Below, one piece after another: positions 1 through 39,930 of a stretch of 39,930 nucleotides of DNA (position 1 is its first letter; each line of letters opens with the position of its first letter). Both the position numbers and the translations under genes were made by a program. The notes below the pieces were generated by a model. It saw nothing but the letters and a program-made list of their open reading frames with translations. It did no database searches and was not told the DNA's origin. The stretch comes from an uncultured Pelagibacteraceae bacterium (GTDB taxonomy: Bacteria; Pseudomonadota; Alphaproteobacteria; Pelagibacterales; Pelagibacteraceae). The stretch lies in the NCBI GenBank assembly GCA_902568425.1, contig CACFQM010000007.1:1-39930 (forward strand), read 5' to 3'.

Positions 1-2
1 AA

Positions 3-779
3 ATAATATTGAATAATTCTCGTGGGATTAATGAATTTATTTCTGAATACTCAAAAAAATTAAATATACCTTGTTATATGATATCCCATGGAACATTAAC
101 TGAAAATGAAAATAAATATTCAAATATATATAACAATATTATTGCGGAGGAAGTCACATCTAAATACGCTACTAATTGTGTTCAGTCAAAAATTGCTCTT
201 AATTATTTCAGAAAAAATTATAAAAAAGAAGAATACAAAATTACAGGAAATTTAATTTTTTCAAATACCAAACCCAAATCTAAAAAATATTTTATGTACG
301 CAGTCACTACAAGAGATTTTATGAATATGCAATTTTACGGGATAGAATTATTTAATGAATTTTATGACAATCTAAGAGATTTGAATGATCTTGCCAAAGA
401 ATTAAAAATAATTATATATGTAAAACCTCATCCTCAAATACAAAATCAAACCAAGAATTTGAAAAAAGAGTTTAGTCACCTTTATTTTTCAAATAAATCT
501 ATCGATGCATTGTTAGAGAACTGTATCGCAACAATTAGTTTTTCATCAACTGTTATTGAGGACTCCTTAAATTCATCTGTTCCAGTCATTCTTTATGATA
601 GGTCTAAAAGATACAATCATTGTGAGAATTTTAATTTAAAAATAAATAGCAATCTAGCTTTGATGTATGCAAAAAATCTATCTGATCTAAAACAGAAAAT
701 TAAATCTTGTTATAATTTAAAAAGCTCTTTTTCTGATTTTATATACAAAAAAAAAGAATCATTAGATTTTTTATATTAA
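3..779 (+). CDS. GT-B-like surface polysaccharide biosynthesis protein (5' partial)
   Basis: The reading frame is open to the left window edge, so the N-terminus is missing; the TTG at position 9 is only the first possible start inside the window. The visible part has an HGT motif (ISHGTLTE) followed about 110 residues later by KPHPQ, and near the end a segment (STVIEDSLNSSVPVILYD) resembling the nucleotide-binding loop of capsule-synthesis or CDP-glycerol-type GT-B transferases. That motif order is known from capsular polysaccharide synthesis proteins. Its TAA overlaps the next start (TAATG), which indicates translational coupling in a glycan operon. The family call is inference from short motifs; donor and acceptor are unknown. 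Confidence 0.55.
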   Translation: MILNNSRGINEFISEYSKKLNIPCYMISHGTLTENENKYSNIYNNIIAEEVTSKYATNCVQSKIALNYFRKNYKKEEYKITGNLIFSNTKPKSKKYFMYAVTTRDFMNMQFYGIELFNEFYDNLRDLNDLAKELKIIIYVKPHPQIQNQTKNLKKEFSHLYFSNKSIDALLENCIATISFSSTVIEDSLNSSVPVILYDRSKRYNHCENFNLKINSNLALMYAKNLSDLKQKIKSCYNLKSSFSDFIYKKKESLDFLY

Positions 780-1660
780 TGAAAAAATTAATTAAAATAA
801 CAGTTTTGGGTGGAAGCGGATTTTTAGGTTCTGCTTTAAGTGATTATTTATCCTCAACAAATAAGTTTAAAATTATTATTTTAGACTTAAAAAGAAAAAA
901 GAAATTGAAGAAAAATCAAAAGTTTATTCAAGGAAATATATTAAACATAAAAAAACTTGAGCATGCTATTCGAGGTTCAGAATATGTTTTCAATTTTGCT
1001 GCATTAGCAGACCTAGATACGTCAAAAGATAAACCTTTTGAAACAGCCAATATTAATATTATTGGCACAATAAATAGCCTCATCGTTTCAAAAAAATTTA
1101 GAATTAAGAAGTTTATTCACGCAAGTTCAATCTATGCAAATAGTGAACAAGGGGGTTTTTACGGTGCAAGCAAAAAGGCAGCCGAAGATTATGTCGAAAG
1201 ATTTTATAAAAAATTTGGATTAAAATATTCAATTTTAAGATTTGGGTCACTTTATGGAGTAGATGCTGGAGACAATAATGGTATTAACTTAATTATTGAT
1301 AAATTTTTAATTAAAAAAACTTTAACTTATAACGGAAAAAGATCTTCAGCCAGAAGATACATACATATAGATGATGCCTGTGAAGCTTGTTTGAAATCCA
1401 TAAAAAAAAAATATGACAATAAATATTTAGTTGTTACTGGTAGAAAAAAAATTCAAATCGTCAAAGTCATGAGGTATTTAGCAGATATTTTTGAATATAA
1501 CAAAAAAATAAAGTATAAAAATCTTGAGATTGAGGGACATTATTCGCAAGAACCCAAACCTTTTTCTCCAAGAAAAGGAATGAATTTGTTCATAAATAAG
1601 TATAAAGATTTTAAAAGCGAACTTGTAAAACTTATAAAAGAAAGGAAGTTATTATTATGA
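779..1660 (+). CDS. NAD-dependent epimerase/dehydratase (extended SDR)
   Basis: This is a 293-residue extended short-chain dehydrogenase. The N-terminal Rossmann motif GGSGFLG (residues 11-17) and the catalytic pair Y128/K132 (YGASK) are intact, preceded by a serine-rich strand (HASSIYA). Proteins of this type epimerise, dehydrate or reduce nucleotide sugars in the cytosol. The start overlaps the previous stop by one base and the stop overlaps the next ATG (ATGA). Its neighbours, a CMP-sugar synthetase-like protein and a radical SAM protein, suggest work on an activated sugar for a surface glycan. The exact substrate cannot be read from the sequence. Confidence 0.8.
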   Translation: MKKLIKITVLGGSGFLGSALSDYLSSTNKFKIIILDLKRKKKLKKNQKFIQGNILNIKKLEHAIRGSEYVFNFAALADLDTSKDKPFETANINIIGTINSLIVSKKFRIKKFIHASSIYANSEQGGFYGASKKAAEDYVERFYKKFGLKYSILRFGSLYGVDAGDNNGINLIIDKFLIKKTLTYNGKRSSARRYIHIDDACEACLKSIKKKYDNKYLVVTGRKKIQIVKVMRYLADIFEYNKKIKYKNLEIEGHYSQEPKPFSPRKGMNLFINKYKDFKSELVKLIKERKLLL

Positions 1661-2388
1661 TAGTAGCTTTGATGATGGGTAGAGCTGGTAGTAAAGGTCT
1701 AAAAAATAAAAATTTAATCAAAATTAAAGGTAAAAGACTATTTGAATATCCTCTTATTGCATCAATAAAATCGAATATTATAGATAAAATTTTTGTGACA
1801 ACAGATTGCAATGTAATCAAGAAAGTTTCAAAAAAATATAAAGCTGAAATAATTCATAGACCAAAATATTTATGTGAGTCTAAAGCATTGGGCGAAAAAG
1901 TTTATGAGCATGGATATGATGAAATTAAAAAACGTTTGGGTAAAAGCGTAAAAATTGAGTTTGTAGTCTTACTTATGGCAAACTCACCCACAATAAATAC
2001 CAATATTATCAGAAAAGGAATTAATTTTTTACGGAGAAATAAAAAATTTGACTCAGCAGTTTCAACTTCAATTTATAATATGTGGAGTCCACTTAGAGCC
2101 AGAAAATTAAATAAAGATGGATCTTTAAAACCATTTGTCCCCTTCAAAACTTTCGGTGATCCAAAAAAACTTAATTGTGATAGAGACTCACAAGGCGATG
2201 TTTATTTTGCAGACATGTCTGTCTCTATAGTCAGACCTTATTGTCTAGAGAATATGAATAAGGGATTATTACCACAAAAATGGATGGGTCGAAAAATAGC
2301 AGCAATTAAATCTGAGGGAGGCCTCGATGTAGATTTTGAATGGCAATTACCCCAAGTAAAATTTTGGATTGAAAAAAATTATGAGTGA
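1657..2388 (+). CDS. Acylneuraminate cytidylyltransferase-like (CMP-sugar synthetase)
   Basis: The 243-residue protein has the family's N-terminal nucleotide-binding signature RAGSKGLKNKN (residues 9-19) and a C-terminal DVDFEWQ segment that fits the metal-binding end of NeuA/KdsB-type enzymes. These transfer CMP from CTP to a nonulosonic or related acidic sugar. The central motif reads LMANSPT where family members usually have a QPTSP-like loop, so the sugar specificity may differ from sialate. Upstream overlap is ATGA; downstream it overlaps the radical SAM gene by 8 bases. Family is fairly certain, substrate unknown. Confidence 0.75.
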   Translation: MIVALMMGRAGSKGLKNKNLIKIKGKRLFEYPLIASIKSNIIDKIFVTTDCNVIKKVSKKYKAEIIHRPKYLCESKALGEKVYEHGYDEIKKRLGKSVKIEFVVLLMANSPTINTNIIRKGINFLRRNKKFDSAVSTSIYNMWSPLRARKLNKDGSLKPFVPFKTFGDPKKLNCDRDSQGDVYFADMSVSIVRPYCLENMNKGLLPQKWMGRKIAAIKSEGGLDVDFEWQLPQVKFWIEKNYE

Positions 2389-3568
2389 TGAAAAACTAAA
2401 CAAAATAGAAAAAGTTAATACTTATAATAAACATAATAGTTTTTTTTCATTTAGCTCAATAAGTAAAGACAAGGATAATCTAAAAATATTAGACAGGATA
2501 AATTCAGTTTATAAAGAAAAAAAAGGATTTTCTATTTTAGACGGTAATGATTTAAAAATTTTAGAAAAAGTAATAAAAGATCTTAACAATAAGGAAATTA
2601 ACCAAAGTAGCAAAGAAATATTTAGACTTAGTAGAAATGTGATTGATGAATTGATATCTTTAAATGACGATCAAATCTCAAAATATTTAGTGCATAGATA
2701 TCGATATGAAATTTATCCAATAATAAAAAAAATTGATAATTATCCTCCTTATTTACAAATCGAACCCTCATCAATATGTAATTACAGATGTGTATTTTGT
2801 TTTGAAACTGACAAATCGTTTACAAATAAAAAAAATGGATTTATGGGAAAAATGAGTGTTGAACTTTTCAAACAGATTATAGATCAAGTTGTTGGAAAGG
2901 TTGAATTTTTATCATTAGCATCCAGAGGTGAGCCGCTAGCAAATCAAGACATTAGCGAAATGTTGAATTATTGCAGGGGAAAATTTTTAAATTTAAAAGT
3001 TAATACAAATGCATCATTAATGGATGAAAAAAAAATTCATTCAATTTTATCTGGAGGAGTTAAAACTATTGTTTTTTCAGCTGATGCAGCTGACGAGAAA
3101 TTATACGCCAAATTAAGAGTTAATGGAAACTTAAATAAAGTTTTAAAAAATATAGAAAATTTTCAAAATATCAGAGAAAAAAAATATTCAGATCTAAAAA
3201 TAATTACTAGAGTATCAGGTGTTAAATTTTCCGAAGAGCAAAATTTTGATGAAATGATAAAATTATGGAGTGGCCTTGTGGATCAAGTCGCATTTGTAGA
3301 TTATAATCCATGGGAAAATTCGTATACAAAACCGGTTAATAAAATAGAAAATGCCTGCTCAGATTTATGGCGAAGAATGTTTGTATGGTGGGACGGTAAA
3401 GTAAATCCATGTGATGTTGACTACAAATCTTATCTTTCAGTGGGCAATATAAAAAATGATACAATTAGCAAGTTATGGACTTCTGATGTTTATAATGATT
3501 ATAGAAATAAACATCTTTCTAAGCAGAGATCACAAATAAGCCCATGCAATAGTTGTACAGTAATATGA
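2381..3568 (+). CDS. Radical SAM protein with C-terminal SPASM-like domain
   Basis: The ATG at 2381 lies inside the end of the cytidylyltransferase gene (ATGAGTGA overlap) and is preferred over an in-frame TTG at 2369. The 395-residue protein has about 130 N-terminal residues without a recognised motif, then the radical SAM cluster CNYRCVFC (C133, C137, C140), and a C-terminal cysteine set (NPCD ... SPCNSC) typical of SPASM/twitch auxiliary Fe-S domains. Such enzymes use SAM and auxiliary clusters for radical modification of peptides or sugars. Its place inside a sugar-nucleotide operon suggests radical dehydration, epimerisation or deamination of a glycan precursor, but a peptide substrate is possible. 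Confidence 0.8.
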   Translation: MSDEKLNKIEKVNTYNKHNSFFSFSSISKDKDNLKILDRINSVYKEKKGFSILDGNDLKILEKVIKDLNNKEINQSSKEIFRLSRNVIDELISLNDDQISKYLVHRYRYEIYPIIKKIDNYPPYLQIEPSSICNYRCVFCFETDKSFTNKKNGFMGKMSVELFKQIIDQVVGKVEFLSLASRGEPLANQDISEMLNYCRGKFLNLKVNTNASLMDEKKIHSILSGGVKTIVFSADAADEKLYAKLRVNGNLNKVLKNIENFQNIREKKYSDLKIITRVSGVKFSEEQNFDEMIKLWSGLVDQVAFVDYNPWENSYTKPVNKIENACSDLWRRMFVWWDGKVNPCDVDYKSYLSVGNIKNDTISKLWTSDVYNDYRNKHLSKQRSQISPCNSCTVI

Positions 3569-4281
3569 AAAAAATTAAATCTGTTTTAATTTTAGGAGCA
3601 AGTTCAGATATCGGTATTTCTGTAGTTAAAAAATTTACTAATGAAGGTTGGTATGTATTTGCTCACGGTAATAAAAATACTAAACAATTGAAAAAACTCA
3701 ATAACTTAAATAACAAAATTAAAATAATTAAGTCAAACTTAAATAATACAAAAGATATAAAAAAATTAATAAAAGTTATCTCTAATAGAAAAATAGTTTC
3801 CTTTGTTAATCTAGTAGGTTATTTAGATAACATTAGTTATTCAAGAACTGATTTAAAATCTTTAATAAAATCTTTAACCATAAATACTTTAGCACCTAAT
3901 TTAATTAAAAGATCTCTTATAAAAAATATGGAAAAACTTAAATTTGGCAGAATTTTGCATCTTAGTAGCATTGGTGTAAAGTATGGTGGAAGCGATTTCA
4001 CTTATAATTATTCCTTTTCTAAACATGCCTTAGAATATATTCCTTCATATTTTAAGAAACTTACAAAAAAAAATATTTTGACTAATGTACTAAGAGTAGG
4101 GGTAGTTAACACAAAACTACTTAGAAAGATTAGAGGGAAAAATATTAGAATAAGAAAAAATTTAATACCAATAAAAAGACTGGCAAATACAAAAGAAATT
4201 AGTGAAACAATTTACAATTTAGCGTCTGAAAAAAACACTTACATTTCAGGTGAAATTATCGCAATTGCTGGCGGAGAGTAG
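3565..4281 (+). CDS. Short-chain dehydrogenase/reductase (SDR)
   Basis: The ATG at 3565 overlaps the previous TGA (ATGA) and is chosen over an upstream in-frame TTG at 3553. The 238-residue product is a classical SDR: cofactor loop GASSDIG (residues 11-17), a catalytic serine in HLSS (near 134), the Y149/K153 pair (YSFSK), and a C-terminal ISGEIIAIAGGE tail close to the usual SGQ...DGG ending. It probably reduces or oxidises a keto or hydroxyl group on a sugar or acyl intermediate. The operon position links it to surface glycan assembly; the substrate is unknown. Confidence 0.75.
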   Translation: MKKIKSVLILGASSDIGISVVKKFTNEGWYVFAHGNKNTKQLKKLNNLNNKIKIIKSNLNNTKDIKKLIKVISNRKIVSFVNLVGYLDNISYSRTDLKSLIKSLTINTLAPNLIKRSLIKNMEKLKFGRILHLSSIGVKYGGSDFTYNYSFSKHALEYIPSYFKKLTKKNILTNVLRVGVVNTKLLRKIRGKNIRIRKNLIPIKRLANTKEISETIYNLASEKNTYISGEIIAIAGGE

Positions 4282-5591
4282 TGAGTCTAAAGAATTCCCA
4301 ATTATTTTTAGTCAATCAAATTAAGAGTTTAATTAAAAATTCAAAAGCTAAAGGTTTGCCAATCTTTAGACTAGGAACTTTTTACTTTGCCCCATTTGGC
4401 GAGTCATTAGGTTATGCTAAAATTATTTATAAACAAAATAAACTAAGAGGTATATTTTTAAATATATTAATATTTTTAAAAAGTATTTACAAAATATCTT
4501 TTTTGGGTAAATTCAAAATAATTAAAAATATAAAACTAAATAATTATAAGATAATTATTTTTAATTGGGCTTATTTAAAAGATTTCGATAAATCTGGAAA
4601 TTTTAAAGATAAGCACTTTAACGTAAATTCAAAAAAACATCAGAGTATACTTTGGATTTTAGTGATGTTAGATAAAAAAATACCAAAAAAAATTGGAAAC
4701 AATATAGTTTTGATAACAAATGCAAATAATAAACTTAACTTCAGAATTTTATGGAATGCTTTAAAAAAATCTTTTAAAAAAGGTTCTATTTCATATTTTT
4801 ATCACGAAGCCTCATATTTTTCTGCTTTAGCTGATTTTATCTATAATAAACTTGACGAAATAGTAAGTAACAAAACTAGAAAAGTATTGATGCCTTATGA
4901 AGGTCAACCTTTCCAGAATGCAATTTTTAAAAAGACTAAAAAAATTAATCAAACAATTAAAACAATTGGTTTCGTTCACTCATTTCCAGTTGGGTTACCA
5001 TTAAATTTAATCAAAAAAGATGGTTCACCCGAAAAAATAATCGTTTCAGGTGAGTCACAATCTTACTGTCTAAATAATTTTTTAGGATGGGAAAAAAAAG
5101 AAATCAAAATTCTTCCTTCAACCAGGTTTATAAAGTCTAAAGAAAATGAAATGAGAAATAAAATATTTCTTCCTATATATCTTCATTCGTCTAAAAATAT
5201 CCTAAATCAATTAATTATTTTAATACAAAAATTAGAAATTAATATATCTAACTTTGAAATAAAAAATCATCCTAGCTGTACCCAATCAAAAAAACATATT
5301 AAACTAATAAATAACATAAAAAAAATTATGTATAGCTCTAATTCAAATAAAAATAAAAAAAGTATATCTATTTTTATTGGCGCTACTGGATCAGTTATTG
5401 AAGCACTAGAAAGAAATGTAAATTTAATTCATATTTGTGAGAACCCAACCTTAGAATGTTATTCAGAAAAATTATGGAAATTTATTAAAACTGATGAAAT
5501 AAATAAAAATATTTTTAAATACAAGGCCATCGAAAAAAATAAATTGATTAAATTTGGCAAAAATGCAAATCTATTTAGAAAGTATCTTTAG
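4281..5591 (+). CDS. Hypothetical GT-B-like surface polysaccharide protein
   Basis: This is a 436-residue protein with a GTG start overlapping the TAG of the SDR gene. I do not recognise a named family. The second half contains motifs resembling a GT-B or capsule-type transferase: GFVHSFPVG near the middle, IKNHPS (compare KPHPQ in the gene at 3-779), and a late FIGATGSVIEALERNV segment like the STVIEDSL segment of that gene. The N-terminal half is lysine- and isoleucine-rich without clear membrane helices. It is probably a cytosolic glycosyl- or glycerophosphotransferase of the same locus. The family link rests on motif order only. Confidence 0.5.
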   Translation: MSLKNSQLFLVNQIKSLIKNSKAKGLPIFRLGTFYFAPFGESLGYAKIIYKQNKLRGIFLNILIFLKSIYKISFLGKFKIIKNIKLNNYKIIIFNWAYLKDFDKSGNFKDKHFNVNSKKHQSILWILVMLDKKIPKKIGNNIVLITNANNKLNFRILWNALKKSFKKGSISYFYHEASYFSALADFIYNKLDEIVSNKTRKVLMPYEGQPFQNAIFKKTKKINQTIKTIGFVHSFPVGLPLNLIKKDGSPEKIIVSGESQSYCLNNFLGWEKKEIKILPSTRFIKSKENEMRNKIFLPIYLHSSKNILNQLIILIQKLEINISNFEIKNHPSCTQSKKHIKLINNIKKIMYSSNSNKNKKSISIFIGATGSVIEALERNVNLIHICENPTLECYSEKLWKFIKTDEINKNIFKYKAIEKNKLIKFGKNANLFRKYL

Positions 5592-5597
5592 AAAAAC

Positions 5598-6371
5598 GTG
5601 AAAAAAATTTTAATTATGGGTTTGCCTGGTTCAGGTAAAACCACGCTTGCATCTAAATTGGTTTCTATTTTAAAAGCCAAATGGATAAATGCGGATAAAA
5701 TAAGAAAAAAATCAAAAGATTGGGATTTTTCTGATGAGGGTAGAAAAAGACAAGCTAAAAGAATGTCTGATTTTGCTGATAAATATAAAAAAGATGGATA
5801 CTATGTCGTTGCAGATTTTATTTGTCCTACGCCACAAACTCGTAAATTATTCAATCCTGACTTTATGATTTGGGTAGACACGATTAAGAAAAGTAGATTT
5901 AAGGATACAAATAAAATTTTTGTTAAACCCAAGAGATACGATGTGAAAGTAACAGAAAAAGACTCTGAAATTTGGGCCATCAAAATAGCAGATCAAATAA
6001 AACCTTATAAATGGGATAATAAAAAACCAACTATACAAATGCTAGGTAGATGGCAACCCTGGCATGAAGGCCACTATGCCTTATTCAAGGAAATAATTAA
6101 GAAGACTGGACAGGTAAACATAATGGTTAAAGATGTAAAAGGAATAGGAGACAATCCATTTGATTTTAAAACTGTTAAAAAAAATATTGAAAATGCCTTG
6201 AAGGATTTCAAAAATCGCATAAAAATTTCTTTAGTGCCTAATATAACTAATATATGCTATGGTAGAAAAGTGGGTTATAAAACTGAAAAAATTATTTTAC
6301 CAAAAGAAATTCAAAAAATTTCAGCAACAAAGATAAGAAATAGAATGCGTAAGGAAGGAAAATTAAAATGA
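5598..6371 (+). CDS. Fusion: APS-kinase-like P-loop kinase plus HxGH nucleotidyltransferase
   Basis: GTG start, 257 residues, two domains. Residues 1 to about 135 form an adenylylsulfate-kinase-like P-loop domain: Walker A GLPGSGKTT (8-16), VADFICPT (71-78) and VDTIKKSR ... DTN (93-105). From about 143 to the end there is a nucleotidyltransferase of the HxGH superfamily: GRWQPWHEGH (150-159, H156 and H159) and ISATKIR (241-247). The product therefore probably phosphorylates a small substrate and/or activates it with a nucleotide. The stop overlaps the GmhA-like gene (ATGA), so the two are likely translated together. Kinase plus nucleotidyltransferase beside a sedoheptulose-phosphate isomerase-like gene recalls HldE/GmhA logic, but with an unrelated kinase fold. 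The substrate is inference. Confidence 0.75.
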   Translation: MKKILIMGLPGSGKTTLASKLVSILKAKWINADKIRKKSKDWDFSDEGRKRQAKRMSDFADKYKKDGYYVVADFICPTPQTRKLFNPDFMIWVDTIKKSRFKDTNKIFVKPKRYDVKVTEKDSEIWAIKIADQIKPYKWDNKKPTIQMLGRWQPWHEGHYALFKEIIKKTGQVNIMVKDVKGIGDNPFDFKTVKKNIENALKDFKNRIKISLVPNITNICYGRKVGYKTEKIILPKEIQKISATKIRNRMRKEGKLK

Positions 6372-6937
6372 TGTCTGATATAAAATTTTTAAAAGAATAC
6401 TTTAAAAATTTAAAAGAATTGTTAAACAATGAAAATTATTTTGAGGAATTAGTTAAGGTTAAAGATATTTTGAAAAAAACTCATTCAGAGGGAAAAAAAA
6501 CTATGATTTTTGGAAATGGTGGTAGTGCAGCAATAGCTAGTCATTTTAGTGTCGATTTAACAAAAAACGCAAAAGTCAGATGCACAAACTATAACGAGTC
6601 AGACTTACTCACATGTTTTTCAAATGATTTTGGGTACGAGAGATGGGTAGAAAAGGCAATAGACTTTTATGGTGATGAAGGAGATTCACTAATATTAATT
6701 TCAGCTGGAGGAAATTCTCCAAATATGATCAATGGTGCCAACCAAGCTCGAAAGAAAAAAATTAAAAAAATTATTACATTCACAGGTAATAGCGAAGGTA
6801 ATAAATTAAAAAAACTTGGTGACATAAACTTTTGGGTGAACAGTAAAGCATATAATCATATTGAAAATGTTCACCAAATTTTACTATTATCTTTAGTTGA
6901 TCTAATTATAGGTAAAACAGAGTATCCCCCAAACTAA
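6368..6937 (+). CDS. Phosphoheptose isomerase-like SIS-domain protein
   Basis: The 189-residue length matches GmhA (about 190). The SIS-domain phosphosugar loop is visible as GNGGSAA (about 50) and again as SAGGNSPN. The C-terminal His used by GmhA is present (NVHQILL), while the Glu that aligns with the catalytic Glu of E. coli GmhA (FAEELT) is Asp here (FSVDLT). The expected reaction is isomerisation of sedoheptulose 7-phosphate to a glycero-manno-heptose 7-phosphate in the cytosol. It overlaps the kinase/nucleotidyltransferase gene by 4 bases. The Glu-to-Asp change means another ketose phosphate cannot be excluded. Confidence 0.72.
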   Translation: MMSDIKFLKEYFKNLKELLNNENYFEELVKVKDILKKTHSEGKKTMIFGNGGSAAIASHFSVDLTKNAKVRCTNYNESDLLTCFSNDFGYERWVEKAIDFYGDEGDSLILISAGGNSPNMINGANQARKKKIKKIITFTGNSEGNKLKKLGDINFWVNSKAYNHIENVHQILLLSLVDLIIGKTEYPPN

Positions 6938-6945
6938 AAAATAAA

Positions 6946-8022
6946 TTGAAAAATAACAATTCTTTCTTAAAAAGTTATAAAAACTTAAAGGTCTTAGTTA
7001 CTGGCTCAACTGGATTTAAGGGATCTTGGTTATGTTATTGGTTATTCTTATTAGGATCAAAAGTGGTTGGTGTAGGTCTTAAACCTGAAAAGGACTCAAT
7101 TATATTTGATAGTTTAAAATTAAAAAAGAAAATTAAACAATACTTTATAGATATTAAAGATTTTTATAAAATTAATAAAATTATCAAAAGCGAAAAACCA
7201 GACATCATTTTCCATCTCGCAGCTCAATCTATTGTCTCTACTAGCTTTACAAATCCATTAGAAACATTTGGAACAAATATTATTGGAAGTACAAATATTT
7301 TGGAAAGTTTAAGAAGAAATAAAATTTCAAATTTGGTCTATATAACTTCAGATAAATGTTATTTAAACCTTGGAACAAAAGATAGTTTTAAGGAAAGTGA
7401 TTTATTAGGTGGCCTTGATAATTATTCATCTTCGAAAGCAAGCGCAGAGTTAGTTTTTGCATCATATTTTGATAGCTATTTCAAAAAGCAAAAACAATTG
7501 TCTATTGGCAGTGCTAGAGCCGGGAATGTAATAGGTGGTGGCGATTTTAAAAAAGATCGAATAGTTCCTGATGTTATTAAATCGCTTAAAAGAAAAAAAA
7601 ATATAATTCTAAGAAACCCAAACGCGACTAGACCCTGGCAACATGTTTTAGAGCCATTGAGTGGATATTTGTCTTTAGGAAAAATGTTAATGAATAGAGA
7701 ACTTAAATCAAACATTACACCAAGTTGGAATTTCGGTCCGTATAAAAGAAATTGCAAAAAGGTTATTTCGATAGTTAAGTTACTAACCAGAGGATGGGGA
7801 AATAGTAAAGTAAAAATATTACATAAAAAAAGCAAAAAATTTCATGAGTCAAAATTACTAAGTCTAAATATAAATAAAGCTAACAAAGAATTAAAATGGC
7901 AACCAAGACTTAATTTAGATGAAACAATAAATTTTACAATTGAATGGTATAAAAGTTATCTTTCAGGAGAAGATGTTGAGGATATTACTAATTATCAGAT
8001 AAAATATTTTATAGATAAATAG
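6946..8022 (+). CDS. rfbG: CDP-glucose 4,6-dehydratase
   Basis: This is a 358-residue extended SDR with TGSTGFKGSW (Rossmann loop G20-G26), whose FKGSWL extension is characteristic of RfbG-type CDP-glucose dehydratases, plus the Y160/K164 catalytic pair (YSSSK) and a TSDKCY segment. It converts CDP-D-glucose to CDP-4-keto-6-deoxyglucose, the branch point to several deoxysugars. The start is TTG, without an ATG alternative before the Rossmann strand. The RfbF-like gene that would supply CDP-glucose follows at 9243, with a sugar C-methyltransferase between them. Together they support a CDP-linked, C-methylated deoxyhexose branch. Confidence 0.82.
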   Translation: MKNNNSFLKSYKNLKVLVTGSTGFKGSWLCYWLFLLGSKVVGVGLKPEKDSIIFDSLKLKKKIKQYFIDIKDFYKINKIIKSEKPDIIFHLAAQSIVSTSFTNPLETFGTNIIGSTNILESLRRNKISNLVYITSDKCYLNLGTKDSFKESDLLGGLDNYSSSKASAELVFASYFDSYFKKQKQLSIGSARAGNVIGGGDFKKDRIVPDVIKSLKRKKNIILRNPNATRPWQHVLEPLSGYLSLGKMLMNRELKSNITPSWNFGPYKRNCKKVISIVKLLTRGWGNSKVKILHKKSKKFHESKLLSLNINKANKELKWQPRLNLDETINFTIEWYKSYLSGEDVEDITNYQIKYFIDK

Positions 8023-8026
8023 CATA

Positions 8027-9241
8027 ATGAGTAATTGCAGGATTTGCGACAATAAAATTAAAAAAATTATAGACTTTGGAAAAATTGCCCTAGTTGGTAA
8101 TTTTTTAAAAAAAAAAAGAAAACAAAAAAAATACAAAATTAGTCTCAATTATTGTGTGTCATGTAAGCATGTTCAAATTTCTGAAAAACTTAATCCACAT
8201 TTGCTTTTTAAAAATTACCTTTGGGAAACAGGAATTTCTAAGAGTAATATTCACATATTAAAAGACCTTTTACAAAAACTTAAAAAGCTTGGAATAAATA
8301 AAAAATCAAAAATTTTAGAAATAGCTAGTAATGACGGTTCTTTTATTAAAATTTTAAAAGAAAAATTTGATTGTTCTATAATAGGAGTTGATCCAGCAAA
8401 AAATCTAGCCAAAAAAGCAAACAAAAAAAATATTTTTACAATAAATAATTTTTTCGATTATAAACTTTCTTGCTTTATTAAAGGAAAATATAATAAATTT
8501 GATTATATTTTTGCGCGAAATGTTATCGCCCATATCAAAGAACCTAATAATATATTTAGGGGTATTGATAACCTACTTACAGATGATGGAACATTTATTT
8601 TAGAAGTTCCACATTTATTAAATATTTTCAATAAAAATCAGTACGATAATATTTTCCATGAGCATATCGGATTTCATAGCTTGAAATCAATTCAGGATTT
8701 ATGTAAGGCAAATAATCTTAAAGTTTTTGATGTTGATAAAATAGACTCACAGGGTGGTTCAATAAGGTGTTTTATATCTAAATCGACATCAACTCAATTA
8801 GTATCAAAAAAAATAAGTGTTATTAGTCAAATAGAAAAAAAATCTAATTTATTTTTAAACTCAAATTTAAATATGTTTAAAAATAAAATTTTAAATCATA
8901 TAGAAAGTTTACATGAACTAATATTAAGTCTTAAGAAGAAGAAAAAGAAAATATCTGTTTATGGTGCATCAGGAAAAGGACAAGCTTTATTACAATTTTC
9001 AAAAATGGACAATAACATGATAGATTTTGTTTTCGACAAAAGCAAACTTAAGCAAGGACTTTTTACTCCTGGTACAAACATTGAAATAAAAAATCCCAAA
9101 TATATTTCAAGAAAAAATGTAGATTATTTGTTAATTTTGTCGTGGAATATCAAAGAAGAAATAATAAAACAGGAAAAAAAATTTTTAAAAGAAGGTGGAA
9201 AATTCATTATTCCTTTTCCACAACCAAAAATAATAAATTGA
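8027..9241 (+). CDS. Sugar C-methyltransferase (zinc-binding N-terminus, SAM-dependent)
   Basis: The 404-residue protein has the three-part layout of NDP-sugar C-methyltransferases. The N-terminal putative zinc site uses C4, C7 and C43, C46 (CRIC ... CVSC). The central SAM-binding domain has ILEIASNDGSF and a FARNVIAHI segment near residues 98-165. The C-terminal Rossmann-like domain begins around YGASGKGQALL. Such enzymes add a methyl group to C3 or C5 of NDP-4-keto-6-deoxyhexoses. It sits 4 bases after rfbG and 1 base before the rfbF-like gene, so its likely acceptor is the CDP-4-keto-6-deoxyglucose product. The position of methylation is unknown. Confidence 0.78.
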   Translation: MSNCRICDNKIKKIIDFGKIALVGNFLKKKRKQKKYKISLNYCVSCKHVQISEKLNPHLLFKNYLWETGISKSNIHILKDLLQKLKKLGINKKSKILEIASNDGSFIKILKEKFDCSIIGVDPAKNLAKKANKKNIFTINNFFDYKLSCFIKGKYNKFDYIFARNVIAHIKEPNNIFRGIDNLLTDDGTFILEVPHLLNIFNKNQYDNIFHEHIGFHSLKSIQDLCKANNLKVFDVDKIDSQGGSIRCFISKSTSTQLVSKKISVISQIEKKSNLFLNSNLNMFKNKILNHIESLHELILSLKKKKKKISVYGASGKGQALLQFSKMDNNMIDFVFDKSKLKQGLFTPGTNIEIKNPKYISRKNVDYLLILSWNIKEEIIKQEKKFLKEGGKFIIPFPQPKIIN

Positions 9242-9242
9242 T

Positions 9243-9941
9243 ATGAAAGTTGTAATTTTAGCTGGAGGTTTTGGAACTCGTTTATCTGAATATACAGATA
9301 CAATTCCAAAACCGATGGTACCGATTGGCAACAAACCAATAATCGAGCATATAATGGATATCTATGCAAGCTATGGTCATATAGATTTTTATATTGCTCT
9401 TGGTTACAAAGGTGAGATTATAAAAAATCATTTTAAAAGTTTTCCAAAAAAGTGGAATATAAATTTAATTGATACAGGATCAGACACACTCACTGGAGGA
9501 AGATTAAAAAGACTTAATAAATACCTCAATGATGATGATTTTTTGTTAACTTACGGAGACGGAATTTCTGACATCGACATAAATCAACTTATCAAATTTC
9601 ATAAGGATCATGGGAAATTAGTTACTATTTCTGCTGTACGACCACCCGCTCGTTTTGGATCACTAAGTCTAAAAGGTTCAGACGTTTTAAAATTTAAGGA
9701 AAAAACTCAATTAGGTGAAAGTTGGATTAATGGTGGATTTTTTGTAATGAAACCAAAGTTCTTAGATTTTATTCAAGGAGACGCGACTGTTTTAGAGTCT
9801 AATCCTTTAGAAAAAGTAACAGACTTAAAGGAAATCAAAGCTTTTAAACATGAGGGTTTTTGGCAATGTATGGATCACAAATCAGACAAAGATCTTTTAG
9901 ACCAATTGTTAAAAGCTAAAAAAGCTCCTTGGATTAAATGA
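9243..9941 (+). CDS. rfbF: Glucose-1-phosphate cytidylyltransferase-like nucleotidyltransferase
   Basis: A 232-residue NTP-transferase begins MKVVILAGGFGTRL, with IPKPMVPIGNKPIIEHIM as the sugar-phosphate and nucleotide loop, YGDGISD as the metal-binding region, and WINGGFFVMKP near residue 160. This order matches RfbF, which makes CDP-glucose from glucose 1-phosphate and CTP. It is somewhat shorter than typical RfbF (about 257). The stop overlaps the next glycosyltransferase (ATGA). Association with rfbG and the C-methyltransferase supports CTP rather than dTTP use; the nucleotide specificity itself is inferred. Confidence 0.78.
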   Translation: MKVVILAGGFGTRLSEYTDTIPKPMVPIGNKPIIEHIMDIYASYGHIDFYIALGYKGEIIKNHFKSFPKKWNINLIDTGSDTLTGGRLKRLNKYLNDDDFLLTYGDGISDIDINQLIKFHKDHGKLVTISAVRPPARFGSLSLKGSDVLKFKEKTQLGESWINGGFFVMKPKFLDFIQGDATVLESNPLEKVTDLKEIKAFKHEGFWQCMDHKSDKDLLDQLLKAKKAPWIK

Positions 9942-10843
9942 ACAAACCATTAGTTAGTATTATAATGAATTGTTTTAATGGTGAAAAATATCTTAAAGAA
10001 GCCTTAGAAAGTATTTTAAATCAAACATATGAAAATTGGGAATTAATATTTTGGGATAATTTATCTACAGATAACAGCAAAAAAATTTTCCAAAATTTCA
10101 AAGATAAAAGATTTAAATATTTTCTTGCAAAAGAACATACTGTTTTGTACGAGGCAAGAAATTTAGCGCTAAAAGAGGTGAATGGTGAGTTTATAGCCTT
10201 CTTGGATACAGATGATATTTGGTTAAAAAATAAACTTTCAGAGCAAATAAAATTATTTGCAAATAAAAATGTTGGGTTAGTTTATGGAAATTACTACAGG
10301 TACAATTCAAAAAATCTGTTCAAAAAAAAAAAATTAGCCAGAAAATTAAAATTACCCTCGGGGAAAATCACAGCTATTTTATTGAAAACTTATTTTATTG
10401 GTATGTTAACTGTTATTTTAAGAAAAGAATATCTTAACACGCAAATAAATGTTTTTAGTGTAAAATTCGATATGCTTTCTGACATGGATTTTATACTACG
10501 ATTTTCTAAGAATTATGAATTTGACTGCGTTCAAAAACCAGTTGCAATTTCGAGACAACATCAAAACCAATTACAAAACAAAAATTTAAAAAATCAGGCA
10601 GCTCAAATGAATGAATGGTACGAAAATATTAAATTATCAAGAGAGTTTGGAGAGGAAAAAAAATTAATAAATATAAAAAATAGGTGTAATTTTTTTAAAA
10701 TTCTTAGTTTAATAAATGAGCAAGAATATTTAAAAAGTTTAAAGGAAATAATATTACATCCAAACTATATTGAAAAAATAAAATTATTTTTAATCTTAGT
10801 ATTCCCTAAAGCAATATTTAATAGAATTTTAAATTTAAGATAA
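9938..10843 (+). CDS. Family 2 glycosyltransferase
   Basis: This is a 301-residue GT-A fold protein. It starts VSIIMNCFNG, has ESILNQTYENWELIFWDN typical of GT2 enzymes, and a metal-binding DTDD (residues 90-93, FLDTDDIW). It would transfer a sugar from an NDP donor to a growing glycan on the cytoplasmic face of the membrane. The start overlaps the rfbF-like stop by 4 bases. The C-terminus has a hydrophobic stretch (KLFLILVFPKAIF) that may anchor it to the membrane. Donor and acceptor are not predictable. Confidence 0.82.
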   Translation: MNKPLVSIIMNCFNGEKYLKEALESILNQTYENWELIFWDNLSTDNSKKIFQNFKDKRFKYFLAKEHTVLYEARNLALKEVNGEFIAFLDTDDIWLKNKLSEQIKLFANKNVGLVYGNYYRYNSKNLFKKKKLARKLKLPSGKITAILLKTYFIGMLTVILRKEYLNTQINVFSVKFDMLSDMDFILRFSKNYEFDCVQKPVAISRQHQNQLQNKNLKNQAAQMNEWYENIKLSREFGEEKKLINIKNRCNFFKILSLINEQEYLKSLKEIILHPNYIEKIKLFLILVFPKAIFNRILNLR

Positions 10844-10856
10844 ACTTATTATTTAA

Positions 10857-11891
10857 ATGAAACAGGAAAATTTAGCTATAATAAGCAACGAAAAAACACA
10901 AAATATTAATGACAAAGTTTTTTGTGACAATATTGATATGAAATCAATTCCTGAGGGATTAAGTCAGAATTTTAATATAGAATTATTTTTGCGAAAATCA
11001 AAAGTTGATAGGATTTCACATCGAATCAACTTAAAAAAAATTTTTATATCAGCCAATATATTTGACTTTTTACACAAAATATGGAGTAGATCAGAAAAAC
11101 ATAAAAAATTTTTAGTAATTTCGCTTTCTCCATTCACGTTTTTTGCTTGTCTATTATTATTTATTTTAAAAAAAAGAATTTTTCTATATCTAAGAAGTGA
11201 TGGTTACGAAGAGTACAGATGCTACTCAAAATTTTTTGGCCCAATCATTTATCATATAATGTTTATTATTGCATCTAAGATAACAGATTTGATAGCATGT
11301 AGATCACATTTATTAAGGAAAAAAACAGGATTTGTTGTTTCACCTTCTCAACTAAATGAAAAGTGGTTTTCAAAAAGAAAAGAACCAAATCTTAATCAAG
11401 TAAAAATTTTATATGTTGGAAGAATAAAAAAAGAAAAGGGGATATTTTCATTTCTTAATCTTATAAAAAAAATAGAAGAAAATGTTAAAATTAAAATTAT
11501 AAACTCGGAAAAAAAATATGATAAAAAGTTGGTTTCTAGAAAGGTTGAAATAATTAACTTTGTAAACGAAAACGACTCAATCATAGAAGCCTATGACGAT
11601 CACAATATTTTTATCTTACCATCTTTTACAGAAGCTCACCCCCAAGTATTAGACGAGTCTTTAGCAAGACTGAGACCTGTAATTATTTTTACAGAAATCT
11701 CGCACGTGAAGAGAGACCGTGAAGGTGTATTTGTTATCGAAAGAAAAGTAGAATCCTTAGAAAAGGTAATTAAGTTTATAATGAAAAATTATTTCGACAT
11801 CCAAAAAAAAATGATAAAAAATAATTTACCAACAAAAAAAGCTTTTTTAGATGAAATTTCACAAATTATAAAAAATGAAAAATCAAAATAA
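10857..11891 (+). CDS. Group 1 (GT4-like) glycosyltransferase
   Basis: The 344-residue product has a GT-B layout. The first half carries two hydrophobic segments around residues 86-112 and 128-140. The second half begins with KILYVGRIKKEKG (183-195) and contains the EX7E motif (E259 and E267 in TEAHPQVLDE), the retaining-transferase nucleotide-sugar signature. It probably adds one residue to the surface polysaccharide or lipid-linked unit. The last 17 bases overlap the next gene. The sugar is unknown. Confidence 0.75.
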   Translation: MKQENLAIISNEKTQNINDKVFCDNIDMKSIPEGLSQNFNIELFLRKSKVDRISHRINLKKIFISANIFDFLHKIWSRSEKHKKFLVISLSPFTFFACLLLFILKKRIFLYLRSDGYEEYRCYSKFFGPIIYHIMFIIASKITDLIACRSHLLRKKTGFVVSPSQLNEKWFSKRKEPNLNQVKILYVGRIKKEKGIFSFLNLIKKIEENVKIKIINSEKKYDKKLVSRKVEIINFVNENDSIIEAYDDHNIFILPSFTEAHPQVLDESLARLRPVIIFTEISHVKRDREGVFVIERKVESLEKVIKFIMKNYFDIQKKMIKNNLPTKKAFLDEISQIIKNEKSK

Positions 11892-12642
11892 TTATATAGA
11901 CATTATTCTACCAAATTTTAACAAAGCAGAGTATTTACAAGAAGCTATCGACTCTGTTGTAAACCAAACTTTTCAAGATTGGAAACTGTATATAATTGAT
12001 GATTCTTCGACTGACGATTCGCATGAGGTATTGAATAGCTACAAGCAAATAAAAAAAATAAGTATAGTAAAATTAAAAAAGAATAAAGGCCCGAGTTTTT
12101 GTAGAAATTTAGGATTACGAATATCAAATTCAAATTTTATATCATTTATAGACTCAGATGATTATTGGGAAAAGAATAAATTGAAAGAACAAATTCACTT
12201 TATGGAAAAAAATAATTTATCTTTTTCATTTACTGACTTTATTCCTTTTATTCAAAATAGAAATGAAAAAAAATTTTTAAAAAAAACAAATATCCAAAAT
12301 ACATTTAATTTTAATCAATTCACGCTAAATTCATCGATTAATACGACAACAATGATTATTCAGAGATCCTTAATTAAGAATTTAAAGTTTAAAAAAATTG
12401 AAAAATTAGAAGATTATCTTTTTAAATGCCAAATTTTGAAGCAAAACATTCTTGCGCACAAACTTAATAAAGCATCAGCATTTTATAGAATTTTAAATAA
12501 ATCTAGGTCTAGTCAAAGATTTAAAAATATTTTATATTTGTGGAAAATTAATCAAAAATATAATAATTTTAACTTGTTCAGGAATTTATTTTCCATATTT
12601 ATGATTTCTGTGAATTCCTTGAGAAAATATGGCTTCAAATAA
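11875..12642 (+). CDS. Family 2 glycosyltransferase
   Basis: The 255-residue protein has the GT2 start (IDIILPNFNKAEYL), QDWKLYIIDDSSTDDS (near 35-49) and the metal-binding DSDD (93-96, FIDSDDYW). It is closely related in motif layout to the transferase at 9938 but not a duplicate. It is the last glycan gene: its stop is only 5 bases before tRNA-Val, with no terminator visible, so the operon transcript may run into the tRNA and 5S genes. Donor and acceptor are unknown. Confidence 0.82.
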   Translation: MKNQNNYIDIILPNFNKAEYLQEAIDSVVNQTFQDWKLYIIDDSSTDDSHEVLNSYKQIKKISIVKLKKNKGPSFCRNLGLRISNSNFISFIDSDDYWEKNKLKEQIHFMEKNNLSFSFTDFIPFIQNRNEKKFLKKTNIQNTFNFNQFTLNSSINTTTMIIQRSLIKNLKFKKIEKLEDYLFKCQILKQNILAHKLNKASAFYRILNKSRSSQRFKNILYLWKINQKYNNFNLFRNLFSIFMISVNSLRKYGFK

Positions 12643-12647
12643 TTTTA

Positions 12648-12722
12648 GGGCGTGTAGTTCAGTGGTAGAACGCTTCGTTGACATCGAAGAGGCCATAAGT
12701 TCAATTCTTATCACGCCCACCA
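12648..12722 (+). tRNA. tRNA-Val (anticodon GAC)
   Basis: A full cloverleaf is readable. The acceptor stem GGGCGTG pairs with CACGCCC, the D-arm is GTTC...GAAC, the anticodon arm is CTTCG-TTGACAT-CGAAG with anticodon GAC, and the T-arm is ATAAG-TTCAATT-CTTAT. The discriminator A is followed by an encoded CCA. It lies 5 bases downstream of the last glycan gene and 62 bases upstream of 5S rRNA, so it belongs to the distal part of a split rRNA region. Confidence 0.95.
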
Positions 12723-12784
12723 AATACCTTCCTATAAGCTAATTTCAGCTATTTACATCACTCAATAAAAATACTATAAATTCT

Positions 12785-12902
12785 GGCCTGGTGATTATTG
12801 CGAAGGGGTCATACCCGATCCCATTCCGAACTCGGAAGTCAAGCCCTTCTGCGCCGATGGTACTTTATCTTAAGATATGGGAGAGTAGGACGTTGCCAGG
12901 CT
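12785..12902 (+). rRNA. rrf: 5S ribosomal RNA
   Basis: The sequence is recognisably 5S. The terminal helix GCCTGG (12786-12791) pairs with CCAGGC (12896-12901), and the conserved core GATCCCATTCCGAACTCGG and the GAGAGTAGGACG 3' arm are present. The ends are estimated from helix I and may be off by a few bases. No 16S or 23S is seen within the 12.8 kb upstream, so 5S is separated from the rest of its operon by the polysaccharide locus, as known for Pelagibacter. rpmJ begins 6 bases later. Confidence 0.93.
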
Positions 12903-12908
12903 AAAATT

Positions 12909-13034
12909 ATGAAAATTGCTAGTTCATTAAAGTCATTAAAAAAAAGAGATCTAGACTCTAAATTAGTTAGACGAAGAGGCAAGGTTTACGTAATTAATAA
13001 AAAAAAGCCAAAATTTAAAGCAAGACAAGGCTAA
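12909..13034 (+). CDS. rpmJ: Ribosomal protein L36
   Basis: A 41-residue basic protein with the L36 pattern [14 protein letters not shown] and [21 protein letters not shown]-type ending. It starts at ATG 12909; a longer reading frame begins within 5S rRNA and is rejected. No Shine-Dalgarno can be placed between the 5S 3' end and the ATG because the gap is only 6 bases (AAAATT), so maturation of 5S would leave an almost leaderless message. The zinc Cys/His set of C+ L36 is absent, as in the alphaproteobacterial L36 type. pntAA follows after 8 bases. Confidence 0.93.
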
Positions 13035-13042
13035 TTTCCTCA

Positions 13043-14122
13043 ATGAACGTCGGCTCAACAAAAGAATTAAGTCCAGAAAAAAGAATATCAATTACACCTG
13101 AAACATCAAAAAGTTTTAAAAATTTAGGCTTGAATGTCTATTTAGAAAAGGGATTTGGTGAAAGTTTAGGTTTTAGTGACAAGGATTACACTGATAATGG
13201 CGTAGAAATTTTGAACAATTCATCAGAAGTTTTATCTAAATCAGATTTAATTTGTAAAGTAAATTTTCCAGAGGCTAAAGATTTAGGTCAAATTAAAGAG
13301 AATTCCCATTTAATTGTATCAAATTATAATCCAGAAAAAGAAAAAGAATTTGTAAAAAATAAATTTAAAATTTTTGCATTAAATTTACTTCCAAGAATAA
13401 CAAGAGCTCAATCAATGGATGTTCTTTCTTCTCAAGCAAACTTAGCTGGTTATAGAGCGGTTATAGAATCGATATATGAATATCAGAAGGCAGTTCCAAT
13501 GATGATGACCGCAGCAGGTACAGTTCCGGCTGCTAAAGTTTTAGTAGTTGGTGCTGGGGTTGCTGGATTACAGGCAATTGCAACTGCAAAAAGATTAGGA
13601 GCGATAGTTTCTGCTACAGATGTGAGACTAACTGCGAAGGAGCAAGTTGAGAGTTTAGGCGGAAAGTTTTTAACAGTAGAAGGTTCTGAAAATTTAGAGA
13701 CAAAAGGTGGTTACGCTAAAGAAGCAGGTGAGGATTTTAAAAAGAAGCAAGCAGAAATGTTAGAAAATGCAGCTTCAAAAAGTGATATTATTATTTGTAC
13801 AGCTTTAATACCTGGAAGACCTGCACCAAGAATTATAACAGAAAAAATGATAGACAAGATGAAATCTGGATCTATTATTTTTGACCTAGCTGTTGCCCAA
13901 GGTGGTAATGCAGCTTACTCAGAAGTAGATAAAGTCGTTAATAAAAAAGGAATAAAAATAATCGGAATATCTAATGTAATGAATAAATTACCTTTAACAG
14001 CGTCAAATTTATATGCAAAAAATTTATTTAGTTTTGTTAGAAATCTTTATAGTAAAGAAAAAAAACAATTTGTTATTAATCTTGAAGATGAGATTATTAA
14101 AAACACTTTGTTAAAGGAGTAG
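13043..14122 (+). CDS. pntAA: NAD(P) transhydrogenase subunit alpha part 1
   Basis: The 359-residue soluble NAD(H)-binding subunit has an N-terminal alanine-dehydrogenase-like domain (STKELSPEKRISITPE) and a Rossmann domain around GAGVAGLQA (near 170). It lacks membrane helices, consistent with the three-polypeptide transhydrogenase organisation of Rhodospirillum-type bacteria. It hands hydride from NADH to the NADP-binding PntB subunit, driven by proton entry. It is the first of three contiguous pnt genes (gaps 7 and -1 bases) and sits directly behind rpmJ. Confidence 0.93.
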   Translation: MNVGSTKELSPEKRISITPETSKSFKNLGLNVYLEKGFGESLGFSDKDYTDNGVEILNNSSEVLSKSDLICKVNFPEAKDLGQIKENSHLIVSNYNPEKEKEFVKNKFKIFALNLLPRITRAQSMDVLSSQANLAGYRAVIESIYEYQKAVPMMMTAAGTVPAAKVLVVGAGVAGLQAIATAKRLGAIVSATDVRLTAKEQVESLGGKFLTVEGSENLETKGGYAKEAGEDFKKKQAEMLENAASKSDIIICTALIPGRPAPRIITEKMIDKMKSGSIIFDLAVAQGGNAAYSEVDKVVNKKGIKIIGISNVMNKLPLTASNLYAKNLFSFVRNLYSKEKKQFVINLEDEIIKNTLLKE

Positions 14123-14129
14123 AATTAAT

Positions 14130-14438
14130 ATGGAAATTGATCCGTTTATATTTAGGTTTAGTATTTTTATTTTAGCAATTTTTGTGGGTTACTACGTTGT
14201 TTGGAGTGTTACACCTTCACTTCATACTCCTTTAATGTCTGTGACTAACGCAATTTCATCAGTAATTATTGTTGGTGCAATCATTGCTGCCTTAGCAGGC
14301 TCATCAGAAAATATTTTTGAAATATCAAGTATCTTTGGATTTTTAGCAATCGTTTTAGCTGCAGTAAATATTTTTGGTGGTTTCTTAGTCACTCAAAGAA
14401 TGCTTCAAATGTACAAGAAAAAGAAGAAAAATAAATAA
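14130..14438 (+). CDS. pntAB: NAD(P) transhydrogenase subunit alpha part 2
   Basis: A small 102-residue membrane subunit with three hydrophobic helices (about residues 6-26, 37-55, 62-85) and a lysine-rich C-terminus. The conserved TPSLHTPLMSVTNAISS segment is typical of PntAB. With PntB it forms the proton channel of the membrane domain. Its stop overlaps the pntB ATG by one base, which should keep the stoichiometry tight. The spacing from pntAA is 7 bases with an AAGGAG-like ribosome site just before. Confidence 0.93.
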   Translation: MEIDPFIFRFSIFILAIFVGYYVVWSVTPSLHTPLMSVTNAISSVIIVGAIIAALAGSSENIFEISSIFGFLAIVLAAVNIFGGFLVTQRMLQMYKKKKKNK

Positions 14439-15835
14439 TGATCTCAGCAAACTTATCGGCAATATTTTATTTAGTTTCTGGGATACTTTTTATTCTTGCG
14501 CTTAGAGGTCTATCTTCACCTGAAACATCTAGACAAGGAAATCTTTTTGGAATTTTAGGAATGATAATTGCTATAACTGTGACTTTTCTAACGGTTGGTA
14601 ACTTTTCTACCTCAACAATTTATGTGTTTATATTTTTACTTATTGGTGGAGCAATTGGTGCTTTTATCGCTTTTAAAATTCCAATGACTGCTATGCCAGA
14701 GTTAGTAGCTGGTTTTCATAGTCTTGTTGGTTTAGCTGCAGTTTTTGTAGCAATATCTGCATTTAAAAATCCAGAAGCTTTTAACCTCGGTTTTCCTGGC
14801 GATATTAAACTCGCTAGTTTGATAGAGATGTCAATTGGTGCAGCAGTAGGTGCAATTACCTTTTCTGGTTCAATAATAGCTTTTTTAAAATTAAGAGGGA
14901 TAATGTCAGGATCGCCTATTACTTTTCCTGGCCAACATATTGTTAATTTATTAATTGGAATATCAATTTTTGTATTAATTTATTTTTTATGTAGCTCACA
15001 GTCAGAAAGCTTCTTTTGGAGCATGATCGCAATTTCTTTTTTAATTGGTGTTCTTTTAATTATTCCAATTGGAGGAGCAGATATGCCTGTAGTAATTTCA
15101 ATGTTAAATTCTTACTCAGGCTGGGCGGCAGCTGGTATTGGTTTTACTTTAGAAAATACAGCATTAATAATAACAGGAGCACTTGTAGGATCATCTGGTG
15201 CAATTCTTTCATATATAATGTGTAAGGGAATGAATAGATCATTCTTTAGTGTGATACTTGGTGGATTTGGGGGAGACTCAAGCGTTAGCAAAGATAAGAA
15301 AAAAGATCAAAAGCCAGTTAAGAGCGGTAATGCAGAAGACGCAGCATTTCTTTTAAAAAATGCTTCTTCAGTAATTATCGTACCAGGATATGGTATGGCA
15401 GTTGCACAAGCTCAACATGCATTAAGGGAGATGGTAGATACTTTAAAGAAAAACGATATTAAAGTTTCTTATGCTGTTCACCCTGTAGCTGGAAGAATGC
15501 CTGGACATATGAATGTTTTATTAGCAGAAGCAAACGTGCCATATGATGAAGTATTTGAATTAGATGATATTAACAATGATTTTGCAAATACAGATGTTGC
15601 TTTTGTCATTGGTGCTAACGATGTTACTAACCCTGTCGCAAAAACAGATCCACAGAGCCCAATTTTTGGAATGCCAGTATTAGATGTTGAAAAATGTAAG
15701 TCTGTTTTATTCGTTAAAAGAAGTTTATCCCCAGGGTACGCAGGTGTTGACAATGAACTCTTCTACCGTGAAAATACTATGATGTTATTTGCTGACGCAA
15801 AAAAAATGACAGAAGACATAGTTAAAAATATTTAA
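14438..15835 (+). CDS. pntB: NAD(P) transhydrogenase subunit beta
   Basis: The 465-residue length is usual for PntB. The N-terminal two thirds are a run of membrane helices, including the conserved PELVAGFHSLVGLAAVFVA segment. The C-terminal domain III binds NADP(H): IVPGYGMAVAQAQHALREM, YAVHPVAGRMPGHMNVLLAEA and GANDVTNPVAKTDP are all intact. The enzyme uses the proton gradient to make NADPH from NADH in the inner membrane. Transaldolase starts 2 bases after the stop, suggesting a co-transcribed NADPH and pentose-phosphate unit. Confidence 0.95.
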   Translation: MISANLSAIFYLVSGILFILALRGLSSPETSRQGNLFGILGMIIAITVTFLTVGNFSTSTIYVFIFLLIGGAIGAFIAFKIPMTAMPELVAGFHSLVGLAAVFVAISAFKNPEAFNLGFPGDIKLASLIEMSIGAAVGAITFSGSIIAFLKLRGIMSGSPITFPGQHIVNLLIGISIFVLIYFLCSSQSESFFWSMIAISFLIGVLLIIPIGGADMPVVISMLNSYSGWAAAGIGFTLENTALIITGALVGSSGAILSYIMCKGMNRSFFSVILGGFGGDSSVSKDKKKDQKPVKSGNAEDAAFLLKNASSVIIVPGYGMAVAQAQHALREMVDTLKKNDIKVSYAVHPVAGRMPGHMNVLLAEANVPYDEVFELDDINNDFANTDVAFVIGANDVTNPVAKTDPQSPIFGMPVLDVEKCKSVLFVKRSLSPGYAGVDNELFYRENTMMLFADAKKMTEDIVKNI

Positions 15836-15837
15836 AA

Positions 15838-16539
15838 ATGCCAAAAACAAAAATCTTCTGCGATATTGCTGATAGTAAGGCAATAAATAAGTTTAATAAA
15901 AAATCAATTGTTAATGGTTTTACTACTAATCCAAGCTTAATGAGAAAAGCTGGCGCCAAAAGTTATGAAAAATATTCAAAAATTTTACTAAAAATTTGTA
16001 AAAAGAAACCAATTTCCTTAGAGGTTTTTGCTGACAATTTTAAAGATATGGAAAGACAAGCTTTTAAAATAAACTCTTGGGGGAAAAATATTTATGTAAA
16101 AATACCTGTAGTAAACAGCAAAGGAAAATTTACCGGTCAATTAATAAGAAAATTAAACAAAAAAAAAATTAAACTTAATATAACCGCTGTTTACACAATT
16201 GCTCAAGTTAAGAAAATCAATAGATGTCTCGATAATAAAACTAATTCAATCATTTCAATTTTTTCTGGTCGTATGGCTGATGTTGGGAAAGATCCAGTAC
16301 CTATTATTAAAAAAGCTGTACAAATGACTAATAAAAAAAATAAGGTTGAAATACTTTGGGCAAGCGTAAGAGAACCATATAACTATATTCAAGCCAAACA
16401 ACTAGGTTGTCAAATCATCACAATGCCACCTAAAATAATTGAAAAAGTATCTAATTTCGGAAAGTCATTTGATAGACTTACAAAAGATACTGTAATTGCA
16501 TTTTTAAAAGATAGTAGAAAATCAAAGTTTAGAATTTAG
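15838..16539 (+). CDS. tal: Transaldolase (small, Fsa/TalC-type)
   Basis: The 233-residue protein carries the small-transaldolase signatures: CDIADS (8-13), FTTNPSL (28-34), the Schiff-base lysine K88 in YVKIPVV, LNITAVYT, and FSGRMADVG. It moves a dihydroxyacetone unit between sugar phosphates in the non-oxidative pentose phosphate pathway, or acts as a fructose-6-phosphate aldolase; the family includes both. It is tightly linked to pntB (2-base gap). The next gene, FkbM, starts 42 bases later and looks functionally unrelated. Confidence 0.87.
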   Translation: MPKTKIFCDIADSKAINKFNKKSIVNGFTTNPSLMRKAGAKSYEKYSKILLKICKKKPISLEVFADNFKDMERQAFKINSWGKNIYVKIPVVNSKGKFTGQLIRKLNKKKIKLNITAVYTIAQVKKINRCLDNKTNSIISIFSGRMADVGKDPVPIIKKAVQMTNKKNKVEILWASVREPYNYIQAKQLGCQIITMPPKIIEKVSNFGKSFDRLTKDTVIAFLKDSRKSKFRI

Positions 16540-16581
16540 ATTTTCTTAAAACAATATATCTGATAAAAAAATTACTTAGTT

Positions 16582-17487
16582 ATGAAAAAAATAAAATATC
16601 TTTATAGGCAACTATTAGATTATCTAATTTTTAAAAGCTTAAAAAATAGATTCAGAAAGTATCTAAAATCCTATCCTATCATGTCCGGTAGATTATTTGA
16701 CGTTGGATCCTTAAAGATAATGTTAAATGGAAGATTTGAAAATTATGAATTAATTTCATTAAAAAATAATGTTTTTAATAAAATTAATTCAAAAAATTCA
16801 AATGCATTAGATATAGGAGCTAATATAGGAAATCATTCTCTATTTTTTTCAAATCATTTTTTAAATGTATACTCTTTTGAGCCAAGCGAAATTATTTTTG
16901 AGCATCTAAAACTGAACATTAGATCTAAAGAAAATATAAAAGCTTTTAAATATGGTGTATCAAATAAAGACCAAAAGAGAATATTATATACTTTATCAAA
17001 CTCAGATAGTGGACACAGTTCTGTTTTGTACTCGGAAAATTCTAATATTAATTTTGATAATAAAGAAACTATTGATTTGGTAAATTTAGACAATTTTCTT
17101 AATAAAAATAATATTAGTAATGTTAAATTTATTAAAATTGATGTTGAAGGCTATGAACTTGAAGTTTTTAATGGAATTCAGGAGTTAATTAAAAAAGATA
17201 AACCGATCATTGCATTTGAACACCTTATAAGCGGTTTTAAAAATCATACATCAGATTCAATTAATTTTTTAAAGAAAAATAATTATAATTATTTTTATGA
17301 AACAGATTTTGTTAAGAGAAAAAAACATAGGTTTAAGATATTTTATGTTTTTTCAAGTTTAATTCATATTTTTAAAATTATTTTTATTAGAAATTATAAT
17401 CAAACATATAAAATAAAAAAGATAAATAATTTTGAAACAAAAGATTATCCTATGATTATTGCTTCCCCGGAAGATTTGCAGAAATAG
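16582..17487 (+). CDS. FkbM-family SAM-dependent methyltransferase
   Basis: The 301-residue protein has the FkbM pattern: ALDIGANIGNHSLFF (SAM-binding motif I, near 75-89), SFEPSEIIFEHL (motif II) and FIKIDVEGYELEVFNGI (the hallmark IDVEG segment). It would O-methylate a sugar or other hydroxylated compound. Codon use and AT content resemble the polysaccharide locus rather than the adjacent pnt genes. With the following dioxygenase-like gene it forms a two-gene insert between transaldolase and the PanB-like gene. The substrate is unknown. Confidence 0.8.
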   Translation: MKKIKYLYRQLLDYLIFKSLKNRFRKYLKSYPIMSGRLFDVGSLKIMLNGRFENYELISLKNNVFNKINSKNSNALDIGANIGNHSLFFSNHFLNVYSFEPSEIIFEHLKLNIRSKENIKAFKYGVSNKDQKRILYTLSNSDSGHSSVLYSENSNINFDNKETIDLVNLDNFLNKNNISNVKFIKIDVEGYELEVFNGIQELIKKDKPIIAFEHLISGFKNHTSDSINFLKKNNYNYFYETDFVKRKKHRFKIFYVFSSLIHIFKIIFIRNYNQTYKIKKINNFETKDYPMIIASPEDLQK

Positions 17488-17565
17488 TTAAAAATAATGA
17501 ATTTATTTAGTTTATAATAATTATACTATTTTAATGAATTTTTTAGAAAAAAGAGATAAAAAATT

Positions 17566-18492
17566 ATGATGGAAACTTTAATAGAAAAAATAATCCTAAA
17601 AAGAAAATCATTTGTCATTAAAGAAATTTTTGATTTATTCGAATTTATATTTTGTAAACTTGAAAGGTTTTGTAGTTTAGAAAATAAAATTGTTGGTTTT
17701 TTCCAAATTTTTACTAATGGTAAATTAATAGCTGCTTACAGAAGAAAAAAATATACTATTTTAAAAAATAAATCTAATTCAAAAATTGTAAACGAATTAA
17801 ATAAAAATTCTTTTTGTTATTTAGGAAAATTAGATAAATCTGAATTGGATATTGGAAGAAATTTTTTTTTCAACCAAAAAACTATTTTTAACTCACACGT
17901 GCCGTTTTTTTTCAAAAAAGGAGAAAGAGAAAGTAAAATTGATACTTCAGAATTTTTAAAAGATGAAAAGTCTAGTTATGGATCATTTGATATTAGAACT
18001 TCAGTAGAATGTCCCAATTTAAAACAAATATGCAAAAAATATAAATTTAAAGAAATAGCTGAAGAATATCTGATTTCTAAAAAGGCTGATGTTTTCTCAA
18101 TAAATACAATGCTCACCAAATCTTCAAATTCAAAACATGATGTATTTAATTTACATCGCGATACGGATTCGATTAATAGTGTTGCTTTTTTTATTTATTG
18201 GACAACTACTAATCAAAATAATGGATCGACATCTCTTATTCCTGGTAGTCACATCTATAATTTTGATAGAAAATTTGGAAAAATATACGAACCTAATTAT
18301 TGTCTTAAACATTTAGAGGGTGACGAGGGATCAATCTATGCACTTGATGCTTGGTCTTATCACAGAGGTAATAACAAACTTACAAATCCTAGATTAGCAA
18401 CTTGGATAAGATATTCATCTGTCCCTTCTGGAAATTATTATTTAGATCGCAATTACTTGTTTAAAAAAGAACTGTCAGATTTTAATTTTTGA
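17566..18492 (+). CDS. Phytanoyl-CoA dioxygenase (PhyH)-like Fe(II)/2-oxoglutarate oxygenase
   Basis: A 308-residue protein with the facial-triad elements HRD (H197, D199) and a distal H266 (SYHRG), plus R276 that may hold 2-oxoglutarate; GSTSLIPGSH (220-229) is a typical PhyH loop. It probably hydroxylates a small molecule or a glycan/lipid moiety using O2. The N-terminal 80 residues are unfamiliar and contain a hydrophobic stretch. It is paired with FkbM and has the same AT-rich look. It is distinct from the second PhyH-like protein at 20291. The substrate cannot be predicted. Confidence 0.72.
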   Translation: MMETLIEKIILKRKSFVIKEIFDLFEFIFCKLERFCSLENKIVGFFQIFTNGKLIAAYRRKKYTILKNKSNSKIVNELNKNSFCYLGKLDKSELDIGRNFFFNQKTIFNSHVPFFFKKGERESKIDTSEFLKDEKSSYGSFDIRTSVECPNLKQICKKYKFKEIAEEYLISKKADVFSINTMLTKSSNSKHDVFNLHRDTDSINSVAFFIYWTTTNQNNGSTSLIPGSHIYNFDRKFGKIYEPNYCLKHLEGDEGSIYALDAWSYHRGNNKLTNPRLATWIRYSSVPSGNYYLDRNYLFKKELSDFNF

Positions 18493-18554
18493 TAAGCCCT
18501 AATTTTTTTTTATTCAAAATTGAAAAATATAGAATAATTTGATTAAATATAAAT

Positions 18555-19367
18555 ATGAAAAATATTTTTACTTGGGCGGCTAATCCTGCAAAAAGAACTG
18601 TCACTGTAGGTGATATTATAAAAGCTAAAGGAAAAAAAACTCTTACACAAGTAACTGCAAATAATTCATTAGAGGCAAAAGCAGCTGAAGAAGCTGGTTT
18701 TGACATGATAATAGGAAGTGCTTCAAATGTTAAGAAGGTTCGGGAAGGATCTAAATCTCTTTTTTATACAGCAGCACTTGAACTACATAATTATCCTACA
18801 GCCGAAGATGTGTTACGTGGTGCCTTTAAAGCTTTAGAGAATGGTGCTGATGCGGTTATGACTGCTAGAAGTATGGATGTTGTTACTATGCTTGCAAAAG
18901 AAGATGTTCCAGTTATGGGTCATTTAGGTTTAGTTCCTAGAAAATCAACATGGATTGGTGGATTAAGAGCTGTAGGTAAAACTGCTGATGAGGCATACGA
19001 ATTATATAAAAAATTTAAACGTTTAGAAGATGCTGGGGCCTTTTCAGCCGAATGTGAAGTTATTCCTGAAAATATTATGGGGGAAATCTCAAAAAGGACA
19101 AGTATTGTTACTGTATCTCTTGGATCTGGAAAAAAAGCCGATGTTATGTATCTCTTCATGAATGATATCTGTGGCGAGCAAGAAAAGTCCCCTAGACATG
19201 CAAAAGCTTATACAAATTTAAAAAAGATGAAAGATGAAATTGAAATCGAAAGAGTTAAAGCCTTAAAAGCATTTATTAAAGACAGTTTAGAGGGGGAGTT
19301 TCCTGGGCCTGAAAATTCAGTAAATGTTAGTGAAGAAATTCTAGAAAATTTCAAAAAGAAACTTTAA
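18555..19367 (+). CDS. PanB-like protein (divergent ketopantoate hydroxymethyltransferase / PEP mutase superfamily)
   Basis: The 270-residue TIM-barrel protein resembles PanB in its core: VPVMGHLGLVPRKST (118-132), GGLRAVGKTADEA and the catalytic-type Glu166 (SAECEVIPENI). However, the canonical metal-binding loops are replaced: VGDS reads IGSAS (53-57) and KLEGG reads MTARS (102-106). Canonical PanB makes ketopantoate from 2-oxoisovalerate and methylene-THF for CoA synthesis. Without those ligands this protein may act on another 2-oxo acid or work differently. It is convergent with the downstream transporter, overlapping by 4 bases. Superfamily is likely, exact activity uncertain. Confidence 0.6.
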   Translation: MKNIFTWAANPAKRTVTVGDIIKAKGKKTLTQVTANNSLEAKAAEEAGFDMIIGSASNVKKVREGSKSLFYTAALELHNYPTAEDVLRGAFKALENGADAVMTARSMDVVTMLAKEDVPVMGHLGLVPRKSTWIGGLRAVGKTADEAYELYKKFKRLEDAGAFSAECEVIPENIMGEISKRTSIVTVSLGSGKKADVMYLFMNDICGEQEKSPRHAKAYTNLKKMKDEIEIERVKALKAFIKDSLEGEFPGPENSVNVSEEILENFKKKL

Positions 19368-20287
19368 TCTTTTTTAATAGGGATAGTCGGATGTCTAGCT
19401 GTTGAAGTAACAATATTTTTCTTAAGCTGCATTTCTCTAAACACAATATATAAACCAGCACCTATTATGATTATATTTCCTATATAATTATTTAACGTTG
19501 GAATTTCAGAAAAAATAAAATAACCCACTAAAACCCCACCAAATATTTGCACATAAAGAATTGAGCCAAAAATAGCTCCGGGTAAATGTCTTGCTGCATT
19601 TACCACAAAAATTGTTGCAATTCCCCTCATTAATCCTGCTGCTCCATTCAACATTAAGTGGTCTAGAGAGACTGGCTTAAAAATAAATAAGGCAAAAACT
19701 CCTGTTAAAACAAGCATTAATATTTTTCCATAAATCAAAAATGAGAATAAATTTTCTTTAAAACCGTACTTTCTAACTATTAAATAACTTGCTGATGCAA
19801 ATATTGGGCAGAAAAGAGCCAAAAAAATATAATTATCATACTCTGTACCAAAAGGATTAATGGAAATTATTGCTCCAATAAAACCAATCAATATTGCTGT
19901 AAACCTTTTCCATCTTACCACTTCACCTAAAAAGAAAACTGATCCAATTGTAATCATTAAAGGTATCAAGAATACAATGCTGTACATCGTAACCATTGGT
20001 AATCGGTAAAAACCGGTGTAACCGAAAAATAATGCCAAAGCCATTGTTAATGCTCTAAAGAAGTGAACTGTAAAGTTAGCTTTTTTTAATTTTCTCCAAC
20101 CATTTAAAGTTTGCGTGTATAAAACAATTGGAATTAAAGCGAACCAAGAATTTACAAAAATAATTTGAACAATTGAATAATCTGAACCTAAGTATTTAAC
20201 AATTGAATCACTTCCTACAAATAGGCAATAAGCAAAGCATGCAAGAATAAAGTCTGTAAGGTAGACCCTTTCCGTAACTGATTTCAT
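19364..20287 (-). CDS. EamA/DMT-family transporter
   Basis: The 307-residue protein is almost entirely hydrophobic, with about ten membrane helices arranged as two EamA repeats. The first spans residues 12-150 (LPMVTMYSIVFLIPLMITI) and the second starts near 160. The drug/metabolite transporter superfamily exports or imports small metabolites across the inner membrane. It lies 3 bases downstream of the PhyH-like gene on the same strand, so the pair is probably co-transcribed. The substrate is unknown. Confidence 0.83.
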   Translation of the reverse strand: MKSVTERVYLTDFILACFAYCLFVGSDSIVKYLGSDYSIVQIIFVNSWFALIPIVLYTQTLNGWRKLKKANFTVHFFRALTMALALFFGYTGFYRLPMVTMYSIVFLIPLMITIGSVFFLGEVVRWKRFTAILIGFIGAIISINPFGTEYDNYIFLALFCPIFASASYLIVRKYGFKENLFSFLIYGKILMLVLTGVFALFIFKPVSLDHLMLNGAAGLMRGIATIFVVNAARHLPGAIFGSILYVQIFGGVLVGYFIFSEIPTLNNYIGNIIIIGAGLYIVFREMQLKKNIVTSTARHPTIPIKKD

Positions 20288-20290
20288 AAA

Positions 20291-21280
20291 TTAATTTAAT
20301 TTCTTAGAATAATCTTGCTTGGAATGTTTATAAACAGGTAAATTATATTTAAATGTATATCCCTTGTTTAATGATTTCATGTAAGCTTTGTTCCAAAGAG
20401 CGACCCATTGCTGGTAAGTTTTTACTTTAATTTTTTCTTTTTTAGCACTTCTTACATAAAAACTTGGTAGTGGCTCTCTACCTGAACTTTGCCCAGCTTT
20501 ATGAAATCTAATGTCCATACTTATCCTAATATTTTTTGAAACATTTGGAAGAGAACAGTGAATCAATCTTTTGTCTAAAATAATTATATCGCCAACATCA
20601 GCTTCAAGTGGAACCATTTTGCTATACTTATGGATAAGTTCTGAATTTTTTATTTCCACCTGACCTTTTGATCCGTGGTGGTGATTTAACAAACCTAGTT
20701 TATTACTTTTAGGTACAGCCAACATACAGCCGTTCTTAGCATTAGTTTTTGTAAATGGTATCCAGACTGTCACCAAGTCAGTTTTGAATCTTGCTTTTTT
20801 ATTTATAGTTCCTTCATCTTGGTGCCATGGTGTTCTACCAATTAAACCATCCATAAAATTTTTACCTGAATTTATATTTGGTTTTTTCACCCTAAAAGTT
20901 TGAACTGGATTTGAAAAAATTTCTTTACCAATAATTTTCTCAACTACATTTAAAATTTTATCCGATTTAATTAAATTGAATATTGACTCAGGATTAAAAT
21001 ATTCAACATTTTCATGTTTTTTAAAGTTTTGTGGGGGTCTATTATTAAAAACTTTTTCAAATGTTTCCCCAGACTTCTTAGTTAACGCGAAAAACTTATC
21101 TTGAAAATTTAATTTAAACAATTTATTCGCTTCTTTTGATGAAAAATATCTTTCTACTAGTTTATCAGCTTTTGCTTCTAAATCATTAAGTACAGGCTTG
21201 ATATCTTTTTGAAAATTAAGGACGTTTCTTATTCTTATGAAACCTTTTTCTTCCAGTTCTTTTTTTATTTTGTTTTTCAC
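20291..21280 (-). CDS. Phytanoyl-CoA dioxygenase (PhyH)-family oxygenase
   Basis: The 329-residue protein has a clear facial triad: WHQDEG (H153, D155) and H241 (LIHCSLPN), with R252 as the likely 2-oxoglutarate ligand. CMLAVPKSNKLG and LEADVGDIIILD are typical PhyH double-stranded beta-helix segments. It would hydroxylate a small organic compound with O2 and 2-oxoglutarate. It is 3 bases upstream of the DMT transporter and 46 bases downstream of livG on the same strand, so it may process a compound handled by these transporters. Substrate unknown. Confidence 0.8.
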   Translation of the reverse strand: MKNKIKKELEEKGFIRIRNVLNFQKDIKPVLNDLEAKADKLVERYFSSKEANKLFKLNFQDKFFALTKKSGETFEKVFNNRPPQNFKKHENVEYFNPESIFNLIKSDKILNVVEKIIGKEIFSNPVQTFRVKKPNINSGKNFMDGLIGRTPWHQDEGTINKKARFKTDLVTVWIPFTKTNAKNGCMLAVPKSNKLGLLNHHHGSKGQVEIKNSELIHKYSKMVPLEADVGDIIILDKRLIHCSLPNVSKNIRISMDIRFHKAGQSSGREPLPSFYVRSAKKEKIKVKTYQQWVALWNKAYMKSLNKGYTFKYNLPVYKHSKQDYSKKLN

Positions 21281-21326
21281 AGTCTTAGAATCTTAATTTA
21301 TTAATTAAAATCATATATCGTCCGTA

Positions 21327-22124
21327 TTAAACTGCAAGTGCTTTTCTCATTTCTTCGTCATCCATTTTTTTACCTAAATAAGCCTCAATTACAGCGTTAT
21401 CATCCTTGATCTGGGTAGGGGTACCCTCTGCTATCTTTTCACCATGATCAAGAACTGTAACTTTACTACAGGTATCCATAACCACTTTTAATATGTGCTC
21501 AATTATAATTAGTGTTAAGCCATATTTTTCTTTTAATCGCATTAATATCTTCATCAAATTATCAACGTTCACTGGTGATAGACCTGCAGCAGGTTCGTCT
21601 AACATTAATAATTTTGGTTTTCCTGCAATAGCTCTAGCTAAAACAAGAAGTCTTCTTTGACCTCCTGATAGTTCACTTGCATTTAACTCTGCGTAGTCAG
21701 CCAAACCAACAAAAGAAAGAAGCTCCATCATTTCCTCTTTAATGGTTTTCTCTTGATCCCATATCTTTTTTCTACCAGTAACAGCATCAATAAAACTATA
21801 TGGCACTAAAGTATGATAGCCTGACATTACGTTATTTATTACTGACATATCTTGATACAACCTCAGTAATTGAAATGTTCTAGCTAATCCAAGCTCTCCA
21901 ACTTTGTGTGGAGGCTCATTAGTAATATCGTTACCATCAAACTCAATGTAGCTACCTGGATCTGGTTCATAAACACCAGATACTAAATTAAAAAAAGTAC
22001 TTTTTCCTGAACCATTTGGTCCGATAATTCCTCTAATTTCGTTTGCTGGCAATTCAAAATCAACTTTATTTATAGCTTTTAATCCACCAAATGCTTTCAT
22101 TAACTTTTTTGTTTTTAATAACAT
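21327..22124 (-). CDS. livG: Liv-type ABC transporter ATP-binding protein LivG
   Basis: The 265-residue ATPase has Walker A GPNGSGKST (near 36-44), the signature LSGGQRRLL, Walker B LLMLDEPAAG and a switch His (IIIEHIL). LivG and LivF energise uptake of branched-chain amino acids or related amides and carboxylates through LivH and LivM. The start overlaps the livM stop by one base. livF is not adjacent but lies on the opposite strand beyond livJ, so the operon is split into two divergent arms. Confidence 0.9.
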   Translation of the reverse strand: MLLKTKKLMKAFGGLKAINKVDFELPANEIRGIIGPNGSGKSTFFNLVSGVYEPDPGSYIEFDGNDITNEPPHKVGELGLARTFQLLRLYQDMSVINNVMSGYHTLVPYSFIDAVTGRKKIWDQEKTIKEEMMELLSFVGLADYAELNASELSGGQRRLLVLARAIAGKPKLLMLDEPAAGLSPVNVDNLMKILMRLKEKYGLTLIIIEHILKVVMDTCSKVTVLDHGEKIAEGTPTQIKDDNAVIEAYLGKKMDDEEMRKALAV

Positions 22125-23113
22125 TATTTACTCGCTGCTCCTGTTTTGGTTTTAAATCTTCTATCAATAAAATATTTGTCAATAAATCCACCAATACCTT
22201 TGGGCATAAATAGAATTGTTAATACAATTGTTAATCCAAAAATAAATAATTGATACTCATAAAGTGGCCTTGTTAAATCATAAACAATCGTAATAATAAT
22301 CGCTCCAATTATTCCTCCCCAAATATGACCCAGACCACCAAAAACAACCATGGCTAAGAAAGTTACCATTTCAATTACAGTATAATTGTTTGGATGAATA
22401 TATCCTGGAGGTAAATGAGCGTATACTGCACCTGCACCTCCTGCAAACATTGCGCTTAAAACGAAAGCTAGCATTTTATGTTTTTTTACATTTATTCCTG
22501 ATGCTGCTGCAGAAATCGGATCTTCTCTCACAGCCATAAAAGCTCTTCCAACTGACGATCTTAAAACACTAAATGAAAAATATATTGCCATCAGCATTAT
22601 AGGCATTGCGATGTAGTAATATTTATCAGGAGTATCAAAAGGTACTCCAAATATCTCTGGTTGTGGTATATTTGAAATTCCATAAGTTGACATAAAAAAA
22701 TCTCCGTTTTCAATAAACAATCGTATTGCTTCTCCACCACCAAGGGTAGCTAAGGCTAAATATGGACCTTCTAATCTAAAAGATGGAATTGCAAAAGCCA
22801 CACCAAATAAACCAGCTATTAATATTGCTGCAGGCAAAGTTAACCACAAACCAGAACCTAAATATAAAAACATACATCCTGCGGTGTATGAACCGACTGC
22901 ATATATCCCAACATGTCCTACAGTAACCTGACCGCAAAACCCTTTAACAATATTTAGTCCTGCAGCAACAATGATGTTGATACAAATTAAACTTGCTAAA
23001 TGTGATTGATATAAATCTGTAAAAAAAACAGATGGTACTAACATTAAAATTATAAAAGCAATAACAAAACCTAGGAAAGGATATTGTCTTATAATTTCTT
23101 TAAATTTATCCAT
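22124..23113 (-). CDS. livM: Liv-type ABC transporter permease LivM
   Basis: A 329-residue permease with about eight to ten membrane helices. Conserved LivM-type segments are visible: GFCGQVTVGHVGIYAVGSY, SFRLEGPYLALATLG, and GRAFMAVREDPISAAASGIN, the cytoplasmic loop that contacts the ATPases. It forms the inner-membrane channel with LivH. It is 67 bases downstream of livJ, separated by a strong hairpin with a U-tract that should reduce readthrough into it. Confidence 0.9.
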   Translation of the reverse strand: MDKFKEIIRQYPFLGFVIAFIILMLVPSVFFTDLYQSHLASLICINIIVAAGLNIVKGFCGQVTVGHVGIYAVGSYTAGCMFLYLGSGLWLTLPAAILIAGLFGVAFAIPSFRLEGPYLALATLGGGEAIRLFIENGDFFMSTYGISNIPQPEIFGVPFDTPDKYYYIAMPIMLMAIYFSFSVLRSSVGRAFMAVREDPISAAASGINVKKHKMLAFVLSAMFAGGAGAVYAHLPPGYIHPNNYTVIEMVTFLAMVVFGGLGHIWGGIIGAIIITIVYDLTRPLYEYQLFIFGLTIVLTILFMPKGIGGFIDKYFIDRRFKTKTGAASK

Positions 23114-23133
23114 TATTTTATTGCCTTAAGATT

Positions 23134-23168
23134 AAAAAATGAGCGGTAGTAATTAAACTACCGCTCAT
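23134..23168 (-). terminator. Hairpin and U-tract between livJ and livM (terminator or attenuator)
   Basis: A perfect 12-bp inverted repeat, ATGAGCGGTAGT (23139-23150) and its complement ACTACCGCTCAT (23157-23168), is separated by 6 bases. Read on the minus strand, the stem is followed by a run of five to six T. This is a standard Rho-independent terminator layout directly after livJ. As livM and livG follow on the same strand with no evident second promoter, it probably allows partial readthrough, giving much more binding protein than permease. Confidence 0.85.
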
Positions 23169-23180
23169 AAATTTTAGTTA

Positions 23181-24377
23181 TTAAAGACCAGCACTAGCGT
23201 TAAACGTAACTGTACCAGCTACTTTAGTCTTCCAGTTTTTACCACCTTTTGTGTACTCGATCATAACAGGTGTTCTGTTACCATCTCTACACTCAGGCGA
23301 ACCAGCAGCACAGAAGCTGATTGGTCCTGAAGCTAAACCAGTAAAGTTAGTTATACCAGCAATAGAGTCTCTTACAGCTTTTCTATCAGATGCAAGATCA
23401 CCGCTAAACTGTTTTTCTGCTTTTTCTAAAGCAGGTTTTAACATAGTTAATAAGTCCTCCATTTGAGAAAAGTCATGGCCAGGTACTACGCCATATCTAC
23501 TTTTAATATGTTTAACAAATTTTTTAGCGATTGGTCTTGTGTCAGAAGCAGCGAAAGCAGCAGCATAAGATACACCAACAGCTGCTTTACCAGCGTTAGT
23601 TGGTACTTCTACTTTTGATGCTACAGAGTTTGCAACTCTAGCTACGCTCTTAGGTATTCCCACTTCGTAAGATTGAACTAAGCAACGAACTGTTTCATCT
23701 ACTAAACCTGAACATACAAGTGCGTCTGGATTTGTTGCTTTAGCTTTTAATAAGTAAGATCTAAAGTCAGTTTCTTTTTCTCCAGCTTGCGCTTCATAAA
23801 CAGGATCAACACCGTATTCATCTTTCACGTAAGCAATCATAGATTTAGAAAAGTCCATACTAGCTTGGTCAGGTACATAGATATGAGCTATCTTCGTACC
23901 AGCATTTTCTGCTGTGAACTTAGCTTGTACTATTTTGTAAAATCTAGATGAAACAGGAACTCTGAATATCCATTCACTTCCTGTTAATGTGATTTTTGAA
24001 CTTGTTGAATGCGGAATGATTTGTGGAACTTTAGCTTTAGTAATTACTGGTACCATTGGTAAAGTAACTGAACTACAGCTAGATCCGATTATAACGTGAA
24101 CGTTATCTTGGTATGCAAGCTTCGTAGCATTTGCAACACCTTTCTCAGATTTACATTCATCATTGTAAAGTATCAAATCAACTTTTTTTCCGTTAATACC
24201 GCCAGAAGAATTCCACTCCGCAACAGTATCTTGAATTAACTCACCATGTTTATAGCCAACGTCAGAAAGCATTCTAAATGAAACACCAATTTTGATGTCC
24301 TTAGCTTGTGCTACTGAAGTGACCAATAAACTAACAGCGAGTAATAAACTTGAAAAAATTATATTTATTTTTTTCAT
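23181..24377 (-). CDS. livJ: Liv-type periplasmic substrate-binding protein
   Basis: The 398-residue protein has a Sec signal (MKKINIIFSS then a hydrophobic core, predicted cleavage VAQA|KD after residue 25) and the type I periplasmic-binding fold of LivJ/AmiC/UrtA-like proteins (IKIGVSFRML; LILYNDECKSEKG; VIIGSSCSSVTLPM). Four cysteines in pairs suggest disulfides. The ligand class covers branched-chain amino acids, amides, urea and aromatic or aliphatic acids, so the ligand here is not fixed. A very strong ribosome site (AAAGGGGGG, 4 bases before ATG) and a near-consensus promoter predict high expression. Neighbours suggest a carboxylate that is activated to a CoA ester. Confidence 0.88.
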   Translation of the reverse strand: MKKINIIFSSLLLAVSLLVTSVAQAKDIKIGVSFRMLSDVGYKHGELIQDTVAEWNSSGGINGKKVDLILYNDECKSEKGVANATKLAYQDNVHVIIGSSCSSVTLPMVPVITKAKVPQIIPHSTSSKITLTGSEWIFRVPVSSRFYKIVQAKFTAENAGTKIAHIYVPDQASMDFSKSMIAYVKDEYGVDPVYEAQAGEKETDFRSYLLKAKATNPDALVCSGLVDETVRCLVQSYEVGIPKSVARVANSVASKVEVPTNAGKAAVGVSYAAAFAASDTRPIAKKFVKHIKSRYGVVPGHDFSQMEDLLTMLKPALEKAEKQFSGDLASDRKAVRDSIAGITNFTGLASGPISFCAAGSPECRDGNRTPVMIEYTKGGKNWKTKVAGTVTFNASAGL

Positions 24378-24408
24378 GTTTCCCCCCTTTTTAATTTATA
24401 TATCTTCG

Positions 24409-24425
24409 GCGTTTTTAATTGACGC
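24409..24425 (-). other. Small inverted repeat in the livJ leader
   Basis: GGCGT and ACGCC arms separated by 7-9 mostly A/T bases lie in the predicted livJ 5' untranslated region, about 30 bases before the start. It may be a short stabilising stem or a regulator-binding site. The same bases overlap the -35 box of a candidate livF promoter, so it could affect both directions. The arms are short, so this is tentative. Confidence 0.35.
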
Positions 24426-24447
24426 CAAAGCATTAATTTAATTAAAT
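24419..24447 (+). promoter_or_regulatory. Candidate sigma70 promoter for livF
   Basis: TTGACG (24419-24424), a 17-base spacer and TTAAAT (24442-24447) point toward livF, whose ATG is about 37 bases downstream. The -35 matches consensus at five of six positions, the -10 at four of six. In such AT-rich DNA a weak -10 can arise by chance, so this is weaker than the livJ promoter it lies beside. Confidence 0.4.
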
Positions 24448-24449
24448 GT

Positions 24450-24478
24450 ATTAGATTAAATAAACAATTTTAAGTCAA
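24450..24478 (-). promoter_or_regulatory. Sigma70-type promoter for livJ
   Basis: On the minus strand, TTGACT (24473-24478) is followed after exactly 17 bases by TCTAAT (24450-24455); each box matches consensus at five of six positions. The predicted leader to the livJ ATG is roughly 65 bases and includes the small inverted repeat at 24409-24425. The -35 box is only 5 bases from the livF start, so livJ and livF share a compact 106-bp divergent control region. Confidence 0.6.
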
Positions 24479-24483
24479 CAGCT

Positions 24484-25209
24484 ATGCTCAAAATAAACAA
24501 TTTAGTTTCAGGTTACGGTTCAGTGCAAATACTTAATGGAGCTAACATGAAAGTAGATAATCAATCTATAGTTGCATTGCTTGGTGGAAATGGGACAGGT
24601 AAGTCCACGATATTAAAAGCTTGCTCGGGAATAATTAGAACTTGGAAAGGAAGTATAAATTTTAATGGAGAAGACATTCAAAATTTACCGCCACACAACA
24701 TTGTGGAAAAAGGTTTGGTTCAAGTCACTCAAGGAAAAGATGTTTTTCCCGCTATGACAGTTTTAGAAAATTTAAGATTAGGAGGTTTTACACTTAAATC
24801 AAAGCAAACATTAAATGATAATATTGAAAAAGTTTTTAATTATTTTCCTAGATTAAATGAAAGAAAAAGCCAGTTGGCTGCAACCTTATCAGGCGGCGAA
24901 TTACAAATGCTTTGTATTGGAAGGGGTTTAATGTCAAATCCTAAGATGATTATGCTTGATGAACCAAGTGCAGCGCTAGCACCGCAAATTGTTTTAGATA
25001 TTTTTAAAAATATTAATAAAATTAGAAAAGATGGCCTAACAGTTTTGGTAGTAGAACAAAATGTTAGAATGGCTCTTTTGCTTGCAGATTACGGTTATGT
25101 AATAAAGGACGGAGTAATTAATGTTGAGGGAGAGTCTAAAAAATTGATGTACGACGAGTCTGTGAAAGATTCATATTTAGGTGGGGGAGGTACAACAGCA
25201 AATGTTTAA
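24484..25209 (+). CDS. livF: Liv-type ABC transporter ATP-binding protein LivF
   Basis: The 241-residue ATPase is shorter than LivG, as usual for LivF. Walker A is GGNGTGKST (near 34-42), the signature LSGGELQML, Walker B MIMLDEPSAAL, and the switch region VVEQNV has the Glu-Gln order typical of LivF. It pairs with LivG below the LivHM permease. It is divergent from livJ and overlaps livH by 8 bases. Confidence 0.9.
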   Translation: MLKINNLVSGYGSVQILNGANMKVDNQSIVALLGGNGTGKSTILKACSGIIRTWKGSINFNGEDIQNLPPHNIVEKGLVQVTQGKDVFPAMTVLENLRLGGFTLKSKQTLNDNIEKVFNYFPRLNERKSQLAATLSGGELQMLCIGRGLMSNPKMIMLDEPSAALAPQIVLDIFKNINKIRKDGLTVLVVEQNVRMALLLADYGYVIKDGVINVEGESKKLMYDESVKDSYLGGGGTTANV

Positions 25210-26239
25210 AGGTTTTAAACTTACAAGAAAACTTGAAAATACTTTGATGTTAGTTTTTACGTTAATTTTTCTAGGATACATCAGTATGAGCCCAGATATG
25301 AACCTAGAGTCTCTTAAAGGTGTATTAATAATCGGTATCACTGTGGGAATAATTTATGGACTAGTAGCTGTAGGAATTTCTCTAATTTATACAGGACTAG
25401 ATGTAGTTAATTTTTCACACGGAGAATTTTTCATGCTCGGAGCATTTACTGGTTTAACAGTTTATAATTTTCTAATCGATGGAGAATTAATTTACGCAAT
25501 TTTTCCTGATGCTTACGGATGGGTAGGTTATGTAATTGGATTATTTTTTGCATTTGTTATCATGGGTCTTTTTGGTGTTTTAATAGAAAGAGTTTTTTTA
25601 AGACCATTAACAAAAAAAGGCGGTGGTTATACCGTTGCTGGAATGGGAATTATTATTTGTGGTTTTGGCTTATCAGTTGTCTTATTAAACTTAGCTTACA
25701 TAATTTGGAATCCAACAGCACATCCTTTTCATGCAGATTTAGGATTACCAATTAATATAGGTGGCGTGACGTTGCCAATGACATATTTATGGATGCTTGT
25801 AACTGGGTTTACAGTTGCTGGTGCTCTTTATTTCTTTTTAAACAAAACTAAAATGGGCTTAGGTGTTCGAGCCGTAGCGCACTCAAAGGTAATTTCCAAC
25901 CTAGTTGGAATTAACGTTCCACTTTATATTTCAATTATATTTGGAATAGCTTGTGCGCTTGCAGGATTAGCAGGAACTTTAGTTGGACCTACATATCAAG
26001 TAGTAGTTTATATGGGTTATATAATTTTATTAAAAGCTTTTGCATCTGCAGTTGTTGGAGGGTTCGGAAGTTTACCAGGTGCAATCGTTGGTGGTTTCAC
26101 GGTAGGTCTTTTTGAAACATCGTGTGCTTTTTTTATTTCTGGAAGTCATAAAGATGCTTACGCATTTTTATTGATGATAGTAGTCTTACTTATAAAACCA
26201 ACTGGTTTCTTTGGTGTGCAAGTTAAAATGAAAGCATAA
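25202..26239 (+). CDS. livH: Liv-type ABC transporter permease LivH
   Basis: Start chosen at ATG 25202, which overlaps the livF stop (ATGTTTAA) and has GGGGGAGG 11 bases upstream; the in-frame GTG at 25181 would sit at the front of that ribosome site. The 345-residue permease has about eight helices and LivH landmarks: GISLIYTGLDVVNFSHGEFFMLGA and a GLGVRAVAHSKVISNLVGIN cytoplasmic loop. It forms the translocation pore with LivM. The PanE-like gene starts on the base after its stop. Confidence 0.88.
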   Translation: MFKGFKLTRKLENTLMLVFTLIFLGYISMSPDMNLESLKGVLIIGITVGIIYGLVAVGISLIYTGLDVVNFSHGEFFMLGAFTGLTVYNFLIDGELIYAIFPDAYGWVGYVIGLFFAFVIMGLFGVLIERVFLRPLTKKGGGYTVAGMGIIICGFGLSVVLLNLAYIIWNPTAHPFHADLGLPINIGGVTLPMTYLWMLVTGFTVAGALYFFLNKTKMGLGVRAVAHSKVISNLVGINVPLYISIIFGIACALAGLAGTLVGPTYQVVVYMGYIILLKAFASAVVGGFGSLPGAIVGGFTVGLFETSCAFFISGSHKDAYAFLLMIVVLLIKPTGFFGVQVKMKA

Positions 26240-27184
26240 ATGGTTAATAAAAATCTCAAAGTCGCTGTACTAGGCGCAGGTGCCATGGGCTGTCTCTTCG
26301 GAGGTTTGCTCGCAGAAAAAGGATTAAGTGTAGTTTTAATTGATGTGTGGAAAGATCATGTTGATGAGATAAATAATAAAGGCATTAAAATGATGGGTCA
26401 TGGTGGTGATAGAACTGTAAAAATCAAAGCAACAACCGATCCCAAAACCTTACAACCAGTTGATGCCATTATTATAATGTGTAAAGCAACCGCATTAGAA
26501 AAGGCACTCACAAATTCAAAAAATATAATAGGTGATAAAACTATGCTCATGTCTTTTCAAAATGGAATAGGACATGAAGAAATAATGCAAAATATTGCAG
26601 GAAAAGACAAAGTTTTGGGAGGATCAACTACTCAAGCATCAAGTATTCAAGGCCCTGGCATTATTCAAAATCATGCAAGCTTACCATCCTGGATTGGTGA
26701 GTATGATGGTGGGCACAGTCAAAGGGTAAAAGATCTTGCAGAAACATTTACATCACACGGTTTAGAAACTATTGCGGAAGAAGATATAAAAAAAAGAAAA
26801 TGGATGAAATTATTTGCACTTACAGCGATAGGACCACTTTCTGCAATATTTGATCTTCACCACACTGATCTTTATATATCTAACAAAAATCAAAAAATGT
26901 CACGAAATCTAGGCAAAGAAATAATCTTAGAGACAAGAGAAGTCGCTAAAGCAGATGGGGTAGATGTCAGCGAGAAAGACTGTCTTGAAATGTTTAATAG
27001 AATAGTAGACTCCAGACAAACTAATAAATCCTCAATGGCATTTGATGTATTGAAGAATAGAAAAACTGAAATAGATTTTATAAGTGGTGCTGTTTCAAAA
27101 ATTGGAAAAAAACATGGGATCAAAACTCCTCTAAACGATCTCATGTATAATATTATTAAGATAAAAGAGGGAATGTATATCTAG
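26240..27184 (+). CDS. Ketopantoate reductase family (ApbA/PanE-like) oxidoreductase
   Basis: A 314-residue two-domain NAD(P) reductase: Rossmann loop LGAGAMG (11-17), and SFQNGIGHEE (105-114), the conserved nucleotide/substrate hinge. The catalytic Lys is likely K190 (KRKWMKLF), but the Asn four residues later that binds ketopantoate in PanE is Leu194 here. Canonical PanE reduces ketopantoate with NADPH; this one more likely reduces a different 2-oxo acid. It is the first enzyme after the livFH arm (0-base gap), suggesting it acts on the imported substrate or a downstream intermediate. Confidence 0.72.
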   Translation: MVNKNLKVAVLGAGAMGCLFGGLLAEKGLSVVLIDVWKDHVDEINNKGIKMMGHGGDRTVKIKATTDPKTLQPVDAIIIMCKATALEKALTNSKNIIGDKTMLMSFQNGIGHEEIMQNIAGKDKVLGGSTTQASSIQGPGIIQNHASLPSWIGEYDGGHSQRVKDLAETFTSHGLETIAEEDIKKRKWMKLFALTAIGPLSAIFDLHHTDLYISNKNQKMSRNLGKEIILETREVAKADGVDVSEKDCLEMFNRIVDSRQTNKSSMAFDVLKNRKTEIDFISGAVSKIGKKHGIKTPLNDLMYNIIKIKEGMYI

Positions 27185-27188
27185 ACCC

Positions 27189-29108
27189 GTGTCTAAAGAA
27201 ATAATCTGGAAACCATCAAAAGATCTAGTTGAAAATTCGAAACTGACCAAGTTTTTAAACTTTTCTAAAATTAAAGATTATAATGAGCTTGAGAAAAAAA
27301 GTCTGACAGACCCTGGTTGGCTTTGGGATAGTGTTATCAAATTTTCTGATTTAAAGTTTTTTGAACCCTATTCAAAAATTATAGATGAAAGTAAAGGTAT
27401 CCCTTGGACTAGATGGTGTGTAGATGGAAAGACCAATATAGTTCTAAATTGCATTGATCGTCATAAAGACAAAGATTTTTTTAAGGAGACTTTTATTTTT
27501 TCAGAGCGGGAGGATGGAACAGAGACTTCAATTACCTATGAAGAATTTAATAAAAGAATTTCAAAAGTAGGAAATACACTAAAAAACAATGGTTTTAAAA
27601 AAGGTGATGTAATCGCACTTTACATGCCCCAATTTATCGAAACCTATATTGCTTATTTTTCTATTTTAAAAATAGGCTGTATCGTTTTACCCCTTTTCTC
27701 TGGCTATGGCTCAAAAGCTGTAATTGAAAGATTAAATATTGCTAAAGCTAAAGGTATTTTTACCGTAGAAAAAACTTTTAGAAAAGCTAAGGAAATTAGA
27801 ATGTTTGACCAAATCAAAGGAGATCTTGATCAAGTAAAGTCATTAGAAAAAATATTTCTTCTAGGGAATGATAAAGGTAAAAAAATATTTAATTGGGAAA
27901 ACTTTGAAAATGTATCAGATAAATTAAAAACTGAAGAGATGAACGCTGAAGATCCAGCTATTATTCATTTTACCTCAGGTACTACAGGAAAACCAAAAGG
28001 ATGTGTTTATACCCACATTGGACTTGTAACTAAAATGGCATTTGATGAAGGAATATTGGCTGACTTTAAACAAACCGACGTTCATTTATGTATGGCAGAC
28101 ATGGGTTGGATGGTTGGTTCAAAATCAGCAACTATTGCATCATCACACGGTGCTAAAATGATAATTGCAGAAGGTGTTCCAGATTTTCCAGACGAATTAA
28201 GATTTTGGAAATTAATTGAAAAGTATAAAGTAACTTGGACTGAATTGTCCCCCGCACTAATAAGAAATCAAATGACAAAAGATAAAAAACTTTTTGAAAA
28301 TTTGAATCTAAGTTCATTAAGAATTATTTGTACAGGTGGTGAACCATGGACAGAAAAACCTTGGAAGTGGTTATTTGAATTTATTGGTAAATCAAAAGTT
28401 CCTATAATGAATTCAGCTGGTGGAACTGAAGTATCTGGATCTATACTACATTGTTGCTTGCATAGACCTTTTAAGGTTGGCTCATTTAATGCACCCATTC
28501 CTGGAATGAGTGCAGATATTGTAGATACAAAAGGTGAAAGAGTATCTGTTGATCAAATGGGAGAATTGGTAATGAGAAAATCATCAATAGGATTGACTAA
28601 AAGTTTATGGAATGATGATGAAAGATACATACAGAATTATTGGAAGGTTATAAAAAATGATTTATGGGTTCATGGCGATTTAGCTAGCAAGGATAAAGAC
28701 GGTCACTGGTATCTTCACGGTAGGTCAGATGATACAATTAAAGTTTCAGGTAAAAGAATTGGTCCATCAGAATTAGAAAGTGTAATTGTGAAAAGTGGTA
28801 AAGTCAAAGAGGTTGCGGCTGTTGGGATCCCAGATGAGGGAAAAGGATCTAAGATAATTTTATCTATAGTTCCTCTAGAAAGTGAAAAAAACCTTAAAGA
28901 AAACTTGTTTATTGATTTAATTATAAAAGATTTAGGAAAATCATTTAAGCCTGATAAAGTAATATTTGTTAAGGATTTACCTAAAACAAGAAATATGAAA
29001 ATAATGAGGAGAGTAATAAAATCGTGTTTAACAAATGAGGACCCTGGTGATATTTCAACCTTATTAAATCCAGAGTCAGTAGAGGAAATAAAACAACATG
29101 CAATTTAA
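27189..29108 (+). CDS. Acetyl/acetoacetyl-CoA synthetase-like acyl-CoA synthetase (AMP-forming)
   Basis: GTG start, 639 residues. The N-terminal region (DPGWLWDSVIKFSDLKFFEP, near 41-60) resembles the ACAS N-domain. The AMP-binding signature TSGTTGKPKG is at 262-271, and the C-terminal domain has the A8-like GRSDDTIKVSGKRIGPSELE. The motif around the catalytic lysine is KTRNMKIMRR (K604), with NM replacing the usual SG. The enzyme would activate a carboxylate with ATP and CoA. Following the Liv transporter and preceding a crotonase (11-base overlap), it is the likely entry step of a CoA-ester route. The acid is unknown. Confidence 0.85.
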   Translation: MSKEIIWKPSKDLVENSKLTKFLNFSKIKDYNELEKKSLTDPGWLWDSVIKFSDLKFFEPYSKIIDESKGIPWTRWCVDGKTNIVLNCIDRHKDKDFFKETFIFSEREDGTETSITYEEFNKRISKVGNTLKNNGFKKGDVIALYMPQFIETYIAYFSILKIGCIVLPLFSGYGSKAVIERLNIAKAKGIFTVEKTFRKAKEIRMFDQIKGDLDQVKSLEKIFLLGNDKGKKIFNWENFENVSDKLKTEEMNAEDPAIIHFTSGTTGKPKGCVYTHIGLVTKMAFDEGILADFKQTDVHLCMADMGWMVGSKSATIASSHGAKMIIAEGVPDFPDELRFWKLIEKYKVTWTELSPALIRNQMTKDKKLFENLNLSSLRIICTGGEPWTEKPWKWLFEFIGKSKVPIMNSAGGTEVSGSILHCCLHRPFKVGSFNAPIPGMSADIVDTKGERVSVDQMGELVMRKSSIGLTKSLWNDDERYIQNYWKVIKNDLWVHGDLASKDKDGHWYLHGRSDDTIKVSGKRIGPSELESVIVKSGKVKEVAAVGIPDEGKGSKIILSIVPLESEKNLKENLFIDLIIKDLGKSFKPDKVIFVKDLPKTRNMKIMRRVIKSCLTNEDPGDISTLLNPESVEEIKQHAI

Positions 29109-29868
29109 AGATATAATATATGAAGTTAAAAGTGATTATGCTCATGTCACTATAAATAGACCAAAAGTATTAAACGCGTTCACACCTGTTACTCTTCAAG
29201 AATTGAAAACTGCTTTAGATAGTGCTGAAAAAGATAAAAATGTTGGCGTGATTGTTTTATCTGGTGCTGGAGATAGAGCTTTTTGTGCAGGTGGTGATAT
29301 GAACTGGGAAAGTTCAAAAGAATTTCAAGACCATGAATATGAATTCCATATCCATTTAACAAAATGTAGTAAACCAATTATTGCAAAAGTAGATGGATAT
29401 GCAATCGGAGGCGGAAATCATATGGCTTACTTTTGTGATCTAACTATAGCAAGTGAAAATTCTATATTTGGACAGAACGGGCCAAGAGTTGGATCGCCAG
29501 CAGGAGGTGCTATCGTTGCTCACTCTGCGAATATTTTAGGTCATAAACGTGCAAGGGAAATGTGGATGACTTGCAAAAGGTATTCTGCAAAAGAGATGAT
29601 GAATTGGGGATTGGTCAACTCTGTTGTAAAAAGAGAAAAATTAGATGAGGAAGTTAAAAAATATGGTGATGAAATATTAAAAGCTGCCCCAACATGTTTA
29701 AAAATTTTAAAAGCTAGTTTTCGAAAACAATTTGATGAAATTTTAAAAATAACTCAAAAAAGTATGGTTGATGAAGTTGCTCCTGACTATTTTAAAACTG
29801 GAGAACAGTCTGAGGGTGCTAAGGCTTTTTTGGAAAAAAGAAAACCAAATTTTAAAAAATTTCGTTAA
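29098..29868 (+). CDS. Crotonase-superfamily protein of the MenB/BadI type
   Basis: A 256-residue crotonase with oxyanion-hole segments DRAFCAGGDM (59-68) and YAIGGGNH (101-108). The FGQNGPRVGS stretch (124-133) and a C-terminus containing GEQSEGAKAFLEKRKPNF match MenB (dihydroxynaphthoyl-CoA synthase) and BadI (2-ketocyclohexanecarboxyl-CoA hydrolase) more than ordinary enoyl-CoA hydratases. The Asp that follows VGS in those enzymes (SFD or SVD) is Ala135 here, so the chemistry may differ. No men genes are nearby. It overlaps the synthetase by 11 bases and is overlapped by the next gene by 1. A plain enoyl-CoA hydratase is the alternative. Confidence 0.8.
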   Translation: MQFKDIIYEVKSDYAHVTINRPKVLNAFTPVTLQELKTALDSAEKDKNVGVIVLSGAGDRAFCAGGDMNWESSKEFQDHEYEFHIHLTKCSKPIIAKVDGYAIGGGNHMAYFCDLTIASENSIFGQNGPRVGSPAGGAIVAHSANILGHKRAREMWMTCKRYSAKEMMNWGLVNSVVKREKLDEEVKKYGDEILKAAPTCLKILKASFRKQFDEILKITQKSMVDEVAPDYFKTGEQSEGAKAFLEKRKPNFKKFR

Positions 29869-30956
29869 TGAAAGTAAAATCAATCAAAGCAATCACTTTG
29901 AGTATGCCATTTAGTCATGGTGGGAAAAAAGTAATTTTTCATGGAAAAGAATGGAAAAGTTTAGAATTTAACCTAGTAAAAATTGAAACTGATAAAGGTA
30001 TTACCGGTTGGGGTGAAGCCTTTGGTTATACAAGTTGGAAAGCTGTAAAAATTGCTATTGAAGATATGGTAGCTCCCTTACTTATAGGAAAAGATATAAG
30101 CAATATTCCAGAGGTTCTTTTAACTCTTCAAAAGTCTTTACACTTATTTGGTAGATACGGAATAACAATGTTTGCAATATCTGGTGTTGAAATTGCATTA
30201 TGGGATGCTTTAGGAAAAGAAAAAAACAAGCCAATCCACGAATTATTAGGAAAAAAAAATAAAGATTTATTTAAAGCTTACTCAAGTCTTTTTAGATATG
30301 GAGATCCAAAAATTGTAGAGCAAAAGTGTAAACAATCATTAGACGATGGCTATCAAGCAATTAAATTACATGAAATAGAAAATAATTGTATCGAAGCTGG
30401 AAGAAAAGGAACAGGCAATCTACCGTTAATGTTAGATACTAATTGTCCGTGGACATATGAAGAAACTATGGCCAAAAAAGATTTTTTAAAAAATATGAAG
30501 CTTACTTGGTTAGAGGAACCTATATATCCACCAGAAGATTATGAAACTCTTGCTAAATTAAATAAAGAGCTTGGAACACCAATAGCATGTGGAGAGAATG
30601 CATGTACAGAATTCGAGTTTAAGTCAATGATCAAGCAAAAAGCTGCAACATATATTCAGCCGTCTGTAATTAAAGTTGGTGGTATTTATGAGATGTTTAA
30701 AATTATAGAACATGCAGAAAAAAATAATATTTCTGTAATGCCTCATACCGCTTACTTTGGACCAGGTTTTCTTGCCACTCTTCAACTAGCATCCTTGATG
30801 AAAAAAGAAACATATATAGAGAGATTTTACCTTGATATTGATCAAGAATTTTACCCAAATTTCAAAAAAGCCATGAATGGAAAATATAAATTACCCTCAG
30901 GTCCTGGCTTAGGTATTGACTTGGACTATAAAAGGTTAAGTAAATATGAAATATAG
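29868..30956 (+). CDS. Mandelate racemase/muconate lactonizing-like enolase-superfamily enzyme
   Basis: The 362-residue protein has the capping domain plus barrel of the enolase superfamily. Visible active-site elements are KLH (K166, H168), metal ligands D190 (LMLDTN), E216 (LEEP) and E243 (CGEN), and H293 (MPHTAYFGPG). In mandelate-racemase-like enzymes the catalytic His pairs with an Asp in a QPD-type motif; here that position reads QPSV (S266). It probably abstracts the alpha proton of a carboxylate to racemise or dehydrate it, for example a sugar acid. It is tightly packed in the catabolic operon. Confidence 0.83.
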   Translation: MKVKSIKAITLSMPFSHGGKKVIFHGKEWKSLEFNLVKIETDKGITGWGEAFGYTSWKAVKIAIEDMVAPLLIGKDISNIPEVLLTLQKSLHLFGRYGITMFAISGVEIALWDALGKEKNKPIHELLGKKNKDLFKAYSSLFRYGDPKIVEQKCKQSLDDGYQAIKLHEIENNCIEAGRKGTGNLPLMLDTNCPWTYEETMAKKDFLKNMKLTWLEEPIYPPEDYETLAKLNKELGTPIACGENACTEFEFKSMIKQKAATYIQPSVIKVGGIYEMFKIIEHAEKNNISVMPHTAYFGPGFLATLQLASLMKKETYIERFYLDIDQEFYPNFKKAMNGKYKLPSGPGLGIDLDYKRLSKYEI

Positions 30957-31587
30957 ATCAGTTTTATTTGTTCCTGGTCATGAGGAAAAAAAAATAAAAA
31001 AAGCATATACTTTAGACGCTGATCTAGTTGTAATTGATTTAGAATCTACAGTTCCTGATAATGAAAAAAAAAATGCCAGGAAAATTATTAAAAATTGTAA
31101 TGTAGATAAAAAAAAAACTTATATCAGGATCAACAATAATGAAGATTTAGATTTTGTAGTCGAGGAAGAATTTATTGGTATTTTTCTCCCTTTTACCGAA
31201 AGTAGAGATCAGCTTTTAAATATTGATAAAATTTTAAAATCAAATGAAAAGCTTAAAACAGATATAATTCCAATTATAGAAAGTGAAAAGGGAATTGAAA
31301 ATCTTAAGGAAATTTGTGAGTTTAAAGAAAGGATAAAAGTTATATCTTTTGGATCACATGATTTAGCTAAGTCTATTAATCTTAAAGTATCCGATGATGA
31401 AAATGAAATTCTCAATTATAGAAAACTTATAGTTTCACACTCAAAAGACCCTATTGATACTTCATATCTTAATTTTAAAGATTTAAAAGGTTTTGAGAAG
31501 TCGTGTAATGTAGCTAAGAGCATAGGCTTTGCTGGAAAAGCATGCATCCATCCTGGACAAATTGAGATTTCAAACAAAATATTTTAA
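30946..31587 (+). CDS. HpcH/HpaI aldolase or citrate lyase beta-like protein
   Basis: The 213-residue protein starts with RSVLFVPGHEEKKIKKA and VVIDLESTVPDNEKKNAR, the CitE-like phosphate/CoA and metal-binding segments. It also has PIIESEKGIENL and FGSHDLAKSI and ends with GFAGKACIHPGQIEISNKIF, as usual for this family. It is shorter than typical CitE (about 270-300). Members cleave or form C-C bonds in malyl-CoA, citramalyl-CoA, beta-methylmalyl-CoA or 4-hydroxy-2-oxo acids. Next to a CoA synthetase and a crotonase, a hydroxyacyl-CoA lyase role is plausible. It overlaps the previous gene by 11 bases. Confidence 0.77.
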   Translation: MKYRSVLFVPGHEEKKIKKAYTLDADLVVIDLESTVPDNEKKNARKIIKNCNVDKKKTYIRINNNEDLDFVVEEEFIGIFLPFTESRDQLLNIDKILKSNEKLKTDIIPIIESEKGIENLKEICEFKERIKVISFGSHDLAKSINLKVSDDENEILNYRKLIVSHSKDPIDTSYLNFKDLKGFEKSCNVAKSIGFAGKACIHPGQIEISNKIF

Positions 31588-32627
31588 TGAAAAGAAAAAT
31601 CAAAGTAGCAGTTGTTGGGATTGGGTTGATGGGCAATCAACACTTAATAGCAATTAAAAATTCCAAGAAAGCCGATTTGCATTCAATTGTAGATATTAAT
31701 GAAAGATCAAGAGCACACGCCAAAAAATTTAATGTTCCATTTTACAAAAACTCATCAGCATTAATTAAAAGTAACAAACCTGATGCTGTAATTGTTGCAA
31801 CACCAAATCAGTTTCATGAAAAGCATACTATTAGTTTTTTAAATGCTAAAATTCCTGTTCTATTAGAAAAACCGATCTCAAGTAGCATTCAAAAGGCGAA
31901 AAAAATAATTGTATCTTCAAGAAAAAATAAAACACATTTGCTTATTGGTTATCATAGAAGACACAATGCGATTTCAACAAAAGTTAAGAATAAAATTTCT
32001 AAAGGTAAATTAGGAAAAATCGTATCAGTCAACGTGATGTGCTGGTTATATAAAAACAAAGAATGGTTTAAAGAGAAATGGAGAATAAAAAAGGGTGGGG
32101 GTCCTTTAGGTATAAATCTCGTTCATGATATCGATTTAATTTGTTATTTGTTAGGACCTATCGAATATGTGCAGGCATCATCTTCTAATAAAATTAGAAA
32201 ATATGATGTTGAAGATACAGCAGTAGTAAATTTTGTCTTTAAATCAGGAGCATTAGGAACTTTGAGCGTTTCTGACACAATAGTATCACCTTGGAGTTAT
32301 GAATTAACAGCAGGCGAAAATCCTGCCTATCCAATCACAAATCAATCTGCTTACTACATTGGCGGTACAAAAAGCTCAATACAATTTCCAAATTATAAAG
32401 AGTGGTATAATAAAAGTGAGAGAAGTTGGTGGAGGCCAATATTTCATAAAGATGAAAGCACTAGAGAAAGTAGGTATACCCTTACAAACCAAATTAATCA
32501 TTTATGTGATGTTGTGAATAAAAAAGTAAAACCTAAAATTACCGGAGAAGATGGATTAGTATCACTTAAAATTTTCGCAGCAATTATTAAAAGTGCAAAA
32601 ACAGGGAAAAAAATCAAAATTAAATAA
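31587..32627 (+). CDS. Gfo/Idh/MocA-family oxidoreductase
   Basis: A 346-residue dehydrogenase with Rossmann loop GIGLMGNQH (11-19) and the family hallmark EKPIS (94-98), whose lysine is catalytic. The second domain contains GGGPLGINLVHDIDLICYL, with the conserved HDID segment. These enzymes oxidise or reduce sugars, inositols and related polyols using NAD(P). It suggests a polyol or sugar-acid feature in the substrate of this cluster. The start overlaps the CitE-like stop by one base; the gene is convergent with the hydratase-like gene, overlapping by 8. Confidence 0.83.
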   Translation: MKRKIKVAVVGIGLMGNQHLIAIKNSKKADLHSIVDINERSRAHAKKFNVPFYKNSSALIKSNKPDAVIVATPNQFHEKHTISFLNAKIPVLLEKPISSSIQKAKKIIVSSRKNKTHLLIGYHRRHNAISTKVKNKISKGKLGKIVSVNVMCWLYKNKEWFKEKWRIKKGGGPLGINLVHDIDLICYLLGPIEYVQASSSNKIRKYDVEDTAVVNFVFKSGALGTLSVSDTIVSPWSYELTAGENPAYPITNQSAYYIGGTKSSIQFPNYKEWYNKSERSWWRPIFHKDESTRESRYTLTNQINHLCDVVNKKVKPKITGEDGLVSLKIFAAIIKSAKTGKKIKIK

Positions 32628-33390
32628 AATCTAAATTTATTTTTCCTAATGATCTAAAGTCGACTTTAAGCTTATCACCTTTATTCACTTTAAAAGGCTG
32701 TATAACTGAACCAGTCATAAACCAATCACCTTTTTTGAAAGTTACAGGATCATCTTTAAATTCATCAATTATACATTTAATTGCTAGTTTAGGACCTGCT
32801 CGCTTTTCTCCCTTAAAGAAAGGTTCTGTTACTTTTCCATTTAAATTTATTTCAACTTGAATTTTGTCTAAGTCAATTTTATCGAGATTTTGTATTTTAT
32901 CTCCAACAACTATTGCTCCAGCTCCACCATTATCTGCAATATTTAAATTCATCATTCCAACTGGATTTAAACCTTTTTTAGAATCCGAATGAACTCTTGT
33001 AGATACAAGTTCTAAAGCTATATAAGCCTCATAGTTACCTATTTTGTTTTCAGCGCCAGGTATCATTTTTGTATCCTCTAAAAATTTTAAACAAAATTCA
33101 CATTCAAGAATACAATCAGGTACTTTACTGTATTCAATTTTTGATGGGTTCATCAAAACTGTTTCATCTATAATTTTTCCAATCATGGGACCTTCGACTT
33201 TTGCACCGTCTTGTAAATTCTTTGATACCAATCCAATTTTCCAGCCAACTGTTTTTTTCTTTAAGACTGCGTGGAATTGTTTTTGAATTGCGTGAGAATC
33301 TTCTCTATTTTTTGGAAGTTCATCTGATTTAAGTTGAATTAAATCTCTTTTTATCCATGCATCTGCTAATTTTTCTGCTAATGTACTCAT
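32620..33390 (-). CDS. 2-keto-4-pentenoate hydratase / FAH-superfamily-like protein
   Basis: The 256-residue length matches MhpD/DmpE-type hydratases (about 260). IGLVSKNLQ and EGPMIGKIIDETVL near the N-terminal third, a likely metal site in LECEFCLKF (E-x-E), and MTGSVIQPFKVNKGD near the end fit that family. It hydrates 2-hydroxypenta-2,4-dienoates or decarboxylates related oxalocrotonates, late steps of ring-cleavage pathways. It is transcribed toward the Gfo/Idh gene and divergent from the DUF1907-like gene, with only 17 bases between the two starts. The substrate is inferred only from family. Confidence 0.78.
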   Translation of the reverse strand: MSTLAEKLADAWIKRDLIQLKSDELPKNREDSHAIQKQFHAVLKKKTVGWKIGLVSKNLQDGAKVEGPMIGKIIDETVLMNPSKIEYSKVPDCILECEFCLKFLEDTKMIPGAENKIGNYEAYIALELVSTRVHSDSKKGLNPVGMMNLNIADNGGAGAIVVGDKIQNLDKIDLDKIQVEINLNGKVTEPFFKGEKRAGPKLAIKCIIDEFKDDPVTFKKGDWFMTGSVIQPFKVNKGDKLKVDFRSLGKINLDFI

Positions 33391-33407
33391 ACCCTATAAA
33401 TAATCAC

Positions 33408-34376
33408 ATGAAGCTGAAATTTGAAAGTGGAAAATTTGCAACACCCTCTCTAGAAGATGTGAAAAAGGCTTTATTATCTGGTCTGAAAGAGAATTACGAA
33501 CAAGTAAATATTGAAGTTGTCGAATGTCCAAACTTAAAAGACTGGGGTTGTCCATCTGAGGGAATTTCAGGAAATGAAAAAATAATAGATGTTGGAGGGG
33601 AACCTTATATGCATGACAAAAAATTTATCGGTACAGAATTCGATTATGAGGAAATTGCCAAGAATATAGGTTCAGAAAAATCATATGCTTTAGGTGCTGG
33701 CTCAGGAGCCATGTCTTGTTTACAGGGACACTGCGGCGAGTTAGTTATTAATGAAAATTTTATTACCTCAGAGTCAAAATCAGTAATTGCTAGAGTTGGA
33801 AAGAATAAGGAATGTATAGTTAGCAAATACACCGAAAAGAAGCATGGAGGTTTATCAAATATTTACTACTCAGATGGAAAAAAAGGAAAGGTAATTCAAA
33901 TAAAAATAAAAAAAAGAATTGGCAAACAGGGTTCTTTATCCCAAGCGATGAGAAATTCATTAAAAACACATCTTCCAGTAAAAGGAAATAGCCATGTAGC
34001 TCTAGCAGGTGTCATTAGAATTCTTAATGGAAAAATAAAATCACACGTTCAGCCAGATTATGATGATATTAAAATAGATTACTATGATCCAATTCAAATG
34101 AAATGTGTTAAAGATTTTTTACAATTCTATGAACCTGTAGGACCGGAGCTACAATGTTACTCAGTTCTTTGGACTGGAGATCCTACTGGTGGGAATTTAA
34201 ATCTTAGAGAATCGGGCGAACACACCCATTTTCATTCTTATAAACATTTAAAGGATGCTGGACATTATCACTTTGATGTTACCCCAGAAGAAATTAACTA
34301 TATTGGATATTTTAATATTCCAAAAGAAGTGCACAGGGTTAACAATATTTATAAGGAATTGTCTCAAAAAAAATAA
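33408..34376 (+). CDS. DUF1907 / C11orf54-like zinc-binding ester hydrolase-family protein
   Basis: Start chosen at ATG 33408; an earlier in-frame ATG at 33357 lies within the divergent hydratase gene. The 322-residue protein has the layout of the C11orf54 (PTD012) family: a conserved early VVECPNLKDWGCPSEG, then a His-rich HTHFHSYKHLKDAGHYH (272-288), where H274, H276 and H286 fit the HxHx9H zinc site known in the human protein. That protein shows ester hydrolase activity in vitro with unknown physiological substrate. Here it sits beside organic-acid catabolic genes, so it may hydrolyse a lactone or ester intermediate. Function is inference. Confidence 0.72.
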   Translation: MKLKFESGKFATPSLEDVKKALLSGLKENYEQVNIEVVECPNLKDWGCPSEGISGNEKIIDVGGEPYMHDKKFIGTEFDYEEIAKNIGSEKSYALGAGSGAMSCLQGHCGELVINENFITSESKSVIARVGKNKECIVSKYTEKKHGGLSNIYYSDGKKGKVIQIKIKKRIGKQGSLSQAMRNSLKTHLPVKGNSHVALAGVIRILNGKIKSHVQPDYDDIKIDYYDPIQMKCVKDFLQFYEPVGPELQCYSVLWTGDPTGGNLNLRESGEHTHFHSYKHLKDAGHYHFDVTPEEINYIGYFNIPKEVHRVNNIYKELSQKK

Positions 34377-34410
34377 TCAAATAATTGATTTAATATAAAA
34401 AAGTCTACTA

Positions 34411-34463
34411 ATTGGTTACGGAAGAAGGATTTGAACCTTCGACCTTCAGGTTATGAGCCTGAC
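34411..34463 (-). pseudogene. tRNA-fMet 3' fragment (att remnant)
   Basis: This 53-base stretch matches 50 of 53 bases of the 3' half of the intact tRNA-fMet at 36583-36659 (aligned to 36581-36633). It covers CCA, 3' acceptor strand, T-arm, variable loop and the anticodon arm with CAT. The three mismatches are all in the acceptor strand. The missing 5' half means it cannot form a working tRNA. It is the displaced chromosomal 3' end left when an element integrated into the tRNA gene. A weak resemblance to the D-arm continues to about 34480. Confidence 0.85.
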
Positions 34464-34537
34464 AACCGTACCTTTCTGCCAATAAAATTAACACAACACA
34501 TCAAAAAAGCTGGATAAAATTTCAAGATTTACTTAAC

Positions 34538-34558
34538 GTTGTGTCAGGGATGTGTCAG
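34538..34558 (+). repeat. Left arm-type repeat: two TGTGTCAG octamers, 11-bp period
   Basis: TGTGTCAG occurs at 34540-34547 and 34551-34558, one helical turn apart. The whole 21-bp unit matches the right-end unit at 36516-36536 at 19 of 21 positions. A further TGTGTCA (34588-34594) runs into the first base of the first cargo gene's ATG. Paired short repeats flanking the att core are what integrase arm domains or excisionases bind in lambda-like systems; that role is inferred. Confidence 0.7.
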
Positions 34559-34593
34559 TGGACATGACAGAAAAATAGTGTAAAATTTGTGTC

Positions 34594-34851
34594 ATGAGTG
34601 TATTAGCTGAACTTTTAAAAAAAGCTCCACAATCAGTAAAAGATAAGTACAAAATAAAAATTAGAGAAAAAGCTATCGAGCGAGTTAAAACAAATTTAGT
34701 AAAACATAACAAAACAATTGATGATTATTCAGACGATGAAATGGAAGCTCTAATACAAAAAGAAGAGGGCGGTTTGAACGAGGACGTTAAAAAGGGAATA
34801 CTTACTACTTTGTTGGTTGCAGCAGGAATTGAAATAGTTGCAGGTGGTTAA
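34594..34851 (+). CDS. Small hypothetical protein with hydrophobic C-terminal tail (element gene 1)
   Basis: I do not recognise a family. The 85-residue product is mostly charged helix (KKAPQSVKDKYKIKIREKA, then an acidic stretch DDYSDDEMEALIQKEEGG) and ends with about 16 hydrophobic residues (ILTTLLVAAGIEIVAGG), resembling a tail anchor or membrane-active tail. The C-terminal pattern, M..LI..EE then KKG then a hydrophobic end, recurs in element gene 3. The start lies on a TGTGTCATG sequence, so a protein bound at the left arm repeats could affect its expression. It overlaps the next gene by 8 bases. Confidence 0.65.
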   Translation: MSVLAELLKKAPQSVKDKYKIKIREKAIERVKTNLVKHNKTIDDYSDDEMEALIQKEEGGLNEDVKKGILTTLLVAAGIEIVAGG

Positions 34852-35260
34852 AAAAATAAATCAGATTATAACTTTAATTCTTGGCACAAAATTAATGATG
34901 TGGGCAGTGCCAGATACTAAACGTTTTATAAAAGGTACCATAATAACTGCAGCCGTCATACTTCTAACCATGTATTTTCATGGGGAATATTTAAGCTGGG
35001 CAGAATTATCTGGTCACACTACTTATTTAAGTATTTCATACCTAATTAAAAATTTAATAATTCTAATTTCATTAGTAATTTTGTTTTTTTACTTAAAAAA
35101 AACAAAAAAGAAAGTTTATCCAAAAGTAAAAGGTGAAGAAAAGATCTATACCAAGGGAACAAACGAAGACTACTTTGATAAATTTAGAAATAAAAAAAAG
35201 TTGAGATCAAGAGCTGAACAACTTCTAGAAAGAAATGAAAAAGATCAAAAAAAGGAATGA
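34844..35260 (+). CDS. Hypothetical membrane protein (element gene 2)
   Basis: The GTG at 34844 is preferred, overlapping the preceding TAA by 8 bases; a TTG at 34838 is the alternative. The approximately 138-residue protein has two clear membrane segments (about GTIITAAVILLTMYF and LIKNLIILISLVILFFYL) and possibly a weaker one at the N-terminus. A strongly charged C-terminal tail of about 55 residues ends KNEKDQKKE-like. No known domain recognised. It overlaps gene 3 by 26 bases, so the cluster is compressed like a phage or satellite genome. Confidence 0.6.
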   Translation: MVKKINQIITLILGTKLMMWAVPDTKRFIKGTIITAAVILLTMYFHGEYLSWAELSGHTTYLSISYLIKNLIILISLVILFFYLKKTKKKVYPKVKGEEKIYTKGTNEDYFDKFRNKKKLRSRAEQLLERNEKDQKKE

Positions 35261-35840
35261 GCTATCTATTTTTGAGGAATTTAGATTAAAAAAACCTACT
35301 AATGCTCGTTCATCCAAGGATTATCCAAGAGAGCACAGTCTCCATAAACTCAATTTATTCTGCGAAAAAAATAAAGATAATATTCCTATCTCTTTTTGGA
35401 AAAAAAAAAATATAAAAATAATTCAAGTAGATGGATTTGGGCAACCGATACTTTCAGGTGACAAAAATTATAAGAAAGTCTTACCTAAAGAATCTTCCTT
35501 AAAAAGATATAATAGCAAAATATTAGTTACAATTAATAAATATAAGATCCCAGTTTCATGGTGGACAAAAGATAAAAATGGAAAATTAATTCAATTAAAT
35601 ATTAAGGAAAAAGATGGAGGTGTTGAATTTAATATTAAATCTTGGTTAAGAAATGAAGCAATAAATGCTGTTGGACTTGAAATTCGTACTATGAAAAAGA
35701 AGGCTTATGAATATTCAAAAAAAGAACTGATGAATATGATTGAAGCAGAGGAGAATAAAATTATTAAAAAAGGAGGGATGAAAGCTGTAAGAATAGCAGC
35801 TTTATCAGCTATAGGTTTACCTTTCTTAGGATTTTTATAA
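35235..35840 (+). CDS. Hypothetical protein with internal repeat and hydrophobic tail (element gene 3)
   Basis: The 201-residue protein is basic at the N-terminus and has an internal duplication: NIPISFWKKKNIKIIQV (49-65) and KIPVSWWTKDKNGKLIQL (104-121), each preceded by a lysine-rich helix. The C-terminal 40 residues (KKELMNMIEAEE, KKGG, then a hydrophobic end AALSAIGLPFLGFL) echo the C-terminus of element gene 1. The tryptophan-rich repeats could be small binding modules. No family recognised. A 23-codon reading frame follows 3 bases after its stop. Confidence 0.62.
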   Translation: MKKIKKRNELSIFEEFRLKKPTNARSSKDYPREHSLHKLNLFCEKNKDNIPISFWKKKNIKIIQVDGFGQPILSGDKNYKKVLPKESSLKRYNSKILVTINKYKIPVSWWTKDKNGKLIQLNIKEKDGGVEFNIKSWLRNEAINAVGLEIRTMKKKAYEYSKKELMNMIEAEENKIIKKGGMKAVRIAALSAIGLPFLGFL

Positions 35841-35843
35841 AAT

Positions 35844-35915
35844 ATGCTTGAAACAATAATAGTTATAGAGATCGTTGCACTTTGTATAGCAGTATACCTA
35901 GCAAGCCAAAATTAA
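35844..35915 (+). CDS. Putative 23-residue single-helix membrane peptide (element gene 4)
   Basis: ATG 35844 to TAA 35915 encodes a peptide that is almost entirely hydrophobic (LETIIVIEIVALCIAVYLA), about one membrane span. It fits exactly between the stop of gene 3 (3 bases before) and the ATG of the YdjM-like gene (2 bases after), the spacing expected of a real small gene in this compact cluster. Without homologues it cannot be proved; it could also be a translational link for the next gene. Confidence 0.4.
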   Translation: MLETIIVIEIVALCIAVYLASQN

Positions 35916-35917
35916 AG

Positions 35918-36511
35918 ATGAATAAAGCCCATATAGTTACTTTGTTTGTTTCTTTATTGGCCGGACTTGAAATCCCTGACCTTGATTTAATTTTAATTTT
36001 TATTTTGGGACATAGATCAATCATAACTCATAGCATTATTTTACCTTATTTGTTTTACAAATTTTTAACCAAAGATGGAAAACAGAATTTTTTAGATAAG
36101 TATTTTTCTAAAATATTTACTTCCAATAAAATTAAAAGCGATTTTTTAGACTTTGCTTATATTGGCTTCTTGATTGGTATAGCCATTCATCTTTGTGCTG
36201 ATTTATTTCCAAAAGCATATGTTGGTTACGCATTGATTAAGTTGCCTTTTAATATTTCGATTGGAGCACCACTATCTATAATTTGGATGTTCGGAAATAT
36301 GTTTTTTGCATTAAAAATTGCCTTTAAAAAAATAAACGAGAAGAAAATAGATGAGAAAATAAAAAAATATATATTTTTTGGAATTATTATAGTTGGAATA
36401 ATATATATAATAAGTGACTCTAATCCTATTTCAAAAATAACTTTAATGATTATTTCATTTCCGATTATATGGTTTTATGCAAGAAAAGGTTTTAAGTTTA
36501 TCAAAAAATAG
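35918..36511 (+). CDS. YdjM-like (DUF457) membrane-bound metal-dependent hydrolase family protein
   Basis: Start chosen at ATG 35918 (an upstream in-frame TTG at 35882 would overlap the small peptide gene). The 197-residue protein has several membrane helices and the YdjM/DUF457 pattern: an early IPDLD acidic motif, HRSIITHS (His-rich, after the first helix pair) and a later HLCADLF. The family, which includes LexA-regulated YdjM, is annotated as a membrane-bound metal-dependent hydrolase of unclear substrate. It is the last cargo gene, ending 4 bases before the right arm repeat. Confidence 0.7.
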   Translation: MNKAHIVTLFVSLLAGLEIPDLDLILIFILGHRSIITHSIILPYLFYKFLTKDGKQNFLDKYFSKIFTSNKIKSDFLDFAYIGFLIGIAIHLCADLFPKAYVGYALIKLPFNISIGAPLSIIWMFGNMFFALKIAFKKINEKKIDEKIKKYIFFGIIIVGIIYIISDSNPISKITLMIISFPIIWFYARKGFKFIKK

Positions 36512-36515
36512 TTAT

Positions 36516-36536
36516 GTTGTGTCAGGCGTGTGTCAG
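36516..36536 (+). repeat. Right arm-type repeat: two TGTGTCAG octamers, 11-bp period
   Basis: TGTGTCAG at 36518-36525 and 36529-36536 repeats the left-end unit in the same orientation and with the same 11-bp period. It is 57 bases inside the right 40-bp att core; the left unit is 74 bases inside its core. Matching placement at both ends supports a shared recombinase-binding function rather than chance. Confidence 0.7.
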
Positions 36537-36582
36537 GAAAACTTTCTTTATGTATCTTAAAATAAAAAAGTGTTGGTGTTAT

Positions 36583-36659
<77 letters not shown>

Positions 36660-36668
36660 ATAAGATTT

Positions 36669-36872
36669 TTACAAACGCTTAAGGTTAACAGCTTGTAATT
36701 TACCTTTTTCCTCTTTTATTTCAAACTCTATTTCTTGATTTTCTTTGAGAACTCTTAATTTTGATTTTTCTAATGATGTTACATGTAAGAAAATATCTTT
36801 TTCACTATCATTGTCCTTGATAAATCCATAACCCTTTTTAGAGTCAAACCATTTAACTTTACCAGTGGCCAT
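36669..36872 (-). CDS. Cold-shock domain protein (CspA family)
   Basis: The 67-residue single cold-shock domain has MATGKVKWFDSKKGYGFI, containing the RNP1-type KGYGFI, and RNP2-type DIFLHV. It binds single-stranded RNA or DNA and acts as an RNA chaperone. It lies 22 bases downstream of rpsU and 9 bases upstream of tRNA-fMet on the same strand, so it likely belongs to a translation-related transcription unit. Confidence 0.92.
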   Translation of the reverse strand: MATGKVKWFDSKKGYGFIKDNDSEKDIFLHVTSLEKSKLRVLKENQEIEFEIKEEKGKLQAVNLKRL

Positions 36873-36894
36873 AATCTTAATTATTAGGTTACTT

Positions 36895-37089
36895 TTATAA
36901 CCTATTTCTTAGACGCTGAAATTTTTTTGCTCTTTTGATGTTTTCGAGACGAATTCTCTTTTTTTTCTCTGAAGGTTTTTCATAAATACTCTTCATTTTT
37001 ATAATTTTAAAGAAACCTTCTTTTTGCAATCTTCTTTTAAGAACTCTTATTGCTTGCTCTACATTATTATCTTTAACGTCTATTTTAAT
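36895..37089 (-). CDS. rpsU: Ribosomal protein S21 with apparent ATT start codon
   Basis: The frame encodes a 64-residue basic protein, KIDVKDNNVEQAIRVLKRR ... IYEKPSEKKKR ... RLRNRL, matching alphaproteobacterial S21. Codon alignment with known S21 (M-x-x-x-V-[RK]-DNNV) puts the initiator at ATT 37089-37087, preceded by GGAGG four bases upstream. The frame contains no ATG, GTG or TTG before it reaches a TAA upstream; the first internal ATG is codon 32. A nearby ATG (37100) is in another frame and encodes only six codons. S21 sits near the anti-Shine-Dalgarno on the 30S platform. A sequence error is the alternative to an ATT start. Confidence 0.88.
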   Translation of the reverse strand: MKIDVKDNNVEQAIRVLKRRLQKEGFFKIIKMKSIYEKPSEKKKRIRLENIKRAKKFQRLRNRL

Positions 37090-37153
37090 AAATCCTCCAT
37101 TAATAAATTAGGGCAGTAGTTAACATGTTGGAATGTCATTGTCTATATAGGAT

Positions 37154-37648
37154 TTAGTATGGTCTTTTTGGAATATTACTTTCAAATTCCGATCTATACT
37201 TTTTTAATTTTTGACTGATTTTAGGATATTTACGACTTAAAATAGCAATTGCAAATAATGCTGAGTTTTTAGCTCCAGCTTTTCCAATAGCTAAAGTTGC
37301 AACAGGAACACCAGCAGGCATTTGCACAGTTGAGTAAAGGCTGTCAACGCCATTTGTAACACTCGGCATTGGCACACCAAGAACTGGTATAGTTGTTAAA
37401 GCTGCAGTAACTCCTGCTAAATGCGCTGCTCCACCAGCCGCAGCAATAATTACTTCGTAATCTTTTTTTTCAGCTTCAGAAATAAATCTTTCTAATCTTT
37501 TTGGAGTTCTGTGAGCAGAGATGACTCTGACATCATGATTAATTCCAAATTCTTTAAAAATTTCACTACAGTGTTCCATAACACCTTTCCAATCAGATTT
37601 ACTACCCATGATAATTCCAACCGTAGGATTATTACTGATTTTGCTCAT
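37154..37648 (-). CDS. purE: N5-carboxyaminoimidazole ribonucleotide mutase
   Basis: Start chosen at ATG 37648, with GAGGA 8 bases upstream; the in-frame TTG at 37663 lies within that ribosome site. The 164-residue PurE has VGIIMGSKSDW at the N-terminus, VISAHRTPKR near 45-55 and the AAAGGAAHLAG loop. It rearranges N5-CAIR to CAIR in purine synthesis. It overlaps trcR by 17 bases. purK is not adjacent in this window. A 64-base gap separates it from rpsU downstream. Confidence 0.93.
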   Translation of the reverse strand: MSKISNNPTVGIIMGSKSDWKGVMEHCSEIFKEFGINHDVRVISAHRTPKRLERFISEAEKKDYEVIIAAAGGAAHLAGVTAALTTIPVLGVPMPSVTNGVDSLYSTVQMPAGVPVATLAIGKAGAKNSALFAIAILSRKYPKISQKLKKYRSEFESNIPKRPY

Positions 37649-38261
37649 TTGTATTTTCCTCAACTTTTTTTTCTTCTAATTTAGCTTTTTCTAAAGCCTT
37701 CGCTTCTTTTTCTTTTAGCTTTTTCTCTCTCGTAACTCTTCTGTTAGCTTTTTCAACAGCCTTTTCAAAAATTGTTTGACTGCAGAGACCAAGTATCACT
37801 GGATCTTTCGGTGTTAAGCTGGATAAATTCCAATAAGTCCTTTTTCTTATTAATGAGACGGTACCCTTTGTGCTTCCAACAATTTTTGCTATTTGACCAT
37901 CTGTAAGCTGAGAAAAATTTTTGACCAACCAAAGTATAGAGTCAGGCCTATCCTTTCTTTTCGAAAGCGGCGTATATTTGACTTTTTTTCTTTCTGTCGA
38001 AACTACAACTTCTTCATTCTTCTTATTAATTTTTAAATCTCTTTTGTCGTCTTTAGAGCAAACATCAATCTCATCCCGGGTTAGTTGACCTGCTAGAATA
38101 GGGTTGTAGGCTTTTATACCTTTTGCTACATCTCCATCTGCTATTCCCTTGACCTCTAGTTCATGTAATTTACAAAAGTTAGCAATTTGTTTAAAACTTA
38201 ATGTTGTATTTTGAACAAGCCAAACAGCCGTTGCTTTTGGCATAAAAGGACCATCTTGCAT
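37632..38261 (-). CDS. trcR: Cell cycle transcriptional regulator TrcR (DUF1013)
   Basis: A 209-residue protein with the alphaproteobacterial DUF1013 N-terminus PKATAVWLVQNTTLSFKQIA and a second helix-turn-helix-like repeat further on, RPDSILWLVKNFSQLTDGQIA, followed by GSTKGTVSLIR. The lysine/glutamate-rich C-terminal tail (about 40 residues) is probably a disordered or coiled segment. TrcR-type proteins are annotated as cell cycle transcription factors in alphaproteobacteria. It overlaps purE by 17 bases and starts 3 bases after rpmE. Confidence 0.88.
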   Translation of the reverse strand: MQDGPFMPKATAVWLVQNTTLSFKQIANFCKLHELEVKGIADGDVAKGIKAYNPILAGQLTRDEIDVCSKDDKRDLKINKKNEEVVVSTERKKVKYTPLSKRKDRPDSILWLVKNFSQLTDGQIAKIVGSTKGTVSLIRKRTYWNLSSLTPKDPVILGLCSQTIFEKAVEKANRRVTREKKLKEKEAKALEKAKLEEKKVEENTNEQNQ

Positions 38262-38264
38262 AAT

Positions 38265-38492
38265 TTATTTTTTTTCTTTCCTTAAATTACTAAATTTTTT
38301 ATTGTACTTACTTACTCTTCCCTTATCTAAAATTTTTTGGCTTCCACCTGTCCAGGCTGCGTGTGATTTAGGATCAATATCCAATTTTAAAGTATCACCC
38401 TCTTTACCCCAGGTTGACATAGTCTCAAATTTTGAACCATCAGTCATAACCACGCTTATTTTATGATAATTTGGGTGAATTTTTTTTTTCAT
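38265..38492 (-). CDS. rpmE: Ribosomal protein L31
   Basis: The 75-residue protein begins [20 protein letters not shown] and contains SHAAWTGG and a basic C-terminus, the L31 pattern. The zinc-binding cysteines of the C+ form are absent, so this is the zinc-independent type. It is a component of the large subunit near the central protuberance. The stop is 3 bases before the trcR start, and a 43-base gap separates it from suhB upstream. Confidence 0.92.
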
Positions 38493-38535
38493 GCAAAAGT
38501 TTTTATAACAATATTCTTAATGGCTCAACAAATTT

Positions 38536-39315
38536 TTACAGTAAATTTCTCAATTCCTTATGGATTTTTGAATTAGTAGCAATAATATCAATTTTTTTTT
38601 CCAAAAAACCGTTACTGTTTAAACTCTCAACAAACCCTCCAGACTCCTTTACAAGAATTAATCCAGCAGCAATATCCCAGTAATTAATCTCTCTGTGCCA
38701 ATATCCATCATATCTACCTGAAGCAACATAGGCAATATCTAAAGCAGCACTACCAGATTTTCTTACATGAGAATTTACCTCTACAGAAATTTTTTGATAT
38801 TCTTCAAAAATGAATTCTCTTTTTTCACTATTTACCTTTGGACCACCAGTAACTAAACAACTATTTTTAAAATCCGATTTATTAGAAACTCTTATCCTTG
38901 AATTATTTAAGTATGCTCCATTACCTTTTTCAGCAAAAAACATTTCATTTTTAATAGGATCAAAAATTATACCGGAAATAATCTCTGATTTTTCCTCATA
39001 AGCTATTGAAATCGCAAAATGTGGAAGACCATTTAAAAAATTAAAAGTTCCATCAATAGGGTCAATCACCCATTTTTTATCCTTAGTTTTTCCCTGAATT
39101 AAACCTGTCTCTTCACTTAAAATTGAATAGCCTGATTTTTCTAATTCCTTAATAATTATTTTTTCGACACGTTTATCTGATGCAGTAACGAAATCTCCCG
39201 GTCCTTTCTCTGAGACCTGTAATTTTTCTACCTCACCAAAGTCCCTTATCAACACTTTAGATGCTTTTATGCAAGCTTTTTGCATTAAATTAAATTGTGG
39301 AGAATTTATTTTCAT
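38536..39315 (-). CDS. suhB: Inositol monophosphatase family protein
   Basis: The 259-residue phosphatase has all metal-site motifs: GDFVTASDKRVE, ILSEETG (Glu), WVIDPIDGTFNFLNG (DPIDGT) and INYWDIAAGLILVKE (WD). It dephosphorylates inositol monophosphates or related sugar phosphates; SuhB proteins can also act in rRNA transcription antitermination complexes, which is interesting given the ribosomal neighbours but not shown here. The start overlaps the efp stop (TAATG). Confidence 0.9.
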   Translation of the reverse strand: MKINSPQFNLMQKACIKASKVLIRDFGEVEKLQVSEKGPGDFVTASDKRVEKIIIKELEKSGYSILSEETGLIQGKTKDKKWVIDPIDGTFNFLNGLPHFAISIAYEEKSEIISGIIFDPIKNEMFFAEKGNGAYLNNSRIRVSNKSDFKNSCLVTGGPKVNSEKREFIFEEYQKISVEVNSHVRKSGSAALDIAYVASGRYDGYWHREINYWDIAAGLILVKESGGFVESLNSNGFLEKKIDIIATNSKIHKELRNLL

Positions 39316-39878
39316 TAATTTACTTTCTTTACATATTCTAAATTTCTTGTGTCGAGTATAATTTTATTTCCTTCTTCTATAAAAGGTGGAACCATAATAT
39401 TTAAACCATTTTTAAGTTTTGCTGGCTTATAGGATGAAGATACAGTTTGACCTTTTACTACTCCATCTGTACTTTCAATTTCACATTCAATATTAGTAGG
39501 TAAATCAACAGATAGTGGATTTTCCTCTAAGAAAGAAATTGTTACTTTTAAATTCTCTGTTAAAAGTTTTAACTTTTCACCCAATAAATCTTTCTTAATA
39601 GAAATCTGCTCAAAGTTATCTGGATCCATAAAAAAACACCCGCTATCATCTGAATATAAAAAATTAAATTCTTTTTCTTCAAGTTGAGCACGCTCTACAT
39701 TTTCACTGGACCTAAATCTTTGATTAAGCTTCGTTCCTTTGGTTAAACTTTTAAGCTCAACTTGATTAAATGCTCCACCTTTTCCAGGCTTAACATGTTG
39801 AGCTTTTAGCACGGTCCAATGATCATTATTATGTTCAATAATCATTCCAGGTTTAATTTCGTTACCTTGTATTTTCAT
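39315..39878 (-). CDS. efp: Translation elongation factor P
   Basis: The 187-residue length is typical. The N-terminal KOW-like domain has the modifiable-lysine loop PGKGGAF (K33), and the C-terminal OB domains contain the conserved PTNIECEIESTDGVVKGQT. EF-P enters the ribosomal E site and relieves stalling at proline runs. It heads the conserved minus-strand block, 1 base behind an upstream gene whose last codons are at the window edge. Confidence 0.95.
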   Translation of the reverse strand: MKIQGNEIKPGMIIEHNNDHWTVLKAQHVKPGKGGAFNQVELKSLTKGTKLNQRFRSSENVERAQLEEKEFNFLYSDDSGCFFMDPDNFEQISIKKDLLGEKLKLLTENLKVTISFLEENPLSVDLPTNIECEIESTDGVVKGQTVSSSYKPAKLKNGLNIMVPPFIEEGNKIILDTRNLEYVKKVN

Positions 39879-39879
39879 T

Positions 39880-39930
39880 TTAGTTAAATAGTTTAATAAC
39901 TTCTTTGGGTTTTAAGCGAGGGTTATTCCA
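39880..39930 (-). CDS. C-terminal end of an upstream gene (partial)
   Basis: Only the last 16 codons and TAA are in the window (WNNPRLKPKEVIKLFN). This is the only minus-strand frame open to the edge, and its stop lies 1 base before the efp ATG, the spacing seen throughout this operon. The protein family cannot be recognised from so little; a thiE-like gene is seen upstream of efp in some alphaproteobacteria, but I cannot support that here. Confidence 0.5.
   Translation of the reverse strand, partial: WNNPRLKPKEVIKLFN

Follow-up and report, generated by a model that had tools for sequence, protein, structure and literature searches.

Paired octamers at the ends of an integrase-less element at the initiator tRNA gene of SAR11 bacteria as likely arm-type sites of a tyrosine integrase supplied in trans

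The window, a stretch of 39,930 nucleotides from an uncultured Pelagibacteraceae bacterium, contains an element of 2170 bp (core to core) with a pair of octamers inside each end. A 40-bp tRNA copy bounds it on the left and the intact initiator tRNA-Met gene on the right. Sequence comparisons make it likely that these pairs are arm-type sites of a tyrosine integrase supplied in trans, and that the element is one member of a family of integrase-less cassettes. The cassettes are probably non-autonomous and mobilised in trans by an integrase that a neighbouring phage-satellite-like element encodes. SAR11 bacteria have very small genomes with few recognised mobile elements, and cassettes of ~0.5–3.3 kb without a mobility gene would escape searches that are based on integrases.

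The left attachment core, which repeats the 3′ part of the initiator tRNA-Met gene on the reverse strand, was located at 34424–34463 by BLASTN, by the left-end search and by an empty site. It matches positions 36594–36633 exactly, which form the right attachment core within the intact tRNA gene (36583–36659, reverse strand), and the sequence around the left core departs from the family consensus. The empty site was found in the relative G033, in which the flanks are 94.8–94.9% identical on both sides and the element is missing. A direct-repeat core that is identical to a tRNA gene over its 3′ part, together with an empty-site counterpart, is the attachment architecture of tyrosine integrases.

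All further features of the element are on the forward strand. The left core is followed by a conserved spacer (34464–34539) that extends to the first arm word, contains the stretch GTACCTTTCTGC and is common to relatives with other cargo. Two copies of the octamer TGTGTCAG follow at 34540–34547 and 34551–34558, with offsets of 99 and 110 bp relative to the core-word start. Two further copies at the right end, 36518–36525 and 36529–36536, lie 93 and 82 bp ahead of the next core word, and a second conserved spacer (GAAAACTTTCTTTA..., 36537–36582) reaches from there to the 3′ end of the tRNA gene. The 11-bp period, the common orientation and the identity of 19 out of 21 positions between the ends (BLASTN), all noted in the initial annotation, were reproduced. 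A promoter-like sequence, TGGACA-16-TAAAAT (34559–34586), was assigned ahead of the cargo from its position and from the equivalent stretch in relatives; in a promoter scan, sites of this kind were not in excess over shuffled sequences. The reported fifth, shortened copy, TGTGTCA (34588–34594), is also present, 147 bp from the core-word start, and shares its last base with the A of the ATG at 34594–34596, the start codon of the first cargo gene.

Four open reading frames constitute the cargo. ORF 1 (34594–34851, 85 aa), ORF 2 (34838–35260, up to 140 aa, a probable membrane protein) and ORF 3 (35235–35840, 201 aa) belong to no confident family, and a search of IMG/VR with ORF 3 yielded zero relatives. 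ORF 4 (35882–36511) encodes 209 aa if read from the first TTG (an ATG is at 35918) and has a weak match to YdjM that scores under the curated cut-off; apart from this match the cargo is uncharacterised. There is no integrase among the listed ORFs, in agreement with the earlier description of an element without a recombinase.

The octamer TGTGTCAG occurs six times in the window, where 0.41 occurrences are expected from dinucleotide shuffles. The two copies outside the element, at 23538 (forward strand) and 32272 (reverse strand), are unpaired. In the 756-kb assembly of the same genome the complete pair, TGTGTCAGNNNTGTGTCAG, has two occurrences, both at the ends of this element. Because of this excess and the lack of further pairs in the assembly, a chance origin of the octamer pairs is very unlikely. 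In 297 Pelagibacteraceae genomes we found 16 matches to the exact pair, distributed over nine genomes, and all 16 are at attachment ends at the initiator tRNA gene, usually with two pairs flanking one element; the reversed pair, used as a control in the same genomes, gave 0 matches. The initial annotation had proposed to check whether the pairs are exceptional, and by these counts they are, both in their own genome and in those of relatives.

A 171-bp query from the left end had strong matches reaching past the tRNA core in about 19 genomes. A search with the left-end pattern that covered 84,980 species, with one genome each, matched 17 contigs, all of Pelagibacteraceae and mainly from single-cell genomes. 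In IMG/VR the left-end pattern had no match, a result that is compatible with packaging in phage particles, and the exact octamer pair was present in 51 contigs, in none of them in the context of a cassette. Matches in a DNA search of phage records covered just 5–6% of the query, several of them in annotated tRNA-Met.

We compiled 21 complete elements of 538 to 3297 bp (core to core), mostly with differing cargo. The left words typically begin 99, 110 and 147 bp after the core-word start, and the right words begin at distances of 93 and 82 bp from the core word that follows; small local shifts occur in two of the 21 elements. A second type of right end, in which the pair is ~69 bp instead of 93 bp away from the core, was seen at six loci (L107, L108, L113, L117, L119 and L157). 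The cargo is co-directional and starts near the third word in nearly all elements; an exception is G180, which has a diverged core and one reversed gene. No integrase, and no remnant of an integrase, primase or terminase, was found among the listed ORFs of the 21 elements.

In diverged relatives the word itself is replaced by GTGTTCA, GCGTCA, TACGGCAG or similar sequences, and it changes in concert at all sites of an element. Among 11 representatives, permutation gave p = 0.0001 for left–right, 0.00002 for left–third and 0.001 for right–third covariation; with one element per close pair the values were 0.002, 0.00008 and 0.007, respectively. These p values are indicative, as we read the words ourselves at set offsets and shared ancestry contributes to the signal.

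A candidate for the foreign protein by which, according to the initial annotation, the sites should be recognised is encoded in the genome of the single cell AG-343-E17 (G056, locus L068). There, a 163-kb contig carries a cassette's right end and then a complete cassette, an element of ~5.6 kb and the intact tRNA gene. The ~5.6 kb element encodes a tyrosine integrase (PF00589, 2.4e-26) that matches PHROG phage integrases, an AAA_25 protein whose PHROG matches are primase/helicase-like, and a Terminase_2 small subunit, a gene content that resembles a phage satellite. The element's right pair, TGTGTCATACGTGTGTCAG, matches the right words of the cassette and is located directly ahead of the integrase start at 93 bp from the core, a distance identical to that in the cassettes. 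Its left words are 132, 144 and 180 bp from the core, giving a spacing of 0/12/48 compared to 0/11/48 in the cassettes, but they are placed 33 bp farther from the core. Thus, except for this left offset, the cassettes and the cognate integrase-bearing element have arm words in common on either side of the core, at set distances from it.

A second integrase, 76% identical to that of G056 and adjoining the same tRNA core, was found on the IMG/VR contig L076. Its right words, GGCGTCATACGAGCGTCAA, have the same 93-bp offset, and a 20-mer containing them recurs in the right arm of cassette G116b. The two integrases are 53% identical over residues 1–55 in the N-terminus and 83% over residues 161–335 in the catalytic part. 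In lambda-type integrases the arm sites are bound by the N-terminal domain, and the divergence is therefore concentrated where arm recognition is expected. At the left ends of both satellites we also observed an inverted word ~80 bp from the core, CGACACAA in G056 (L068 position 9692, core +79) and CGACGCAA in L076. These inverted words match each integrase's own word and were not seen in the cassettes.

The initial annotation had suggested looking for the same repeats beside integrase genes. An exact repeat of at least 6 bp with a period of 11, at most 70 bp upstream, precedes 18 of 22 related integrase genes (0.3 expected), whereas other periods are near background; the 22 genes are not independent, several being close relatives. 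Period 11 also peaks among the listed matches of IMG/VR integrase contigs with the initiator tRNA core (9 of 20 versus 0.14 expected, within L175–L253), where the pairs sit downstream of the CCA end. Two integrases of the G056 subfamily were found, one of them chromosomal: IMG/VR added L076 only, a search of 397 genomes gave no second chromosomal member, and the other integrases among the listed IMG/VR matches to the tRNA core are all distant. For most word classes we found no chromosomal helper, and an integrase-bearing neighbour is absent from most cassette arrays. Many of the surveyed assemblies are incomplete, and the lack of an integrase in the genome of the window is not secure because this genome is 66% complete. 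Two integrases together with several word classes constitute a natural experiment on how arm-site recognition by tyrosine integrases changes.

The cassettes share a standard anatomy of four parts: a tRNA-derived core, a left end that bears three arm words and a promoter-like sequence, co-directional cargo, and a right end that bears two arm words. In the model that we propose, phage-satellite-like elements at the same tRNA gene would provide an integrase in trans, whose N-terminal domain would bind the arm words and whose catalytic part would bind the core. Its binding could lead to integration, excision or tandem stacking of cassettes, which would travel with or after the helper. Several specificity classes would arise if the words change in concert with the helper integrase.

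Under this model, the fifth copy is most likely the third left arm site, since the three sites of the G056 satellite are spaced almost identically and none of the listed genes starts at the third of them. The initial annotation had taken the copy at the start codon as a hint of autoregulation. No binding protein can be recognised among the products of the cassette, and the idea of a dedicated autoregulatory site was abandoned in view of the satellite spacing. Repression of the cargo by bound integrase is possible.

The same features can be read differently. Cassettes might be decayed satellites or prophages that have lost the integrase, kept attL and attR and move in cis only, by accretion with an intact neighbouring element. 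The tandem with an intact integrase-bearing element in G056 agrees with such an origin, as do the documented CIMEs and integrase-less ssrA islands (PMC5704250, PMC3146451) and the cargo families, a lipoprotein and MORN proteins, that the L076 satellite has in common with cassettes. We nevertheless regard it as unlikely: compact standard ends recur with differing cargo in many genomes, free of integrase, primase or terminase remnants in the listed ORFs, the left end is unlike that of the satellite, most arrays lack an integrase-bearing neighbour, and the arms still covary, which requires continued use.

Concerning the function of the pairs, the initial annotation had named excisionase sites alongside recombinase arm-type sites. 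Excisionases, the directionality factors, likewise bind short direct repeats, and small hitchhiking elements can depend on a packaging motif alone (PMC11389934), so that the pairs might serve either of these purposes. Yet their presence on both arms at near-fixed distances from the core fits integrase arms better, and integrase-specific words stand just ahead of each integrase gene. Excisionase sites are usually confined to one arm. The arm-type part of the earlier proposal was thus retained, with near-fixed core distances and covarying ends in its favour, and an excisionase or packaging role appears quite improbable. The Pho box, which consists of 11-bp direct repeats of a CTGTCAT-like word, resembles TGTCA at period 11, and one copy is positioned at the start of the cargo, as would suit a transcription factor regulating the cargo genes. 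However, the word varies among elements although a host regulator would be common to them, the right pair faces the tRNA gene with no cargo gene downstream, and the 16 exact pairs in 297 genomes are all confined to element ends. A role as Pho boxes or other transcription-factor sites was rejected on these grounds as having hardly any probability.

CIMEs are defined by the retention of attL and attR and the lack of integration and transfer genes, features that the cassettes share; CIMEs were described as decayed ICEs or IMEs (PMC5704250). The closest published parallel that we found in the open-access literature is provided by 15 ssrA islands of Dehalococcoides without integration modules (PMC3146451), and an earlier mention of such cassettes is possible. 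As in these two systems, the cassettes are bounded by att sites, lack an integrase and can stand beside integrase-bearing islands in a tandem array at a single RNA gene. In contrast to both, their standard compact ends recur with differing cargo and the arm words of the two ends covary; moreover, the Dehalococcoides islands use serine recombinases (PMC3146451). Resembling integron cassettes and CALINs (PMC11389934), they are small, tandem and integrase-less with variable cargo and are probably moved by an integrase encoded elsewhere. Integron cassettes, however, have attC sites read by an integron integrase, whereas the ends found here consist of a tRNA core and direct repeats of 11-bp period, insertion takes place at a tRNA gene with a direct-repeat core, and each cassette has its own arm words and promoter-like sequence. 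Like MITEs (PMC11389934) they would be non-autonomous elements defined by ends that a foreign enzyme reads, but MITEs are geneless and moved by a transposase, while the cassettes have cargo and would move by site-specific recombination.

With PICMIs, VEIMEs and tycheposons (PMC10803314, PMC10872708) the cassettes share specific integration sites (tRNA genes for tycheposons), marine bacterial hosts and defence genes, and with PICMIs also the small size. The satellites known so far have been described with an integrase of their own, required for excision (PMC10803314). The cassettes are outside this definition because none of the 21 elements has its own integrase, in contrast to the adjacent element in G056. 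This raises the testable question whether phage satellites have smaller dependants of their own. At sites of the KplE1/HK620 type (PMC2951348) arm-type sites likewise lie beside a tRNA gene and overlap the promoter of the adjacent gene, which there is a negatively autoregulated integrase and in the cassettes unrelated cargo.

Several comparisons bear on mobility. Ends of G125 are 94–98% identical to those of G077 and G136, members of one genus, while the chromosomal flanks are 78–80% identical. The cargo of G072 and G136 is 97% identical, compared to 82% for the flanks, whereas the window and G072 have 95% identical flanks, similar ends and unrelated cargo. G142 (L111) and G272 (L107), from different genera, have 1.7 kb of cargo in common at 90% identity with flanks at 72%, and their arm words differ, TACGGCAG in L111 and TGTGTCAG in L107. 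Since cargo and ends exceed the flanks in identity, cassettes or cargo probably move horizontally; conservation of the ends may partly reflect selection on binding sites, which does not explain that of the cargo. The like cargo with unlike arm words in G142 and G272 indicates that cargo seems to cross specificity classes.

A wider reading would be a SAR11 integron-like system built on phage-type integration, that is, cassettes with a promoter but without an integrase would form a pool across the family at the initiator tRNA gene, with arm-word classes that coevolve with satellite integrases and cargo, including restriction genes, that crosses classes and stacks in tandem. We consider its chances to be evenly balanced.

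The cassettes can deliver restriction enzymes, proteases and nucleases to a highly abundant group of ocean bacteria. The cargo of G116b includes a restriction-modification pair (N6_Mtase, Methylase_S), and other elements encode Mrr-like and further restriction endonucleases, nuclease-like, trypsin-like and endonuclease/phosphatase proteins, and lipoproteins. The lipoproteins common to cassettes and the L076 satellite are 54–56% identical. Restriction-modification or restriction endonuclease genes were observed in the cargo at L112 (G116b), L072 (G136) and L156 (AG-337-C13).
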